From Arthrobacter ramosus (GTDB taxonomy: Bacteria > Actinomycetota > Actinomycetes > Actinomycetales > Micrococcaceae): a stretch of 64,000 nucleotides of DNA. Shown one piece after another: positions 1 to 64,000 of this stretch (position 1 is its first letter; every line of letters starts with the position of its first letter). Made by a program: the position numbers and the translations under genes. Below the pieces are notes generated by a model. It was not told the DNA's origin, did no database searches, and worked only from the letters and a program-made list of their open reading frames with translations. Location: NCBI RefSeq assembly GCF_039535095.1, contig NZ_BAAAWN010000001.1, positions 4,402,001 through 4,466,000 on the forward strand, read 5' to 3'.

Positions 1-1257
1 CGCCACCGTGGGCGGTACGGTCACCGGGGGCGGGACTGTTGCTGTGGGCGTCGGTGTCACCACTGGCGCTTGCGTCCCAGTAGGAGCCTGCGTCGCGGTC
101 GGGCTCGGCGTTCCGGTCGGGGTCGGCGTTCCGGTCGGGGTCGGCGTCGCGCTCGGGGTGCCAGTCGGCGAGTGCGTTGGTGGCGCGCTCGGGGTGCCAG
201 TCGGCGAGTGCGTTGGCGTCCCGGTCGGGCTCGGCGTCGGCGTCGCGGCGGGTGACGCCGTCGGACTACCGGTGGGTGACGCCGTCGGCGTCTGCGTGGC
301 CGTAGCAGACGGGCTCGGCGGCACAACCTTCGCTTCCTGTACCCCGCCGGTCACCGCCTCCCTGGAGGGCACGGCTCCCGGGTCAGTCGGCACGGCCCCG
401 GGGATGGACCAGACGGACCCGGCCGAGGTCGCGGTGGCGGAACCTGGCTGGTAGCTGACCATCGGGATATCGCCGAGGGGATCCACCTGCTTGGTTGGCA
501 GGAACGTCCAGTTCATCGGGTTGGTATAGACGCCGTTAAGGATCGTCTCGAAGTGCAGGTGGCAACCAGTCGAGGAACCCGTGGTTCCCACTCTGGCAAT
601 GACCTCGCCCACCCGGACCGATTGCCCCTTGGTCACCGCGATTCCCTGCAGGTGGTTGTACGTGGTGACGAGGCCGTTGCCATGATCAATTTCCACGCGG
701 TTGCCGCCACCCCACGGATGCCAGCCCACGGCCCGGACCACGCCGGAGTCGGCTGCGTAGACGAGCGTGCCGCAGGCCGCGGCGAAATCCTGGCCCCAGT
801 GGAACTCCCCCGGCAATCCGGTGAAGGGATCGATCCTCAATCCGAAGGGGGAGCTCGGAAGCAGCACTTCAAGCGGAGCGTAGAGTTTCCCGGCAGGGGG
901 CCGGTCGAGGGAACTTGATGAGACGTTGAGATTGCCTACGCCGTTCTTGTCGAGGGTTTGGACCGGGGAACGTTCAAAAGACACCGTGGCTTTGTCACCT
1001 GCCTGGACCGGGGCCGATGACGGGCTTTGTGGCAGGGTATCCTGCGCACTCGACGTGGCACCATCCGTGGGTAGCATGCCGGGTTCAACTTGGCCCGTGG
1101 CCAAGGATCCATCGCTTACCGGCCCGCCCAGGCGGGGGCCCTGAAAACCAAAAGCGAGGATCACCACGACAGCGAGGAAACAGGCCGAAAGGACCCGGCC
1201 AAACTTTCTTGTGAGCACCAGATCGACAATCCGGCCAGACTCATGATGCTTTCCCAC
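1..1257 (-). CDS. Secreted M23 family metallopeptidase with Thr/Pro-rich tail (3' end outside window)
   Basis: Partial gene: 419 codons are visible and the reading frame is still open at the left edge. The GTG start at 1257 has CAGGAG five bases upstream. The protein begins with a short basic segment and one membrane helix or signal anchor (about residues 22-40). An M23 (LytM/lysostaphin-type) domain follows at about 125-260, with the expected zinc ligands H153 and D157 (HWGQD) and the HLH motif at 233-235. These enzymes cut peptide cross-bridges in peptidoglycan outside the cell. From about residue 290 the sequence is a low-complexity repeat of TPTPTGTP-like units reaching the edge, probably a wall-spanning linker to another domain. 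Whether it is a hydrolase or a regulator cannot be told without the C-terminus. Confidence 0.85.
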   Translation of the reverse strand, partial: MGKHHESGRIVDLVLTRKFGRVLSACFLAVVVILAFGFQGPRLGGPVSDGSLATGQVEPGMLPTDGATSSAQDTLPQSPSSAPVQAGDKATVSFERSPVQTLDKNGVGNLNVSSSSLDRPPAGKLYAPLEVLLPSSPFGLRIDPFTGLPGEFHWGQDFAAACGTLVYAADSGVVRAVGWHPWGGGNRVEIDHGNGLVTTYNHLQGIAVTKGQSVRVGEVIARVGTTGSSTGCHLHFETILNGVYTNPMNWTFLPTKQVDPLGDIPMVSYQPGSATATSAGSVWSIPGAVPTDPGAVPSREAVTGGVQEAKVVPPSPSATATQTPTASPTGSPTASPAATPTPSPTGTPTHSPTGTPSAPPTHSPTGTPSATPTPTGTPTPTGTPSPTATQAPTGTQAPVVTPTPTATVPPPVTVPPTVA

Positions 1258-1388
1258 AGCGGCTCCTGAGACAGGCGCTCATCCCCAGTACGGGCGCGCT
1301 TGTCCCATTGTGGCCGCTATGAAATCGAATGGGAACACTCGACTTCATACTTGGCCGGTCCGCGAAACACTCGAAGGACGGTGCCGGG

Positions 1389-1769
1389 CTACTCGCCGAG
1401 GTTCTCCTTCAGCAGCGCGCGGTGCTCGACGGCGGCATCCGAATGCAGCGCGCGGCCGGCGTCGGTCAGCTCGAGGTACAGCGAGCGGCGGTCATCCGTG
1501 CAGGTTACGCGGGAGACGAGTCCGGCTTTCTCCAAGCGGTCAACAACCTTGGAGACGGCGCTCTGGGTCATGGGAGTCCGCTCCCCGAGTGCCTTCATGC
1601 GGCAGGCAGAGTCGACGCTTTCGGCAACAAGATCGAGGATTTCGAATTCGTTCAGGCCGATGTCGAACTTGGCTTCGAGGGCGCGGTCTATCGCGGCCGC
1701 GGTGCGGAAGTACGAGTTCTGGATGCTGCGCCATTGCTCAACCAGCTGGCGATCCTGCGTTGTTGCCAT
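1389..1769 (-). CDS. MarR family transcriptional regulator
   Basis: 126 residues, the short end of the MarR family. It shows the usual helical N-terminus (VEQWRSIQNSYFRTAAAIDRA) and a winged helix at about 40-110. The recognition helix is around TQSAVSKVVDRLEKAGLV, and the wing contains DDRRS followed by LELTDAGR. It is transcribed away from the MFS transporter gene at 1867. The 97-bp gap holds overlapping ATGAC/GTCAT inverted repeats, the usual arrangement for a MarR repressor of a neighbouring efflux pump. The effector is unknown. Confidence 0.85.
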   Translation of the reverse strand: MATTQDRQLVEQWRSIQNSYFRTAAAIDRALEAKFDIGLNEFEILDLVAESVDSACRMKALGERTPMTQSAVSKVVDRLEKAGLVSRVTCTDDRRSLYLELTDAGRALHSDAAVEHRALLKENLGE

Positions 1770-1830
1770 GGCCCGATTCTAGTCGAAACCCAAGATAAAG
1801 TCCACGTCATAAGATTCCGGGTCATATTCC

Positions 1831-1859
1831 TTGTCATTGAATGACGTGTCATATAGATT
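1831..1859 (+). promoter_or_regulatory. Candidate promoter and MarR operator for the MFS gene
   Basis: GTCATT-G-AATGAC (1833-1845) is a perfect inverted repeat. It overlaps ATGAC-GT-GTCAT (1841-1852), and a further GTCAT lies at 1821. A -35-like TTGTCA (1831-1836) is 17 bp from TAGATT (1854-1859), with TATAGA overlapping it. A start point 7-8 bp downstream would fall on or next to the ATG at 1867, which fits a leaderless mRNA. Repressor binding to the palindromes would block both promoter boxes. This is inferred from sequence only. Confidence 0.55.
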
Positions 1860-1866
1860 GATTTCC

Positions 1867-3333
1867 ATGACTTCACCAAGCACCCTCACTAGATCTGCCG
1901 AGCAGCTCCATACAGCCGTCCGCTGGACCCGGGCCCAGTGGCTGCTGCTAATGGTGGTGTGCACAGTCCTGGCCCTCGACGGCCTGGACGTTTCCATGGT
2001 GGGCGTAGCCCTTCCCTCCATCGGCCACGAACTCCACCTCGGAACCGATTCCCTGCAGTGGATCGTTTCCGCGTACGTCCTGGGTTACGGGAGCCTGTTG
2101 CTCCTGGGCGGGCGGCTCGCCGACCTGCTGGGCCGGCGTCGGATCTTCCTGATCGCCTTGACCGTGTTCGCCGCGGCATCGCTCCTCGGCGGCCTCGTGA
2201 ATGATCCGACCCTCTTGATCGCCACGCGCTTCGTCAAAGGCCTGGCCGCGGCATTCACCGCCCCTACCGGGTTCTCCATCATCACTACCAACTTCGCTGA
2301 AGGGCGCGAGCGCAACAAGGCTCTGTCCATCTTCACCACTTTCGGCGCGAGCGGCTTTTCGCTCGGGCTGGTGGTTGGCGGGCTCATGACCAGCTTGAGC
2401 TGGCGCTGGACCTTCCTGGTATCGGTACCGATCGCAGTCGCCGTCGTGCTTCTTGGCATGTTGTTCATTCCCCGGGACAAGCCGTCCACGGAAGAGAGCG
2501 GCCATGATGTCTGGGGCGCAGTCACCCTCGCGCTCGGCATGCTTGGCCTCGTGTACACCTTGGTTTCAGCTCCGGAGAAGGGCTGGGGATCTGTGGCAAC
2601 AATCGCCGGATTCGCCGTCTCTGCTGCCGTGCTGGCAACCTTCGCCGTCATCGAAAACCGCGTCAAGCACCCGCTCATCCGCTTCGGCATCCTTCGCGAA
2701 GGATGGGTGGCCCGCGCCAACCTGAGTGCGGTTGGACTGTTCGGTTCCTACCTGAGCTTCCAGTTCATCCTCACGATGTACCTGCAGTCGGTGCTCGGCT
2801 GGTCTCCCTTGGGCATGGCGCTTGCCTTGCTTCCCACCGGGCTCCTGGTGGCAACGAGCGCGCCCTTCGCGGACAGGTTCATTGAGAAATTCGGGGCCCC
2901 GAAGCTCATCCTCACCGGTCTGACCGCAATGGGACTGGGCTACGTCTTGTTCCTCCGCGTTGGAACCTCACCCAACTACGTCCTGGACATCCTGCCCTCG
3001 GTCATCCTGCTGGGAATCGGTTTTGCTTTGGCTTTCCCGTCCATCAACGTCCAAGCCACCGCTGGCATCCGGGATTCGGAGCAGGGGCTGGCCGCTGGAC
3101 TGATCCAGACCAGCACCCAGGTTGGGGCCGCCCTGGTCCTTGCCGTGACGACAGCCCTCGTCAGCGGCCACGGGACCGCCGACGGCACAAGCAGCACACT
3201 CAGCGCAGCGGCCATGCTCGATCAATACCGTCCCGGTTTGGTCCTGAGCGCTGCCGTGGCAATCGCGGCCCTGCTGGTGGCAGCGTCCCCGGCGCGCCGC
3301 CGTCGGGCACTCGCTGAGCAACCCGCAGCCTAA
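1867..3333 (+). CDS. MFS transporter, DHA2 (14-helix) drug-efflux type
   Basis: 488 residues with about 14 hydrophobic helices, the size and shape of EmrB/QacA-type proton antiporters. The MFS motif A appears as GGRLADLLGRRR after the second helix, and a glycine-rich motif-C-like stretch (GFSLGLVVGG) lies in the fifth helix. It sits in the cytoplasmic membrane and probably exports a small hydrophobic compound. The ATG at 1867 is chosen over the in-frame TTG at 1831 because the operator and promoter lie between them. No clear Shine-Dalgarno is present, consistent with leaderless initiation. The divergent MarR gene is its likely repressor. Confidence 0.88.
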   Translation: MTSPSTLTRSAEQLHTAVRWTRAQWLLLMVVCTVLALDGLDVSMVGVALPSIGHELHLGTDSLQWIVSAYVLGYGSLLLLGGRLADLLGRRRIFLIALTVFAAASLLGGLVNDPTLLIATRFVKGLAAAFTAPTGFSIITTNFAEGRERNKALSIFTTFGASGFSLGLVVGGLMTSLSWRWTFLVSVPIAVAVVLLGMLFIPRDKPSTEESGHDVWGAVTLALGMLGLVYTLVSAPEKGWGSVATIAGFAVSAAVLATFAVIENRVKHPLIRFGILREGWVARANLSAVGLFGSYLSFQFILTMYLQSVLGWSPLGMALALLPTGLLVATSAPFADRFIEKFGAPKLILTGLTAMGLGYVLFLRVGTSPNYVLDILPSVILLGIGFALAFPSINVQATAGIRDSEQGLAAGLIQTSTQVGAALVLAVTTALVSGHGTADGTSSTLSAAAMLDQYRPGLVLSAAVAIAALLVAASPARRRRALAEQPAA

Positions 3334-3348
3334 GCGGACTCGCGTGAA

Positions 3349-3386
3349 AGGTGCCGGTCCGCTGTTTCCACAGCGGGCCGGCACCT
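3349..3386 (+). terminator. Stem-loop after the MFS gene
   Basis: A 16-bp stem with one G.T pair (3349-3364 with 3371-3386; arms begin AGGTGCCGG and end CCGGCACCT) and a 6-nt loop, 15 bp past the MFS stop. There is no T tract, so it may be a weak terminator or mRNA-stabilising hairpin. Confidence 0.55.
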
Positions 3387-3440
3387 CTGCCTAAACAAAA
3401 CGGCACCTTGCGCCAACAGAATGCTGCGCAACAATGGACC

Positions 3441-4352
3441 ATGGTCAACTTCCTGAAGAAGTGGCAAGCGGAGCTGCGGATGACTTTTACAGGTCACCCG
3501 CAGTCCACGCCTGACTGGGTGCTGCGGCTTGCGGAGGGAAACGACCCCGGATACCACCTTCCCGGCTCGGCCGTCTGGGCTGTCCACGGGTCCATGTCCA
3601 CGATCGTCGCGGGAATCCGGGTGCTGCTCATGCAGTCCCTGCACCCCGGCGCCTTGGCGGGAGTGTACGACCATTCAGGCTTCAAAAGAGATCCCCTCGG
3701 CCGGCTGGCAAATACCATCCGTTGGATATTCACCGTGAGCTACGGCTCCATGGACGCGGCTCACACGGCAACCAATTTCGTGCGACGGGTCCATGACTCC
3801 GTCAAGGGCAGCTACGTTGACGCCCAGGGACAGACCCGCGAGTATTCAGCCAACGATCCCGAGCTTCTACGCTGGGTCCACGTTGCCTACGCGGATTCCT
3901 TCGTGGCGGCGCACCGGATCTGGGGAGGTGCGGTCCCCGGCGGCGCCGACGCCTACATCCGCGAGTGGGCCCAGGCCGGCCGCCTGATGGGAGTCGAGGA
4001 CCCTCCCCTGAGCCTCGCGGAAGTGACGGCGGAAATGGACCGCTGGTACGCCTCCGGACATCTCCGCGCGGACGAGCGGCTCAGGGAAACCATCGATTTC
4101 ATCCGATATCCCCCGCTGAAAGCGTCGCTGCAACCCGGTTACCGGATTTTGTTCGCCGCGGCCGTAGCCAGCCTGGAACCCAGGTATCGGGAACTGTTGG
4201 GGCTGGAAAAGCCCCGTTTTGGCCCCATCCCGCTGCCGTCGATTCTCGCCGCGCGGGTGGTCCTCGCCGTCGTGCGCCTGACCTTGGGCCGTAGCGGCCC
4301 CAGCGAGCAGGCCGCCCGTCAGCGGTTGCGGCGCTTGGGGTACGAGGCATAG
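3441..4352 (+). CDS. Oxygenase MpaB family (DUF2236) protein
   Basis: 303 residues, typical for the DUF2236/MpaB family. This family is related to the rubber oxygenase latex-clearing protein and to the fungal MpaB involved in mycophenolate side-chain cleavage. Visible family features are the N-terminal GSAVWAVHGSMSTIVAGIRVLLMQSLHPGA region and FVRRVHDSVKG followed by HVAYADSF, which include histidines at positions typical of the haem-binding family. The ATG at 3441 is chosen because upstream in-frame codons run into the terminator hairpin of the previous gene; the Shine-Dalgarno is weak. It stands alone, convergent with putA. The substrate is not predictable. Confidence 0.75.
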   Translation: MVNFLKKWQAELRMTFTGHPQSTPDWVLRLAEGNDPGYHLPGSAVWAVHGSMSTIVAGIRVLLMQSLHPGALAGVYDHSGFKRDPLGRLANTIRWIFTVSYGSMDAAHTATNFVRRVHDSVKGSYVDAQGQTREYSANDPELLRWVHVAYADSFVAAHRIWGGAVPGGADAYIREWAQAGRLMGVEDPPLSLAEVTAEMDRWYASGHLRADERLRETIDFIRYPPLKASLQPGYRILFAAAVASLEPRYRELLGLEKPRFGPIPLPSILAARVVLAVVRLTLGRSGPSEQAARQRLRRLGYEA

Positions 4353-4356
4353 ACGC

Positions 4357-4403
4357 AAAGAATCCCGACGGAGCGGCTTGTGGCCGTCCCGCCGGGATTC
4401 TTT
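4357..4403. terminator. Bidirectional terminator between the MpaB-type gene and putA
   Basis: An 11-bp perfect stem (4357-4367, AAAGAATCCCG, with 4393-4403, CGGGATTCTTT). The A/T runs at the two ends allow termination of both converging genes. Confidence 0.75.
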
Positions 4404-4412
4404 GACGAATCG

Positions 4413-7400
4413 CTAGATCAGCGCGTCCGACAGGTGGTTCGGAGTGCCGAAGCGGTGCGCTGTGATGCTGATGGCCTGCTCGTGCAGGAACGGCAGCATC
4501 TCGATGCGTCCGGCCGGGGTCACCGAGCCGTGGTAGATCGCGACGTCGGGACGACCGCCGGTCGCGGCGCTCAGCGCGCTGCTGTCCCCGCCGATCAGGC
4601 GGATGCGGCCACCATTGATGCCTGCCGCGGAAGCCAGCCATTCGGCGTCGTTCTGGATGCGGGTGCTCACGCCCAGCCCCGCGAACGCTGCGATAACAGC
4701 TTCGGGAAGCTCGACGGCGGAGGACACCGTGAGTGCCGAACCCGCCACTGCCCCGGCCGCTACGACGCGAAGCAAGTCCACGAGCTTCTCGCCCTCGGAC
4801 AGACGGATGGTCACGGGGACGGCCCTGTACCGGAAGACGTTGCGCTCGGCGCTCAGGCCGGAGACGTCCTTGCGGGTGCCGAATTCCGTGGCCCATGCCG
4901 CGGCGTCGCTGAAGAGCGCCTTCTGCAGGGCCTCTGCGTCGCTGGCTTCAACAAGCGGGCCTGCGGCCTTGGCGGCGGCCAGGATCGAAGCGGCCCCACC
5001 CTTGAGCGTGGCACCGCGCTTGGCGCCGGGCTCAGCCGGGAGCCAGCTGCCCAGTCCGACCAGGTAGTTGGGTCCGCCGGCCTTGGTGCCCGCGCCCACG
5101 GCGGACTTCTTCCAGCCGCCGAACGGCTGCCGCTGGACGATGGCGCCCGTGATGCCGCGGTTCACGTAGAGGTTGCCGGCCTGGATGGTGTCCAGCCAGA
5201 CGCCCATTTCTTCGGAATCGAGTGAGTGCAGCCCGGCGGTGAGGCCATATTCGATCTCATTTTGGATGGCGATTGCTTCTTCCAAGGTGGACGCCGTCAT
5301 GACGCCGAGGACCGGACCAAAGAACTCGGTCAGGTGGAAGTAGGAGCCGCGCTTGACGCCGAACCGGATGCCCGGGGACCACAGACGGCCGGTCTCGTCC
5401 AGCTTCTCCGGCTTCACGGCCCAGGTCTCGCCGTCGCCGAGGGTGGTCAGCGCGTTGAGGAGCTTGCCGTTGGCCGGCTCAATGATCGGGCCCATTTGGG
5501 TGGTGGCTTGTTCCGGGTAGCCCACCTTGAGCGAGCGGGCGGCATCCACCAACTGGTTGTGGAAGCGCTCGGACGTGGCAACGGAACCTACCAGGATCAC
5601 GAGCGAAGCGGCGGAGCACTTCTGTCCGGCGTGCCCGAAAGCCGAGTACACGACGTCCTTGGCGGCGAGATCGAGGTCCGCGTGCGGGGTGACGATGATG
5701 GCGTTCTTGCCCGAGGTCTCCGCGAGCAGCGGGAGGTCCTGCCGGAAGGAGCGGAAGAGCTCGGCGGTCTCGTAGCCGCCGGTGAGGATCACGCGGTCAA
5801 CGCTGGGGTGCGAGACCAGCTGGGTGCCCAGCTCGCGTTCTTCGAGCTGCACGAGCGCCAGCACTTCGCGCGGCACACCGGCCTCCCACAACGCGTCCAC
5901 CATGACGGAACCGGAGCGGCGGGCCTGCTTTGCCGGTTTGATCACGACGGCGGATCCCGCCGCGAGTGCCGCCAGCGTGGAGCCCGCAGGGATCGCCACC
6001 GGGAAGTTCCACGGCGGGGTCACGACGGTGAGGTTCGCTGGGACGAACGTGGCGCCGTCGACCGTTTCCAGGTCCTTGGCACGCTCGGCGTAGTAGTGCG
6101 CGAAGTCGATTGCTTCGCTGACTTCGGGGTCGCCCTGTTCGATCGTCTTACCGGTCTCGGAGGCCATGACCTCAAGAAGTTCGGCCCGCCGGGATTCCAG
6201 GATGTCGCCTGCGCGGTGCAGGATGGCTGCGCGCTCGGCAGCCGGCATGGCGCCCCAAGCTTTGCCGTGTTCAACGGCGGTGGCAATAATGCGGTCAAGT
6301 TCCTGGGCGTCCCTGACCTTGCTGGCTTCAACGATCGCGTCGCCGGCGGCGGAGCCCGGAATGCGCTCCAGGATGGCGCGGCCCCAGGCCCGGTTGGCGG
6401 GCAGGGCAGGATCGGTGTCCGGGGTGTTGGCGAAACCATCTTTTGGCGCCGAGACTGCGGGCTCGTTGCGGTCCTGCGTGCGGTTGGGGGCCGGAACGGC
6501 GTCGTCCATCTCCGCGAGCGAGGCGAGGAAACGCTGCTTCTCGCGTTCGAACAGGGTTTCATTCTCGCTGAGCTCGAACACGGCGGACATGAAGTTGTCC
6601 TGGCTGGCGCCTTCTTCGAGGCGGCGGATCAGGTAGGCGATGGCGACGTCGAACTCGCCCGGGTGCACCACCGGTGTGTACAACAGGAGGCTGCCGACGT
6701 CCTTGCGGACGGCCGTGGCCTGGCCTGTGGCCATACCGAGGAGCATCTCGAACTCAATGCCCTTCGTCACCCCGCGCTCCTTCGCCAGCAGCCACGCGAA
6801 GGCCACGTCAAAGAGGTTGTGGCCGGCGACGCCGATGCGCACAGCGTCGATGTGCTCAGGGGTCAGGGCGTAGTTCAGGACTCGCTTGTAATTGGTGTCC
6901 GAATCCTGCTTGGTGCCCCATGTGGCGAGCGGCCAGCCCTGGATGGAGGCCTGGACCTGTTCCATGGGCAGGTTGGCGCCCTTGACGACGCGCACCTTGA
7001 TGGGAGCGCCGCCGTTTGCCCGACGTGCCGCAGCCCATTCCTGCAGTTCCTGCATGGCCGAGAGCGCGTCCGGGAGGTAGGCCTGAAGCACGATGCCGGC
7101 CTCGAGGCTCTTGAATTCGGGCTTGTCCAGGATCCGGGTGAACACGGCCATGGTCAGGCTGAGGTCCTTGTATTCCTCCATGTCCAGGTTGATGAACTTT
7201 GGCTTGGAGAACGACGCAGCCAGCTTGTAGAGCGGCGTGAGCTTCTCCACCACGTGGTCCACTGCTTCGTCGAAGGCCCACAGCGAGTGCGGGGCCACCG
7301 TGGAGGACTCCTTGATGGAGACGTAGTCGACGTCGTCGCGAGCCAGGAGCTTGAGGGTTCCCTCGAGCCTGCGGCTGGCTTCGCGTTCGCCCAGGACGGC

Positions 7401-7892
7401 CTCGCCCAGCAGGTTCACGTTCAGGTGGACGCCGTTCTGCTTGATCTTGGCGATGGCCGGGCCGAGCTTCGCGTCCGTGGCATCCACGATCAGGTGGCCC
7501 ACCATGTCACGGAGGACTTTGCGGGCGATCGGGATGACTACTTGCGGCAGAACCGGGGCCATGACACCGCCGGTGCGCACGGCAGCGCGCATGTACCAGG
7601 GCAGGAAGGCCGGGACCTTCGGGGCAAGCTTGGCCAGGTTGCGGCCGGCGACGGACAGATCCTCGGGGCGGATGACGCCGTCCACGAATCCCACCGTGAA
7701 GTCCAGGCCATTCGGGTCCTTCAGGACGCCGGCGAGGCGCTGGGCGGAAACGTCAACGGGGACCTTCGAGGCTTCGGTGAGCCAGTGTCGAACCAGTTGG
7801 ATGGCTTCGTGGGCCAACTCCTGGAGGTGTCCGGATTCCGGGGTGGACTGCGTCCTGGCGTCGATGCTCGAATCCCGGGTTGGTGTGCTCAT
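4413..7892 (-). CDS. putA: Bifunctional proline dehydrogenase / P5C dehydrogenase (PutA)
   Basis: 1159 residues. It oxidises proline to P5C using FAD, then glutamate semialdehyde to glutamate using NAD. The proline dehydrogenase barrel spans about 140-430 (LLGEAVLGEREA, YLPDALSAMQ, VRVVKGANLPME). The aldehyde dehydrogenase domain spans about 530-990, with catalytic E725 (AETSGKN) and C759 (GQKCSAAS) and the NAD-site TPPWNFP at 625-631. A C-terminal region of about 150 residues follows, as in long PutA proteins. No N-terminal ribbon-helix-helix DNA-binding domain is visible, so it should not autoregulate. The divergent LysR gene at 8018 is the likely activator. Confidence 0.95.
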   Translation of the reverse strand: MSTPTRDSSIDARTQSTPESGHLQELAHEAIQLVRHWLTEASKVPVDVSAQRLAGVLKDPNGLDFTVGFVDGVIRPEDLSVAGRNLAKLAPKVPAFLPWYMRAAVRTGGVMAPVLPQVVIPIARKVLRDMVGHLIVDATDAKLGPAIAKIKQNGVHLNVNLLGEAVLGEREASRRLEGTLKLLARDDVDYVSIKESSTVAPHSLWAFDEAVDHVVEKLTPLYKLAASFSKPKFINLDMEEYKDLSLTMAVFTRILDKPEFKSLEAGIVLQAYLPDALSAMQELQEWAAARRANGGAPIKVRVVKGANLPMEQVQASIQGWPLATWGTKQDSDTNYKRVLNYALTPEHIDAVRIGVAGHNLFDVAFAWLLAKERGVTKGIEFEMLLGMATGQATAVRKDVGSLLLYTPVVHPGEFDVAIAYLIRRLEEGASQDNFMSAVFELSENETLFEREKQRFLASLAEMDDAVPAPNRTQDRNEPAVSAPKDGFANTPDTDPALPANRAWGRAILERIPGSAAGDAIVEASKVRDAQELDRIIATAVEHGKAWGAMPAAERAAILHRAGDILESRRAELLEVMASETGKTIEQGDPEVSEAIDFAHYYAERAKDLETVDGATFVPANLTVVTPPWNFPVAIPAGSTLAALAAGSAVVIKPAKQARRSGSVMVDALWEAGVPREVLALVQLEERELGTQLVSHPSVDRVILTGGYETAELFRSFRQDLPLLAETSGKNAIIVTPHADLDLAAKDVVYSAFGHAGQKCSAASLVILVGSVATSERFHNQLVDAARSLKVGYPEQATTQMGPIIEPANGKLLNALTTLGDGETWAVKPEKLDETGRLWSPGIRFGVKRGSYFHLTEFFGPVLGVMTASTLEEAIAIQNEIEYGLTAGLHSLDSEEMGVWLDTIQAGNLYVNRGITGAIVQRQPFGGWKKSAVGAGTKAGGPNYLVGLGSWLPAEPGAKRGATLKGGAASILAAAKAAGPLVEASDAEALQKALFSDAAAWATEFGTRKDVSGLSAERNVFRYRAVPVTIRLSEGEKLVDLLRVVAAGAVAGSALTVSSAVELPEAVIAAFAGLGVSTRIQNDAEWLASAAGINGGRIRLIGGDSSALSAATGGRPDVAIYHGSVTPAGRIEMLPFLHEQAISITAHRFGTPNHLSDALI

Positions 7893-7974
7893 GCGCTTCG
7901 TTCCTTTTGGTGCGGAGAGGGCTTTGTTTCCATCAGTATGGATCTACAATCAGATTAGGAAAAGCGATCTTTTC

Positions 7975-7987
7975 TGAAGAATATTCA
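7975..7987. promoter_or_regulatory. Candidate LysR-type binding site between putA and its regulator
   Basis: TGAAGAATATTCA contains an 8-bp palindrome GAATATTC (7979-7986) within TGAA/TTCA arms. It lies in an AT-rich 125-bp divergent gap of otherwise GC-rich DNA. LysR regulators bind T-N11-A palindromes in such gaps. The assignment is inferred from position. Confidence 0.4.
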
Positions 7988-8017
7988 TTAGATTTCTCGA
8001 CCCTTCTGGAGAGCCGA

Positions 8018-8917
8018 ATGCTGGATGTCCGCAGGCTGCGATTGCTGCACGAATTGAAGATCCGCGGAACGCTCGCAGAGGTGGCCGACGCGATGAAGTA
8101 CAGCCCGTCGTCGGTGTCCCAGCAGCTGACATTGCTGGAGAAGGAAGCCGGCGTGAAACTGCTGAGAAAGTCCGGACGGCGAGTTCAGCTGACGCCGCAG
8201 GCCGAGATCCTTGTGGAGCACGCGGCGTCCTTGCTGGCCACCCTCGAGCGGGCAGAGACGGATCTCGCGGCATCCCTCTCCACGGTGACGGGAACAGTGC
8301 GGCTGGCCGTGTTCCAAACCGCCGCCCTGGCTCTCATGCCGGATTTCCTCACCATCATGAAGGGCGAGTATCCCGAAGTGCGCGTAGAGATGATCCAACG
8401 CGAACCGGAGACCGCGCTCTATGAAACCTGGGCCCGCGACTTCGACATCGTGGTGGCCGAGCAATACCCCGGGCACGCGGCACCGCATCATCCCGGCCTG
8501 GACCGGGCCACCCTGACCAGCGACGCCATCAGGCTGGCCACTCCCCCGATTGGCCTTGGTGGGGAATCGATCTCCTCGCTGGCGGACACGGCTGCGCTGC
8601 CGTGGGTCATGGAACCGCGCGGCGCGGCGTCCCGGCACTGGGCGGAGCAAGCATGCCGCTCCGCCGGTTTCGAGCCCGACGTCCGCTACGAAACCGCCGA
8701 CCTCCAAGCTCAAATCCGGCTCATCGAGTCCGGCAATGCCGTGGCCCTCATGCCGGATCTCGTCTGGACGGGGCGGACGACGCCAGTCCAACTGCTGGAC
8801 CTCCCCGGGCTTCCCAAACGGACAGTCTTCACGTCAACGCGCACCGCCGGCCGGATCCACCCGGCAATCCTGGCGTGCCGGGTAGTGCTGGAACGGGTGG
8901 CTGCGGAACGGGTGTAG
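8018..8917 (+). CDS. LysR family transcriptional regulator, probable putA activator
   Basis: 299 residues. The N-terminal winged helix (1-60) includes the recognition region MKYSPSSVSQQLTLLEKEAG. The LysR substrate-binding domain runs from about 90 (GTVRLAVFQTAALALMPDF) to the end. The ATG at 8018 is preferred because GGAGAG lies just upstream and the protein then begins directly with the helix-turn-helix (MLDVRRLRLLHEL). It diverges from putA across 125 bp, so proline or P5C sensing is a reasonable inference. Similar regulators in Arthrobacter-like genomes are annotated only as LysR. Confidence 0.85.
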   Translation: MLDVRRLRLLHELKIRGTLAEVADAMKYSPSSVSQQLTLLEKEAGVKLLRKSGRRVQLTPQAEILVEHAASLLATLERAETDLAASLSTVTGTVRLAVFQTAALALMPDFLTIMKGEYPEVRVEMIQREPETALYETWARDFDIVVAEQYPGHAAPHHPGLDRATLTSDAIRLATPPIGLGGESISSLADTAALPWVMEPRGAASRHWAEQACRSAGFEPDVRYETADLQAQIRLIESGNAVALMPDLVWTGRTTPVQLLDLPGLPKRTVFTSTRTAGRIHPAILACRVVLERVAAERV

Positions 8918-9071
8918 GGCGTCGCAGCCAACCCGGCGCAGCCAACCCGGCGCTTGTTTCTCATCCGGCAGCAACAAGGGCCAGTCCTGAAAACAATCCC
9001 CGGTTTCAACAACGCAGCTTGAGGGGAATCCGAGGCCTGCCTGCAAGCTCGCCTCAAGGGCCCAGAAACGC
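8918..9071. other. Short gap with a 14-bp tandem duplication
   Basis: GCAGCCAACCCGGC occurs twice in tandem (8924-8937 and 8938-8951) just after the LysR stop. I see no gene or hairpin of note in the rest of this short gap. Confidence 0.4.
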
Positions 9072-9101
9072 AAAAAGGCCCCGGTCCAAAAGACCGGGGC
9101 C
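9072..9101 (-). terminator. Rho-independent terminator of the tRNA-Ser gene
   Basis: A perfect 10-bp stem (GGCCCCGGTC at 9077-9086 with GACCGGGGCC at 9092-9101) with a 5-nt loop. On the minus strand it is followed by five T residues. It lies 5 bp past the tRNA 3' end. Confidence 0.88.
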
Positions 9102-9106
9102 AAACG

Positions 9107-9191
9107 CGGAGAATGGGGGATTTGAACCCCCGAGGGCGTTAACCCAACACGCGTTCCAGGCGTGCGCCATAGGCCGCTAGGCGAATTCTCC
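9107..9191 (-). tRNA. tRNA-Ser (anticodon GGA)
   Basis: An 85-nt cloverleaf on the minus strand. The acceptor stem GGAGAAT pairs with ATTCTCC. The anticodon stem CACGC/GCGTG closes loop CTGGAAC, giving anticodon GGA, which reads TCC and TCT serine codons. A long variable arm, as expected for class II tRNA-Ser, precedes the T arm with GTTCAAATC. CCA is not encoded. A strong terminator follows. Confidence 0.95.
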
Positions 9192-9296
9192 ATGCTTCTG
9201 AATCAAAAGCAGACTCCACTGTACCCGAGAATTTCAGCATCGCCCAATCGGGACTTTCATGGTGTCGGGCGGGCTCTCTTTGCGCTTAAACGTAAA

Positions 9297-9321
9297 AATG
9301 GACGCCCCCAATGCGTCCATT
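9297..9321 (-). terminator. Hairpin with minus-strand T tract and no assigned gene
   Basis: AATGGACGC (9297-9305) pairs with GCGTCCATT (9313-9321). The plus-strand sequence just left of it is a run of A, so on the minus strand it reads as a stem followed by T residues, a good intrinsic terminator. No convincing protein gene lies upstream on the minus strand. The 310-bp gap between the tRNA and the gene at 9502 otherwise shows nothing clear. Confidence 0.55.
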
Positions 9322-9501
9322 CCTCCGGCACTCCGTTGAGCTGCTGGGTCCAGCCCCTGAAACCAGGCCCTGCAGCTCACAATCTTGAGATTGCCCCAAT
9401 CGGTGTACATACCCATAGTCCGCTGCGTTCAGCGGTTTGGCAATGGAGATCAAGAACCATCCTCTGACCTGTTTTTAAGCGACCACTGGGAGGATGGTGC
9501 C

Positions 9502-9825
9502 ATGAGCCAACTGCACGCCCTCGTTGTCTACGTCCCGGCATCCCATAGCGAGAGCTTGCTGGCCGCGATCGGCGATGCAGGGGCCGGCAGAATCGGCGAC
9601 TATTCGCATTGTTCCTTCACCACTCCCGGCACAGGACGTTTCACTCCATTGCCAGGGGCAGAACCGTTCATCGGAGCCGTGGGGCAAGGCGAAACGGTGC
9701 CGGAAATCCGGGTCGAGTGCGTAGTTGAAGCGGACTTGCTCGACACCGTAGTGCAGGCCCTGCGCGCAGCCCACCCGTATGAGGAGCCTGCATTCATGAC
9801 GTGGCCAGTGAACGGTTGGCGCTAG
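9502..9825 (+). CDS. NIF3-insert/CutA-like small protein
   Basis: 107 residues. The ATG at 9502 has GGGAGG eight bases upstream. The sequence (MSQLHALVVYVPASHSESLLAAIGDAGAG..., then YSHCSFTTPGTGRFTPLPGA, and AAHPYEEPAF near the end) matches the PII/CutA-like insert domain of NIF3 (YqfO/DUF34) proteins. Here it is a free-standing protein without the flanking metal-binding halves. The family is small, trimeric and cytoplasmic, of uncertain function. It stands alone between the tRNA and ffs. Confidence 0.7.
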   Translation: MSQLHALVVYVPASHSESLLAAIGDAGAGRIGDYSHCSFTTPGTGRFTPLPGAEPFIGAVGQGETVPEIRVECVVEADLLDTVVQALRAAHPYEEPAFMTWPVNGWR

Positions 9826-9827
9826 TC

Positions 9828-9995
9828 CACTGGACATGCCCTCCCCCTGCCACTGGACATGCCCTCCCCAACACACGAGCACTGGACATAATCCCAATAT
9901 GTCCAGTCCTTGGCTCTCACAAGGGACATGTCCCTTGGAACCACCGAGCGCCGAAGGGACATGTCCATTTCTTGGCTCTCAGAAAGCACATGTCC
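9828..9995. repeat. Intergenic array of GGACAT/ATGTCC units in convergent orientation
   Basis: Left-facing units CACTGGACATGCCCTCCCC occur at 9828-9846 and 9851-9869, with a partial copy at 9880-9889. After a centre at about 9894 the inverted form ATGTCCAGT (9899-9907) appears. Two copies of AAGGGACATGTCC follow (9921-9933 and 9954-9966; the first extends to a perfect 16-bp palindrome 9921-9936), then CACATGTCC (9987-9995). CTTGGCTCTCA is repeated at 9909-9919 and 9971-9981. It has no coding capacity. Confidence 0.8.
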
Positions 9996-10037
9996 GCAAA
10001 TTCGGAGGGCTCGATAACTTCGGGTAAGCTTGTCGAC

Positions 10038-10125
10038 GGCCCCTCATGTGGCGTCATCCTGTTGAACTCCCCCAGGACCGGAAGGTAGCAAGGGTAGATG
10101 GGCTCTGGCGGGTGCATGAGGGGTC
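10038..10125 (+). ncRNA. ffs: Signal recognition particle RNA, small bacterial type (4.5S)
   Basis: About 88 nt. The conserved SRP apical domain is plain: CCCCCAGGAC, then CGGAAGGTAGCAAGGGTA, then GATGGGCTCTGG. The ends pair (GGCCCCTCATG at 10038-10048 with CATGAGGGGTC at 10115-10125, one G.T pair) to give the long hairpin. A short T-rich run follows. It binds Ffh and targets membrane and secreted proteins. Its place just before dnaX is conserved among actinobacteria. Confidence 0.92.
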
Positions 10126-10164
10126 TCTTATTTAAATGTCAGTCCCTATAGGTAGGTTTCCCCT

Positions 10165-13100
10165 GTGACTGTTACTACTGCTCTTTACCGCAGATATCGC
10201 CCCGATTCTTTCGCGGACGTTATCGGGCAGGAACACGTCACGGAGCCGCTCATGACGGCCCTGCGCAAAAACCGGGTCAACCACGCCTACCTCTTCTCCG
10301 GGCCTCGTGGCTGCGGAAAAACCACGTCCGCCCGCATCCTCGCCCGCTGCCTCAATTGCGCCGAAGGCCCCACGGACACTCCTTGCGGGAAATGCAACAG
10401 CTGCGTTGAGCTGGCCCGCGGCGGCTCCGGCTCGCTCGACGTCATCGAGATCGACGCCGCCAGCCACGGTGGCGTCGACGACGCCCGCGATCTCCGCGAA
10501 CGCGCTACCTTCGCCCCGGTCCGGGACCGCTACAAGATCTTCATCATTGACGAAGCCCACATGGTCACCTCTGCCGGCTTCAATGCGCTGCTGAAGATCG
10601 TCGAAGAGCCGCCGGAACACATCAAATTCATCTTCGCCACCACGGAGCCGGACAAGGTCATCGGCACCATCCGCTCCCGCACGCACCACTACCCCTTCCG
10701 GCTGGTGCCGCCCGAGCCACTGATGCAGTACCTCGAGCTTCTCTGCCAACAAGAAAACGTGCCCGTAGCTCCTGGCGTGCTCTCCCTCGTCATCCGGGCC
10801 GGCGGGGGTTCGGTGCGCGATTCCCTCTCCGTACTGGACCAGCTCATGGCCGGCGCCGGACCCAACGGCCTGGACTATGAACTCGCCGTCGCGCTGCTTG
10901 GATACACCCACGCTTCACTGCTCGACGACGTCGTGGAGGCAATCGCCGCGTCCGATTCCGCTACCGTTTTCCGTGCCGTGGACCGTGTCATCCAAACCGG
11001 GCACGATCCCCGACGCTTCGTCGAGGACCTGCTGGAGCGGTTCCGCGACCTCATCATCGTGCAAGCCATGCCGGAAAGCGCCCAGGCCATCCTCCGCGGC
11101 ATGCCGGCGGACCAGATCGCCCGCATGCGTAGCCAGGCCAACAACCTCGGTGCCGCGGAGCTCTCCCGTGCCGCCGATGTCACTAACACCGCGCTCACTG
11201 AGATGACGGGCGCCACCTCGCCCCGGCTGCATCTTGAACTGCTCTGCGCCCGGATCCTGCTGCCCAGTTCCGAGCAGACCGAACGTGGCATCGCCGCCCG
11301 GATCGACCGCGTCGAACGGCGCCTCAACTACGGCGGGGCACTTCCTCCCGCGGAAGCCCAGGCGCCGCCGGAAGCTTCGGCTTCTTCCAATTCCGCCGCG
11401 CCAACTGCCCGCCCAGCGGATCAAGCAGTGGAACGCCCGACGGCGGCCGCCCGTCCCGTTCCCGCCTCACCAGGGCTCGGCTCACCAGGGCTCGGCTCAC
11501 CCGTGCCCGGGGCAGCCTCGTCCACGCCGGCCGAGGTCGCTCCGGCTCCGGGCCATCCGCCTGCTTCCGGGGAACCGTCCAGGGAACAACTGACACCGCC
11601 GCGGGTGTCCACCACTGACTGGCCTGTGGATGAAACCAGGCAACACGCCAGCCGCCCCGCTCCCGAACAAGCTCCGCATGCTCCTGCTCAAGCTGCTGCG
11701 GCGCGGCCCGTTGTACAGGCGCCATCGGCTCCACCAGCGGCAGATCAGGACCGGACCCAGTCCGCGGCGGCACCGGCTCCAACGCCCGCGCCACGCCAAA
11801 CGCCGGGGCCAGCACAGGCCCCGGTGTCAGCCCCGGTACAACCGCCAGTGCCCGCAGAGGCGTCAGCGCCCGCCCAACAACCGGCGCCCGCACAGGCCTC
11901 TCGCCCCGCTACTGGTGGCGCCGATGTAGAGGTGATCCGGCGGGCTTGGCCCGAGATCCTCCAGACGCTGACCAAGATCAAGCGCAGCAGCTGGGCTTTG
12001 GTTGGAGCGAACGCGCAGGTGGCGCAGTTCGACGGCCAACTTCTGACCCTGGCATTCAGCACTGACGGCCTTGCGAGCGCGTTCAGCCGCGCCGACCATG
12101 CCGAGAACCTTCGCCAAGCCATCCACAAGACGATCGGCATCGACTGCCAGATCACTTCGGTCGTCGGCGGCAACAGCTCAGGTAGCTCTGAGCCAAACCC
12201 AAAAGCACCGGCTGATCCGACGCCCCCTGTAGCGGGTGGCGCCTCTCCGGCTGTGTCGTCCGCTGTGGATACCGCATGGGGACTTGCCCCTGCGGCACAA
12301 AGCCCTGCCACCCCGGAAGGAGACAAGGCTGACCCGGCACCCGCACCATCGGCTCCACCAGCACCTACGGCACCAACACCGGTGGCATCGGCAACATCGG
12401 GGCGGGCTCCGGCCTCAGCAGCCACCCCGGCATCGTCCGCCGCAGCGGCCGTCTCGTCCCCGACGGCACCGACAGACCCGGCCGCGGACTACTCGTATTC
12501 GGACGATGATTGGGGTCCCCCGCGGGACGAAGACGCTCCCCCGCTTGACGAAGAACCGCCCATGGATTGGGAGCCGGCAGGTCCTCCGGGCTTCACCGCC
12601 GTGCCCACCGCCGGGCCTGCCGCCCCACGGTCGGCCGGCACGGCAGCCCCGGAAGCCGGCCCAACGCCTGCCGTCCCTTCGCCACGCGCTGGCTCCGCGC
12701 TGAACAGCTCAATCCCAGCCAGCTCTACCCCCAAGAGCAAGCGCTCCACCCAAGCACCTTCGGAGAAGAAGTCCGAGGCCTCGGAAGATCCATGGTCCAG
12801 GGCTGTCGAGCAGGCGCCGGGCTCGTGGGTGGTCGGCACCGAATCCAACGTTGGTTCCGCGGCTTCGGGCACCCCGGCCGACCCTGACGGTCAGGCCAGT
12901 TCATCCGAGTCGGTGACGCCCAGTCCCGTCTATGAACCTGCCGCCGCGCAGATTCCAAACCAGCCTCAGGCACCGGCACCGGCCATCGCGCCAGCCGCCG
13001 ATTGGTCAACCACTTGGTCGGCGCCCCAGCCCGCGGCCTCCGGCGCGGGCACATCACCAGGCAGTGCACCGCCAGCGGGCGCATCGTCTGCCAGTACGTC

Positions 13101-13458
13101 GCCTGCAGCCGCGACGCCCGGGGGCGAAACCGCGCGTTCGGCCGTCGCACTCGCACAAACCACTCCGCCAGCCCCTGCGCCAGCCCCTGCCCAAGTGGCC
13201 CCTGCAGCAGTGTCGGCGCCTTCGGGAGCCGGGAAGCAGAGCCTCTACCAACGGCTTTCGAACAGCCCGGAAGCCATGGCCGGCCGCGAGAAAGCACCGG
13301 CACGGGCTGCCGTCGCTCCCGGTACCGCGGTGGAAGACATCCCGAGTGCCGACGACGAAACCATCGAGGAGTCTGGAGTCTTTGGACGGGCCGCCGTCGA
13401 GCGTATTCTGGGCGGGAAGCTACTGGAAGAACGGTCGCTGGACGGCATGCGCCGCTGA
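10165..13458 (+). CDS. dnaX: DNA polymerase III subunits gamma and tau
   Basis: 1097 residues, longer than most DnaX. The AAA+ clamp-loader ATPase occupies about 1-380: Walker A GPRGCGKTT (46-54), a zinc-binding set of cysteines at 62-80 (RCLNC...PCGKCNSC), Walker B FIIDEAH, and the sensor region. A Pro/Ala/Ser-rich disordered stretch follows (about 395-590). A second folded segment (about 590-670, VEVIRRAWPEILQTLTKIK) is followed by another long disordered stretch and a short conserved C-terminus. The GTG start at 10165 has TAGGTAGG upstream. It loads the sliding clamp at the replication fork. No obvious slippery site for making gamma was found. Confidence 0.95.
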   Translation: MTVTTALYRRYRPDSFADVIGQEHVTEPLMTALRKNRVNHAYLFSGPRGCGKTTSARILARCLNCAEGPTDTPCGKCNSCVELARGGSGSLDVIEIDAASHGGVDDARDLRERATFAPVRDRYKIFIIDEAHMVTSAGFNALLKIVEEPPEHIKFIFATTEPDKVIGTIRSRTHHYPFRLVPPEPLMQYLELLCQQENVPVAPGVLSLVIRAGGGSVRDSLSVLDQLMAGAGPNGLDYELAVALLGYTHASLLDDVVEAIAASDSATVFRAVDRVIQTGHDPRRFVEDLLERFRDLIIVQAMPESAQAILRGMPADQIARMRSQANNLGAAELSRAADVTNTALTEMTGATSPRLHLELLCARILLPSSEQTERGIAARIDRVERRLNYGGALPPAEAQAPPEASASSNSAAPTARPADQAVERPTAAARPVPASPGLGSPGLGSPVPGAASSTPAEVAPAPGHPPASGEPSREQLTPPRVSTTDWPVDETRQHASRPAPEQAPHAPAQAAAARPVVQAPSAPPAADQDRTQSAAAPAPTPAPRQTPGPAQAPVSAPVQPPVPAEASAPAQQPAPAQASRPATGGADVEVIRRAWPEILQTLTKIKRSSWALVGANAQVAQFDGQLLTLAFSTDGLASAFSRADHAENLRQAIHKTIGIDCQITSVVGGNSSGSSEPNPKAPADPTPPVAGGASPAVSSAVDTAWGLAPAAQSPATPEGDKADPAPAPSAPPAPTAPTPVASATSGRAPASAATPASSAAAAVSSPTAPTDPAADYSYSDDDWGPPRDEDAPPLDEEPPMDWEPAGPPGFTAVPTAGPAAPRSAGTAAPEAGPTPAVPSPRAGSALNSSIPASSTPKSKRSTQAPSEKKSEASEDPWSRAVEQAPGSWVVGTESNVGSAASGTPADPDGQASSSESVTPSPVYEPAAAQIPNQPQAPAPAIAPAADWSTTWSAPQPAASGAGTSPGSAPPAGASSASTSPAAATPGGETARSAVALAQTTPPAPAPAPAQVAPAAVSAPSGAGKQSLYQRLSNSPEAMAGREKAPARAAVAPGTAVEDIPSADDETIEESGVFGRAAVERILGGKLLEERSLDGMRR

Positions 13459-13563
13459 CATCCGGACTCCGTAAAACACCCTGCGCGGGCCCGCAAAAGG
13501 TGCCACCCAACCGCGACGCCCGCCGAACAGGAACGGCGTCCACACCAAACGAACGAGGAAATT

Positions 13564-14163
13564 GTGTACGAAGGCGCAGTACAAGAGCTGATCGACGAGC
13601 TCGGCCGGCTCCCCGGCGTCGGGCCGAAGTCGGCGCAGCGCCTGGCCTTCCACATCCTTGAGGCCGATCCCGAGGACATGAAGCGGCTGGTCGCGGCCAT
13701 CACCACAGTCAAGGAACGGGTGAAGTTCTGCACTGTCTGCGGCAATGTCACCGAGCAGGAGCTGTGCAACATCTGCCGCGATCCGCGCCGCGACCCCTCC
13801 GTGATCTGCGTGGTCGAAGAATCCAAGGATGTCCTGGCTGTGGAACGCACGCGGTCCTTCCGCGGCCGTTACCACGTCCTCGGCGGCGCCATCAATCCGA
13901 TCGCCGGTATCGGGCCGGAGCAACTCCGTATCCGCGAGCTCCTGACCCGGCTCAACGACGGCGCCATCCAGGAAATCATCATCGCGACCGACCCCAACCT
14001 TGAAGGCGAAGCGACGGCCACCTACCTGGCGCGCATGCTGAAGTCGATCGGCATCACCGTCACCAGGCTTGCTTCCGGCCTCCCGGTGGGCGGAGATCTG
14101 GAGTACGCGGACGAAGTTACCCTCGGAAGGGCCTTCGAGGGTCGCCGCAACGCCCTTTTGTAG
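13564..14163 (+). CDS. recR: Recombination mediator protein RecR
   Basis: 199 residues, full length. A helix-hairpin-helix lies at about 12-30 ([18 protein letters not shown]), the four-cysteine zinc finger is C56, C59, C68, C71, and the Toprim domain is about 80-175 ([27 protein letters not shown]). RecR works with RecO/RecF to load RecA on gapped DNA. The GTG start at 13564 has GAGGAA upstream. It lies 105 bp after dnaX. The ybaB/ebfC gene often found between dnaX and recR is absent here. Its stop is 13 bp from the convergent ABC permease. Confidence 0.96.
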
Positions 14164-14176
14164 CGACCAGTCCGGC

Positions 14177-15358
14177 TTACGCGATCCGCGTGCCGCTGGC
14201 CAGCCGGCTTGCAGGCGTCCGCAGCGAGCGCCAGCCCAGCCACATGAGCAGTCCCGTCAGGACCAGTTGCAGGCCGAGCCCCAGCGGCCACAAGGGCGTC
14301 GTCTGCTTGAGGTACTGCGGCTGCGGCACGCCGTTGGCGCAAAGGTAGGTGTGGTCCGGGCCGGCGAGCGCGGACCTGGCACCTTGGCTGATGCCTTCGA
14401 TCATGCCGACGGAGTAGAAGACGCTTCCGCTCCGGTCCGGATACGGAATCGCGTCGGCCACCACCACGTAGGGATTCAACGCGAGCATCCACGCCACGCG
14501 TTCGGTCCGTACGGCAGTGTGCTCCACCAAGGGCCCCTCGCAGGTGTAGCCCGGCTGCGCTGGTTCAATCGGCTGCCCTTGTTGATTCGGCTGCACCGGC
14601 GCATACAACACGGAACGGCTAGCGGGAGAATTGGCCAACACCGTCCCTTGCGCCAGTTGCGCACCCAGTGCGAAGGAAATCAACGATCCGACCACCAGTG
14701 CGGCAACTACCAGGTAGGTCACCACGATCGAGAACAAGGGCCGCCCTGCAAGAGCCGAAATCCCCACTCCAATCCCGCAGACAACGGCCAGTTCCACCGC
14801 CAGCATCAGCAAGGAAACCACGACGTGCCCCGGGGTCAGCCCGCCTTGGAACATTCCGAAGACAAGGAACGGGGAACTTGTCGCCAGGAACGCGAGCGCC
14901 GCGATCCATCCCGCGCAGAACTTGCCCCAGAGAATCTGGCCCGGGGTCAGCAAGGTGATCTGCAGGATGGCGAGGGTACCTCCGGCCCGGTCCCCGTTGA
15001 TGGCATTGGCGGACAGCGCGGGCGCCACAAGCAGCGCAAACAGGAGCACGAAAGCCAGCACGACCTCGAAGATCATGGACCCCGCCCCGTCCTGCGGCAA
15101 CAGTGCCGACGGCGGCATCGTGGAACGACGCGCTTCCATGCTGGCGTTCCAGGCGAGCCAGGTCAGCCACGTCACTACCGCGATCACAAAGAACCAGATG
15201 CCCAACATGATGTACCAGCCGCGGGAGCGCAACCGTTGTTTCATCTCGAGCACCACGACGTCGCGAATCCCGCCAAGATATCCGACGACGGCGTTCCCGC
15301 CTCCCGTAGCTCCCTGCGGTCCCGCAGGACCCGGCACGGTTTCAGTCACGTTGCTCAT
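14177..15358 (-). CDS. ABC-2 type transporter permease
   Basis: 393 residues with about six membrane helices: one after a cytoplasmic N-terminus (GWYIMLGIWFFVIAVVTWL), a central group including FEVVLAFVLLFALLVAPALSA, and a last helix near the C-terminus (LGLGLQLVLTGLLMW). An extended external loop of about 110 residues precedes the last helix. GGTLAILQITLLTPGQILWGKF is a typical ABC-2 permease segment. Its start overlaps the stop of the ATPase gene by 4 bp, so the two form one exporter. The substrate is unknown. Confidence 0.82.
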   Translation of the reverse strand: MSNVTETVPGPAGPQGATGGGNAVVGYLGGIRDVVVLEMKQRLRSRGWYIMLGIWFFVIAVVTWLTWLAWNASMEARRSTMPPSALLPQDGAGSMIFEVVLAFVLLFALLVAPALSANAINGDRAGGTLAILQITLLTPGQILWGKFCAGWIAALAFLATSSPFLVFGMFQGGLTPGHVVVSLLMLAVELAVVCGIGVGISALAGRPLFSIVVTYLVVAALVVGSLISFALGAQLAQGTVLANSPASRSVLYAPVQPNQQGQPIEPAQPGYTCEGPLVEHTAVRTERVAWMLALNPYVVVADAIPYPDRSGSVFYSVGMIEGISQGARSALAGPDHTYLCANGVPQPQYLKQTTPLWPLGLGLQLVLTGLLMWLGWRSLRTPASRLASGTRIA

Positions 15359-16311
15359 CGCCTCTCCGTATCCAGGTTCATGTACGTCTCTTCCAGGGCA
15401 CCCGCAGCCGGGGCGAAGGAAACCACTCCGATGCCGGACCTGACGAGTTCACCCAAGAGGGCGGCAGCGCCGTCGTCGTGCGTCAACAGCAAGGTGACCG
15501 ACGGGCGGCGGCCCGCTTCCACACGGTATTCCAGCCCTAGTTCGCTGAGCTTTGCTGTGAGGGCCTCGTTATCGAGGGCTGTGATGGCGTAGCGCCGGCC
15601 CTGCAGCGCGGCCTCCTCGAGGGTCTGTTGTTTCACGGTACGGCCTTGGCTGACGAACACCGCTCCGTCCGCGATTTCATCGAGCTCACTGAGCACATGG
15701 GAGGAAACCACCACGGCTTTCCCTTCCCCGGCCAGGCGGCGCAGCAGGTTTCGGAGCTCCACCCGGGATCCCGGGTCGAGGCCGGACGCAGGCTCGTCGA
15801 GCAGAAGCACGGAGGGGTCGTGGATGAGGGCCCTGGCCAGGCTGAGCCGTTGTTGCTGACCCCTGGAGAGGACTCGGGCCGGCTGGTCGGCAAGGGTGTC
15901 CAGCCGGACGAGTTCGAGCAACGCGGCAACACGCTGGGCGATACCGGCCTTGGGCAGACGGTAGAAGCGCGCCATCTGGACCAGGATTTCGCGCGCGGTC
16001 AAGGACTCCCAGACCCCCAGGGTGTCCGGCATCCAGCCGATCCGAAGCCGCGCGGCGGCGCTGTCGTGCAGGGGATCCAGGCCGTTGATCCGGATGGTTC
16101 CGGAGTCGGGCCGCAGAAGCGAGGCAAGCATGAGAAGGAGGGTCGTTTTGCCCGCCCCGTTGGGCCCAATGAGCGCAGTGACCTTCCCGGCTGGCGCGTG
16201 GAAATCGATGTGCTCGACGGCGTGGACCGTACCGAAGCGGCGTGAGACGCCTTCCGCGGATACGCCGAGGACACCATTGCCCGGGACGCTTGAACTTTCA
16301 GCTATGGACAT
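15355..16311 (-). CDS. ABC transporter ATP-binding protein
   Basis: 318 residues. Walker A GPNGAGKTT (49-57), signature LSRGQ (148-152), Walker B VLLLDE (168-173) and a switch histidine in VVSSHVLSE are all present. The last 90 residues form the extra domain seen in CcmA/NatA-type ATPases paired with ABC-2 permeases. Transcribed first in a two-gene operon with the permease (4-bp overlap). It is divergent from aspartokinase by 271 bp; I see no clear promoter for it. Confidence 0.88.
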   Translation of the reverse strand: MSIAESSSVPGNGVLGVSAEGVSRRFGTVHAVEHIDFHAPAGKVTALIGPNGAGKTTLLLMLASLLRPDSGTIRINGLDPLHDSAAARLRIGWMPDTLGVWESLTAREILVQMARFYRLPKAGIAQRVAALLELVRLDTLADQPARVLSRGQQQRLSLARALIHDPSVLLLDEPASGLDPGSRVELRNLLRRLAGEGKAVVVSSHVLSELDEIADGAVFVSQGRTVKQQTLEEAALQGRRYAITALDNEALTAKLSELGLEYRVEAGRRPSVTLLLTHDDGAAALLGELVRSGIGVVSFAPAAGALEETYMNLDTERR

Positions 16312-16525
16312 GCTCTACTCACCTGTTTCCCCCAAACAGAACAAGTACGCTTCAATTCCCGTGAGCCCACATGCCCCCAGGCTGCGTATTTCTTGATCGT
16401 ACGCCACGCCGAAACCACCCGGCAGGCACCCAAAGGCCGAGATTTGGTCACAATTCCCCCGCCCGCCGCGCCCGGCGATAAACTGGCCACATAAGCCACG
16501 TAGCCGTGCCGCTACCTGGCCACGC

Positions 16526-16565
16526 AACGTATGATCCCCAATTTAAACGTATGATCCCCAATTTA
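16526..16565 (+). promoter_or_regulatory. Perfect 20-bp tandem duplication carrying a -10-like box, upstream of aspartokinase
   Basis: AACGTATGATCCCCAATTTA occurs at 16526-16545 and again, with no gap and no mismatch, at 16546-16565. Each copy contains TATGAT, close to the actinobacterial -10 consensus (16530-16535 and 16550-16555). The aspartokinase ATG is 18 bp after the second copy. This may give two transcription starts one duplication apart. Confidence 0.6.
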
Positions 16566-16582
16566 GCAGTGAGGGTGCGCGC

Positions 16583-17929
16583 ATGAGTTTGCCCACTACC
16601 GATGTGAAAACCGAAGACCTGACCGCGCAGCCTGCCAAGACCAAGCAGCTGATCGTGCAGAAGTTCGGTGGCTCCTCGGTGTCCGATGCAGAAGGCATCA
16701 AGCGTGTTGCCCGCCGGGTGGTCGACGCACAAAAGGCCGGCAATGAGGTTGTCGTGGTGGTCTCCGCCATGGGAGACACCACCGACGAGCTCCTGGATCT
16801 CGCCGCTCAAGTCACCGATTCTGCTCCCGCGCGTGAGATGGACATGCTCCTCTCCGCAGGCGAGCGCATCTCCATGGCCCTGCTCGCCATGGCCATCAAC
16901 AAGTTCGGCGCCTCCGCCCAGTCGTTCACCGGCTCGCAGGCCGGCATGATCACGGACGGCATCCACGGCAAGGCCCGCATTATCGACGTCGACCCCCACC
17001 GCATCCGTACTGCATTGGACAAGGGGCACGTCGCTATCGTGGCCGGCTTCCAAGGCATGACCCGGAGCACCAGGGAAATCACCACCCTTGGCCGCGGCGG
17101 ATCCGATACCACTGCGGTGGCCCTCGCCGCCGCGCTCGAAGCGGACGTCTGCGAAATCTACACGGACGTCGACGGCATCTACACGGCCGACCCCCGCGTG
17201 GTCTCCACCGCCACGAAGATCGATCGTATCTCCAGCGAGGAAATGCTGGAATTGGCAGCTTCCGGCGCCAAGATCCTGCACTTGCGTTGCGTGGAATACG
17301 CCCGCCGATTCGGCGTGCCCCTGCACGTCCGGTCCTCATTCAGCCAGAACGAAGGCACCTGGGTCCTACCCAGCGCCGATGACAAGATCACGATTCAAGA
17401 GGGAGTTGCCTTGGAGCAGCCAATCATCTCCGGTGTTGCACACGACCGTTCAGAAGCCAAGGTCACCGTGGTCGGCGTTCCGGACATTCCCGGCAAGGCC
17501 GCCGCGATTTTCCAGGTCATCGCCAAGGCGCACTCGAACATCGACATGATCGTTCAGAACGTGTCCACGCACGGAACCGGCCGCACGGATATTTCCTTCA
17601 CCCTGCCCATCGTGGAAGGCGCCGATGCCCTCACGGCACTCCGTGCGGCGCAGCCTGAAATCGGCTTCGAAAGCATCGAATACAACGAGAACGTCGGCAA
17701 GCTTTCCCTGATCGGTGCGGGCATGCGTTCGCACCCGGGCGTCTCCGCCACTTTCTTCAAGGCGCTCTCCGACGCCGGCATCAACATCAACATGATTTCC
17801 ACCTCGGAGATCCGCATCTCCGTGGTCACGCACGCCGATCTGCTGGATGACGCCGTGCGCGCCATCCACAAGGCGTTCGAGCTCGACGGCGACGCCGAGG
17901 CAACCGTCTATGGCGGCACCGGCCGCTAG
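16583..17929 (+). CDS. lysC: Aspartate kinase
   Basis: 448 residues. It phosphorylates aspartate, the first step to lysine, threonine, methionine, isoleucine and diaminopimelate. The kinase domain starts with KFGGSS (27-32) and includes the [16 protein letters not shown] loop. Two ACT regulatory domains fill about 285-445 ([14 protein letters not shown], then [19 protein letters not shown]), as in lysine/threonine-feedback enzymes of Corynebacterium. An internal ATG within [12 protein letters not shown] preceded by GAGG is near where an internally initiated beta subunit begins in relatives, but the spacing is short, so this is weak. The asd gene is not adjacent. Confidence 0.95.
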
Positions 17930-17993
17930 CCGCCTCCCGGACGGGAACGCTAGCCGGGCAACCGCCGTCGGGATCAGAAGAACTTAAACGTGA

Positions 17994-18028
17994 AAGAACC
18001 GGAGCTTTTGGCTCCGGTTCTTTTGTTT
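17994..18028 (+). terminator. Rho-independent terminator of aspartokinase
   Basis: A 12-bp perfect stem AAGAACCGGAGC (17994-18005) with GCTCCGGTTCTT (18011-18022), a 5-nt loop, then TTGTTTT. Confidence 0.88.
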
Positions 18029-18056
18029 TCCTCCGGCTTTGGAGCCGCAAGCGGCT

Positions 18057-18269
18057 TCAGGCGCCTTCCTTGCGGATTCCGTAGTGGTGGCCCTGGTCGT
18101 CTGTTTCGACGACGAAATGCCCCAGGTCTTCTTCCGACGCCGTCTCGAAGTCGTCATGCTTGTGGACTACGGGCGTATCAATGTCGCCCCGGGTTGCCGG
18201 GCCGAACCAGAAACGCAGTCGATCTGTGACCTTCATGAAGCTATCGAGTGCATGTCCCACAATTCCCAC
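18057..18269 (-). CDS. Small protein, paralogue of the next gene (unknown function)
   Basis: 70 residues, hydrophilic with an aromatic-rich amphipathic N-terminus. The stretch SFMKVTDRLRFWFGPATRGD aligns with RFMRATGKLRIIFGPAHSSS of the 74-residue protein encoded 123 bp upstream. Both then carry an acidic middle and end near a YGIRK/TYVVPKN tail. The shared core is F-M-x-x-T-x-(R/K)-L-R-x-x-F-G-P-A. I do not recognise a named family. It may form a unit with its paralogue and the OhrR-like gene. Confidence 0.6.
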   Translation of the reverse strand: MGIVGHALDSFMKVTDRLRFWFGPATRGDIDTPVVHKHDDFETASEEDLGHFVVETDDQGHHYGIRKEGA

Positions 18270-18391
18270 CTCCTTCCCCGCTGCGAGGTCCAGCCGTGCG
18301 GTTGGAGCTGAGTGGTTCCAGTGAGGCCAATTTTACGCCCGGAACCCGTAAAAGGCCCGGGTCGGCGTCGATCGCTGAGAGCTAGGAGCGC

Positions 18392-18616
18392 TTAACGAAG
18401 GGATTTGTCGTCCGGGTTCTTGGGGACCACATAGGTGCTGCCGTCGGCCCTGCGGATCGTCTCCCATTGCTGCGCTTCGGCCTGGCGCCGCACGAGGAGT
18501 CGCTTGTTCTCCTCGGTCATTTCATGATCCAGGGAACTGCTGTGCGCCGGACCGAAAATGATCCGCAGCTTGCCGGTTGCACGCATGAATCTCTGGGTCA
18601 TGGTCTCTTTGGCCAC
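18392..18616 (-). CDS. Small protein, divergent from OhrR-like regulator (unknown function)
   Basis: 74 residues, paralogue of the protein encoded at 18057. It shares the RFMRATGKLRIIFGPA core, followed by a charged helix (EENKRLLVRRQAEAQQWETI) and a short beta-like tail (RRADGSTYVVPKN). No signal peptide or membrane helix. It is divergent from the regulator at 18725, and the 108-bp gap holds a strong palindromic operator, so it is probably controlled by that regulator. Function unknown. Confidence 0.65.
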   Translation of the reverse strand: MAKETMTQRFMRATGKLRIIFGPAHSSSLDHEMTEENKRLLVRRQAEAQQWETIRRADGSTYVVPKNPDDKSLR

Positions 18617-18658
18617 CTGGTCTACCCTCTCTCAAAAGGATGTTGTGGTTAAAGAGTA

Positions 18659-18679
18659 CACTAACAATTAGTGCACTAA
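18659..18679. promoter_or_regulatory. Overlapping palindromic operator for the OhrR/MarR-type regulator
   Basis: CACTAA-CAA-TTAGTG (18659-18673) and TTAGTGCACTAA (18668-18679) are both perfect inverted repeats sharing the middle TTAGTG. They lie between the divergent small gene (start 18616) and the regulator (start 18725). The size and AT-rich symmetry fit a MarR/OhrR site. Confidence 0.65.
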
Positions 18680-18724
18680 CTATCGATCGGCGCAGACCGG
18701 TCGCGACACGGAACGGAGCAAGCC

Positions 18725-19228
18725 ATGGCTGCCGCAAGCACACCCGTTGCCCCCGAAACCACCGCCCCGCTTGAAGACGACCTTTTGCTGGAGCGTCAAT
18801 TGTGCTTCGCCCTGACGGTGGCGTCGCGGAGCGTGGTGGGCGTCTACAAGCCGGTGCTTGAAAAGATGGGACTGACCCATCCGCAGTACCTCGTGATGCT
18901 AGCCCTCTGGGAACGCAGCCCGCGCACGCTCAAGGACATCAGCGAGGCACTCCTGCACGAGCCAGCAACCCTTTCACCCATCCTGCGCCGGCTCGAGGAA
19001 GCAGGATTCGTGACCCGCAACCGCATCCACGGAAACGAACGGGCCCTCGCCATTACCTTGACCGAAGCCGGCGCCGCCCTCAGGCAACAGGCGACCTCCG
19101 TGCCGGGAACCATCATGGAGCGGCTCCAACTCACGCGGGCCGAAGTAGCGGAACTGCACCGGGCCATGACCGGGCTCATCGCGGCCACGCAACACCCGAC
19201 TGCCGGTACGGGCGATAAACTGGCATAA
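18725..19228 (+). CDS. OhrR-like MarR family regulator
   Basis: 167 residues. The N-terminal LERQLCFALTVASR closely follows the OhrR pattern, with a cysteine (C27) at the place of the peroxide-sensing residue. YKPVLEKMGLTHPQYLVMLALWE follows, carrying tyrosines that hold the cysteine in OhrR. The winged helix includes ATLSPILRRLEEAGFVTR. No ohr peroxidase gene is adjacent. Instead it is divergent from a small gene of unknown function and lies 16 bp before an SSI-like lipoprotein gene, so it may control both. Redox sensing is inferred from the cysteine. Confidence 0.82.
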   Translation: MAAASTPVAPETTAPLEDDLLLERQLCFALTVASRSVVGVYKPVLEKMGLTHPQYLVMLALWERSPRTLKDISEALLHEPATLSPILRRLEEAGFVTRNRIHGNERALAITLTEAGAALRQQATSVPGTIMERLQLTRAEVAELHRAMTGLIAATQHPTAGTGDKLA

Positions 19229-19244
19229 ATCAAGGAGAACCCCC

Positions 19245-19814
19245 ATGCGCCTGCGAATAGTCCGGTCTGTGCTGGCCGTCGTCGCCGTCGCTGGTCTTGC
19301 CGCCTGCACGCCCGGCCCCGGGGGCGGTTCGCCCAGCAGTTCGGCGCCTGGCAACAGCACGTCGTCCTCGCCGTCGAGCAGCCCCACCGGGCTTTTGCCT
19401 GACGAAACGTCGTCTCCCAGCGGCAAACCGGCTCCTTCGGTCTCCCCCACCGCGCCCAGCTCCCCCGGCCGCGGAGATGCCGAGCTTTCCATCATCCTCA
19501 AGCTGTCCCCCACGGCAGCCGCTGAAAGCTACACGCTCGTCTGCACCGGCGGCGTCCCCGCCGCGGAGAGCCACCACCCCACCGCAGCCGCAGCGTGCGC
19601 AGCCCTGAAAAAGAACCCGGGCCTGCTCACGCGCACGCCCCGCCCCAGCGACCAGATGTGCGACCAGCGTTACGGCGGACCCCAGACGGCAATAGTCACC
19701 GGGGCCATTGATGGCGTGGGCGTCGAGTCCTCCTACAAACTCACTGACGGCTGCGAAATCTCAGCATGGGCCGCCGTCGCCGACATCCTTGGTTCGAGCG
19801 GTGCCGGAGCTTAA
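19245..19814 (+). CDS. Lipoprotein with Streptomyces subtilisin inhibitor (SSI)-like domain
   Basis: 189 residues. The signal peptide ends in a lipobox GLAAC (C21), then a Ser/Pro-rich linker to about residue 77. The C-terminal 110 residues match the SSI fold: four cysteines at C100, C118, C139, C170, the (M)C-x-x-x-Y segment that carries the reactive loop in SSI, VTGAIDGVGVESSY, and DGCE. The residue aligned with the inhibitor P1 site is Gln (C-D-Q-R-Y), not the Met, Lys or Arg usual in Streptomyces. Anchored outside the membrane, it may restrain serine proteases; a subtilase is encoded 1.5 kb away. 16 bp follow the regulator stop; an ATG-proximal AAGGAG is present. Confidence 0.78.
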   Translation: MRLRIVRSVLAVVAVAGLAACTPGPGGGSPSSSAPGNSTSSSPSSSPTGLLPDETSSPSGKPAPSVSPTAPSSPGRGDAELSIILKLSPTAAAESYTLVCTGGVPAAESHHPTAAAACAALKKNPGLLTRTPRPSDQMCDQRYGGPQTAIVTGAIDGVGVESSYKLTDGCEISAWAAVADILGSSGAGA

Positions 19815-20754
19815 GTACAGACACCTCCCTCAAGAGAAATGGCTCGCGCTGGAGGCTGCCCACCACGAACGCGTTGAGCGCTATGCGAAGCCGTACTTGG
19901 CCCGGCGCTCCGCAGGCCAGAAGCATCCCGTGGAAGATTTCCTCTTCACCTACTACACCCAGAAGCCCGGCCAGCTGCTGCGCTGGCACCCGGGCGACGG
20001 CGTCGTCCTCTCCGGCCCCAAGGCTGCCGAGCGGGCCGGGTGGAAGTACTACCAAGTGCTCGACGACGGCGCGCTGGCGGCCGCGGGCCTGCCCGCCGGT
20101 ACCGTCGCGGTCACCTTCGATCGCCGCAAGTTCGCGGCCGACCGCACCGAGGCCGTCCGTTTCGCCGGCATCATCCTCAGGGGAACCGTTGCGCGGCCCG
20201 CCCAGTTTGGTTGCTTCGGACTGCACGAGTGGGCCATGGTCTACCGGCAGGACAAATTCGATCTTCGCCACGAGTACCTCAAGCTGCGGCTCGGCTCCGA
20301 AGGCACAGACACCGTGGTGGAAGACAACCGGATCCGCTGCTCGCATTTCGACGCCTTCCGCTTCTACACTCCGGACGCTATCCCGCTCAACGAACTCGCC
20401 CCCACGCGGGACAACCAACGCACCATGGAGCAACCCGGCTGCCTGCACGCCAACATGGACCTGTACAAATGGGCGTACAAGCTGACGCCGTCCCTGCCGA
20501 GCGAACTGGTCATGGACTGCTTCGAACTGTCCTGGCGGATCCGGGCCATGGACATGCAGGCCTCGCCCTACGACCTTGAAGAGTGGGGATACCCCGCCAT
20601 CAGGATCGAGACACCCCAAGGCAAGGCGGAGTACGTTGAGTATCAGAGGGCATTCGCTGCCGAGGCCCAAGCGCTCCGCGCGCGGGTCCTCGACGAAATG
20701 CAACCGCTCCTTGAACTCCTGGTACAAGCACCGTCTCACGAAGGACAGCGATGA
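19801..20754 (+). CDS. Protein of the actinobacterial family named 3-methyladenine DNA glycosylase (function uncertain)
   Basis: 317 residues from the GTG at 19801, which overlaps the lipoprotein gene by 14 bp; the Shine-Dalgarno is weak. The conserved text (WLALEAAHHERVERYAKPYL, FLFTYYTQKPGQLLRWHPG, FGCFGLHEWAMVYRQ, MDLYKWAYKLTP) matches a family that databases commonly call 3-methyladenine DNA glycosylase. I see no helix-hairpin-helix glycosylase motif, so the name may be inherited rather than shown. Cytoplasmic. Its stop overlaps the next start by 4 bp, which suggests translation coupling with the SSI-like protein. Confidence 0.65.
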   Translation: MPELKYRHLPQEKWLALEAAHHERVERYAKPYLARRSAGQKHPVEDFLFTYYTQKPGQLLRWHPGDGVVLSGPKAAERAGWKYYQVLDDGALAAAGLPAGTVAVTFDRRKFAADRTEAVRFAGIILRGTVARPAQFGCFGLHEWAMVYRQDKFDLRHEYLKLRLGSEGTDTVVEDNRIRCSHFDAFRFYTPDAIPLNELAPTRDNQRTMEQPGCLHANMDLYKWAYKLTPSLPSELVMDCFELSWRIRAMDMQASPYDLEEWGYPAIRIETPQGKAEYVEYQRAFAAEAQALRARVLDEMQPLLELLVQAPSHEGQR

Positions 20755-21122
20755 CTTCAAGCAATGGAAAGTACGACGTCGAACTCACCATCACGCTGAC
20801 AGAGGCACCAGGCGCCGTGGACTATGAGTTCGTCCTGCTCGGCTCGGGCGGCGCAGTCTCCGAAGGCTCGACCCTTCCGGACCCCCGCGCGGCGCTTGCC
20901 GCCGTCGAGCAATTCGGCGAAGAGATCTTCTTTCCGGTTCCGCGGCCGGACCGGATTTGCACCCAGCAGTACGGCGGTCCACAAGTGGCGTTGGTGACGG
21001 GCCGGTTCCGCGGTCGCGAGGTCAGCAGCCGCTTCAGCCGGACGGACGGCTGCGAGATCGCCCGTTGGCGTACGATGGCCGCACTCCTTGGCGGCGTGGC
21101 AGGATCCACAGGAAACATCTAA
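20751..21122 (+). CDS. SSI-like domain protein without signal peptide
   Basis: 123 residues, ATGA overlap with the preceding gene. It is a clear paralogue of the SSI-like lipoprotein two genes upstream. RICTQQYGGPQVALVTGRFRG then FSRTDGCEIARW aligns with MCDQRYGGPQTAIVTGAIDG and KLTDGCEISAW. C70 and C101 keep the second disulfide spacing (31 residues in both). The first cysteine pair is lost, and no signal peptide or lipobox exists, so it should stay in the cytoplasm. The residue at the P1 position is again Gln. A role against a cytoplasmic protease, or a non-inhibitory role, are both possible. Confidence 0.7.
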   Translation: MTSSNGKYDVELTITLTEAPGAVDYEFVLLGSGGAVSEGSTLPDPRAALAAVEQFGEEIFFPVPRPDRICTQQYGGPQVALVTGRFRGREVSSRFSRTDGCEIARWRTMAALLGGVAGSTGNI

Positions 21123-21124
21123 CG

Positions 21125-21255
21125 ACGCTCGCTCACATATGACGGTCCCCAACCCAACGCTCGCTCACATATGACGGTCCCCAACCCAACGCTCGCTCAC
21201 ATCAGCTGCAAGAGGGTGCCACCGTTTGGGCTCATATCTGAGCGGGCGTCCGGGG
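21125..21255. repeat. Intergenic 32-bp tandem units with inverted end unit
   Basis: Units start ACGCTCGCTCACATATGA at 21125 and 21157, and a truncated unit at 21189, giving an exact 32-bp period. After a 30-bp centre the inverted form appears once at about 21231-21250 (TCATATCTGAGCGGGCGTCC). The same family occurs at 30539-30755. Confidence 0.8.
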
Positions 21256-21258
21256 GTA

Positions 21259-21302
21259 GCAAGAAAGCGGCCGGCGGGATATCCCGCCGGCCGCTTTCTT
21301 GC
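21259..21302. terminator. Perfect 44-bp palindromic bidirectional terminator
   Basis: A 22-bp perfect inverted repeat running GCAAGAAAGCGGCCGGCGGG to its complement, with A/T at both ends. It separates the convergent SSI-like and subtilase genes. Confidence 0.82.
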
Positions 21303-21328
21303 ATTTCTGTCAGACCATCACCGCCGCA

Positions 21329-24300
21329 CTAAAGCGCGTTGTTTGACTGGTCCTCCCCTTCATTCTGAAGTTTGCCCTTGCCGTGCTGGCCTTCTTGGTC
21401 ATCCTTCGGCACGACGGACACGCTGCCGTTTGCCGAGACCAGAACGGACACAAACGTCGGCGAACTTGTGCCGGCAAACGTGAGTCGGCCGATGTAGGAA
21501 CCCGGCGTCAGGCTGTTCCACGCGAAGGTGAGCTTCCCGGATTTGCCGTTCTTCATGTTGATCGGGTTGGGCGTGACCGTGGCGTTGCCTTGGTTTGCGC
21601 CCAGGATCGCGGCATCAACGCTGGCCTTGGTGGGCCGGTTGTTGGGGCTGGCATACAGGTTCGCGATGATGGTGTACGTCCCAGGCTCCGGGTTGTCGAG
21701 GGAGAGCGACTCACTGGCACTGGGTGTCGCTGCCGTGAACAACTGACCCGACGGCGACAGAACATACAGATCGAAATCCGCCGTGGGATCGGAGGAAATC
21801 ACCGAGAACTTCGCGAACGCGGTTCCGGGGGCAACTGTGGCGGTCTTGACGAAGTTCGAGGCATTGTTCGCCACAGCCACAGGACCGGGAACAAGCTCCG
21901 CGGCCGAGGAATCAGCCTTGGAGAGACCGTCAATGGTCACGGCCGTGGGTGAGTCGGAACCGGAGACGATATTGATGTCCGCCGATCCGCTTGCCTGCTG
22001 GGACGTGAAGGCGACGCTCTTGGATGCCAGTACCGACTGCGGACGGACCGCAATCGGAGAGACCACCGACTTGTTGGCGCCTTCCCACTTCAGAGATCCC
22101 ATCGCGAAAGTACCCAGTGCCGCGCTCTTGTTTTCGAAGGTCACCGTGAAGGTCTTCTTCTGGCCGACTTCGCTGAAATTCAGCACGGACGGGGTGACCT
22201 TGACGTCAACCCCAGGGACATTGACTGTGGCCCGGTACTGTCCCGGGGTCAGCGCGGTGACGGTGCGAGTGACCTCCATCTTGCCTGCGAGGTTACCCAG
22301 GGCGAACGACGGAAGGTTCATGTCGCGCGGCAGTGTCGAGCCAAGTCCCGGCTTGCCGAGATCGACGCCGGTGCCCTGGATGAACTTCAGGTAGTCATCG
22401 GTTCCGGCATCGTAGACCAGGCCCGGTTCCAGCACGCCGGCAGGGTTCATCTCGCCCGCACCGGTGGCGAAGACGTCCTGGTTCTTGCTTCCATCGGCCA
22501 GCTTGACGTCACTCGCCGTCGTCATCATGGCCGACTTGACCGCCGCCGGTGACCAATCGGGATTCTTCGCCATGATCAGGGCTCCAAAACCTGCAATGTG
22601 CGGGGACGCCATGGAGGTACCGGACATGAATCCGTACTCATCGCCTTTGCTGCCGATGGGCGAAACCCCCGCCAGCACGGCAACGCCGGGAGCCGAAACG
22701 TCCGGCTTGAGCAGATCCGAATCGGTGGCGAGGAGCGGGCCGCGGGACGAGAATCCGGCGATCTGCGGCTGAGCCTCGAGCGGAAGCCCGGTGGTGTCGT
22801 GGTCAACGAGAGAAACAGTAAGTCCCGGGTTGGCCGCAACCTTGTCCTTGATGGCCTGCGACGCCGGGGGGTTCACGTGGACGGTGGGCACTGCGTGCTT
22901 GTCCGTGTCCAATGAGGAGCTGGTGAGGTTCACGAGGATCATGCCCACGCCGCCACCGCGGAGCACCTCGGCGCTCTTGGCGACGCGGTCAACCACCCCA
23001 CGGTCACACACCACTACCTTGCCGGCGATTTTCGCCGCGTCCAGGGACCCAGGCGCACAGAGTGCTGCGTTACCGGCACCTGAGGCGGCGTTTGCGGAGA
23101 GCACGACGCCGGCCCCGCTCACCTGGTGGTTCATGATGCTCGCTCCGCGGAACTTGGTGCCGTCGGAGAATTCGACGGTGCCCTGGAGCTCCTGGGAGAA
23201 GGAAGTAGCCGCAACCGTGGTCATCCAGGGTGCGCCGTGGTTGACGGTGCTGGCCTGCGGGCCGGAGTTACCGGCGGACGCTGCCACAAAGATGCCGGCA
23301 GACGCGGCAGAGAGGAACGCCAGCGAGACCGGGTCCGTGGTGGTGTCCGTAGCGCCGGAAATGGAGTAATTCAGGACGTCCACGCCGTCGGCAATGGCCT
23401 GGTCAATGGCGGCTATGGCCGCGGAACTGTAGCAGCCGCCCGAATTGGGGTTGGTGTCTTCCCAGCAGATCTTGTAAATGGAGAGCTTGGCAGCTGGTGC
23501 CACCCCGCTCGTCTTTCCGAAGCTGCGGCCATCCACGAACGTCTCCACACCGGAGTTGCCCGCTGCGGTGCTGGCCGTGTGCGTACCGTGGCTCGCGACG
23601 TCGATGGGCGAGAGCTGTTCCTGGGGTGCCCGTTGGGCTGGAGGAACCGACTGGAGGAAGGCATCTGCGAAGTAGTGGGCAGCGAGGACTTTGGAATTGC
23701 AGGCAGTGCCGTCAAAGGCCGCCCCGGTGTCGGTACCTTTCTGGCATTCGCCTACGAAGGTATCTCCGTTGGCCTTCAGCATGGCGATCTTGCCGTCATT
23801 CGTGCGGTACGGGACGCCCACCTGGGGGTCCCCGACCAGCGGCTGGACGGCATCGCCGGCGAAGAACTTGCTTGTGGGCGTGTAGCCGGTGTCGATGACG
23901 CCCACCACAGTGCCCTTGCCGGCCTGGTCCTGGCCTCCGAACTGGGTATTCCACACGCCGTTCGGTCCGCTGAGGTTGAGGAAATCGGTGGTGGAGTAGT
24001 CAGGAGCGGACTGCGTGTCCGGGGCCACGAGGAGAACATCGGGGTTCTTCGCGAGATTGACGGCCTGGTTCGCGGAAAGGGTGGCGCTGAAGCCGTTGAT
24101 GGCTGTTGTGTAGTCGCGATTGATGCTCACGCTCTGCTGCTTGGCCACGTCCTGCTGCTTCTGCAGCAAGTGGGCCTCGTACTGCTTCACTTCGGCCCTG
24201 CCGACGTCAAGCTTCTTGCCTGCCTGCGGCTTGGTGGGCACATAGCCGGGCGTTCCGCCGTCGTAAGTGGCCGCTGGCTTCTCTGCCAGCACCACTACGT

Positions 24301-24514
24301 AGCGGCCATCCTGGTAAGACTTGGGGTCGACATTCCGGGCAACCCCCGCAACCGTTGATCCGAAGACCGTTGAGCCGGAAGCGGGCGCAGCTTGAGCGGG
24401 TGTCAAAGCCACCGAGGAGAGCAGAACCGGCAGTCCGACGGCCAACGCCGCAGCTTTTCGAAGCCCCCCGCTTCCAATGAAGCTCTTTCCTTGTGAATTC
24501 ACGAGTGATTGCAC
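21329..24514 (-). CDS. Secreted S8 family subtilisin-like serine protease
   Basis: 1061 residues. The signal peptide ends about residue 42 (TPAQAA). An I9 propeptide spans about 70-165 (YVVVLAEKP to NPDVLLVAPD). The S8 catalytic domain has D208 (VIDTGY), H309 (SHGTH), oxyanion N416 (AGNSGP) and S634 (GTSMASP). A PA domain is inserted at about 450-570 (VVCDRGVVDRVAKS). C-terminal Fn3-like and PPC-like beta domains follow to about 1040, ending in a charged tail (DDQEGQHGKGKLQNEGEDQ). This is the layout of large nutritional or processing subtilases. It is convergent with the SSI-like cluster, an inhibitor/target relationship to consider. Confidence 0.93.
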   Translation of the reverse strand: MQSLVNSQGKSFIGSGGLRKAAALAVGLPVLLSSVALTPAQAAPASGSTVFGSTVAGVARNVDPKSYQDGRYVVVLAEKPAATYDGGTPGYVPTKPQAGKKLDVGRAEVKQYEAHLLQKQQDVAKQQSVSINRDYTTAINGFSATLSANQAVNLAKNPDVLLVAPDTQSAPDYSTTDFLNLSGPNGVWNTQFGGQDQAGKGTVVGVIDTGYTPTSKFFAGDAVQPLVGDPQVGVPYRTNDGKIAMLKANGDTFVGECQKGTDTGAAFDGTACNSKVLAAHYFADAFLQSVPPAQRAPQEQLSPIDVASHGTHTASTAAGNSGVETFVDGRSFGKTSGVAPAAKLSIYKICWEDTNPNSGGCYSSAAIAAIDQAIADGVDVLNYSISGATDTTTDPVSLAFLSAASAGIFVAASAGNSGPQASTVNHGAPWMTTVAATSFSQELQGTVEFSDGTKFRGASIMNHQVSGAGVVLSANAASGAGNAALCAPGSLDAAKIAGKVVVCDRGVVDRVAKSAEVLRGGGVGMILVNLTSSSLDTDKHAVPTVHVNPPASQAIKDKVAANPGLTVSLVDHDTTGLPLEAQPQIAGFSSRGPLLATDSDLLKPDVSAPGVAVLAGVSPIGSKGDEYGFMSGTSMASPHIAGFGALIMAKNPDWSPAAVKSAMMTTASDVKLADGSKNQDVFATGAGEMNPAGVLEPGLVYDAGTDDYLKFIQGTGVDLGKPGLGSTLPRDMNLPSFALGNLAGKMEVTRTVTALTPGQYRATVNVPGVDVKVTPSVLNFSEVGQKKTFTVTFENKSAALGTFAMGSLKWEGANKSVVSPIAVRPQSVLASKSVAFTSQQASGSADINIVSGSDSPTAVTIDGLSKADSSAAELVPGPVAVANNASNFVKTATVAPGTAFAKFSVISSDPTADFDLYVLSPSGQLFTAATPSASESLSLDNPEPGTYTIIANLYASPNNRPTKASVDAAILGANQGNATVTPNPINMKNGKSGKLTFAWNSLTPGSYIGRLTFAGTSSPTFVSVLVSANGSVSVVPKDDQEGQHGKGKLQNEGEDQSNNAL

Positions 24515-24783
24515 CTTTCCGGGCGATCGTGGCGGTCATGTCAAGATCAATCAACTAAGGATGGGCACCGATTGACAGTTCTTGTAATCAGGTAAAGCCC
24601 AGCCGATTCATAGAGTACAGAGCGATAGTCGAATATGACATAGGACACATTTCACGTTTTTTGTCATGTCATTCGGCATCAGAATACATCCGCACGCAGC
24701 AGCGGGCACGCCCCCGTCGGAAGGGGACGTGCCCGCTGTGCGGATATTCAGATATTGATGACGAAAGCGGGCCGAAAGGAGCC
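24515..24783. other. Intergenic region upstream of the subtilase
   Basis: An AT-rich stretch holding the inverted repeat ATGACAT (24635-24641) / ATGTCAT (24666-24672), which could be an operator for the subtilase gene. A GC-rich hairpin follows: AGCGGGCACG (24701-24710) with CGTGCCCGCT (24728-24737). It lies after the DUF1540 gene and may end its transcript. No gene is seen. Confidence 0.45.
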
Positions 24784-25074
24784 TCAGGCGTGCTGGTACG
24801 TCAAGCAATCAGCCGCTTCGGCACCGGGGCCGATCCGGACATCGTGGGCTTCGCACATGAGGTTGTTGTTGTGGGTGCATTCCGAGCGCTGGCAGGCACC
24901 CACATGCGCCAGGACTTTGGGAAGTCCTCCCATGAGCCCGGTGTCAATGAAGGTGGCACAGGATGCGTGATCCGCGGTTCCACCGATCGTGATCCCGTAC
25001 GCAGTACAGCCATGATGGTTGAATCCGCAGCTCCCCACGCTGCATGCGGACACTTCGGCGACGTGTTCGGTCAT
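24784..25074 (-). CDS. DUF1540 domain protein (two repeats)
   Basis: 96 residues with ten cysteines and a clear two-fold repeat. C-x(4)-C-x(4)-H-H-x-C-x-A-x-x-I-x-I with a later C-A-T is found at about 10-45. C-x(4)-C-x(5)-L-M-C-E-A-H-D-V-x-I with a later C-L-T is at about 60-92. This is the DUF1540 pattern, small probable metal-binding proteins of unknown role. The ATG at 25074 has GGAGGAG upstream. It stands alone, divergent from nothing obvious. Confidence 0.82.
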   Translation of the reverse strand: MTEHVAEVSACSVGSCGFNHHGCTAYGITIGGTADHASCATFIDTGLMGGLPKVLAHVGACQRSECTHNNNLMCEAHDVRIGPGAEAADCLTYQHA

Positions 25075-25201
25075 TGCTCCTCCAGTTGGACGGGGAATTT
25101 CCTAGACAGTAATTCCAAGCTACTCCCGAATGCGCGCCTTTAACCCGGAAGATTAGCGCATTTGCGCGTACCCTATTGGTCCGTACGCGGCCCTGCGGTA
25201 G

Positions 25202-26455
25202 TTAGGGGACGGTGTAGCCGAAAACGTCGACGACGATGTGAGTGCTTTCGTAGCGCGGCACCCAAGCGAGAATAGGTTGGATCTCCAGCTTCCCGTCGGC
25301 TCCGATAGGCACATATGCCATGTTTGCAATGGTCTGACCGTCACCGAAGTTCAAATAGGATATTTGGCACGATAGGTAGCACCAAGGCGTCTTGTAGCCA
25401 CGCACCGTGAAGAAGCCAAAGATTGTTGGTTCCGTCACCGTAAGGTTCACCCAAACACCGCTGGCGTTTTGTGGGATTCCGTTGATTCCAGCCGCCTGAA
25501 ATGGAACGACGTCGGCGCTGCCAACCGGACCACGGAAGGTCCGGGTATCCAGCAGGCGCGTTGGGGTGACCGGCGCGAACGCTCCGGATATGGTCGGCGT
25601 CCCGGGCAGGAAAAACCCAACAACGTCAGCGACGATCTGGACTGTTCCGGATGAGGTGTTCGCAATGGTCACGGCGCCATCGGCGCCTACTGGGACTACA
25701 GCAAGACTCGGAATTGTCTGGTCTTTTCCGTAATTCTGGTTCGAGACGTTGGGTCTGGGGGAACCGCCGGGATAGGCAGTGATGAAGCCGAACGACGTCG
25801 GTTCCGTCACCGTGAGGTTCACGACCACTGCCGAGGCATTTGCCGGAACGCCAGTTGATCCGCCCAAGCGGAGCGGCACGCTGCTGCCCCCAGCCACGGG
25901 GCCCGAGGAGGTCCTGGTGTCGAGCAGCCTGGCGGGTCCCACAGCTTGGTATGAACCCGGCGCGTTGAACGGGGCGGACATGGCGAAATATGCCGAGGCA
26001 TCGACGACGATCTGCACACGCCCTGCCGACGTGTTTGAAATGACGATTTGCCCGTCAGCGCCTACTTCCACGATGGCCAGGTTGGCGATCATCTGTCCGA
26101 GCCCGTAGTTGACGTTGGAAGTGTGCGGCGCCATGACGCCGGAACGGTACGCCGTGAGGAATCCGCCAGCAGTGCCGTCAGTGGCCGTAATGTTGAGCAC
26201 CACTGCTTGAGTGGTGTAGGGGAATCCATTTGCCCCCGGAATTCGGATTGAGACTGAGCCGCCGCCAGGCACGGGCCCGGACGACGTCCTTGTGTCCAGG
26301 ATCCGCGTGGGCTGCATGGTTACGAGGCCCCCAACAGGCCCGGTCCCGGCCATTGCCGGACTTGCGGTAACCGGACCAATGAGTGCCGAGTACAGCACAG
26401 CAAGCACCAGCATGATGCCAAGGAGCTGTGGTCTGGTGAGAGCAGATTTCTTCAA
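25202..26455 (-). CDS. Secreted protein of three LDTR repeats
   Basis: 417 residues from the TTG at 26455, chosen for GGGGGA seven bases upstream and a proper signal peptide (hydrophobic LLGIMLVLAVLYSALIG, cleavage near SPAMA). The mature part is three repeats of about 125 residues, each opening with R-(I/L)-LDTR (LDTR at 53, 178, 302). Each repeat includes GADG and a (V/I)VD-x-x-(G/A)-(Y/F) end. The architecture is common in surface or secreted actinobacterial proteins, often as wall-binding or adhesion modules, but function is unknown. The third repeat has a Cys-containing insertion (PWCYLSCQIS). An upstream ATG at 26548 is less likely. Confidence 0.7.
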   Translation of the reverse strand: MKKSALTRPQLLGIMLVLAVLYSALIGPVTASPAMAGTGPVGGLVTMQPTRILDTRTSSGPVPGGGSVSIRIPGANGFPYTTQAVVLNITATDGTAGGFLTAYRSGVMAPHTSNVNYGLGQMIANLAIVEVGADGQIVISNTSAGRVQIVVDASAYFAMSAPFNAPGSYQAVGPARLLDTRTSSGPVAGGSSVPLRLGGSTGVPANASAVVVNLTVTEPTSFGFITAYPGGSPRPNVSNQNYGKDQTIPSLAVVPVGADGAVTIANTSSGTVQIVADVVGFFLPGTPTISGAFAPVTPTRLLDTRTFRGPVGSADVVPFQAAGINGIPQNASGVWVNLTVTEPTIFGFFTVRGYKTPWCYLSCQISYLNFGDGQTIANMAYVPIGADGKLEIQPILAWVPRYESTHIVVDVFGYTVP

Positions 26456-26498
26456 GCCAATTCCCCCAATTATTAAATTGCGAATGAGAAAGGTTTTA

Positions 26499-26512
26499 AT
26501 ACCTTTTGGTAT
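26499..26512. promoter_or_regulatory. Inverted repeat upstream of the LDTR protein gene
   Basis: ATACC-TTTT-GGTAT (26499-26512), 44 bp before the TTG start in a low-GC stretch. It could be an operator. No regulator gene is adjacent. Confidence 0.35.
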
Positions 26513-26607
26513 GGAAAGCACATCAGGACCATCGCGAGGCCTGGCCACGATAGTTTATGGTTCCGCGATGTGAACGGCGCACAAACACGTCAGCGGCCCG
26601 GGCCGCG

Positions 26608-26793
26608 CTAAGAACGGATCCCTCTCAACGCGTCGCTGATTTTGGCCCGTGTCGAAGCATCCGGCGGGACGGAAATACGGTTTTCCCGGGCAGCCCGGTC
26701 GGCCATGATCCTTTGGAAAACCATCCTCCCCAGGCCGGCAAAAACAGCGGCAAGGACCACGGGCAAAACCATCGACTTAGCGTTCTCGGCCAT
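26608..26793 (-). CDS. Small single-helix membrane protein (unknown)
   Basis: 61 residues. A hydrophobic segment at about 8-27 (MVLPVVLAAVFAGLGRMVF) is followed by a charged helix and a short tail (PPDASTRAKISDALRGIRS). The ATG at 26793 has AGGA at useful spacing. The sequence looks like a real protein by composition. No family recognised and no operon partner. Confidence 0.5.
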   Translation of the reverse strand: MAENAKSMVLPVVLAAVFAGLGRMVFQRIMADRAARENRISVPPDASTRAKISDALRGIRS

Positions 26794-27122
26794 GCCGCAA
26801 TCCTAGTGACGCAAACCACCCCCGGCCAGAGCCGCCGTCGTTCAGTCCCCGGAGCCGCCGTCGGGCATTGGAAACCCCCGACGTCGGCTGGGCGCCGCCG
26901 CGAATTGGCGCGGCCCACGGGGCCTCTTCACCGATCTCCCGCAAATAGGGTATGGAGCGATTTGGCCGGTAGAATGGGCATGCAAGCTCGCGGAGCGCCC
27001 CCCTTATTCCGTAAGACACTGCCGCTGAACACTGTTTGGAGGCAGTTCAGGCGTGAGACGGCACCACTCCGCGGCAGCCTTTAACCAAGGTTTAACCAAC
27101 GCTCACGCACAGGAGTTACCGG
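26794..27122 (+). promoter_or_regulatory. Leader region of purSQL
   Basis: 329 bp without a gene. A -10-like TAGAAT is at 26970-26975. TTTAACCAA is directly repeated at 27080-27088 and 27091-27099, a period of 11 bp, just before the AGGAG of purS. Earlier, GCCGCCGTCG is directly repeated (about 26841 and 26863). I see no purine riboswitch aptamer. Confidence 0.4.
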
Positions 27123-27374
27123 ATGCCCCGGATCGTCGTCGACGTCATGCCCAAGCCCGAGATTCTGGACCCTCAGGGGAAGGCCATCGTGGGCGCACTG
27201 CCCCGCCTCGGCTTCACCAGCTTTAGCGCAGTCCGCCAGGGCAAGCGCTTCGAACTGACCGTCGACGGCGAGGTGACCGACGCCATCCTCGCCCAGGCCC
27301 GCGAGGCCGCCGAGACCCTGCTGTCCAACCCGGTGATCGAAGACGTCGTCAACGTCGAGGTCGTCGAGGCCTGA
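27123..27374 (+). CDS. purS: Phosphoribosylformylglycinamidine synthase subunit PurS
   Basis: 83 residues, full length. It joins PurQ and PurL in the FGAM synthase complex (step four of purine synthesis), bridging ammonia transfer. The family pattern V-x-V-M-P-K-P-x-I-L-D-P-Q-G and the C-terminal NPVIEDV are present. Preceded by AGGAG. The stop is 1 bp from the purQ start. Confidence 0.95.
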
Positions 27375-27375
27375 C

Positions 27376-28131
27376 ATGAGTGAACTTCCTTTGATCGGCG
27401 GAGCCCCTGTGGCCGTCGAACCCCGTTTGCTCGGGGCCAAAATCGGCGTCGTCACCTTCCCTGGCACCCTTGACGACCGCGACGCCGCCCGTGCGGTACG
27501 CCTCGCAGGCGGCACCGCCGTCGCGCTCTGGCACGCGGACACCCATCTGGCCGACGTGGACGCGGTCGTCATCCCGGGCGGTTTCTCCTACGGCGACTAC
27601 CTGCGCGCCGGCGCCATTTCGCGCTTCGCTCCGCTGATGTCCCGCATCATCGATGCCGCCAACAGCGACGCCAAGCTGCCCGTGTTGGGTATCTGCAACG
27701 GCTTCCAGATCCTGACCGAGTCGCACCTGCTCCCGGGCTCCATGATCAAGAACGACCACTTGAAGTTCTTGTGCCGCGACCAGGTACTGCGCGTCGAGAA
27801 CAACAAGACCGTGTGGACCTCGGACTACGAGGCCGGCGAGGAAATCACGGTTCCGCTGAAGAACCAGGACGGCCAGTACATCGCTGACGACAAGACCCTG
27901 GACGCCCTTGAGGCCGAGGGCCGCGTCGTGTTCCGCTATGTCGGCTGGAACCCGAACGGTTCACGCCGCGACATTGCCGGCATCAGCAACGCCGCCGGCA
28001 ACGTGGTGGGCCTCATGCCGCACCCGGAGCACGCGGTGGAGCCCGGATTCGGTCCGGAGTCCAATGCCGGCACGGATGGCTTGGGCTTCTTCACCTCCGT
28101 CCTGAACAAGATCGTGGGAGGCGCACAGTGA
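27376..28131 (+). CDS. purQ: FGAM synthase glutaminase subunit PurQ
   Basis: 251 residues. A class I glutamine amidotransferase with nucleophile C107 (LGICNGFQ) and the His-Glu pair in MPHPEHAVE near the C-terminus. It feeds ammonia from glutamine to PurL. The N-terminus carries about 20 extra residues before the usual GVVTFPGT start, so an internal start is possible, but the ATG at 27376 is the one coupled to purS. The last base group overlaps purL (GTGA). Confidence 0.95.
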
Positions 28132-30446
28132 CTACCTCAGCTGAAACCGTCGGCAAGAAGTTCAACATCGACACCGTTGAGAACGCGGCCAAGACGCCGG
28201 ACACCGAGCTCCCCTGGGCCGAACTCGGCCTCAAGCAGAACGAGTTCGACGAGGTCGTCAAGGTCCTGGGCCGCCGCCCGACGGGCGCCGAACTCGCCAT
28301 GTACTCCGTCATGTGGAGTGAGCACTGCTCCTACAAGTCCTCGAAGAACCACCTGCGCCAGTTCGGCGAAAAGGTGACCGAGGAGATGAAGAAGGACATG
28401 CTCGTGGGCATCGGCGAAAACGCCGGCGTCACCAACTTGGGCGACGGCTGGGCCGTGACGTTCAAGATCGAGTCCCACAACTCGCCGTCGTTCGTGGAGC
28501 CCTACCAGGGTGCCGCAACCGGTATCGGCGGCATCGTCCGTGACATCATCTCCATGGGTGCCCGCCCGGTGGCCGTGATGGATCCGCTGCGTTTCGGCGC
28601 CATCGACCACCCGGACACGGCCCGCGTCATGCACGGCGCCGTTGCCGGCATTGGTGGCTACGGCAACTCGCTTGGCCTGCCGAACATCGGCGGCGAAATG
28701 GTGTTCGACTCCGTGTACCAGGGCAACCCGCTGGTCAACGCGCTGGCAGTCGGCGTTATGCGCCACGAAGACATCCGCCTGGCCAACGCCTCCGGCAAGG
28801 GCAACAAGGTAGTCCTCTTCGGTGCACGCACCGGCGGCGACGGCATTGGCGGCGCATCCGTGCTGGCCTCGGAGTCCTTCGACGACACCAAGCCCTCCAA
28901 GCGCCCCGCTGTCCAGGTAGGCGACCCGTTCGCCGAAAAGGTGCTCATCGAGTGCTGCCTGGAGCTGTTCAAGGGTTCGCTGGTTGAGGGTATCCAGGAC
29001 CTCGGCGCCGCGGGCATCTCCTGCGCCACGTCCGAGCTCGCTTCCAACGGCGACGGCGGCATGCAGGTTGAGCTGACCTCCGTGCTGCTCCGCGACCCCA
29101 CGCTGACCCCGGGCGAAATCCTGATGTCCGAGTCGCAGGAACGCATGATGGCCGTGGTCACCCCTGAGAACGTCGCTGCGTTCGAAGCAGTCATGGACAA
29201 GTGGGCAGTGGAGTACTCCTGGCTGGGCGAAGTGACCGATACCGGCCGCCTGATCATCACGTGGGAAGGCGAAGTCATTGTCGACGTCGACCCGCGCACC
29301 GTTGCCCACGACGGTCCGGTCTACGACCGCCCGTTTGCGCGCCCCTCATGGCAGGACTCCGTCCAGGCCGATACCTTCACGGGCTCCGTGCAGGACGCCG
29401 GCCGTCCCTCCACCTCCGGGGAACTGGCCGCTGCCATCACCGAGCTCATTGCTTCGCCGAACATGTGCAGCAAGGCCTGGATCACCAAGCAATACGACCG
29501 CTACGTCGGCGGCAACACCGCCATGGCGTTCCCGGACGACGCCGGAGTGGTCCGCGTGGACGAGGAAACCGGGCTTGGCGTTGCCCTGGCCACCGACGCC
29601 AACGGCCGCTACACCTACCTCGACCCGTACCACGGCGCACAGCTGGCACTTGCCGAGGCCTACCGCAACGTCGCCACTTCCGGCGCGGTCCCGATGGCCG
29701 TCAGCGACTGCCTGAACTTCGGTTCCCCCGAGGATCCCGACGTCATGTGGCAGCTGGCCGAGTCCATTCGTGGCCTGTCGGACGCTTGTATGGAGCTGGG
29801 CGTCCCGGTCACCGGTGGCAACGTCTCGTTGTACAACCAGACGGGTACCGTGCCCATCCACCCCTCCCCCGTGGTTGCAGTGCTGGGCAAGCTCGACGAC
29901 GTCGCGCGCCGCACCCCGTCCGGCTGGAAGGAAGATGGCCAGGCCATCTACCTGCTGGGCACCACGGCTGCAGAGCTGGACGGTTCGGAATGGTCCAACC
30001 TGCGTGGACACCTCGGTGGCTTGCCGCCGAAGGTTGACCTGTCCATCGAGCGCCAGCTGGGGGAAATCCTCATCAACGCTTCGCGCGACGGCATGATCGA
30101 CGCCGCACACGATCTCTCCGAGGGCGGCCTTGCCGCTGCGCTGGTGGAGTCTGCATTGCGCTATGGCGTCGGCGCCCGGATTGCGCTGGACGAACTCGTG
30201 GAGCGCGACGGCGTGGACCTGTTCACCGCGTTGTTCTCCGAGTCCCAAGGCCGGGCCATCGTGTCCGTTCCGCGCTCCGAGGAAATACGCTTCAAGGACA
30301 TGTGCACCGCCCGCGGCTTCGCCCACCTCCGGATCGGCGTCGTCGACGCTGCCGGCGGCAAGCTGGAGATCAACGGCGTGGACGAGCTCTCCGTGGACGC
30401 TCTCAGCGAAGCCCACGAGGCCACCCTGCCGAAGTACTTCGGCTAA
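28128..30446 (+). CDS. purL: FGAM synthase large subunit PurL
   Basis: 772 residues, the small-type PurL that needs PurS and PurQ. It converts FGAR, ATP and ammonia to [14 protein letters not shown] near residue 65, the glycine-rich [17 protein letters not shown] segment and paired AIRS-like domains are all present. The GTG start overlaps the purQ stop by 4 bp. A strong terminator follows 17 bp after the stop, closing a three-gene operon. Confidence 0.96.
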
Positions 30447-30463
30447 GCCCACTCGAGGCTCAT

Positions 30464-30505
30464 CGATTGCTCCCCACCGGTCGCCGGCGGGGAGCAATCG
30501 TTTTT
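30464..30505 (+). terminator. Rho-independent terminator of purSQL
   Basis: Stem CGATTGCTCCCC-A-CCGG (30464-30480) with CCGG-C-GGGGAGCAATCG (30484-30500), a 3-nt loop, then TTTTT. Confidence 0.92.
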
Positions 30506-30538
30506 AAGGCCTCCTGCAGATATCGCGCATTTGGGGCC

Positions 30539-30755
30539 AACGCCCGCTCACATATACACGCCCTCCGGGCAACGCTCGCTCACATATACACGCCTGCCGG
30601 GCAACGCCCGCTCACATATACACGCCTGCCGGGCAACGCCCGCTCACTGCGGTCGTCAAGTTCTTGAGACATCTGAGCGAGCGTCCCGCCAGAACCCCAC
30701 ATAGGTGAGCGAGCGTCCCGCCGGTCGACCCACATAGGTGAGCGAGCGTCCGGGG
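30539..30755. repeat. Large intergenic cluster of 32-bp units in convergent arms
   Basis: Left arm: units opening AACGCYCGCTCACATATACA start at 30539, 30571, 30603 and 30635, an exact 32-bp period; the last is cut after CGCTCACT. A centre of about 25 bp follows. Right arm: inverted units around GAGCGAGCGTCC start at 30669, 30699 and 30732. It is the same family as 21125-21255 and lies between convergent purL and DUF503 genes. Confidence 0.85.
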
Positions 30756-30761
30756 TTCGGG

Positions 30762-31055
30762 TCAGTCCTCGCTGTGGAGGTCCCGGCGTCGGGCGCTCAG
30801 GAGCTCCACTTCGGGGCGCGCGGCAACGAAGCGTTCGACGGCATCGAGCACCTCCACGAGATGCGCGCGGTCTGCTGCCACTGCGCCCGCGCCGATGAGC
30901 GCACGGCGATGCTGGTCCAAGTGCCCGGTCTCGGCGGCAGAGACCTCGAAACGCCGTTTCAACTCGGCGATCAGCGGGCGCACGAGGGAACGTTTCTCCT
31001 TCAGGCTGTGCACCTCGCCGAGGAGGATGTCGAACTCGATCCACGCGATCCACAT
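30762..31055 (-). CDS. DUF503 (YlxP-like) family protein
   Basis: 97 residues. The start MWIAWIEFDILLGEVHSLKEKRSLVRPLI is the DUF503 signature, a ferredoxin-like small protein found near ribosome-maturation genes in other bacteria, of unknown exact function. The ATG at 31055 is chosen because the family starts there. Its C-terminus here is charged (SARRRDLHSED). It is divergent from the DUF1206 gene by 81 bp. Confidence 0.82.
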   Translation of the reverse strand: MWIAWIEFDILLGEVHSLKEKRSLVRPLIAELKRRFEVSAAETGHLDQHRRALIGAGAVAADRAHLVEVLDAVERFVAARPEVELLSARRRDLHSED

Positions 31056-31136
31056 GCGCCCATCGTATCCAGTAGAGGCGCGCCCTCCCGCTTCGAATCC
31101 CACGGTGGCAAGATGAGGACAGACCAAAGGAGCTCC

Positions 31137-31994
31137 ATGGGCGCGGACGATCATACGAACAAGGCCGGCAATGCAGTTTCCCGGGGCGCCGATTCGGTAG
31201 GAGACGCCGTAGACGACGCCAAGGATTCACGGACCGTCCGGGTAGTGGCCCGGGCCGGCTTCGTCGCCTTGGGGCTGATACACCTCCTGATCGGGATCAT
31301 CGCCTTGGAGATTGCGCTCGGCGCATCCGGCCAAGCCGACCAAAGCGGTGCGGTCGGTCAGATGGCCGCCACGCCTGGCGGAGTCGTCCTTTTGTGGGCG
31401 GGACTAGTGGCCTGCGGTGCCCTCGCGCTCTACATGGCGAGCGACGCCGTGATGGGGTGGAGCGGGCGCGAAAGCGCCAAGCGCTGGATGAATGGGCTCA
31501 AGGCAGCCGGGCAGGCAATCGTCTTCGCTGTCGCCGCCGTGACCTTCGGCAGTTTTGCGGTCAGCCGTCCAAGCAGCAGCAGCGAGAAATCCCGTACGAC
31601 CAGTGCAGACCTCATGTCCAGCGCTCCCGGCACTGTCCTCCTGGTGATCATCGGGGTGGCGTTGCTGGCAGCCGCCGGTACATACGTCTTCATGGGGATC
31701 ACACGCAAGTACGAAAAGAACCTGAGGGGAAAACCGTCAGGGGCCTTGGGGGATGCGTTTACGGTGCTGGGTGTGGTGGGCTATTGCGCGAAAGGCGTGG
31801 CACTCGGCGCCGTCGGCTTGCTCATCCTGATCGCCACAGCAGCGCATGACCCCTCCCAACAAGGCGGCCTCGACTCGGCGCTCAAGGCCTTCCTGAAACA
31901 GCCCTTTGGCGGATGGGTTCTGGGGTTCGTCAGCCTCGGACTCATGGCCTACGGTATCTACTCCTTGTTGCGCTCCCGTTACCAGCGGCTCTGA
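31137..31994 (+). CDS. DUF1206 family membrane protein
   Basis: 285 residues with six predicted helices in three pairs, each pair beginning with a V-A-R-A-G-F / A-G-Q-A / G-Y-C-A-K-G-like motif (VVARAGFVALGLIHLLIG; LKAAGQAIVFAVAAV; VVGYCAKGVALGAVGLL). This triplicated pattern is DUF1206. The first 40 residues are polar and cytoplasmic. AAAGGAG precedes the ATG at 31137. Function unknown in the literature I know. Confidence 0.85.
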   Translation: MGADDHTNKAGNAVSRGADSVGDAVDDAKDSRTVRVVARAGFVALGLIHLLIGIIALEIALGASGQADQSGAVGQMAATPGGVVLLWAGLVACGALALYMASDAVMGWSGRESAKRWMNGLKAAGQAIVFAVAAVTFGSFAVSRPSSSSEKSRTTSADLMSSAPGTVLLVIIGVALLAAAGTYVFMGITRKYEKNLRGKPSGALGDAFTVLGVVGYCAKGVALGAVGLLILIATAAHDPSQQGGLDSALKAFLKQPFGGWVLGFVSLGLMAYGIYSLLRSRYQRL

Positions 31995-32035
31995 CGGCGG
32001 GCCGCGCCTGGAGCCGGCGCCGCAGCCGGCAGAAA

Positions 32036-32080
32036 CGCCCGACGGCGGCCCGCACCAAAGGTGGGGACCGCCGTCGGGCG
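32036..32080. terminator. Bidirectional terminator between DUF1206 and sugar ABC genes
   Basis: A 13-bp perfect stem CGCCCGACGGCGG (32036-32048) with CCGCCGTCGGGCG (32068-32080), followed by CTTATTT on the plus strand. Confidence 0.8.
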
Positions 32081-32099
32081 CTTATTTAGCTTGGCTGTG

Positions 32100-32993
32100 C
32101 TACTTGGACGTGCCTTGCGACACAGAACCCTGCAGCTGGCGCTGGAAGATGATGTAGACGATCAGCACCGGAACCACGGTGACGGTGACCGCCGCGAACA
32201 AGGCACCGAAGTCCACCGCATAACCCATCTGGCCAGCGAACGCGGCCAGTCCTTGGGACAGCACGCGCGGCCCGGCCGCGTTGATGGCCACGGGAATCAG
32301 GAACTGGTTCCACAGGCCCAGGAAGTTGAAGATGGCAACGGAAGCGAGTCCCGGCTTGGCCATCGGCAACATGACCTGGAAGAACGTCCGCCACTCACCG
32401 GCCCCGTCCAGGGCAGCCGCCTCGGTGATTTCGTGGGGAAGAGACTTGAAGAAGGAGAACAGGAAGAAGACGGTGAACGGCAGCGCGAAGCCGACGTACA
32501 CCAAGGTCAAGCCTGGCAGGGTGTTCAGGAGGCCGATTCTCTTCATGACGAAGAACAACGGCACCATGGCGAGGAAGATCGGGAACGTGAGCCCGGCAAG
32601 CATGAGGTAGTAGATCGCTTTGCTGCCGAAGAAGACATAGCGCGCCAGGACATAGGCGCACATGGCTCCGAGGACCATGACGATCACCAAGGCGGACCCT
32701 ACGACGATCACAGAGTTGAGGAAGTAGCTCCCGATTCCGGCTTCGCTCCAGGCCCGGACGTAGTTGTCGAAACGCCACTGCGAAGGCAAGGCAAACGGCG
32801 AGGCGAAGATCTCGCTGGAGGTCTTGAAGGAGGACATGAAAGTCCACAACAAGGGCAGGATCACGATGAGCGACCAGATGGTCAGGGCCGTGTGCGAAAC
32901 GGCGCCTACCACCCTGTCTCCCGTGGTCATGGCCGGTTTGCGCGGGTTGAAATGCAGCGCCTTCATTTCCTGGCTGGCAATTTTGGTAGACAT
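32100..32993 (-). CDS. Carbohydrate ABC transporter permease (MalG type)
   Basis: 297 residues, six membrane helices. The EAA loop is present as EITEAAALDGAGEWRTFFQVMLPMAKPG. It is the third gene of an operon (binding protein, permease, permease) reading right to left; its ATG overlaps the TAA of the preceding permease gene by 1 bp. No ATPase gene is present, so a shared MsiK-type ATPase elsewhere in the genome must power it. In the N-acetylglucosamine systems of actinobacteria this slot is NgcG. Confidence 0.88.
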   Translation of the reverse strand: MSTKIASQEMKALHFNPRKPAMTTGDRVVGAVSHTALTIWSLIVILPLLWTFMSSFKTSSEIFASPFALPSQWRFDNYVRAWSEAGIGSYFLNSVIVVGSALVIVMVLGAMCAYVLARYVFFGSKAIYYLMLAGLTFPIFLAMVPLFFVMKRIGLLNTLPGLTLVYVGFALPFTVFFLFSFFKSLPHEITEAAALDGAGEWRTFFQVMLPMAKPGLASVAIFNFLGLWNQFLIPVAINAAGPRVLSQGLAAFAGQMGYAVDFGALFAAVTVTVVPVLIVYIIFQRQLQGSVSQGTSK

Positions 32994-34018
32994 TAGAGGG
33001 ACACATCCTTGTCGCCGCCAGTGAGCCTGTTGACCAGGAACACGAGGCCGGAGAAAATCAGGGTGGCTACGGCCAGCACAACGCCCATGGCGCTGGCCAG
33101 GCCGAACTGGCCCTTGGTGAAAGCGGTGAAAAAGAGTTGCTGGGACATCACCAGGGTGGAGTTGTCCGGGCCGCCGCCGGAGTTCAGTGCGGCCATGTAG
33201 ACGAAGGCATCCAGCGCCAGGATGCCCATATAGATGTAGGCCGTCTGGATGTTGTCCCGGATCAGCGGGATGGTGATGGACACGGCAGTGCGGAAGCGTC
33301 CCGCTCCGTCGATCCGCGCCGCCTCAAACAGCTCCGCGGGGATGCCCTTGATGCCCGCCACGAACAGCACCATGTAGAAGCCGATGAAGCCCCAGACGAT
33401 CACGAACATCGTGGCGATCATGGCGGTGTTCTTGTCCCCAAGCCAGGCGTAGGACTTGAACTGGTCCATGCCTAGGGAGGTGAGGATGCCGTTCAGCAGG
33501 CCTCCGGAAGGATCGTAGATCTGGCCCCACATGATGCCGATGGCAATCGCCGGAATCGTGTAGGGGAAGAAGGAGACAACCCGGTAGAAGCTGGAGTTGC
33601 GCAAGCCCTTGATCTGGCCCTTGCTGCTGCCGCCCACGGTCACCAAGGTTGCCAGCACGAGGCTGAGGATGATGGTAATGATGGGCAGGAAGATGACCAG
33701 CAGGATGTTGTTCCCCATGGCCTTCATGAAGATGTCATCCGTGAAGAGCTTCCGGTAGTTCTCAAGTCCGATGAAGTTCTGGTCGGGTGAGAAACCGCTC
33801 CAGTCGGTCAGGGAGTAGCCGAACGCCTGGATGAAAGGCCAAATCACAAACAGGAGATAGATCGCCAGGGGCAGGCCCAGGAAGACCACGAAAAAACTGA
33901 CCTTGTCGAACGTCAGGGGCTTGCGCCGCCTCTTGTAGACGGGTGGTGCGGTATCCGGAACGACGACGGCGGACGCACCGTCGCCGACCCGGAGTGTTTT
34001 TGCTTTCACTGAAGTCAC
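32993..34018 (-). CDS. Carbohydrate ABC transporter permease (MalF type)
   Basis: 341 residues, six helices after a cytoplasmic N-terminus rich in basic residues (YKRRRKPLTFDKV). The EAA loop is ELFEAARIDGAGRFRTAVSITIPLI. The GTG start overlaps the binding-protein stop by 4 bp. It pairs with the MalG-type permease downstream to form the channel. The NgcF slot in N-acetylglucosamine/diacetylchitobiose importers has this form. Confidence 0.88.
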   Translation of the reverse strand: MTSVKAKTLRVGDGASAVVVPDTAPPVYKRRRKPLTFDKVSFFVVFLGLPLAIYLLFVIWPFIQAFGYSLTDWSGFSPDQNFIGLENYRKLFTDDIFMKAMGNNILLVIFLPIITIILSLVLATLVTVGGSSKGQIKGLRNSSFYRVVSFFPYTIPAIAIGIMWGQIYDPSGGLLNGILTSLGMDQFKSYAWLGDKNTAMIATMFVIVWGFIGFYMVLFVAGIKGIPAELFEAARIDGAGRFRTAVSITIPLIRDNIQTAYIYMGILALDAFVYMAALNSGGGPDNSTLVMSQQLFFTAFTKGQFGLASAMGVVLAVATLIFSGLVFLVNRLTGGDKDVSL

Positions 34019-35424
34019 TTCACTTCAATCTTCGTGACCGAGCTGTCGTTGCGGACCTTGTCGGTGATCTTCTGCAGGTCCGACGTCAGGGTGGCGACAT
34101 CGGACTTTCCATCGAGGAACGTGTTCCACACAACCAACTGGTCCTTGTTCATCCCGTAGAGGTCAACAAAGTTCCACGTGAAGATGTTCGATCCAGCATC
34201 GCTGAGCAGCTTGGTCTGGGAAACCAAGGCGGTGGAACCGAAGCCATCGGCGGGAACGGTGTCCTTGACGATGGTGGGGGCCAGCTTTGTCTTGGCAAAG
34301 TTGGTGGCAGCATCCTTGGACAGCATGACACGCAGCAATTCCTTGCCGCCAGCAACGTTCTTGCCCTGGGACGGAACAACGAAGGGCTCGCCGGAAGCGC
34401 TGTGCATTGCCTCGTAAGGAAGTTTGGATCCCGAGGTCACGGTGGGAACAGGAACGCCGGTCATCTTGAATCCGGACTTGGTCTGGTCCTTCATCTCGTT
34501 TTCTATCCACGAGCCGGACGGGTAGAACACGGCTTCCTGGGCGTTGCTCCACTGCGCCTGCGCCGCGGTGAACTGCGTACCCGAGCCACCTGGCTTGAAG
34601 TGGCCCGCCTTGACGATCTTGCCCAAGGCCGTGAAGACGCTCTGGATGGCCGGGTGGGACCAGGCGTCCGCCTTCAGGTTTTCAAGGCCGAGGCGAACGT
34701 CGTTGCCGCCTTCCTTGATGGCGGAAGCGATCGCCATTTCCTGGTAGTAAGTGGCTGCTTCCTTGCCCCAGACGAACAGGTACTTGCCTTTGGCCTTGGC
34801 CTGCTCGCCAAGGGTGTACATGTCATCCCAGGTTTTCGGCACGGCCCACCCGTTGTCCTTCAGGAATGAATCCGAGTACCACATGGCGTAAACGGTCAGC
34901 ACGTAGTTCAGGGCCGCCAGCTTGCCATTGAAAGTACCCGGGGCGAGCACTCCAGCGTAGAGGGTGTCCTTGATGACCTTGCCCTCAAGGTTCTTGGCGT
35001 TGACCACGCTGGTAAGGTCTTCCAGCTGGGCCAGGATCGTGCTGAAGCCGATTGCCTTGGCACCGGAGTTGTCGATCAGGTCCGGCGGGTTGCCTCCGAC
35101 GAATCGCGGCTGGAGTTCCTGCGCAATGTCCGTGGACGGGGAAATCTTGGCGGTGGAACCTGAATGTGCGCTTTCGAAGCCCTTGCCCGCGAAGTCAACG
35201 TAGTCGATTCCGTACCCGCCCTTGAAGATCACGGCGTCAACGGTGGACTTGTCTGCCATTCCGAACGGATTGGTATCTGAAACGGTCCCCGTAGGACCGG
35301 TGGTACCTCCACCGCCCCCGCCTGCGCAGGAGGCCATCGAGCCGGCTATCGGCACAAGCACTGCCGCGGCAAGCGCGCCGCGGAGGAAACCGCGCCGTGC
35401 AAAGGACTGCTGCTGAACGTTCAT
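34015..35424 (-). CDS. Extracellular sugar-binding lipoprotein, resembling N-acetylglucosamine/diacetylchitobiose-binding NgcE
   Basis: 469 residues from the ATG at 35424. The N-terminus has a twin-arginine motif (ARRGFLRGA) and a lipobox (SMASC), so it is probably a Tat-exported lipoprotein. The mature part is a family 1 solute-binding protein. Stretches such as PRFVGGNPPDLIDNSGA and the late FFTALGKIVK-like region recall NgcE, though I cannot confirm by alignment. First gene of the operon; no DasR-type site was seen upstream. The 210 bp upstream are AT-rich near 35530-35590 and hold TTGACA on the minus strand (35583-35588). Confidence 0.72.
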   Translation of the reverse strand: MNVQQQSFARRGFLRGALAAAVLVPIAGSMASCAGGGGGGTTGPTGTVSDTNPFGMADKSTVDAVIFKGGYGIDYVDFAGKGFESAHSGSTAKISPSTDIAQELQPRFVGGNPPDLIDNSGAKAIGFSTILAQLEDLTSVVNAKNLEGKVIKDTLYAGVLAPGTFNGKLAALNYVLTVYAMWYSDSFLKDNGWAVPKTWDDMYTLGEQAKAKGKYLFVWGKEAATYYQEMAIASAIKEGGNDVRLGLENLKADAWSHPAIQSVFTALGKIVKAGHFKPGGSGTQFTAAQAQWSNAQEAVFYPSGSWIENEMKDQTKSGFKMTGVPVPTVTSGSKLPYEAMHSASGEPFVVPSQGKNVAGGKELLRVMLSKDAATNFAKTKLAPTIVKDTVPADGFGSTALVSQTKLLSDAGSNIFTWNFVDLYGMNKDQLVVWNTFLDGKSDVATLTSDLQKITDKVRNDSSVTKIEVK

Positions 35425-35634
35425 CCTAAAACCCTCCAGAGACTCGTAGTACCGAACTCTGACGGCGCCTCGGCCGGCAGTCGATCGGTCCGGGCACCGC
35501 CGCTGCGACGCGCCCTTCGTGTGACATACTTCACCACGAGTGATTGAAAAGCAATATTTGAGGGCAGTTTCGATCAACTTTTGTCAAAATGTGATCTGAC
35601 GATCCTGCCGTTCCAGAGGGGTCATTTGGGTGTT

Positions 35635-36264
35635 TTAGCCGCGCAAATTCAAGGATTTTGCGCATTGAGCAATGGCCTCGCGTGCCCATTGCTGCTGTTG
35701 CGCGGTTCCCACCCGTTCGGCCCACTGTTCGGCGAGCTGGAACTCGACCATCGCCTCGGTGCGGCGACCGTCGTCGTACATCGCCCAACCGAGGTTGTTG
35801 TGCAGGGAAACCATCCACCGTTTGGTGCGGGAATCCTCGACGGCGGAGGCGTATTCAAGCGCGCTGCGCGTCCATGATTCCTGGTGACCGGAGTCCGCGA
35901 TGGCCAGCATATGAAGTGCGTCCACCGCGAGGAAATCTTCGCCCAGGAGGTCGCCCATCTCGGCAGCCTGCTCAAAGAGCGGAACGGCCATGGCCGGGTG
36001 GCCGGCGGAGTTGAGCAGGCGGCCGCGCTCCAGGAGGACCCGCACCGCAATGGTGGGCTCCTCTTCGGCGTCGATCCCGTCCAGGAGGGCGTCCGCCTCC
36101 TCGAACCGGCCCTGCAGGCCGATTGCCCGGCCCAATTGGGTGGCGAGCTCGGCCCTCTCAAAGGGATCGGAGGCGGGATCGGTCATGGCTGCGCGGAAGC
36201 GGGCTTCCGACAACGCGGGGTCCTCAAAATTCCACAGCTCATCGAGGGTATTTTGTTCCAGCAT
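35635..36264 (-). CDS. TPR-repeat protein
   Basis: 209 residues. Tetratricopeptide-type helical pairs run from about 40 (FERAELATQLGRAIGLQGRFEEADALLDGI) to 195, with typical A/G-x-x-x-F/Y spacing (LHNNLGWAMYDDGRRTEAMVEFQLAEQWA). The ATG at 36264 has AGGAGG seven bases upstream, better than the ATG 45 bp earlier. Cytoplasmic scaffold; partner unknown. It lies 82 bp after the YjbR gene in the same direction. Confidence 0.78.
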   Translation of the reverse strand: MLEQNTLDELWNFEDPALSEARFRAAMTDPASDPFERAELATQLGRAIGLQGRFEEADALLDGIDAEEEPTIAVRVLLERGRLLNSAGHPAMAVPLFEQAAEMGDLLGEDFLAVDALHMLAIADSGHQESWTRSALEYASAVEDSRTKRWMVSLHNNLGWAMYDDGRRTEAMVEFQLAEQWAERVGTAQQQQWAREAIAQCAKSLNLRG

Positions 36265-36346
36265 CTGGCTCCTCCTGATTGCTTCGAGGCGATGGAAGGT
36301 GCAGTCCACTCACAATCTAGCCGAAGCTGCAGACGGGGTCCGCGTG

Positions 36347-36748
36347 TCAGTCCTTGGCGAGCCGGGCCCAGCCCAGTTGATCCTGCTGCTTGCGGGTCAA
36401 CGAGGAAACCACCAGGTCATAGGAGTCCTCCACCATGTCCCGGACCATGGAGTCAGGGAGGGCGCCGTCCAGGCGCACGCCGTTCCAGTGCGTCTTGTTC
36501 ATGTGCCAGGCGCCGGTGATTTCCGGATGGGCCGAGCGAAGTTGCACGGCCAGGGCGGGATCGCATTTGAGGCTTACTGCCAGGTTGTGGTCGTCCATGG
36601 CAGATGCGGCGAACATCTTGGCTTCCGGCTTGGATCCACCGGACACGGCGGACCGGACTTTGAAAACCGACGTATCCGGGCCGAACGGGAAGTCTTCATA
36701 GGTCCCGGGGAAGCCAAGGCAGATTTGGCGGAGTGTGGCAGCGTCCAT
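36347..36748 (-). CDS. MmcQ/YjbR family protein
   Basis: 133 residues, normal length. The opening LRQICLGFPGTYEDFPFGPDTSVFKV and the ending HWNGVRLDGALPDSMVRDMVEDSYDLVV are typical of MmcQ/YjbR (CyaY-like fold), proteins thought to bind DNA but without settled function. It is in a co-directional run with 30-80 bp gaps to its neighbours. Confidence 0.85.
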   Translation of the reverse strand: MDAATLRQICLGFPGTYEDFPFGPDTSVFKVRSAVSGGSKPEAKMFAASAMDDHNLAVSLKCDPALAVQLRSAHPEITGAWHMNKTHWNGVRLDGALPDSMVRDMVEDSYDLVVSSLTRKQQDQLGWARLAKD

Positions 36749-36791
36749 GTAGCGAGACTAGCGGAGTGCGACGATTAGCGGACCGACCGCC

Positions 36792-37634
36792 TCACGCAAC
36801 GTCCAGGAAGTCCTCGAGGAGCACCACTTCCAGGCCCGCAGCCACTTGCGCCGAGCGGAATGCCTCGAAGTCCGCCGCGAATTCGGGGCGGAAGTGCATC
36901 AGGACGATGTCGCCGGGCCGGAGGGAATTGCCGTACTGGTAATCCATGCGCCCGCCATTGGCCTTGGCCTCCCACGTGACGATGGCCTTCAACCCGGCGG
37001 CGGCCACGGCTTGCCGCATGGCGGTCGAATAGGCACCTCCAGGCGGCCTGAACAGGGTGGGCTTGCGGCCGTACTGCTGCACGGCGAAATCCTGCATGCC
37101 TGCGATGTCGTCAAGCTGCCGTTGGTAGCCCCATTGCGTGGTCATGTTGACGTTGTGGCTGACCGTATGGTTTTCAACCAGGCTCCCCTGCGCCATGAAC
37201 GCCTTGAAGAATGCAGGGTTGTCACGGACCGTGTTGCTCGTCAGGAACAGTGTGGCCGGGTAGCCGTTCTCCGCGAGGAGCCGCACGCTTTCCGGGGACT
37301 TGACCAGTCCGTCGTCGATCGTGAGGAACACTACGGGATGTTTGGTGGGGATCTTGGTGATCACGGGAGCCAGTCCGCCTTGGATGGGCGGCAGGGTGAA
37401 GTCCGGGACGAAGGGGTTCCGGAGCCGCCCGGGGCCCGCGGGGCTTGGTGTGGGACTCATCGCAGTGCTTGCGGACGACGACGGCGAGGGGCCCGCCGTG
37501 CGGGGAGCCGCCGTCGGGCTTTCTGCGGACGGGTTTCCGGGGAGCGCGCATGCCCCCGGCCCGGCCACGAGGGAAGCGCCGAGGAAACCGAGCGCGGTGC
37601 GTCGGCTGGCGGTGGAAGGGTGGTCGTCACACAT
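36792..37634 (-). CDS. Secreted polysaccharide deacetylase (NodB domain)
   Basis: 280 residues from the ATG at 37634. The N-terminus has SRRTALGFLGASLVAGPGAC, a Tat-type signal with a lipobox (GPGAC). A Ser/Pro linker reaches about residue 80. The NodB domain follows: motif 1 FLTIDDG, motif 2 HTVSHN, motif 3 RPPGG, and the late LMHF histidine. Such enzymes deacetylate peptidoglycan, chitin or xylan outside the cell. Chitin is attractive given the nearby GlcNAc-like importer, but that is inference. Confidence 0.88.
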   Translation of the reverse strand: MCDDHPSTASRRTALGFLGASLVAGPGACALPGNPSAESPTAAPRTAGPSPSSSASTAMSPTPSPAGPGRLRNPFVPDFTLPPIQGGLAPVITKIPTKHPVVFLTIDDGLVKSPESVRLLAENGYPATLFLTSNTVRDNPAFFKAFMAQGSLVENHTVSHNVNMTTQWGYQRQLDDIAGMQDFAVQQYGRKPTLFRPPGGAYSTAMRQAVAAAGLKAIVTWEAKANGGRMDYQYGNSLRPGDIVLMHFRPEFAADFEAFRSAQVAAGLEVVLLEDFLDVA

Positions 37635-37704
37635 GGGAGTTTCCTGGTCTCGAAACGGTGATTGCCCCCGGACCATAGCAGCGGCCGGTTAACAGAAAAC
37701 GACG

Positions 37705-38130
37705 CTAGATGCCGCTCCGCCAGCCCACCTGTGCCGGACAAGCGTTCATCACAACGTCCAGGCCCGCTGCTTTGGCCCGCTCCGCGGCATCCTCGTCAAT
37801 CACTCCGAGCTGGAGCCACACGGCTTTCGCTCCCACGGCAATCGCTTCGTCCACTACCGCGCCGACGCGCGAGGAGTTCACAAAGCAGTCGACGACGTCG
37901 ATGGGCTGCTTCTCGAAGGGCACGTCGGCAAGGAACTTGTAGCCGGTTTCGCCGTGGACGTCTTCGCCTTTTTGGTTGATCGGGATGATCTCCATGCCCA
38001 TCGTGTCGCGAACGTAGAGAGCTACCTCGAAGGCGGAGCGCCACTCATTCGTGCTGAGTCCGACGATTGCCCAGCGGCCCTTTGTTCGCATAAGCCGGTC
38101 AATGACTGCCGGATCGTTGACGTGTGTCAT
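37705..38130 (-). CDS. CoA-binding domain protein (YccU-like)
   Basis: 141 residues, all one CoA-binding Rossmann domain (WAIVGLSTNEWRSAFEVALYV, IIPINQKG, VDCFVNSSRV, AVWLQLGV). The conserved cysteine near the end (VVMNACPAQV) is present. Stand-alone members are common, with unknown physiological role. It lies 12 bp after the anti-sigma-like gene, in the same direction. Confidence 0.88.
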   Translation of the reverse strand: MTHVNDPAVIDRLMRTKGRWAIVGLSTNEWRSAFEVALYVRDTMGMEIIPINQKGEDVHGETGYKFLADVPFEKQPIDVVDCFVNSSRVGAVVDEAIAVGAKAVWLQLGVIDEDAAERAKAAGLDVVMNACPAQVGWRSGI

Positions 38131-38142
38131 AGCTCCAGCCTA

Positions 38143-38955
38143 CTAGCGGGACAGCAGTCCAAGGAGCCAGCGCAGCGACGCCCCCGCAGGCTTCAGGGAC
38201 ACGTCGCCCTGGGCGTTCTCGACTGCTTGCTGAACCCCGTTTTGGAGGTCCTTCGCCGTCGGGGCGGATGGGATAGCAGTTTTGGGCTGCGGAAGGACTC
38301 CCTGCGAGTCGGTCTTAGGCTCGGTGTGCACCGCCTTCGGCGCTTCGGGCAGTCCGTCGCTTGGCTGGCGTGCCGCGGCGGGAACAGCCGCTGCCGCTAC
38401 CGGCTCGTGCGCCGCCTCGCCAGTGCTGGCGGGAGCGGGCGCCACGGGGTCCGCCGAAGGGCCTGCCACTGGGGGCGCGGCCGGCGGCAGATCGACGGGA
38501 GCCGGGTGGGTCGTGACCTTCGGGGAGTCCTGGGCGGGGGCTGGAGGTACCAGCGACGGCGGAGCAGTTGTCCAAGCGGGCGCCCAGCCGGAGACCAGGA
38601 CCTGCATGAATTCCGGGGTTCCCTTGCTGAATCCGCCACTCGCGGCCGCAACGCCACCAACACCCAGGCCCATGGCGGTCAGGACGGCAGCACCAATGAC
38701 GACCGGGCGATGCTTGCGCAACTGACGCCGCTTGCCGAGCTCGTCGAGGGGAAGATTGTTTGCAGAATCGCCCGCGGCCGAGCCAGCCAGCATCGCGGCG
38801 AGTGCGGGCCCTGGGACCGGTGCCGGCATGGACCCAAACGATTCCAGCGCTTTCAACGAATCCGTGAGTTCGGGGGCGTCCGTGAGGCCAGCCTCAAGAA
38901 TGAGCTCGAGGATGATCGCGTCGCGGTCAATGTCCTTGTAATCCCAACGCATCAT
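38143..38955 (-). CDS. Single-pass membrane protein paired with ECF sigma factor (putative anti-sigma factor)
   Basis: 270 residues. The cytoplasmic N-terminus (1-82) is followed by one helix at about 84-104 (PVVIGAAVLTAMGLGVGGVAA), then a long Pro/Ala-rich external part. The ATG overlaps the sigma stop (ATGATG/TGA), so the two are translationally coupled. The position and topology fit an anti-sigma factor, though the N-terminus does not show the HxxxCxxC zinc motif of ZAS-type proteins. Could also be a regulated membrane protein. Confidence 0.65.
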   Translation of the reverse strand: MMRWDYKDIDRDAIILELILEAGLTDAPELTDSLKALESFGSMPAPVPGPALAAMLAGSAAGDSANNLPLDELGKRRQLRKHRPVVIGAAVLTAMGLGVGGVAAASGGFSKGTPEFMQVLVSGWAPAWTTAPPSLVPPAPAQDSPKVTTHPAPVDLPPAAPPVAGPSADPVAPAPASTGEAAHEPVAAAAVPAAARQPSDGLPEAPKAVHTEPKTDSQGVLPQPKTAIPSAPTAKDLQNGVQQAVENAQGDVSLKPAGASLRWLLGLLSR

Positions 38956-39506
38956 GGGGCCACGTATTCCTTTACTACCGAGTGATCGCGGAGTGAATTC
39001 AACGCCCGGCGCTGCAATTGCTTGACGGCGCCTTGGCTTTTCCCCATGATTTCGGCTGCTTGGTCCACAGTCAGACCGGCAACAATGCGAAGCGTCAGGA
39101 CTTCCCGCTGATCTTCCCGAAGGAGATCCAGCAGCGCCATGACTTCGCCGGGCGCCACACGGTCCATCGCTTCGGCTTCCGCCGAACTCGATCGGCGTGT
39201 GTCACGCTCAGGTTCAAACTCGTGATGCTCAGGCGCCCTGCTTTGCCGACGGTGGTCATCCACCATCCGGGCATGGGCCACTGAGAATACGAAGGTTCGC
39301 AGACCGCTGACACCGCCAGTGATCGTCTCAACGCGGGGCAGGACGGCAAGAAAAACGTCCTGTGTGACAGCTTCGGGATCCGAAACACCTTTTGCTGTCA
39401 GGTAGCCGAGCACCTGGCCGGCAAAGGCCTGGTAGACGGCACTGAACAGTTCAGCCTCCCGGCCGCGAAGGGCCAGCAATGCTGCATCGGTCAAGGCGTC
39501 GGTCAC
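38952..39506 (-). CDS. ECF (sigma-70 family) RNA polymerase sigma factor
   Basis: 184 residues from the GTG at 39506. Region 2 covers about 12-80 (ELFSAVYQAFAGQVLGYLTAKG, VTQDVFLAVLPRVE, FVFSVAHARMVDDHRR). Region 4 covers about 125-180 (LREDQREVLTLRIVAGLTVDQAAEIMGKSQGAVKQLQRRALNSL). The start is uncertain: an ATG at 39680 is in frame, but the extra 58 residues do not look like sigma sequence. First gene of an operon with its putative anti-sigma factor. Confidence 0.85.
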   Translation of the reverse strand: MTDALTDAALLALRGREAELFSAVYQAFAGQVLGYLTAKGVSDPEAVTQDVFLAVLPRVETITGGVSGLRTFVFSVAHARMVDDHRRQSRAPEHHEFEPERDTRRSSSAEAEAMDRVAPGEVMALLDLLREDQREVLTLRIVAGLTVDQAAEIMGKSQGAVKQLQRRALNSLRDHSVVKEYVAP

Positions 39507-39703
39507 TGAAGCGTGGCTTTCGTTGGGGAGCGAATGGCCGGATCCAAGCGAGATCCTCGGTGCCGCCCAAACGCCGCAGGGCCGGGCAACCTCACCTAGC
39601 CTAACCGCTGCTCCCGCTAAGCCCAAGGACCAGCCTTCGGCTCCGGAGGCTTGCCTCTCCCGGACTTTCTGCACATCCACGAAACCCCTTCAGACATGAA
39701 AAG

Positions 39704-39745
39704 GGCCGAGCTGAAACATGATGGGGGACAAATTTCAGCTCGGCC
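39704..39745. terminator. 13-bp perfect stem-loop upstream of the sigma operon
   Basis: GGCCGAGCTGAAA (39704-39716) with TTTCAGCTCGGCC (39733-39745) and a 16-nt loop. Short T and A runs flank both sides. No adjacent gene clearly needs it; it may end a transcript coming from the low-GC stretch to its right. Confidence 0.55.
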
Positions 39746-39749
39746 TTTC

Positions 39750-40120
39750 AAAGAGGTAATCGTCGGGGCACCCCAAAGGGTTACGCGGTTTCCAAAAGTT
39801 TTTCGAAGGCGTTCAAAGTCCCCGACGAGCACGAATACTGGGATGCCCATCGAGACAGGTCCCGAGGATGGCTCGCCAATTCTGCCATGGACCCTGAATC
39901 GAATCGATGATACGGAAAATCGGGTGTACTTAACGACCTCAAATTTCGAGTGCAGCGCTCCCAACCGGGCAAGAATCGCCGAAACCGCAGAGACCATCAC
40001 GATCACCATCCTTGGCACAGCCAACACGGGTCCTTGCACTCAACACCTGAACACCCTCATCACGTTTGTCCAGCTCAAGTCATCGATCGGAAACAGGAAG
40101 ATACTGGGTTCCAAATAGCC
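39750..40120. other. Low-GC stretch without a convincing gene
   Basis: About 370 bp with GC visibly below the surroundings. Both strands have open frames of about 125-140 codons: plus from the region of 39696 to 40118, minus from about 40039 to 39617. Neither has a clear Shine-Dalgarno, biased third positions or a family I recognise. The minus frame would run through the 39704-39745 hairpin. It may be a decayed gene or recently acquired DNA. Confidence 0.35.
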
Positions 40121-40123
40121 GGA

Positions 40124-40169
40124 ACGACGACGGCGGGCCGCCCCCGAAAGGGCGACCCGCCGTCGTCGT
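40124..40169 (-). terminator. Terminator of purA
   Basis: A 14-bp perfect stem ACGACGACGGCGGG (40124-40137) with CCCGCCGTCGTCGT (40156-40169), 16 bp past the purA stop. Confidence 0.75.
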
Positions 40170-40185
40170 GATTCGGCTTTGGTGA

Positions 40186-41475
40186 CTAGTCCTCGATGAG
40201 GTCGTGCACCACGATCGTCTGGTCCCGGTCCGGGCCGACGCCGATCGCGGAGAAGCGCGTGCCGGAGAGCTTCTCAAGGGCCAGCACATATCTGCGGGCG
40301 TTCTCGGGAAGGTCTTCCAACGTCTTGGCGCCGGTGATGTCCTCGGTCCAGCCGTCGAAGTACTCGAAGATCGGCACTGCGTGGTGGAACTCGGTCTGGG
40401 TCATGGGCATTTCATCGTGGCGAACGCCGTCCACGTCGTATGCCACGCAGACCGGGATCTGCTCGATGCCGGTCAGAACGTCCAGCTTGGTGACGAAGTA
40501 GTCCGTGAAGCCGTTGACGCGGGATGCGTGGCGGGCCAGGACGGCGTCGTACCAACCGCAGCGGCGCGGGCGGCCGGTGTTGACGCCGAACTCGCCGCCG
40601 GTCTTCTGCAGGTACATGCCCATCTCATCGAAGAGCTCCGTGGGGAACGGACCGGCGCCGACACGGGTGGTGTAGGCCTTGATGATGCCGATGGACCGCG
40701 AGATGCGGGTGGGTCCGATGCCCGAGCCAACAGACGCGCCGCCGGCGGTCGGGTTGGAAGATGTCACGAACGGGTAGGTGCCGTGGTCGACGTCCAGGAA
40801 CGTGGCCTGGCCGCCTTCCATGAGGACCACCTTGCCCTCGTCCAGTGCGTTGTTGAGGACCAGGGTGCTGTCAATGACCAGCGGCCGCAGGCGTTCGGCG
40901 TAGGACAGGAAATACTCCACGATCTCGTCCACCACCACGTTGCGGCGGTTGTAGACCTTGACCAGGAGCTCGTTCTTTTGGCGCAGCGAGCCTTCCACCT
41001 TCTGGCGGAGGATCGATTCGTCGAAGACATCCTGGACGCGGATCCCCAGGCGGGCCACCTTGTCCATGTAAGCCGGGCCGATGCCCCGACCTGTGGTGCC
41101 GATGGCGCGGCTGCCGAGGAAGCGCTCCGTGACCTTGTCCAGCACCTGGTGGTACGGCGCCACGAGGTGGGCATTGGCTGAGATGCGCAAACGGGATGTG
41201 TCGGCACCGCGGGCTTCCAGGCCATCGATCTCCTGGAACAGCGCTTCAAGGTTCACCACGCAGCCGTTGCCGATGATCGGAATCGCGTTCGGGCTCAGAA
41301 TGCCGGCAGGAAGGAGTTTGAGCTCATACTTCTCACCGCCCACCACAACGGTGTGCCCGGCGTTGTTGCCGCCGTTGGGCTTGACCACGTAGTCAACGCG
41401 GCCACCGAGCAGGTCGGTTGCTTTGCCTTTGCCTTCGTCGCCCCATTGGGCTCCGACGATCACGATAGCTGGCAT
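40186..41475 (-). CDS. purA: Adenylosuccinate synthetase
   Basis: 429 residues, full length. It joins IMP and aspartate using GTP, the first committed step to AMP. The N-terminal [12 protein letters not shown]-loop, [22 protein letters not shown] and late KLDVL(T)G base-recognition motif are present. The ATG at 41475 has GGAGG upstream and begins MPAIVIVG as in relatives. It stands alone, divergent from the phosphoesterase gene. Confidence 0.97.
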
Positions 41476-41711
41476 GGGATCCTCCCCCATTCTTTCGGGC
41501 CGGTCCTGGCGGGATCACCAAGGCTCAGCGCCGTACATGAGAACGCCCCGAATCTTTCGGCCCTGCCCGCAGACTTTCGCAAAAGTTCACCGGCGGGATC
41601 AGCAAGAGTTCCGGGGCTCTTACCAGCCAAGTTTAGCCGATACGGCTCTTGGACCTGTTGTCACACGGCCGGAGGGCGACATGGAAACAGGGAGCGCGCA
41701 CTCGAAGTTCC

Positions 41712-41829
41712 CTGTGAGCAGAATGTGAACTCTTCCCAAACAGTCCGCATTGAGCCTCCAAATCGACCGTCGGGCCCCAAGCGAGCGGCTACATTCTTTG
41801 TGAATCCTTACCCCACCTTTCCGTGAATC
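41712..41829 (+). promoter_or_regulatory. Candidate PhoP-type direct repeats upstream of the phosphoesterase gene
   Basis: CTGTGAG (41712-41718) and ATGTGAA (41723-41729) are 7-bp half-sites spaced by 4 bp, an 11-bp period as in OmpR/PhoP-family boxes. GTGAATC occurs twice more, at 41800 and 41823, nearer the start. The rest of the 367-bp gap to purA shows a single GTTCACC at about 41586. Phosphate control of a secreted phosphoesterase would make sense but is inferred. Confidence 0.35.
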
Positions 41830-41842
41830 TGAAGGGAAATCC

Positions 41843-43534
41843 ATGAATTTTCGCAACAAACGTCTCTTGTCAACGGCAGGAGTGAGCGCACTCGCGGCAT
41901 CCACGATCGCTGCCGGCATGATCGGGTTCGGCATGACGCCGGCCTCGGCCAATAGCGACCACAAAGAAACCGCGACGCCCATCAAGCACGTCGTCGTAAT
42001 TTTCGGCGAGAACGTCTCCTTCGACCACTACTTCGCGACGTACCCGCAGGCAGCAAACACAGCTGGTGAAACCCAGCAAGGCAGCGGCGCAGCGGCTCCC
42101 GCGTTCACGGCGGCCAAGAACACGCCGAAGAACATCGCCACCCTCGCCAACGACAAGCTGCTGGCACCTAACAATCCCAACTCGGTCCAGCCCCAGCGGC
42201 TGACGCCCGGCCAGGCAATCACGTGCGACCAGGACCACGAATACACCGCGGAGCAGAAGGCCTACAACGGTGGCCTGATGAACAAGTTCGTCGAGAACAC
42301 GAGCATGGATACCTGTTCGGGTGGCCAGTTCGGTCGTCCCGGGCTCACCATGGACTACTACGACGGCAATACCGTGACCGGGATCTGGAACTACGCCCAG
42401 AACTTCGCCATGAGCGACTCACACTTCAGCACCGTGTTCGGCCCGTCCAGCCCTGGCGCGCTCAACCTTGTGTCCGGCCAGACCCACGGCGTCACCGAAT
42501 TCACTGCCGCCGGACAGCCGGTCAGACCCGCAAGCAGCGACTACACGGTCAAGTTCCCTGACGCCAACGGCGTCGGAACCATGACGGAAGACCCGGATCC
42601 GGTCTACGACGACTGCTCCAACAAGAGCCACGCGAGCAAGAACAACCTCGCGGGCATGCAGGGCAAGAACATCGGCGACCTGCTCAACGACAAGGGCGTC
42701 AGCTGGGGCTGGTTCCAGGGCGGCTTTGCCCCGACGACGCCGGCCACGGACACAACCCCGGCAGCTTGCATGACCACCCACACCAACATCGCGGGTGCCA
42801 CGGTAACGGACTACAACCCGCACCACCAGCCGTTCCAGTACTTCAAGTCAACGTCCAACCCGCACCACCTTGCTCCCGCCAGCGTGGACGAGATCGGACA
42901 CAACGGCCAGGCCAACCACCAGTACGACACTACGGACTTCGCCAAGGTGGTCAACTCGGACAACATGCCTGCCGTCTCCTTCCTGAAGGCGGGAAACTAC
43001 CAGGACGGCCACGCCGGCTACTCCGATCCCCTGGATGAGCAGAAGTTCATCACGCAGCAGGTGAACGCCATCCAGAACTCGAAGAACTGGGAGAACACTG
43101 CCATCGTCCTCGCCTACGATGACTCGGACGGCTGGTATGACCACGTCGCTGCCGGCGTGAAGAACTCCTCGAACACCACTGACGATGCCGCGTGGTGCGT
43201 CAACGCCTACAACAAGGGTGTGCCGATGGCCGGAGGCTATGCCGACCGTTGCGGCCCCGGCCCCCGCCAGCCGCTCGTCGTGATCTCCCCCTTCGCGAAG
43301 AAGAACTTCGTGGACCACACCCAGACGGACCAGTCATCCATCCTTCGCTTCATCGAGGACAACTGGCACACCGGCCAGATCGGTGACTCCTCGGCAGACG
43401 CCAAGGCCGGCTCCATCAACGCGATGTTCAACTTTGACAACGGGCGGGACGTGAAACTCATCCTCGACGAATCAAACGGCACCGTGGTTTCCCGGACCAA
43501 GGAAAGCGACGACCAGAACGAGAACAAGCAGTAA
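41843..43534 (+). CDS. Secreted phosphoesterase / phospholipase C family (alkaline phosphatase superfamily)
   Basis: 563 residues. The signal peptide ends at TPASANS (about 36). The PF04185 phosphoesterase fold follows: the N-terminal FGENVSFDHYFATYP metal site with the nucleophile region, a central SPGALNLVSGQTHG, and late DDSDGWYDH and GPGPRQPLVVISPF. Members are phospholipases C or acid phosphatases acting outside the cell. The C-terminal duplicated domains of the phosphatidylcholine-specific PLC proteins are not evident, so acid phosphatase-like activity is equally possible. GAAGGG precedes the ATG. Confidence 0.87.
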   Translation: MNFRNKRLLSTAGVSALAASTIAAGMIGFGMTPASANSDHKETATPIKHVVVIFGENVSFDHYFATYPQAANTAGETQQGSGAAAPAFTAAKNTPKNIATLANDKLLAPNNPNSVQPQRLTPGQAITCDQDHEYTAEQKAYNGGLMNKFVENTSMDTCSGGQFGRPGLTMDYYDGNTVTGIWNYAQNFAMSDSHFSTVFGPSSPGALNLVSGQTHGVTEFTAAGQPVRPASSDYTVKFPDANGVGTMTEDPDPVYDDCSNKSHASKNNLAGMQGKNIGDLLNDKGVSWGWFQGGFAPTTPATDTTPAACMTTHTNIAGATVTDYNPHHQPFQYFKSTSNPHHLAPASVDEIGHNGQANHQYDTTDFAKVVNSDNMPAVSFLKAGNYQDGHAGYSDPLDEQKFITQQVNAIQNSKNWENTAIVLAYDDSDGWYDHVAAGVKNSSNTTDDAAWCVNAYNKGVPMAGGYADRCGPGPRQPLVVISPFAKKNFVDHTQTDQSSILRFIEDNWHTGQIGDSSADAKAGSINAMFNFDNGRDVKLILDESNGTVVSRTKESDDQNENKQ

Positions 43535-43547
43535 CAGGCGCTTCCGA

Positions 43548-43584
43548 AACGGCACCGTCCCGAATCCATCGGGACGGTGCCGTT
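43548..43584 (+). terminator. Rho-independent terminator of the phosphoesterase gene
   Basis: A 15-bp perfect stem AACGGCACCGTCCCG (43548-43562) with CGGGACGGTGCCGTT (43570-43584), loop 7, then TTCC. Confidence 0.88.
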
Positions 43585-43788
43585 TTCCGTTAACGCACGG
43601 CCGCTTCATGCCAAATCCGGCTCCCGCCATCGAGAGACCTAACACAGAAGTCCCGATTCACCCCACAGCGCACCGCCGTTCCGGTAGAGTTAACCAGCCC
43701 CCAACACTGCACCCAATCTGACCGGTCGCGGCAAACCGCTCCCGGCCGGATAAGTGCGCCTCGCTACACGTAGGAGACCCAAGCCCAT

Positions 43789-44421
43789 ATGCAAGACCTG
43801 GCGACTGAATTACCCGAAGAGCAGCTCTGGAACCGACGTTTCGAACCCCACATTGCCGAGGTCACAGGGCTTTGCGATTCCCTCAAAGAACAGAAGCCGG
43901 GCAGCGAAGTCCTCTACGTAGACCCCGTCCACAGCGTTGACGAGTGCCGCATCATCAGCCTTTTCTCCAATACCCGCACCACGGAGGGCTCGGGTTTCAT
44001 CGTCCCGGGTGACACGGATGCCGCCACACGCATGGTGGGCATGCAGTGGCAGTTGGGCCTGCGTCCGGAACTCATGATGCCGTGGAACGTTTACCCGTGG
44101 ATCGAGCCCGACGGCGAGCCGGGCAAGCTGACTCCCGCCAACATCACCGAAGGCCTCAAGCCGCTCCTGCGCCTGCTGGCGATCGTGCCGCGCACCTCCG
44201 TGCTGGTAGCCCACGGCAATGAAGCCCATCGTTTGGCAGACCAGCTCATGAAGGCCGCGCCGCAGAGCATCCACCGCCGCGGCTTCAAGACGTTCAAGGT
44301 CCGCTCGCTGGGTGGACGCTCCTTCGCCGGTTCCCCCACGCGCCAGCAGGAGTACCTGGACATCATCCATCGCGCCTACGCCGAGGCCATGGCCCGGACC
44401 GGCCTCACCCCGGTCTCCTAG
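43789..44421 (+). CDS. Uracil-DNA glycosylase superfamily-like protein
   Basis: 210 residues. Its order of motifs recalls the UDG fold: VDPVHSVDECRIISLFSNTRTT with GDTDAATRM near the front, MMPWNVYPW in the middle (like the NxxPW motif), and VLVAHGNEAHRL near the end (like the LLVG-N-x-A-H motif). The canonical catalytic GQDPY-type loop is replaced, so it may act on another lesion or be structural. Cytoplasmic, and the only gene in its unit; a -10-like TAGAGT lies about 100 bp upstream. Confidence 0.6.
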   Translation: MQDLATELPEEQLWNRRFEPHIAEVTGLCDSLKEQKPGSEVLYVDPVHSVDECRIISLFSNTRTTEGSGFIVPGDTDAATRMVGMQWQLGLRPELMMPWNVYPWIEPDGEPGKLTPANITEGLKPLLRLLAIVPRTSVLVAHGNEAHRLADQLMKAAPQSIHRRGFKTFKVRSLGGRSFAGSPTRQQEYLDIIHRAYAEAMARTGLTPVS

Positions 44422-44432
44422 GACCCGCCAAG

Positions 44433-44486
44433 CCCAACTGACTCGCATTTGTTGTCGTTCTGACGCCTCATAACGGCATTAACTGC
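44433..44486. repeat. Intergenic palindromic repeat, partial copy
   Basis: Opens CCCAACTGACTCGCA, then TGTCGTTCTGACGCCTCATAACGGCAT and ACTGC (given in pieces). It matches the left 54 bp of the element at 58751-58816; the right outer arm is missing. The inner hairpin is degraded at several positions. It lies after the UDG-like gene. Confidence 0.7.
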
Positions 44487-44623
44487 GTGGGCCCACGCCG
44501 CTAGGGTTCCCTGGCCGTGGGGCCCCGCCGGCGAGGGTCCCTGCCTGAGCTTGCGAAGGCTGGGAGCCGGTGGGGCCTTGCGAGGCGAGGGTGGCGGTGG
44601 GGATCAGTTGGGCGGGGAGAGCG

Positions 44624-44663
44624 CGACGGCGGCCGCCCACCTTTCGGTGAACGGCCGCCGTCG
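44624..44663. terminator. Terminator between the UDG-like and DUF3151 genes
   Basis: A 12-bp perfect stem CGACGGCGGCCG (44624-44635) with CGGCCGCCGTCG (44652-44663), 17 bp from the DUF3151 stop. Confidence 0.72.
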
Positions 44664-44680
44664 TCGTATTCTCGGCAGTC

Positions 44681-45099
44681 CTAGCCTTCGATCGCTGCCT
44701 TCGCGGTGGGATCGGAGTCGTTCAGGAACTTCTCGATCCGTTCCGGTTCCTCAGCTTCGCCGATGGCGGCGGATGCCCGGCCGAGGGAGTACAGAGCGCG
44801 CAGGAATCCCCTGTTGGGCTCGTGCTCCCACGGGATGGGCCCGACGCCGCGCCAACCGTTGCGGCGCAGCGAATCCAGTCCACGGTGGTAACCCACGCGG
44901 GAATACGCGTAGGAATCTATGGTCCGGCCGTCAGCCCAGGCTTCCTCGGCCAGGATCGCCCACAGCAACGAAGACGTGGGGTACTTGGCCACGAGGTCCA
45001 GCGCTTCTTGCCCCAAGGCAAGGTGCTGGTACACCTCGGTCTCGGCAGGCAGGAGCGTCGGCTCCGGACCCATGAGGTTCTTGCGGAATTCGTCGGACA

Positions 45100-45100
<1 letters not shown>
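44681..45100 (-). CDS. DUF3151 family protein
   Basis: 139 residues of the actinobacterial DUF3151 family (LLPAETEVYQHLA, PTSSLLWAILAEEAW, DSYAYSRVGYHRGLDSLRRNGWRG, NRGFLRALYSLGRA). It resembles a TPR-like helical protein. It follows fba with the TAATG 1-bp overlap, an arrangement conserved in actinobacteria that suggests a tie to glycolysis. Function unknown. Confidence 0.87.
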
Positions 45101-46119
<1,019 letters not shown>

Positions 46120-46289
46120 GCTGACTCCTATGCTGATTTTCGTCTGTGGGTTTTGTTGACCCTGGAGTAGACCTATACGGCTAGGCACCATCCTAGCGAC
46201 TGAAGAATCCGACATCGTGTTTCCGGTCACGGAGACGGGTAACACTTGCGGACTTTTTGCCGCCGGGTGCTCTTACGAGACGCGCTGGC

Positions 46290-46991
46290 TTAGGAGACGC
46301 GTTGGCCGAAGTTGTGCCGGCGGATCCAGGCGTGCATCGCGATGGCCGCTGCCGACGCCGCGTTCATGGAGCGTGTGGAACCGTACTGCTCGATCGACAA
46401 GGTGGCGACGGCGGCGTCGTGCACCTCGGGGGTCAGGCCGGGGCCCTCCTGCCCGAACACGAGCACGCAGTTGCGCGGAAGTTCGTACGTTTCGAGCGGC
46501 ACGGAATCGGGGAAGATGTCGATGCCGATGATGGCCAGGCCTTCCCCCTGCGCCCACTCCACGAAGTCCTCCACGGTGGGGTGGTGGCGGACGTGCTGGT
46601 AGCGGTCGGTGACCATGGCCCCGCGACGGTTCCACCGGCGTCGTCCGATGATGTGGACCTCCTTGGCGAGGAACGCATTGGCGGTGCGCACCACGGTGCC
46701 GATGTTGAGGTCGTGCTGCCAGTTCTCAATGGCAATGTGGAAATCGTGCCGGTGCGCGTCCAGATCCGCGACGATCGCTTCGTGCTTCCAGTAGCGGTAC
46801 TTGTCCACCACGTTGCGACGGTCGCCGTCCGCCAGGAGGTCCGGGTCCCACTGCTCGCCTTCCGGCCAGTCGCCTTCCCAGGGCCCGACGCCGACCTCCG
46901 GTTTCGCTTCCGACTCCCCCTCGGTAGAGGAGAGGAGGGACGAGACAGCAGTGGAGTCGGTAGGGGCAGGGTTCTGGGGCCGGTCAGTCAC
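46290..46991 (-). CDS. TrmH/SpoU family RNA 2'-O-methyltransferase
   Basis: 233 residues. After a 75-residue variable N-terminus, the SPOUT trefoil-knot motifs follow: motif 1 NIGTVVRTANAF, motif 2 LVFGQEGPGLTPE, motif 3 LSIEQYGSTRSMNAASAAAIAMHAW. It uses AdoMet to methylate ribose in rRNA or tRNA; the exact site is not predictable. It is transcribed toward fba from a 170-bp gap with nothing else evident. Confidence 0.87.
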   Translation of the reverse strand: MTDRPQNPAPTDSTAVSSLLSSTEGESEAKPEVGVGPWEGDWPEGEQWDPDLLADGDRRNVVDKYRYWKHEAIVADLDAHRHDFHIAIENWQHDLNIGTVVRTANAFLAKEVHIIGRRRWNRRGAMVTDRYQHVRHHPTVEDFVEWAQGEGLAIIGIDIFPDSVPLETYELPRNCVLVFGQEGPGLTPEVHDAAVATLSIEQYGSTRSMNAASAAAIAMHAWIRRHNFGQRVS

Positions 46992-47124
46992 TCTTCAACC
47001 CTAGCCCGGGCAGTACCGCCTGCGGCGCCGAAACCCAGTGCCGTAACGCAGGACACCCGGGTGTCTCGGAGACCGAAAGATGAAAGACTTGGGACGAGAA
47101 ACAGCCAATACGCGGAGGAAAAGC

Positions 47125-47955
47125 ATGGAGAACGCAACCGAGGCCCCGAAGAGCTCAGCCCTTTACCGCAATGGACACGAAATCGAATGCTGGCTCACGG
47201 ATATGGATGGTGTCCTGGTCCACGAAAACCAGGCGGTTCCCGGAGCGGCCGAACTGATCCAGCGCTGGGTGGACACGTCCAAGCGATTCCTCGTCCTCAC
47301 CAACAACTCCATCTTCACGCCGCGGGACTTGGCGGCCCGGCTGAGCTCCTCCGGCCTGGAAATTCCGGAGGAGAACATCTGGACATCGGCCCTGGCCACG
47401 GCACAGTTCCTCAAGGACCAGGTGCAGGGCTCGGAGTCCGGGAACCGCGCCTACACCATCGGTGAGGCAGGGCTCACGACGGCGCTGCACGAGGCCGGCT
47501 TCATCCTCACCGACCAGAACCCGGACTTCGTGGTGCTCGGCGAAACCCGGACCTACTCCTTCGAAGCGATCACCATGGCCATCCGGCTGATCCTGGCCGG
47601 GGCGCGCTTCATCGCCACCAACCCGGATGCCACCGGCCCCTCGAAGGACGGGCCGATGCCCGCCACCGGTGCCATCGCCGCGCTGATCTCCAAGGCGACC
47701 GGCCGTGAGCCCTACATTGTAGGCAAGCCGAACCCCATGATGTTCCGTTCCGCGATGAACCAGATCGACGCCCACTCCGAGACCACGGCAATGATCGGTG
47801 ACCGCATGGACACCGACATCATCGCAGGCATGGAAGCCGGGCTGCACACCGTCCTGGTGCTCAGCGGCATCACCCAGCGCGAGGACATCGCGGCCTTCCC
47901 GTTCCGGCCGAACCAGGTCCTGAATTCGGTAGCGGACCTCAAGAACCAGATCTAA
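47125..47955 (+). CDS. HAD-IIA family hydrolase (NagD-like)
   Basis: 276 residues from the ATG at 47125 with GGAGG upstream. HAD motif I D26-x-D28 (LTDMDGVLVHE), motif II LVLTNNS, motif III lysine in VGKPNPMMF, motif IV MIGDRMDTDI, and a C2-type cap between. It resembles NagD/p-nitrophenyl phosphatase proteins that remove phosphate from nucleotides or sugars. 17 bp before the tyrosine phosphatase gene, so likely one operon. Confidence 0.88.
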   Translation: MENATEAPKSSALYRNGHEIECWLTDMDGVLVHENQAVPGAAELIQRWVDTSKRFLVLTNNSIFTPRDLAARLSSSGLEIPEENIWTSALATAQFLKDQVQGSESGNRAYTIGEAGLTTALHEAGFILTDQNPDFVVLGETRTYSFEAITMAIRLILAGARFIATNPDATGPSKDGPMPATGAIAALISKATGREPYIVGKPNPMMFRSAMNQIDAHSETTAMIGDRMDTDIIAGMEAGLHTVLVLSGITQREDIAAFPFRPNQVLNSVADLKNQI

Positions 47956-47972
47956 GAAGAAGGGCTGGTGCC

Positions 47973-48650
47973 ATGGCTGTGCTGAACCTCCGGTCCCTGG
48001 GCGGTGGCCGCATCCTGAGGGGCAGCCAGCCGTTTGGCATGGACACCGCGGCGACGTCCGCCTTCCTGGAACTTCATGGCATCCGGACGGTTGTGGATCT
48101 CCGAAGCGAGTACGAGCGCGCCATCGTGCCCTGGCAGCTGGCCAACGGCGCCGTGGAGCTCGTGGAGAACCCCCTCGATCCGCGTACCGCTTCTGAGGGG
48201 CTCCAATCGATCCACACGGCCGAAGACCTTGGCGAGCTCTACCTTGGCTGGGTTCGCGCCCGCCCGGATTGGGTGGCCGAATCGCTGCGTCCCGCGGCCC
48301 AAGGCAAGCGGACGCTCATCCACTGCTCGCTCGGCAAGGACCGCACCGGCGTCGTATCCGCTCTTGCGCTCCTCGCGACGGGCACTGACCACGCCGCTGT
48401 CGTGGCGGACTACGCCGCAAGCACCGCCGCCCTCCCCACGATGTTGGAAACTATGTCGGCAGCCTGGCGGCTGGCTGTCCCCGAGGTTCCGGAGGAGGCA
48501 TTCAGTCCCTCGCTCATGCTGCTGCAGTCCCCCGAAGCTGCGATGGAATACTTCCTGGACCGTTTCGGGCACGAGTTCGGCAGCGCGGCGGATTACTTGC
48601 GCGACGCCGGCCTCAGTGGTTCCGAGCTGGACGGACTGCGGCTCAGGTAG
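47973..48650 (+). CDS. Tyrosine-protein phosphatase (dual-specificity-like)
   Basis: 225 residues. The catalytic P-loop HCSLGKDRTG (117-126) holds nucleophile C118 and R124; the front VVDLRSEYER motif is typical of the Y_phosphatase3 (MptpB/IphP-like) group. It dephosphorylates proteins or phosphoinositides; secretion is not indicated. Second gene of the HAD-phosphatase unit, convergent with the alpha/beta hydrolase. Confidence 0.86.
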   Translation: MAVLNLRSLGGGRILRGSQPFGMDTAATSAFLELHGIRTVVDLRSEYERAIVPWQLANGAVELVENPLDPRTASEGLQSIHTAEDLGELYLGWVRARPDWVAESLRPAAQGKRTLIHCSLGKDRTGVVSALALLATGTDHAAVVADYAASTAALPTMLETMSAAWRLAVPEVPEEAFSPSLMLLQSPEAAMEYFLDRFGHEFGSAADYLRDAGLSGSELDGLRLR

Positions 48651-48668
48651 CGGCCCTCGGAGCACCAG

Positions 48669-49721
48669 TCAGTAGAACACCACCCGCGGGCCGGCCCGCG
48701 GCAGCGGGAAGAGCTCGTTCTCCAGGTCTTCGATGATCGGATTGTAGATAAACGGATTCCACTGGGGGCTCGCGTGCGCCGGGCGGGCGCCGTCGGTCCG
48801 GCGGCCCGTGGACGCGATGTTGAGGGGGAATGTCTTGGCCCACGCTGCCCGGGCTGTTCCGTAGTTCACGGTGTCATCGTTCGGGTTTCCGATGAAGGCC
48901 ATGCGGGTGTCCCCCAGCCTGTCGACAAACCGCGTGCCGTCGAAATGGTAAATGTAGTCCGATTCGCTTTGGATCAGCACGCTCGAAGGCGCGATCGGGG
49001 AGAGCTGCTCCAGGGTCTGGTCCCAGATCTGCCCCCAAGTGCGTTCGTGCTTGTTCACCACCCGCTCGCCCAGCTCGTAGCCGCCGCGGAGGACCGAGGG
49101 AACCTGGAAGCCGCTCTCGTACAAGAACACGACGCCGTCGAACCAGCTTTGGTCGAGGATGTCGTACTTACTGAAGGGCGAAGAGTCCAACAGGATCAGC
49201 TTGACGCTGACTCCGTTCCTTTCACGCAGGAGCGCGGCCACTTCGGTGGCCAACATCCCGCCGAAACTGTGGCCGTAGAAATAGAGGGTGTTCAGCTTCC
49301 GCTCATTGATGTACGCGAGCACGGCGTCCACCACCTCGGCGACTTCCAGCCCCAGGTTGGAGTATCCGACGGCGGCCATCTGGCCCCGCTGCCGCAGCGA
49401 ACCGCGGATCGAGTTGAGGATCCATTGGGCCTCTTCCCAACTGGTCTTGTAACCGGGAAAGAGAATCCAACTCGAGTTGGGGTAGTACGACTCTGCGAAA
49501 TCGTCCCCCACAGGGAGGATCTTGGTGGTGCGACGTTCTGCCTGGACCTGTCGGGTAAACAGCATGTCGGCCGCGAGGGCCGTGGAAGCACCCGCTCCAA
49601 TCAGGAAGGAGCGGCGTGAAAAACTCTTCAGCTCGGCGGCTTGGCGGAGAACCCGGGCGAGCGATCCCGGGTCCTGCCAGCGCTGCTGCTTCCGGGGGAA
49701 TTTCCCGGCCTGAGGGTCCAC
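48669..49721 (-). CDS. Tat-exported alpha/beta hydrolase
   Basis: 350 residues. The twin-arginine signal SFSRRSFLIGAGASTALAA lies at about 33-51. The alpha/beta fold follows, with the nucleophile elbow GHSFGG (S152) and late His in a DTVNYG-like region. Similar proteins are predicted thioesterases, but here the protein is exported and no PKS genes are near. Substrate unknown. Confidence 0.72.
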   Translation of the reverse strand: MDPQAGKFPRKQQRWQDPGSLARVLRQAAELKSFSRRSFLIGAGASTALAADMLFTRQVQAERRTTKILPVGDDFAESYYPNSSWILFPGYKTSWEEAQWILNSIRGSLRQRGQMAAVGYSNLGLEVAEVVDAVLAYINERKLNTLYFYGHSFGGMLATEVAALLRERNGVSVKLILLDSSPFSKYDILDQSWFDGVVFLYESGFQVPSVLRGGYELGERVVNKHERTWGQIWDQTLEQLSPIAPSSVLIQSESDYIYHFDGTRFVDRLGDTRMAFIGNPNDDTVNYGTARAAWAKTFPLNIASTGRRTDGARPAHASPQWNPFIYNPIIEDLENELFPLPRAGPRVVFY

Positions 49722-49789
49722 GCAGCCAGCTTAGGCGCTTCCGCCGACGGGCACACGGTCCCCCTCAAACGCGCCCAGGCTTGGGAAGG

Positions 49790-50374
49790 TTAGTCGAGTC
49801 CCAGCTCGTCCTTGCCGAAGGCGAAGAGGTACGGCACGCCGGTTTCGGCTTCGATCTTTTCCTTGGCGCCAGTGTTGCGGTCCACGATGACGGCCACGGC
49901 CACCACGTTGCCACCGGCCTTGCGGACGCCTTCGACGGCGGTCAGTGCCGAGCCGCCGGTGGTGGAGGTGTCCTCGAGAACCACAACGTTGCGGCCCTCC
50001 ACCGAGGGACCTTCCACCTGGCGGCCCATGCCGTAGGACTTCTGCGCCTTGCGCACAACGAAGGCGTCAACGGCGCGGCCGGCGTCGGCGGCGGCGTGCA
50101 TCACAGCGGTACCGACCGGGTCCGCACCCATGGTCAGGCCGCCGGCGCACTCAACGGCGATCCCGGCGTCGTCGATCATGGAGAGCATGACCTGGCCAAC
50201 CAGCTTCGAAGCCTCGTGGTGGAGGGTGATGCGCCGCAAGTCGATGTAGTAGTCCGCCTCGGCGCCGCTGGAAAGGATCACCTTGCCGCGGACGACCGCC
50301 AGTTCTTTGATCAATTCAAGGAGGCGGGCACGGGCAGCGGCAGTGGCGGTGGCAGCATCAGAGGCGACAGTCAT
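49790..50374 (-). CDS. pyrE: Orotate phosphoribosyltransferase
   Basis: 194 residues. It makes OMP from orotate and PRPP in pyrimidine synthesis. The PRPP loop VVVLEDTSTTGGSAL and DLRRITLHHEAS are present. The ATG at 50374 begins MTVASDAATATAAARARLLELI, a normal start for the family. The gap of 209 bp to the next gene holds no gene I can support. Confidence 0.94.
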   Translation of the reverse strand: MTVASDAATATAAARARLLELIKELAVVRGKVILSSGAEADYYIDLRRITLHHEASKLVGQVMLSMIDDAGIAVECAGGLTMGADPVGTAVMHAAADAGRAVDAFVVRKAQKSYGMGRQVEGPSVEGRNVVVLEDTSTTGGSALTAVEGVRKAGGNVVAVAVIVDRNTGAKEKIEAETGVPYLFAFGKDELGLD

Positions 50375-50583
50375 GGTGCCTATTCTACGTAAAGCTGTCC
50401 GGGGCAGCGCACCGCCCTGCGACACGATGAATCCCTGGCGACGCCGGAATTCCGGTGTCGTGAGGCATTCTGGGTGGCGCCAAGGAAATTCCGCGTCGCC
50501 AGCGCTTGCGACGGCCGCGACCCCTTGGCGTTACCCGCCGTAACCTTTGAAATATCTGCGCGGGAGACGGTGTTCCCGCACAT

Positions 50584-51225
50584 ATGACAACAATCGGAAT
50601 CATCGGTGCAGGACACATTGGCAGCCAAGTCGCTCGCAAAGCAGTTGAGCTTGGCTATGACGTAGTGATCAGCAACTCGCGGGGACCGGAAACCCTGGCG
50701 GAACTGGTGGCGGCCCTTGGCACACATGCCCGGGCCGCAACACCGGCCGAGGCAGCAGCGGCAGGCGATTTCGCCGTCGTGACTGTTCCCCTCAGGAGCT
50801 ACCGGGAGATTCCTGTGGAGCCACTCGCGGGCAAGATTGTGATCGACACGAACAACTACTACTGGGAGCGGGACGGCCGCATCCCGGAGCTGGACAAGGG
50901 TGAGGCCACCACATCGGGCCTGCTGCAGAAGCACTTGCCCACGTCCAAGGTGGCCAAGGGTTTCAACCACATCATGGCGAAGGAGCTCGGCACCGACGGC
51001 ACCCCGGCGGGCTCCGAGAACCGCCGCGCACTGGCCACCGCCAGCGACTACCCCGAGGCCGCCGAACTCGTAGCGAAGCTCTACGACGAGTTCGGCTTCG
51101 ACACCGTCAATATCGGACCGCTCGATGAGAGCTGGCGCGTGGAGCGTGACCGCCCGGCCTACGTGATTCGGCAGAATGCCGCCGAACTCAAGGACAACCT
51201 GGCGAAAGCAAGGCGCACTGTCTAG
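50584..51225 (+). CDS. NADPH-dependent F420 reductase-like protein
   Basis: 213 residues. The N-terminal Rossmann motif is TIGIIGAGHIGSQVARKA, then VVISNSRGPETL and a hydride-site region VVTVPLRSYREIP. This matches the F420-dependent NADP reductase/6-phosphogluconate dehydrogenase-like group. Without other F420 genes near, it may use another partner. A long inverted repeat follows. Confidence 0.78.
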   Translation: MTTIGIIGAGHIGSQVARKAVELGYDVVISNSRGPETLAELVAALGTHARAATPAEAAAAGDFAVVTVPLRSYREIPVEPLAGKIVIDTNNYYWERDGRIPELDKGEATTSGLLQKHLPTSKVAKGFNHIMAKELGTDGTPAGSENRRALATASDYPEAAELVAKLYDEFGFDTVNIGPLDESWRVERDRPAYVIRQNAAELKDNLAKARRTV

Positions 51226-51233
51226 ACCTCCCA

Positions 51234-51275
51234 ACACAGCAGCCGCTTACCTCAGAAGGCAAGCGACTGCTGTGT
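51234..51275. terminator. Stem-loop between the F420-reductase-like and isomerase genes
   Basis: ACACAGCAG (51234-51242) with CTGCTGTGT (51267-51275); GCTT/AAGC extends the stem inward. T-rich on the plus side. Separates convergent genes. Confidence 0.7.
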
Positions 51276-51289
51276 TTAGGCTGATGTGT

Positions 51290-52189
51290 TTAGGCGTCGA
51301 CGACGGCGAGCCCGGCCAACGCGGCTGCCTTGCGGACATACGCCAAGTTCGACGCCGTCCGTTCCTCCAAAGGAAGCTCGGTGGAAAAGTCCTCCAGCGT
51401 GACCCAGGAGTCGTAACCAACTTCTGCGAGCGCCCGGAAGTAGCCCAGGACGCTTCCCTGTCCCTCGGCCAAGGGAGCCCATTCGTTGACCCACACGGCC
51501 GCACCCGATTCGTCCTTCGCCTCGGTGCGGACCCAGCGGGCGTTCTTCACATGGACATGCGCCAAATAGGGGCCCAGGAGCTGGAGTGCCGGCAACGGTG
51601 ATTCCCAGCCCTCGATCAGCAAGTTGCCGAGGTCATGGATAACGCCGACGTGCTGCGGATCCAGCCCTTCCAGCAATCGCCGGGCCGATGAGGCCGACGC
51701 CGTCACGGTTCCATGATGCAGTTCCACGAGGGCTTTGACGCCGTGGTGTGCTGCGCGGGAAGCAATCCACTCATAGTGTTCCCGGGTGGCGGCAAAGAGT
51801 TCCGGGTAGGACAGGCCAGTGGGTTCCTGGCCGCCCATGTTCGAGTTGCCCAGCGGCAGCACGTTCACGCGGACCTGCTTGGCACCCAAGGCTGCGGTCG
51901 CCGCGAGGACACGATCGACGTCGTCGTGGTTGTCGCAGCGGGCGTAGCCGCCGAGGCCGGAGAATTCCAACCCTGCTTCAGCGGTGAGGCGGGCAATCTC
52001 CGGAATCGAATCCTCCAAGCCCGTCATGGGCCAGGTGGCACGGTTCCCTGCCCAGAAGCCCGGTTCCGCCGCGTCTGCCTGGTCCGTAACGCGCCATTCG
52101 ATGCCGTCCCACCCCTGGGCTGCAAGCTTGGTGGCGGCTTCCTGCGGCGACCACTCGGGCGTGGATGCGGTAAAAACGGAGAACTTCAT
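51290..52189 (-). CDS. Sugar phosphate isomerase/epimerase (TIM barrel)
   Basis: 299 residues, AP-endonuclease-family-2 fold (MKFSVFTASTPEWSPQEAATKLAAQGWDGIEWR; HVGVIHDLGNLL; HVHVKNARWV; VTLEDFS). Last gene of the operon; its start overlaps the Gfo/Idh gene by 4 bp. In related pathways such enzymes isomerise or cleave 3-keto-glycosides formed by a neighbouring dehydrogenase. It differs clearly from the other isomerase of this operon at 53403. Confidence 0.85.
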   Translation of the reverse strand: MKFSVFTASTPEWSPQEAATKLAAQGWDGIEWRVTDQADAAEPGFWAGNRATWPMTGLEDSIPEIARLTAEAGLEFSGLGGYARCDNHDDVDRVLAATAALGAKQVRVNVLPLGNSNMGGQEPTGLSYPELFAATREHYEWIASRAAHHGVKALVELHHGTVTASASSARRLLEGLDPQHVGVIHDLGNLLIEGWESPLPALQLLGPYLAHVHVKNARWVRTEAKDESGAAVWVNEWAPLAEGQGSVLGYFRALAEVGYDSWVTLEDFSTELPLEERTASNLAYVRKAAALAGLAVVDA

Positions 52190-53406
52190 GCCGATACCTC
52201 TTCGCGGGTGCCCGGGTGGGAAGGTGCCCCACCGGTGCGGACCTCCACGTTGTTGTACTTGCCGGCTATGACGTCGGCGATCAGCACGGGCTGGCCCAGG
52301 GTTGCCGAGACATACAGGGCACGCACCGTGGCCAAGGCGGTCACTGCGTCCCGGACGGTAACGCCGGCGGGGCGTCCTGCCCGGATGGCCGCGATGATGT
52401 CGCGGTACTGGCGGACATGTCCAGCCGGATATACCGTGGGATCCAGTGCTTCGACGGTGTCGTCAGGGTATTTGGCGAGCTCGACGGCGGCCTGGTTCCC
52501 GCCGCCGAGGATGCCCATGGCACTGCTTTGCGAAGGATCGGCTGCGTCTGACGCGTGGAAGTACGCGAGGTCGTCGTTGTCGATCACCGCGGAACCCTTG
52601 CTGCCCATCACCTGGAGGCGGACGGTCAAGCCCGGGTACGCCGCCGTCGTCGCGTGCAACACGGCAAGGGCGCCGGATTCGAAGGTAAGGGTAGCTACGG
52701 CCGTGTCCTCCACCTCGACGCCTTCGTGGGCGAGAAGCGCGGTTTTGGCGCTGATCTCAAGGGGCCGGCCGAGGAACCACAAAAGCAGATCCACAGTGTG
52801 GACGCCCTGGTTCATGATGGCCCCACCACCGTCCATGGCCCAGGTTCCGCGCCACGCGCCCGAATCGTAGTAGCCCTGGCTTCGCCACCAGCTGACGGAG
52901 GCGACGGCGGAGGTCAGTGTGCCGAAGCGTCCGGCTCGACGGGCCTCGTCCACCACGCGGCTGGCCGGATCGAAGCGGTGCTGGCTGATCACCGTAGCCA
53001 CCAAGCCCTTGGCCTCGGCAGCCTTGGCCGCAGCCAGGATTTCGTCCGCCTTGCTCAAGTCAACGTCAAGGGGCTTTTCGATCACGACGTGTTTGCCGGC
53101 GTCGAGCACTTCCAGCGCTTGCTGGATGTGCAGCCCGCTGGGCGTAGCGATGATGACCAGGTCAACCGGTGCGGCGGCGAGCGCCTCGGCCAGCGTCAGG
53201 AAGACTGCCGGCTTCGGGTCGCCCTGGGCTTCGATCTTGGCGGCAAGCGCCTCGGAAGCCTCGGCAACCACATCCACAAGCGCTGTGATGACGAGCTCCG
53301 GGAATTCGCGGACCGCGGCCGAGTGGGTGCGGCCGATGACGCCGCACCCTACGATTGCGGCCCGGATCTCCGCGGGAGCGCCTGGAGCGTTTGAGACTTC
53401 GCTCAC
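52186..53406 (-). CDS. Gfo/Idh/MocA family oxidoreductase
   Basis: 406 residues. NAD-binding Rossmann motif GCGVIGRTH near residue 16; EKPLDVD with the catalytic-type lysine (HVVIEKPLDV); a C-terminal beta-sheet domain (ASVSWWRSQGYYDSG). It oxidises a sugar or cyclitol, probably to a keto sugar. Overlaps both neighbours by 4 bp, so it is within a tightly coupled operon. Confidence 0.88.
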   Translation of the reverse strand: MSEVSNAPGAPAEIRAAIVGCGVIGRTHSAAVREFPELVITALVDVVAEASEALAAKIEAQGDPKPAVFLTLAEALAAAPVDLVIIATPSGLHIQQALEVLDAGKHVVIEKPLDVDLSKADEILAAAKAAEAKGLVATVISQHRFDPASRVVDEARRAGRFGTLTSAVASVSWWRSQGYYDSGAWRGTWAMDGGGAIMNQGVHTVDLLLWFLGRPLEISAKTALLAHEGVEVEDTAVATLTFESGALAVLHATTAAYPGLTVRLQVMGSKGSAVIDNDDLAYFHASDAADPSQSSAMGILGGGNQAAVELAKYPDDTVEALDPTVYPAGHVRQYRDIIAAIRAGRPAGVTVRDAVTALATVRALYVSATLGQPVLIADVIAGKYNNVEVRTGGAPSHPGTREEVSA

Positions 53407-54248
53407 TTCGTCTCCACTCCTGCTTCATTGAGGACTTTCGCGAAAGCCCTCGCTGCAATGCCGAACGCCGTCGGGCCGGAGAAGCCTCCCAGTCCATGGG
53501 CGCCGGCCAAGTGTGGCTCGAGGCTCGCGAAGCCGGTGTACCCGTCGGCCTTCAAGGCCTCAACCGTGCGGAGGACATCGCCGTCGCCCTCGCCGGCCGG
53601 GACCACGGTGGCGTTCGAGAACAAGGCATCCTTCACCTGCAGGTATTCAAGGTGCGGGCGGAGCTTGGCGTAGCCGTCGTCGAAAGGCTTGACTCCCACC
53701 TGGACGAAGTTGGCTGCATCCCAAGCGACTTTGAGTGCGGGAGAGCCAACGGTTTCGATGATGTCTAAAACCCGTTCGGGGATATCCCCGTAGATGTCCT
53801 TCTCGTTTTCGTGCAGAAGTACGACGCCGGCCTCTTCCGCGACGTCCGCGAGGGCACGCATGCGTTCGATGACCGCCTCCCGGATGCTCTCCACCGCGAC
53901 GTCCTCGCCGTAGTAGAAGGAGAAGATCCGGATGTAGCGGGATTCCAGGACCTGCGCGGCGTTGACTGCCCGGCGGAGCCGTTCCACCTCGTGCTCGACG
54001 GGAAGGGAAACGTCCACTTTCCCGATCGGCGAGGCGATCGCGGAAACCTTCATGTCCGCGGCATCCAGCAAGGACTTCAGTTCACGAAGCTGCGCTTCAT
54101 CCAGATCCACGATGTTGGTTCCCCAGGCGCTGCGGACCTCAATGTGGTTGGCCCCCAATGCCTGCATCACGGCAATCTGGATCTTGGGGTCGTCGTCGAT
54201 CTCGTCGCCGAAGCCCGAGAGCTCCCATTCAACAGCTGGCGTGCTCAT
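53403..54248 (-). CDS. Sugar phosphate isomerase/epimerase (TIM barrel), second copy
   Basis: 281 residues from the ATG at 54248, 2 bp after the permease stop, with AGGAG nine bases upstream. AP-endonuclease-2 fold (WELSGFGDEIDDDPKIQ, HIEVRSAWGTN, LLHENEKDIYGD, VAWDAANFVQVG, YLQVKDA). The HEN and DAAN residues are the expected metal ligands. Second isomerase of the operon. Confidence 0.87.
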   Translation of the reverse strand: MSTPAVEWELSGFGDEIDDDPKIQIAVMQALGANHIEVRSAWGTNIVDLDEAQLRELKSLLDAADMKVSAIASPIGKVDVSLPVEHEVERLRRAVNAAQVLESRYIRIFSFYYGEDVAVESIREAVIERMRALADVAEEAGVVLLHENEKDIYGDIPERVLDIIETVGSPALKVAWDAANFVQVGVKPFDDGYAKLRPHLEYLQVKDALFSNATVVPAGEGDGDVLRTVEALKADGYTGFASLEPHLAGAHGLGGFSGPTAFGIAARAFAKVLNEAGVETK

Positions 54249-54250
54249 AG

Positions 54251-55171
54251 TTACTTGACTCCTCCGGCGGTCAGGCCGCCCACTAGGTAACGCTGGAAAA
54301 TCAGGTACAGGATGACCACCGGGGCGGCACACACAAGTGAAGCCGCCATCATCTGGCCGTAGAAGGGAATCGCGCCGCCCTCTTGCGAGGCACCGAAGAC
54401 CTGGAGCGCGACGGCGGCCGTCTGGCTTTCGGGCCGCGTCATGACCGAGGCGAACAGGACGTCGTTCCAGCCGAGCAGGAAGGCGAAAATACCGGAAACG
54501 ACGACGCCGGGCCAGCTCAGTGGGAGGATGATCCGCACCAGCACGCCCAGGTTGCTGGCGCCGTCGATCCTTGCCGCCTCTTCGAGTTCCCGCGGCAGGC
54601 CGCGCAGATAGGTGACCATCACCCAGGTGGAGAACGGCATCGCGAACGTCAGGTACGTCACGAACAAGCCCCACTGCGTACCAATGATCTGGATGCCCAA
54701 GTAGCTGGCGGACGAGGAGAACAGCACGAAGACCGGAAGCACCATGAGGGTACCGGGAACCGACTGCAGCGCCAACAGCCCGCGAAGGATCGTCAAGCGC
54801 CCACGGAACTGGTAGCGGACCAGGACGTAGGCAGTGGCGATCGACATCAGCGCGGAAACCACGGCGGTGGACCCGGCAACGAGCACGCTGTTGGCCAGGC
54901 CAGTGGCCAGTCCAACGCTCGTCCAGATCGTCGAGTAGTTCTCAAAGGAGAAGCTGGACGGGAAGAACTCGCCCCGGGCCACGCCGATGTCCGAGTTCAC
55001 GGACGCGAGGAAGATGTAAACGACCGGAATCAGCACCAGGGCACACAACACCGTCAGGATGATGGCGAGCATCGGGCCTGGCAGGAGCTTGGTGACTTCG
55101 TGCTGGCGTTTGGAGCCCGGGCGGAAGTTTTCGCTCGATTGGCGTCCGACGGCGGTAGTTGCGGTGCTCAC
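54251..55171 (-). CDS. Carbohydrate ABC transporter permease (MalG type), second operon
   Basis: 306 residues from the GTG at 55171 overlapping the previous permease stop by 4 bp. Six helices and the EAA loop ELEEAARIDGASNLGVLVRIILPL. Couples with the MalF-type permease at 55168. No ATPase gene is in the operon. Confidence 0.88.
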   Translation of the reverse strand: MSTATTAVGRQSSENFRPGSKRQHEVTKLLPGPMLAIILTVLCALVLIPVVYIFLASVNSDIGVARGEFFPSSFSFENYSTIWTSVGLATGLANSVLVAGSTAVVSALMSIATAYVLVRYQFRGRLTILRGLLALQSVPGTLMVLPVFVLFSSSASYLGIQIIGTQWGLFVTYLTFAMPFSTWVMVTYLRGLPRELEEAARIDGASNLGVLVRIILPLSWPGVVVSGIFAFLLGWNDVLFASVMTRPESQTAAVALQVFGASQEGGAIPFYGQMMAASLVCAAPVVILYLIFQRYLVGGLTAGGVK

Positions 55172-56163
55172 TTTTTGCCTCCGGGAGTTTCGGCGTCGTC
55201 GAGTTTGACGGCCCGCAGATAGACGAACAAGGGGATCGCGATCAGGATCAGCGAAATGAACGCCATGGCCGCGCTGAGCCCGAACCTGAAGCTCTGGAAG
55301 CTCGTGACGTAGGTGAGGATCGGGAGCAGCTCCACATCGGACGGAGCAGGTACCCCGAACAGGACGAACGGCAAGGTGAAGTTGTTGATGTGGTGCAGCA
55401 TGCCGATCAGGAACGCCAAGGCGAGCGGACCCTTGAGATACGGGAAGACCACATAGCGGAGCTTGTTCCACCACAGGGCACCGTCAAGAGCCGAGGCTTC
55501 GTGGACTTCGTGGTCCACGGACTGCAGCCCGGACAACGCCAGCAGGTAGACAAACGGCCACGATGCCCAGATCTGGACCAGGATCAGCGTCCAGTAAGAC
55601 TGGGGCCCGTTGAGCCAGAGTCCGGGGTCGATACCCACAGAATGCAGCGCCGAGTCGATGACGCTGCCCGGCTGGAACATGGTCCGCCAGACCGTGGCCA
55701 CCACGAAGGACGGAAGCACGTAGGGGATCAGGAAAATGGAGCGGATCACCGCGCGGCCCTTGAACGCGTTCTGGGTCGCGACGGCGCCGGCGATGCCGAG
55801 CGGGATGGTGACCACCATGGCGAGCAGCGAGTAGCTGACGCTGAGCCAGATGGCGTGCAGCAAGGGCGATGCGGTCAGCGCTTCGACGAAGTTCTGGACT
55901 CCGATGAACGGAGCGCTGACCCACTGGCGCAGCGAATACTGGTCCAGGTCCAGCCCAGACATGAAGACGCCGAGCAGGAGCGGCACCACGATGATGATCA
56001 CCATCAGCAGGCCGCCTGGAATCAACATCCACAAGGGCCGGTTGCGCTCGCTCAGCCCCTTGCGGCGCCGAGGCGTGTTGCCTGGCGACTGCGGGTCCGG
56101 CTTGGCAGCGCGGGACGACCTGCGGCGCGTGGACTTGCCCGCAGTCAATGAATCGGTGGACAT
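55168..56163 (-). CDS. Carbohydrate ABC transporter permease (MalF type), second operon
   Basis: 331 residues with a basic cytoplasmic N-terminus (about 1-42) and six helices. The EAA-like loop is HEVHEASALDGALWWNKLRYVVFPYL. 12 bp after the binding-protein stop. It forms the import channel with the MalG-type partner. Confidence 0.88.
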   Translation of the reverse strand: MSTDSLTAGKSTRRRSSRAAKPDPQSPGNTPRRRKGLSERNRPLWMLIPGGLLMVIIIVVPLLLGVFMSGLDLDQYSLRQWVSAPFIGVQNFVEALTASPLLHAIWLSVSYSLLAMVVTIPLGIAGAVATQNAFKGRAVIRSIFLIPYVLPSFVVATVWRTMFQPGSVIDSALHSVGIDPGLWLNGPQSYWTLILVQIWASWPFVYLLALSGLQSVDHEVHEASALDGALWWNKLRYVVFPYLKGPLALAFLIGMLHHINNFTLPFVLFGVPAPSDVELLPILTYVTSFQSFRFGLSAAMAFISLILIAIPLFVYLRAVKLDDAETPGGKK

Positions 56164-56175
56164 GTCAGTTCCTAC

Positions 56176-57527
56176 TTACTTCGAGGCCCGGTCAAGTGAG
56201 GCCTGGCCCTTGGATTGTGCGTCTTTGAGGCGGCCCTGCAGGCTCGAATCGTCCACGGAACCCTTGGAAAGGTCCGGGATCGACTGGACCACTACGTTGA
56301 CGAGGGCCAACTGAATGTCGCCCCAAGCGCCGGTGAAGGGCGTTGCCTTGGACTTGGCGGCAGTATCGGCAACCGGTTGGAGTATCGGGTTATTCAGAGA
56401 CTTCAGCGCCTCGGCGTTGGCGGGCAGATCTCCGAAGATTTTCTGGTAGTTCAGCTGCTCGTCCTTGGACGTGATGAGGTTGATGTAAGCGAAGGCCAGG
56501 TCCTTTTGCTTCGAGTAATCGGCAACAACCACATTGTCACCGGAGAGGATGCTGGCGGCGTTCGCAGCGTCGCCCTGCGGAGACGTCTGGCCCGGGGCCG
56601 TCGTCGGCATGGTTGCGTAGGCATACTTGCCGGCAACAACGGACTTCTCGAGCGTCGGGACGGAGCTCGACGTCGTCATCATCAGATAGCCGGCCTTGCC
56701 GCTCGCGAATGCCGCCAGGGCGTTGCTGTTGCTCCAGCCAACAGAGGCCGGATCGACAACTTTGTCTTTGGTGAGCCATCCGAAGTACGTTTCGTAGGCC
56801 TTCTTGACCGTCGGGTCGTCGAGCTTGAGTGTCTTGCCGTCCACCAGCGGGTTACCTGCCTGGACGGACATAGCCCAGATGAATTTCCACGGATCAAAGT
56901 TGTCCTTGTACCCGGTAGCGAGCCCAAAGGTTCCGGTGGCCGGGTCGGTCATCTTCTTGGCCTGGGCTGCGAGCTCGTCCCAGCTGGTGGCCGGCTTATC
57001 GATCCCGGCCGCCTTCAGGATGTCCTTGTTGTAGGCCATCACGAACGGCCGGCTGACAAACGGAATGCCCGCTTGGTGCTGTGCGTCCGGGCCGGAGATG
57101 CCCAGGGCTGCCTGGTTGAACCGGTCCTTGCCGCCCACCTTTTTCCAGTCGTCGTCGGACAACGTCACGAAGGCCTTGGTTGCATAGGCCGTGGGGGTGA
57201 AGGTGGTACCGAGACTGTAGACGTCCGGGCCTTGACCCGACACCACGGAGGTCTGGATCCGTGTGAGTTCGTCATTTCCCGACGCGAACGTTTCGAATTC
57301 GACGTCGGCACCGGTCTGTGCCTTGAACTTGGCGGCAATATCCGTGAACCACTGCTTCTGCTGTGCTGGATAGTTTGCGTTGGAGTTGACCAGGACACTC
57401 AGCTTCTTGCCCTTTCCGTCAACGGGTCCAGCGCTCCCCCCGAACTGCTGCTACCTCCGCAGGCGGTCAAAGCCAGGGCTGCTGTTACGACAACAGCAGC
57501 AAATTTGGCGGACGATGCAAACTTCAT
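56176..57527 (-). pseudogene. Extracellular sugar-binding lipoprotein gene with a one-base frameshift
   Basis: The ATG at 57527 (GGGAGG upstream) opens a lipoprotein signal peptide MKFASSAKFAAVVVTAALAL with lipobox LTACGG. That frame stops after about 42 codons. The mature binding protein is in another frame, open from about 57440 to the stop at 56176 (GKGKKLSVLVN to DRASK). The frames meet at a run of six C (57436-57441; G on the coding strand). A seventh base would restore one 450-residue protein. It is either a real mutation, a slippage switch or an assembly error. A shorter gene from the GTG at 57246 would lack a signal. The binding-protein fold (family 1) is clear: PDVYSLGTTFTPTAY, QAGNPLVDGKTLKLDD. 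Confidence 0.85.
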
Positions 57528-57616
57528 TGTTTTCCTCCCTGGAGCCCGATGGCCTCATTGGCGTGGTGCGCGTCACATCGGGTGATTTCTCCGAGTCTAG
57601 GCATGCGCAACAGGGA

Positions 57617-57642
57617 TGACAAGCGATTGCCAAAAATTGTCA
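57617..57642. promoter_or_regulatory. Candidate LacI-type operator in the divergent gap
   Basis: TGACAA (57617-57622) and TTGTCA (57637-57642) form an inverted repeat with a 14-bp spacer between the binding-protein gene and the LacI gene. A further CAATTG lies at about 57652. Confidence 0.5.
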
Positions 57643-57711
57643 TCGGTGCTGCAATTGTGGAACAAGTCACTCATTGTTGAGCGGCTGCGGCAGATGAGGA
57701 ACACCCAGACC

Positions 57712-58734
57712 ATGGCAGAACTCCAGCTCCAGTCACCGGGCAGGCAGCCCACTATCCGTGATGTCGCAGAGCTTGCGGGAGTGGCAACGTCAACAGTTTC
57801 GAGGGCCCTGAGCAATCCCGGCAGAGTTAACCATGTGACACGCGAGCGGATCGAAGAAGCAGCCGCGCAATTGAACTACATACCAAGCTCCCAGGCCCGC
57901 GGGCTCAGTTCCGGACGCACCCAGACCATTGCGGTCCTGGTTCCGGACATCACCAATCCGTTCTTCTTCGACATCATCCGCGGGGCGCAGCACCAACTCA
58001 AGGCCGCCGGCTACACGCAACTGCTCGTAGACACCGAGGAATCAGCGGAAATGGAGGCCGATGCCCTGCAGAAAATGCGCCGCTCAGCCGACGGATTCAT
58101 CCTTGCCGCGTCCCGCCTGACGGATGCACAGCTGGCCGAGGCAGCGGCACAGCAGCCCTTGGTCACCATCAACCGGGCCCCGGCAATTGCACCCGCTGTG
58201 GTGATCGATACGCCGTCGGCCATCATCCAGGCGCTGGAACACCTGGTCTCGCTGGGGCACACGAGGATTTGCTTCGTCGGAGGCCCGGCCACCTCCTGGT
58301 CCAACGCCAAGCGGTGGCAGGCGTTTCAGGACGAAACGGCCAAACGGAAGCTGACCACATTTAGCGTGGGGCCGTTCGCTCCCAAGACCACATCCGGCGC
58401 GGCTGCAGCGGACGCCGCAGCGCACACGGGGGCAACGGCATGTATCGTCTTCAATGACCTGCTGGCCATCGGGATGCTGCAACGGCTGCGCGAACGCGGT
58501 ATTCGCGTGCCCGATGATATGAGCATTGTGGGTTGCGACGACATTTTCGGAGCCGATTTCTGCAACCCTCCACTGACCACCATGGCGTCTCCCATTGAAC
58601 AAGCTGGGCGCGTTGCCGTCTCCATGCTGCTTTCGAGGTTGAATCCCCAGTACGGCGGCACCAGCCGGCGCTTGGCAGTCATGCCCACGCACCTCACGGT
58701 CCGGGGATCGACGGGGGCCGCGCCGGTACGCTAA
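57712..58734 (+). CDS. LacI family transcriptional regulator
   Basis: 340 residues from the ATG at 57712. The DNA-binding head (TIRDVAELAGVATSTVSRAL) and hinge helix (SSQARGLSSGRTQ) precede a periplasmic-binding-like sensor domain (IAVLVPDITNPFFFDIIRGA; IVFNDLLAIGMLQRLRERG; IVGCDDI). In-frame starts at 57616 and 57694 are possible, since the Shine-Dalgarno for 57712 is weak. Divergent from the sugar operon it probably represses. Confidence 0.88.
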   Translation: MAELQLQSPGRQPTIRDVAELAGVATSTVSRALSNPGRVNHVTRERIEEAAAQLNYIPSSQARGLSSGRTQTIAVLVPDITNPFFFDIIRGAQHQLKAAGYTQLLVDTEESAEMEADALQKMRRSADGFILAASRLTDAQLAEAAAQQPLVTINRAPAIAPAVVIDTPSAIIQALEHLVSLGHTRICFVGGPATSWSNAKRWQAFQDETAKRKLTTFSVGPFAPKTTSGAAAADAAAHTGATACIVFNDLLAIGMLQRLRERGIRVPDDMSIVGCDDIFGADFCNPPLTTMASPIEQAGRVAVSMLLSRLNPQYGGTSRRLAVMPTHLTVRGSTGAAPVR

Positions 58735-58750
58735 GTCGCTGCCCGGGCCT

Positions 58751-58816
58751 CCCAACTAGCTCGCAATAGATGTCGTTTTGGGCCCTCAAAACGACATCTA
58801 CTGCCAGTCAGTTGGG
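58751..58816. repeat. Intergenic palindromic repeat, full copy
   Basis: Outer arms CCCAACT (58751-58757) and AGTTGGG (58810-58816). Inner stem ATGTCGTTTTG (58770-58780) with CAAAACGACAT (58787-58797) and a 6-nt loop. Homologous to 44433-44486. It could fold as a cruciform or long hairpin between the LacI and nadE genes. Confidence 0.8.
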
Positions 58817-58895
58817 TGGGTACCGGCGCTCCGGGCTACAACACGGGAAGTGACACAGTTGAGTGTTTCAAGTGCTGGTTACTAGTGTTGGGGAC

Positions 58896-59717
58896 ATGCG
58901 CACACTTCAGGCCACGATCATTGCGGAAATGGGCGTCCAGCCCCGGATCGACCCTGCCGAGGAGGTCCGTAAACGCGTCACGTTCCTGAAGGAATATCTC
59001 AAGGCCACGCACACCAAGGGCTTTGTCCTGGGCATTTCCGGCGGATTGGACTCCTCCCTCGCCGGGCGGCTTGCCCAGCTGGCGGTCGAAGAGCTTGAGG
59101 CCGAGGGCGTCGAGGCGAATTTCGTCGCGGTCCGGCTCCCCTACGGCACCCAGCACGATGAGGACGACGCCCAGGCCGCGCTGGACTTTATCCAAGCCAA
59201 GACCGAGTGGACATTCAATATCTCCCGCGCAGTGGACGGTTTCGAGGATGAGTTCGAAAAGACCACGGGCGCGCGCATCTCGGATTTCCACAAGGGCAAC
59301 ACCAAGGCCCGGGCCCGCATGACCGCCCAGTACGCCCTGGCCGGCGAGCACAACTACCTGGTGATCGGCACGGACCACGGCGCCGAATCCGTCACCGGAT
59401 TCTTCACCAAGTTCGGCGACGGCGGCGCGGACATCCTGCCGCTCTTCGGCCTCAACAAGCGGCAGAACCGTGCACTCCTCGCGGAGCTGGGCGCCCCGTC
59501 CCGCATTTGGGACAAGGTCCCCACGGCCGACCTCCTGGACGGCAAGCCCGGCCGCACCGACGAGGACGAGCTCGGCATCAAGTACGACCAGATCGACGAC
59601 TACCTCGAAGGCCGCGAAGTCTCCGACGAGGTGGCAGAGACCATCGAGCAGAAGTACCTGCGCACGCGGCACAAGCGCACTGTTCCGGTAACGATTTTCG
59701 ACACCTGGTGGAAGTAG
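58896..59717 (+). CDS. nadE: NH3-dependent NAD synthetase
   Basis: 273 residues. It amidates deamido-NAD. The ATP-pyrophosphatase P-loop SGGLDSS is at 48-54; [34 protein letters not shown] and KYLRTRHKR are the expected later motifs. No glutaminase domain is present, so it uses ammonia, as the single-domain type does. Confidence 0.95.
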
Positions 59718-59732
59718 CCTCCTGAACCAGGG

Positions 59733-59809
59733 CGCCGCCGTCACGCTGAGCGACTTTTTGCAGCGCACGACGGCGGCCTGCCGAGCCGTGGCGGGGGCGC
59801 CGCCGTCGT
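59733..59809 (+). terminator. Alternative hairpins after nadE
   Basis: Three segments can pair in two ways. GCCGCCGTC (about 59734-59742) can pair with GACGGCGGC (59769-59777). Or ACGACGGCGGC (59767-59777) can pair with GCCGCCGTCGT (59799-59809), an 11-bp stem. The two folds exclude each other. The rest of the 252-bp gap holds TCCAA-ACGC-TTGGA (59867-59880), a candidate operator for the next gene. Confidence 0.55.
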
Positions 59810-59969
59810 AACCCCGCAAAAGTGTGCCCGGCGTGACAGGACGCACCCGCGCGCGGCACTGCCTCTTCCAAACGCTTGGATGTCCTAGTATATTGCAGGT
59901 GAGGCGGATCACACGGCCAGCTGGTTCCCGGTCCGCGCTTACCCATTCACGCAGGGCGAAAGGCAGACA

Positions 59970-61700
59970 ATGACAGTCACCGACGACTTCCGTGCAGCCC
60001 GCGACCGGCTCCTTGAGCTGCGCACTGACTACTCCAAGGCACACAGCGACTTCCAGTGGCCCCGCTTCAGCGAGTTCAACTTCGCCCTCGACTGGTTCGA
60101 CCAGATCGCAGCAGATCCCGCCAAGGCCAACAACCCCGCGCTCGTCATCGTCGAGCAGGACGGCAGCTCCACCCGCCGCAGCTTCGCCGAGCTCTCCGCG
60201 CGATCCTCGCAGCTCGCCAACTGGCTCCGCAGCAAGGGCGTCCACCGCGGCGACCGCATGATCATCATGCTCGGCAACCAAGTGGAACTGTGGGAACTCA
60301 TGCTCGCCGGGATCAAACTCGGCGTGGTACTGATCCCGACAACCACCCTCATGGGTCCGCGCGACATTGCGGATCGAGTGGAGCGGGGCGGCGCCCACTG
60401 GGCCGCCGTCGGGAGCGCCAACATCGCCAAGTTCGCCGAGGTGCCGGGCGACTACACCCTCATTGAAGTGGGCGACGGCGGCCCGGCCGGCACCCAGACC
60501 ACCAGGGCCCTCCAGTACGCCGAGTCGGCTTCCGCGGAGACCGTGTTCGTCCCGGATGCCCCGACCGCCGCCGACGAAACCATGCTCCTCTACTTCACCT
60601 CGGGCACCACGTCACGCGCCAAGCTGGTGGAGCACACCCACACCTCGTACCCCGTGGGGCACCTCTCCACGATGTACTGGATCGGGCTGGAACCCGGAGA
60701 CGTCCATCTCAATGTCGCTTCCCCCGGCTGGGCCAAGCACGCGTGGTCCAACGTTTTCACGCCCTGGATCGCCGAGGCCTGCGTCTTCGTCTACAACTAC
60801 GATCGCTTCGATGCCAAGGCCCTCATGGAACAGATGGGCCGCGAAGGGGTCACGAGTTTCTGCGCCCCGCCGACCGTTTGGCGCATGCTCATCCAGGCGG
60901 ACCTGACCCTGCTCAAAACCCCGCCCACCAAGGTTGTTTCGGCGGGCGAACCCCTCAACGCCGAGGTGATCGGGCAAGTGGAGAGGGCCTGGGGCCAGAC
61001 CATCCGCGACGGTTTCGGCCAGACGGAGTCAACAGTCCAGGTCGCGAACACCCCCGGGCAGCCGGTCAAGACCGGCTCGATGGGACGGCCGCTGCCGGGC
61101 TACGACGTCGTGCTCGTCGACCCTGCCACTGGCGAAGAGGCCGACGACGGCGAGCTGTGCTTGCGCTTGGACCCCCGCCCCGTGGGGCTCATGAAGTCCT
61201 ACTTCGGCGACCCGGAAAAGACGGCCGAGGCTTTCCGCGACGGCTATTACCACACGGGCGACATGGCCAGCCGGGACGAGAACGGCGTCATTACCTACGT
61301 GGGCCGCGGCGACGATGTCTTCAAATCCTCCGACTACCGCCTGTCCCCTTTCGAACTCGAAAGCGTTCTGATCGAACATCCCGCAGTGGCGGAGGCCGCT
61401 GTCGTGCCCTCTCCGGATCCGGTCAAGCTTTCGGTGCCCAAAGCCTTTGTGGTGCTCGCCGCGGGCTACGAGCCCGGTCCGGCCGTGGCGGAGGACATCC
61501 TCAGATACTGCCGGCAGCACCTGGCGCCGTTCAAGCGCATCCGTCGGCTCGAATTCGGCGAGTTGCCCAAGACGATTTCCGGCAAGATCCGGCGTGTCGA
61601 ACTTCGAGGCACGGAGGTGGCCCGCCACGGCGACGGCCCGCTGCCTGCCGGCCTGGGTGTCGAGTACACCGAGGACGAGTTCCCGAGTCTGAAAGAATAG
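59970..61700 (+). CDS. AMP-dependent acyl-CoA synthetase
   Basis: 576 residues. The P-loop YFTSGTTSRAKLVEH (209-218 core), FGQTES and the YHTGD...ENG...GRGDDVFKSSDYR hinge are those of the acetyl/medium-chain acyl-CoA synthetase group, ending with LPKTISGKIRR, whose lysine is the acetylation-controlled residue. It activates a fatty acid via acyl-AMP. Overlapping with or close to the MarR gene (27 bp), so likely one unit with its own repressor. Confidence 0.9.
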   Translation: MTVTDDFRAARDRLLELRTDYSKAHSDFQWPRFSEFNFALDWFDQIAADPAKANNPALVIVEQDGSSTRRSFAELSARSSQLANWLRSKGVHRGDRMIIMLGNQVELWELMLAGIKLGVVLIPTTTLMGPRDIADRVERGGAHWAAVGSANIAKFAEVPGDYTLIEVGDGGPAGTQTTRALQYAESASAETVFVPDAPTAADETMLLYFTSGTTSRAKLVEHTHTSYPVGHLSTMYWIGLEPGDVHLNVASPGWAKHAWSNVFTPWIAEACVFVYNYDRFDAKALMEQMGREGVTSFCAPPTVWRMLIQADLTLLKTPPTKVVSAGEPLNAEVIGQVERAWGQTIRDGFGQTESTVQVANTPGQPVKTGSMGRPLPGYDVVLVDPATGEEADDGELCLRLDPRPVGLMKSYFGDPEKTAEAFRDGYYHTGDMASRDENGVITYVGRGDDVFKSSDYRLSPFELESVLIEHPAVAEAAVVPSPDPVKLSVPKAFVVLAAGYEPGPAVAEDILRYCRQHLAPFKRIRRLEFGELPKTISGKIRRVELRGTEVARHGDGPLPAGLGVEYTEDEFPSLKE

Positions 61701-61726
61701 GCAGCCAAGCAATGTCAGGAGGAACC

Positions 61727-62233
61727 GTGGGCACCCCGCTCCCCCGCGACCCCATCGCCGACGCCCAGCGAAACTGGGAGCGCCACGGCTGGGGCGAAGT
61801 CGCCGCGCCCATGGCGGCCATCACCGCGATCATGCGCACGCAGCAGATCCTGCTGGCGCGGATCGAGGGCGTGCTGAAGCCGTATGGCCTGACCTTCGCG
61901 CGCTACGAACTCCTGGCGCTGCTGAGTTTCGCCCGCAGCGGCGCGTTGCCCATGAACAAAGCCAGCGCGCTGCTCCAGGTGCATCCGACCTCGGTGACCA
62001 ACGCCGTCGACCGCCTCGAAAAGGCAGCCCTCGTGGTCCGCTCCCCGCACCCCACCGACGGGCGCACTACGCTGATCGAGCTCACCGCGGAGGGCCGCAC
62101 CCTCGCGAAGCGCGCGACGACGGCACTCAACAACGAGGTGTTCGGCCAGTCCGGTTTCGGGAACGAAGACGTCGAGCACCTGATCCGCGTACTGGGAGAC
62201 TTCCGCAAGGCCGCGGGCGACTTTACGGACTGA
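61727..62233 (+). CDS. MarR family regulator
   Basis: 168 residues from the GTG at 61727, which has AGGAGG just upstream; an ATG 15 bp earlier has no Shine-Dalgarno. The winged helix includes QVHPTSVTNAVDRLEKAALV and the wing PHPTDGRTTLIELTAEG. It follows the acyl-CoA synthetase gene and may respond to acyl-CoA or a related ligand. Its own operator could be at 59867-59880, by inference. Confidence 0.85.
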   Translation: MGTPLPRDPIADAQRNWERHGWGEVAAPMAAITAIMRTQQILLARIEGVLKPYGLTFARYELLALLSFARSGALPMNKASALLQVHPTSVTNAVDRLEKAALVVRSPHPTDGRTTLIELTAEGRTLAKRATTALNNEVFGQSGFGNEDVEHLIRVLGDFRKAAGDFTD

Positions 62234-62307
62234 CCCCACCCCCTGAGTACTATCCACATTGCGAGATTCATATATCAAATAATGAGACCCATGCATAGCA
62301 TTGAGCC

Positions 62308-63135
62308 ATGCAGAATTCAGCCGTGGAACCTTTTGTCGACCTCGAATGGTTGTCTCAAAACCGTCGCCGCGTGGTTCTGGCCGATGTGCGCTGGTACCTC
62401 GACGGGCGCTCGGGCCGGGAGGCGTACGACGGCGGGCACATCCCCGGGGCGGTCTTTGTCGACCTGGATCGCTGGCTCTCGGCTGAGGGATCGCCCCTCG
62501 AAGGAAGAAACCCGCTGCCCGCGCCGGATGATTTTGCCCTTGGCATGCGGGAAGTGGGAATCAGCGATGACGACATCGTGGTGGCTTACGACGACGCCGG
62601 CGGAGTCATCGCCGCACGCTTGGTCTGGATGCTGCGCGCCACAGGCCACAGCTCGGCCATTCTGGATGGCGGGCTGGCCAGCTATAAAGGGCCCTTGGAA
62701 ACCGAACATCCTCTAAGGACCGCGGGTGATTTCACCGCACAACCGTGGCCCAGGAACCGCCTGGCGGAAATCCACGAGCTCTCAAGCGAAACAAACCTCG
62801 CGGTGGACGCACGCAACCGCGACCGCTTCGAGGGCAGGCAGGACCCCATCGATCCCAGACCCGGGCATGTGCCCGGGGCGAGGAACGTCCCGTGCAGGGA
62901 GAACCTGGACCCCGACGGGAAACTGCGCAGCAAGGCCGAGTTGCTGCGCATCTTCGCCGCGGCAGGCATCTCGTCGGCCGAGAACGTGATCAGCTATTGC
63001 GGCTCCGGAGTAACGGCTTGCCACAGTCTCTTGGCCCTGGAATACGCCGGCCTCGGACGCGGCAGACTCTTCACCGGCGGGTGGTCCCAATACGGCCACG
63101 CGCTGGAATTCCCGGTCGAGCTCGGGCCCGCGTAG
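62308..63135 (+). CDS. Sulfurtransferase (two rhodanese domains)
   Basis: 275 residues. The N-terminal inactive rhodanese domain is followed by an active one with C in ISYCGSGVTAC. GHIPGAVFVDLDRWLS is typical. The loop CGSGVTAC matches 3-mercaptopyruvate sulfurtransferases (CG-S/T-G-V-T) rather than thiosulfate:cyanide rhodanese (CRKGVT). It moves sulfane sulfur to an acceptor in the cytoplasm. Its stop is 8 bp from the convergent enoyl-CoA hydratase. Confidence 0.9.
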   Translation: MQNSAVEPFVDLEWLSQNRRRVVLADVRWYLDGRSGREAYDGGHIPGAVFVDLDRWLSAEGSPLEGRNPLPAPDDFALGMREVGISDDDIVVAYDDAGGVIAARLVWMLRATGHSSAILDGGLASYKGPLETEHPLRTAGDFTAQPWPRNRLAEIHELSSETNLAVDARNRDRFEGRQDPIDPRPGHVPGARNVPCRENLDPDGKLRSKAELLRIFAAAGISSAENVISYCGSGVTACHSLLALEYAGLGRGRLFTGGWSQYGHALEFPVELGPA

Positions 63136-63142
63136 GGGGGCC

Positions 63143-63922
63143 TTAACGGTGCTTGAACTCCGGCTGGCGCTTTTCGGTGAACGCTGCCATGCCTTCCTTT
63201 TGGTCCTCGGTGGCGAACAATGAGTGGAAGATCCGACGCTCAAACAAAACACCCTGGGACAGGCCGGTTTCGAAGGCGGCGTTGACGGCTTCCTTGGCCA
63301 CCATGGCAACCGGCTTGGACTTGGAGGCGATCACCTTGGCGGCCTTCAGCGCCTCCTCCACCACGGAATCGGCCGGGGCGACGCGGGAAACAAGTCCTGC
63401 CCGCTCGGCTTCCGCGGCGTCCATGAACCGCCCGGTGAGGATCATGTCCATTGCTTTGGCCTTGCCCACGGCATGGGTCAACCGTTGCGAGCCGCCCATC
63501 CCGGGAATGACACCGAGGTTGATTTCCGGTTGGCCGAACTTGGCGTTGTCCCCGGCAATGATGAAATCGCACATCATGGCAAGTTCGCAGCCCCCACCGA
63601 GGGCATAGCCGGACACCGCGGCAATTACGGGAATGCGCAGGCGAGTGAGGTTTTCCCAGGCGCGGAACCAGTCGGCGGCATACATGTCCATGTACCCCTT
63701 GGATGCCATCTCCTTGATGTCGGCGCCGGCCGCGAAGGCCTTCTCCGAGCCGGTGATCACCACGGCCCCCACCGCGGGGTCCGCATCCATGTCCGACACG
63801 GCGGCCACGATCTCATTCATGGTGGCCTGGTTCAACGCATTGAGCGCCTTGGGCCGGTTCAGCGTCACCAAGCCCACCCGTCCACGGAGTTCCACCAGGA
63901 TGTTTTCATACTGCTGCGCCAA
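63143..63922 (-). CDS. Enoyl-CoA hydratase
   Basis: 259 residues. It hydrates 2-enoyl-CoA in beta-oxidation. The crotonase catalytic glutamates are in [13 protein letters not shown] and [16 protein letters not shown]; the oxyanion region AAGADIKEM is present. Likely forms a fatty or branched-chain acid unit with the cut gene downstream of the promoter side (63962). Confidence 0.92.
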
Positions 63923-63961
63923 GCCGTGCCCCTTTTGTCGTAAATGAACTACCCGCCAAGG

Positions 63962-64000
63962 CTACTTGGCGGACTTGTCCCGGATGTCCGTGATGACGCC
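63962..64000 (-). CDS. 3' end of an unidentified gene (cut by right edge)
   Basis: 13 codons including the TAG stop (GVITDIRDKSAK). They are in the same direction and 39 bp before the enoyl-CoA hydratase start. The C-terminus resembles those of some 3-hydroxyisobutyrate dehydrogenases (MmsB), which often lie next to enoyl-CoA hydratase genes in valine catabolism, but 12 residues cannot settle this. Confidence 0.4.
   Translation of the reverse strand, partial: GVITDIRDKSAK

Follow-up and report, generated by a model that had tools for sequence, protein, structure and literature searches.

Protein inhibitors of the Streptomyces subtilisin inhibitor (SSI) family are secreted proteins and, apart from the candidate described here, we know of no SSI-fold protein that works inside a cell. 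For the small Bacillus subtilis protein IPI (BsuPI, PF12690), both an intracellular location and inhibition of a subtilisin have been reported; the source (PMC3901451) calls intracellular peptidase inhibitors rare and also questions whether IPI is confined to the cell interior and whether it truly acts as an inhibitor.

The locus analysed here lies in a 64,000-nucleotide stretch of Arthrobacter ramosus DNA (the window). An initial annotation had described a set of four genes facing a subtilase and read it as a two-compartment SSI arrangement not previously described. Our analysis confirms this observation as a whole, each of the genes being present, and a literature search at the level of abstracts found no intracellular SSI protein.

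Organization of the gene cluster

The genes REG, SSI1, GLY and SSI2 are co-directional and extend over positions 18725–21122, and SUB is convergent on them. REG (18725–19228, plus strand) encodes an OhrR/MarR-family regulator, which matches the Pfam MarR family with 50.5 bits and the OhrR structure 1z91 in the PDB with an E-value of 6e-30, and which lies below the cut-off of the NCBIfam OhrR equivalog model NF052638 (121.8 vs 200 bits). The cysteine at the sensing-type position, Cys27, is invariant in 34/34 aligned sequences, that of the window included, and presumably has the peroxide-sensing role of OhrR-type regulators. The OhrR-type MarR sequence and this invariant position bear out the claim that such a regulator heads the cluster. 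A second OhrR-like gene, 47% identical, is located elsewhere in the genome and adjoins an OsmC-family gene.

Upstream of REG lies an operator-like site (GTACACTAACAATTAGTGCACTAACTA, positions 18656–18682, no strand assigned), recognized by its sequence and conservation, which contains the perfect palindrome TTAGTGCACTAA (18668–18679). With up to two mismatches the palindrome is present upstream of REG in all 35 loci read (L001 of the window and 34 named loci), and it is exact in 26 of them. In its own genome it occurs once when one mismatch is allowed; the reversed control gives 6 matches, so the genome search shows the uniqueness of the palindrome and not an excess. We infer that REG may control the operon through this palindromic site and release it under peroxide-type stress.

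GLY overlaps SSI1 by 14 nt and SSI2 overlaps GLY by 4 nt. A terminator-like stem-loop of 20 pairs (21259–21302, no strand assigned) separates SSI2 from SUB; it was the only one found by the scan of positions 18500–21400, against a mean of 2.4 in shuffled sequences, so that the count is not significant. A promoter scan of the same region found nothing. Two short opposite-strand reading frames from position 18057 on, where the originally annotated region begins, are not counted to the operon.

The order REG-SSI1-GLY-SSI2 is kept in 34/34 named relatives, which excludes chance and supports the close linkage proposed for these genes. Not every cluster is compact: in L035 about 1.4 kb splits GLY, and in L047 and L049 REG and SSI1 are 1.2 to 2.3 kb apart. 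The cluster, conserved in its gene order, is headed by a conserved palindromic site and a regulator of the OhrR family.

Sequence and predicted fold of the two SSI proteins

SSI1 (19245–19814, plus strand) exceeds the Pfam SSI cut-off (31.2 bits vs 23.9), and it matches the SSI structure 3sic in the PDB (E 1.4e-4). Its cysteines are C21 of the lipobox, C100, C118, C139 and C170, with C100/C118 and C139/C170 predicted by eye to be pairs. Lipobox, cysteine pairs and family match agree with the earlier description of SSI1 as a lipoprotein anchored outside.

SSI2 (20751–21122, plus strand) shares 42% identity with SSI1 across 113 columns and contains only C70 and C101, which correspond to the second pair; the first pair is absent, as had been noted. 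Searched by itself, the SSI2 protein of the window has no Pfam match at E ≤ 10, and so lies below the Pfam SSI cut-off, and in a PDB sequence search it gives chance matches only. Among 28 aligned SSI2 sequences, 18 match Pfam SSI weakly (best E 0.0013), and their profile gives a weak SSI match in the PDB (E 0.23). The AlphaFold model of SSI2 has a mean pLDDT of 85, and its clear structure matches are limited to SSI-family inhibitors. The match, for which five SSI2 models were used (pLDDT 66 to 85), is moderate, with a TM-score of about 0.5 and one Foldseek match at E ≤ 0.001. SSI2 is accordingly predicted, on a moderate fold match, to have the SSI fold, so that the assignment of both copies to this fold is upheld, for SSI1 by Pfam and for SSI2 by the predicted model.

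No hydrophobic segment is present in SSI2. In 34/34 named loci, the interval from 60 nt ahead of the GLY stop up to the first residue of the domain contains a single start codon for SSI2, which leaves no room there for a signal peptide. The absence of an export signal, as annotated, is therefore supported. The loop CTQQYGGPQ of SSI2 is nearly frozen. As originally stated, the P1 position of the alignment is occupied by Gln in both copies of the window; across relatives the P1 residue varies in SSI1 and is fixed only in SSI2. C70 is kept in 59/59 distinct domains of the genus and C101 in 28/28 aligned sequences. The median dN/dS of SSI2 is 0.20 over 517 usable of 561 pairs (L050, with a broken SSI2, left out; pairs with dS outside 0 to 1.5 dropped), indicating purifying selection.

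Broken or stop-bearing SSI2 copies do occur (L050, G022, G100, G135 and G648 (L167), given as examples and not as a count over all genomes). They might suggest that SSI2 is a functionless duplicate on its way to loss, which is very improbable and already disfavoured by the dN/dS value and by the presence of SSI2 in 148/150 genomes of the genus. A signal-less SSI-fold copy with a nearly frozen loop across a large genus suggests that something inside the cell probably selects for SSI2, and makes its partner a testable question.

Cysteine pairs, export and candidate partners

Loss of the first cysteine pair had been taken as a sign of a reducing compartment. In 7/8 genomes of genus g183 of the family, however, a lipoprotein SSI lacks this pair too, and first-pair loss does not, therefore, mark a reducing compartment; as a cytosol marker it is ruled out. 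The signal-less copy of genus g180 lacks both pairs as well as the loop, yet its pairwise dN/dS values lie at about 0.1 to 0.4, so the fold is kept there without an inhibitor loop. Judged from these sequences, export and cysteine-pair loss are uncoupled. In this comparison of SSI sequences, matches that scored below 30 bits or spanned fewer than about 80 positions of the model were dropped.

In the SSI tree, which has few columns and 170 rows dereplicated to 86 (L167, whose C-terminus is broken, was left out, as were loci that had been fetched later or had not been selected from the tree), two g183 lipoproteins join the SSI2 copies of the genus and of g186 (95/88). With the first two cysteine columns dropped and six g183 rows, that grouping scores 7.15 log units worse than the best tree (p-AU 0.356). 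A single origin is rejected neither for the loss of the signal (p-AU 0.075) nor for that of the first pair (p-AU 0.128), and no number of losses is therefore claimed.

It could be argued that SSI2 is released non-classically or when cells lyse, and that it then works extracellularly as other SSI proteins do. The conservation of C70 and C101 is as expected of an extracellular protein and the two-cysteine copy of g183 is a lipoprotein; but SSI2 has no signal and one start codon, and the g180 copy is cysteine-free, which makes such a route unlikely.

SUB (21329–24514, minus strand), an exported subtilase outside the operon, matches Pfam S8 with 142.6 bits and carries its own I9 propeptide together with PA and fn3 domains. 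Its gene is convergent in 30/34 loci, and a SUB-like gene is present in the fetched stretch in 40/96 family genomes. In g183, the SSI without the first pair and SUB occur together in 7/8 genomes and are both missing in the eighth. From such co-occurrence it may be supposed that SSI2 shields the cytosol from SUB as long as this subtilase has not been exported, an improbable role in view of the propeptide that SUB itself contains and of three genomes (G617, G671 and G586) which have signal-less SSI copies and no SUB match at E ≤ 1e-50. Because of these genomes the idea that the signal-less copy needs SUB as its partner was rejected. All three S8 subtilases found in the genome have export-type N-termini (by eye), so no cytosolic subtilase target was found there.

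GLY (19801–20754, plus strand, GTG start inferred) is named a 3-methyladenine DNA glycosylase, from which a link to DNA repair had been drawn. The window protein matches 0 Pfam or NCBIfam families, no glycosylase family is among those matched by 33 GLY members, and a PDB sequence search gave nothing better than E 0.013. Its AF2 model is confident (pLDDT 92.4, pTM 0.91); fold searches gave no clear match, which shows neither a new nor a different fold. The DNA-repair name, and the link drawn from it, are thus left without profile or fold support; the protein itself is widespread and strongly conserved in actinobacteria.

Of the 96 family genomes outside the genus that have an SSI match, 85 carry GLY and SSI genes together in one fetched stretch of 7 to 10 kb. 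Beyond the family no such linkage was seen: no SSI was found in 28 GLY loci (L068–L095, 1.5 kb flanks; 28 of the 93 genomes outside the genus in which GLY was matched), and no GLY in 26 class-level SSI loci searched with 1.5 kb flanks. Besides the Arthrobacter group, the signal-less copy is present in a few sister genera. Except in the genus itself, in g179 and in g180, the SSI that shares a stretch with GLY is an exported protein by rule or by reading, one fragment without an N-terminus aside (G635, L259, of g97). The lipobox rule missed three four-cysteine rows among the 96 genomes; on reading the upstream stretches, the rows of g91, g97 and g170 have a hydrophobic N-terminus, L247 being without a lipobox Cys.

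It is quite possible that SSI2 is a re-used SSI fold that no longer inhibits and that serves in the cytosol as a binding or scaffold protein. GLY, the gene of which overlaps that of SSI2 in some species, would be an example of what it binds. The frequent GLY-SSI linkage in the family, a loop that is nearly frozen rather than variable, purifying selection on the cysteine-free g180 copy and the lack of a cytosolic S8 target in the genome are consistent with such a role. However, a cytosolic GLY could not meet the exported SSI found near it in other genera, and in two g186 genomes GLY lies on a different contig from the signal-less copy, which adjoins the lipoprotein copy. Moreover, the residues kept are exactly the inhibitor loop and its cysteine pair.

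Proposed role and comparison with known systems

Our preferred explanation, to which we assign a probability of roughly 0.38, is that SSI2 arose by duplication of an exported SSI protein, lost its signal peptide and sits in the cytosol, where its retained reactive-site loop would bind one conserved intracellular partner, most likely a protease. Under peroxide-type stress the OhrR-type regulator would release the operon, and the same stress could close C70-C101 and so make the loop stiffer; SSI2 would then guard against proteolysis inside and SSI1 at the surface. Redox control of SSI2 itself is hypothetical and is weakened by the loss of the remaining pair in g180. A stronger version is doubtful: in it, a peroxide-responsive operon would equip the cell with one inhibitor fold on either side of the membrane, and C70-C101 would close only on oxidation, turning the invariant loop of SSI2 into a tight inhibitor of one intracellular protease. 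If true, SSI2 would represent a redox-gated intracellular protease inhibitor and the first known case of an SSI-fold protein at work in the cell interior. Several points count against the preferred explanation: a cytosolic disulfide is normally reduced, no subtilisin inhibitor with Gln-Gln at P1-P1' is known to us, no cytosolic S8 target was found in the genome, the g180 copy has no inhibitor loop, the cluster is not compact in every locus, and the fold match is moderate. Of the earlier interpretation, the fold, the placement outside and inside, the linkage and the regulator stand, whereas the meaning given to cysteine loss, the subtilase partner, the DNA-repair link and redox control of SSI2 are unsupported or weakened.

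REG resembles OhrR regulators in sequence, cysteine position and upstream palindrome, and differs in having no adjoining OsmC-family gene (no OsmC match in the neighbourhood searched). With IPI, as reported, SSI2 would share the idea of a small intracellular protein directed against a protease. IPI differs in its immunoglobulin-like fold, as against the predicted SSI fold of SSI2, and in its target Isp1, which is a subtilisin of the cell interior; the S8 enzymes found in the present genome all have export-type N-termini. With the SSI family (PF00720: Streptomyces subtilisin inhibitor, sermetstatin, SSTI), SSI1 shares a score above the family cut-off, the export signal and two cysteine pairs, and SSI2 the predicted fold, the loop region after the P3 Cys and the second cysteine pair. 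SSI2 differs from the family by the absence of an export signal and of the first pair and by an almost invariant Gln-Gln at P1-P1', and both SSI2 and SSI1 differ from it by one extra residue after the P2' Tyr (GGP vs DP, as seen in the SSI1 alignment).

Gene order and its conservation in Arthrobacter

The host genome is a single contig of 5.25 Mb, in which the cluster opens with the gene of an OhrR/MarR-family regulator (REG, 18725-19228), followed on the same plus strand by an SSI-type lipoprotein (SSI1, 19245-19814), a protein named 3-methyladenine DNA glycosylase (GLY, 19801-20754) and an SSI-fold protein without export signal (SSI2, 20751-21122), SSI being the Streptomyces subtilisin inhibitor family. 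GLY starts with GTG and overlaps SSI1 by 14 nt, and SSI2 overlaps GLY by 4 nt. An exported subtilase (SUB, 24514 to 21329, minus strand) converges on the cluster, and a stem-loop of 20 pairs (21259-21302) lies between SSI2 and SUB. The same interval holds a perfect tandem repeat (21125-21202) of 2.4 copies of a 32-base unit. Upstream of the operon, the minus strand carries two short ORFs (18057-18269 and 18392-18616; 70 and 74 aa) which have a similar stretch in common, RFWFGPA and RIIFGPA.

This anatomy is real and conserved. SSI2 is present in 148 of 150 Arthrobacter genomes, our own counted (E<=1e-35). The SSI2 described here shares 99% identity with the SSI2 of Arthrobacter sp. efr-133-TYG-118. 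The SSI2 search gave no match in one of these genomes (G118, 63% complete) and a weaker match, which may be SSI1, in another (G027, 68% complete). The order REG-SSI1-GLY-SSI2 is found in all 34 named loci and SUB is convergent in 30 of them; of the four exceptions, L036, L037 and L040 are truncated by a contig end. Between the GLY stop and the SSI2 start, the named loci range from overlap to a distance of up to 61 nt. Compactness is not universal, as REG and SSI1 lie 1.2 to 2.3 kb apart in L047 and L049. The GLY match of Arthrobacter sp. MA-N2 (L035, between 3596 and 5998) is split by ~1.4 kb, as by an insertion. Median pairwise dN/dS is 0.10 for GLY, 0.15 for REG, 0.20 for SSI2 and 0.28 for SSI1 (536, 375, 517 and 479 usable pairs of 561, respectively).

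Regulator and glycosylase-named protein

REG matches OhrR structures in the PDB (1z91, E 6e-30), and all 34 aligned REG sequences have Cys at the position of the OhrR sensing residue. The 1z91 chain, a Cys-to-Ser variant, has Ser there. Upstream of REG, an operator-like site (18656-18682, GTACACTAACAATTAGTGCACTAACTA) contains a 12-base palindrome (18668-18679), which is present at <=2 mismatches in all 35 loci read (26 of them exact) and occurs once in its own genome, allowing up to 1 mismatch. Exact copies are also carried by loci of other genera. REG would presumably bind this putative operator. Another OhrR-like gene of the same genome (G000), which shares 47% identity with REG, has an OsmC-family gene next to it (C1:3595852-3596728), so REG is a second OhrR-type regulator.

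Public records name the GLY family 3-methyladenine DNA glycosylase; no Pfam or NCBIfam family matched GLY, and its fold search against the PDB gave no clear match (confident AF2 model: pLDDT 92.4, pTM 0.91). The class-level search found it in 95 of 197 genomes. The residues that do not vary in an alignment of 33 sequences include C138, H142, E143, H157, C180, H182, D184, C214, H216 and D220, with the motifs C-x3-H, C-x-H and C-x-H. This pattern of invariant Cys, His, Asp and Glu residues suggests an enzyme, perhaps metal-dependent, and GLY may be an uncharacterised metalloenzyme.

SSI copies outside the genus

SSI matches occur in 108 of 197 family genomes, 12 of these in Arthrobacter. Stretches fetched from the other 96 and read by script contain GLY in 85 and a SUB-like gene in 40. 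Signal-less copies, each beside an exported one, are found in seven of the 96, belonging to three Micrococcaceae genera (g179, one; g180, four; g186, two). Both Cys pairs and the CTQQYGG loop are gone from the signal-less copy of g180 (L163, L165, L166). Pairwise dN/dS among these copies is about 0.1 to 0.4, so that the cysteine-free, loop-less form seems to be under purifying selection; one of the four (L167) is broken near its end. In another genus, g183, the first Cys pair is missing from the lipoprotein SSI of seven genomes out of eight, where SUB lies alongside; G697, the eighth, gave no match to SUB, and its SSI lipoprotein has four Cys. The lone SSI lipoproteins of g183 (L173, L179, L207, L215, L223, L227, L231) have variable loops (CTQQYGG, CMDVFDG, CSDVYSG).

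Outside the family, the loci read were the best-scoring ones, from 17 of the 30 genomes with a match in the order-level search and from 26 of the 90 with a match in the class-level search; G178 is in both sets. All of them have four Cys, and all have a lipobox or hydrophobic export segment except L125 and L279, where the stretch is too short to tell.

Because most g183 lipoproteins lack the first pair and g180 signal-less copies lack both, loss of export and loss of Cys pairs are separate and fall in different lineages. The initial annotation had tied Cys-pair loss to compartment, which these lineages contradict. Its two-compartment inhibitor system holds as anatomy, with exported SSI1 and signal-less SSI2 both conserved; the redox control proposed for it is at most a possibility.

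Inhibitor loop and candidate partners of SSI2

The proposed linkage to the subtilase is weakened. Of 20 genomes asked, 9 matched SUB at E<=1e-50. Retention of SSI2 does not need SUB, because G617, G671 and G586 keep signal-less copies and gave no SUB match at that threshold. GLY is present in all 14 family genomes asked, those with signal-less copies among them. A survey of the S8 family found three matches in the own genome, each with an export-type N-terminus as judged by eye.

With P1 set by alignment to SSI and by SSI numbering, P3 to P6' of SSI2 reads C-T-Q-Q-Y-G-G-P-Q in 59 distinct domains from the genus loci read, the single exception having V at P1', whereas P1 of SSI1 varies among 60 distinct domains (Q 29, M 27, D 2, E 1, L 1). 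The frozen loop suggests one conserved partner of SSI2; that this partner is a protease does not follow. We favour a mechanism in which the old inhibitor loop would bind a conserved intracellular partner and the SSI2 cluster would be under peroxide-type control, and for the two jointly we put the probability at somewhat below even, roughly 0.4. A signal-less SSI-fold twin with a nearly frozen loop, kept across a genus, is a new variation on the known SSI proteins.
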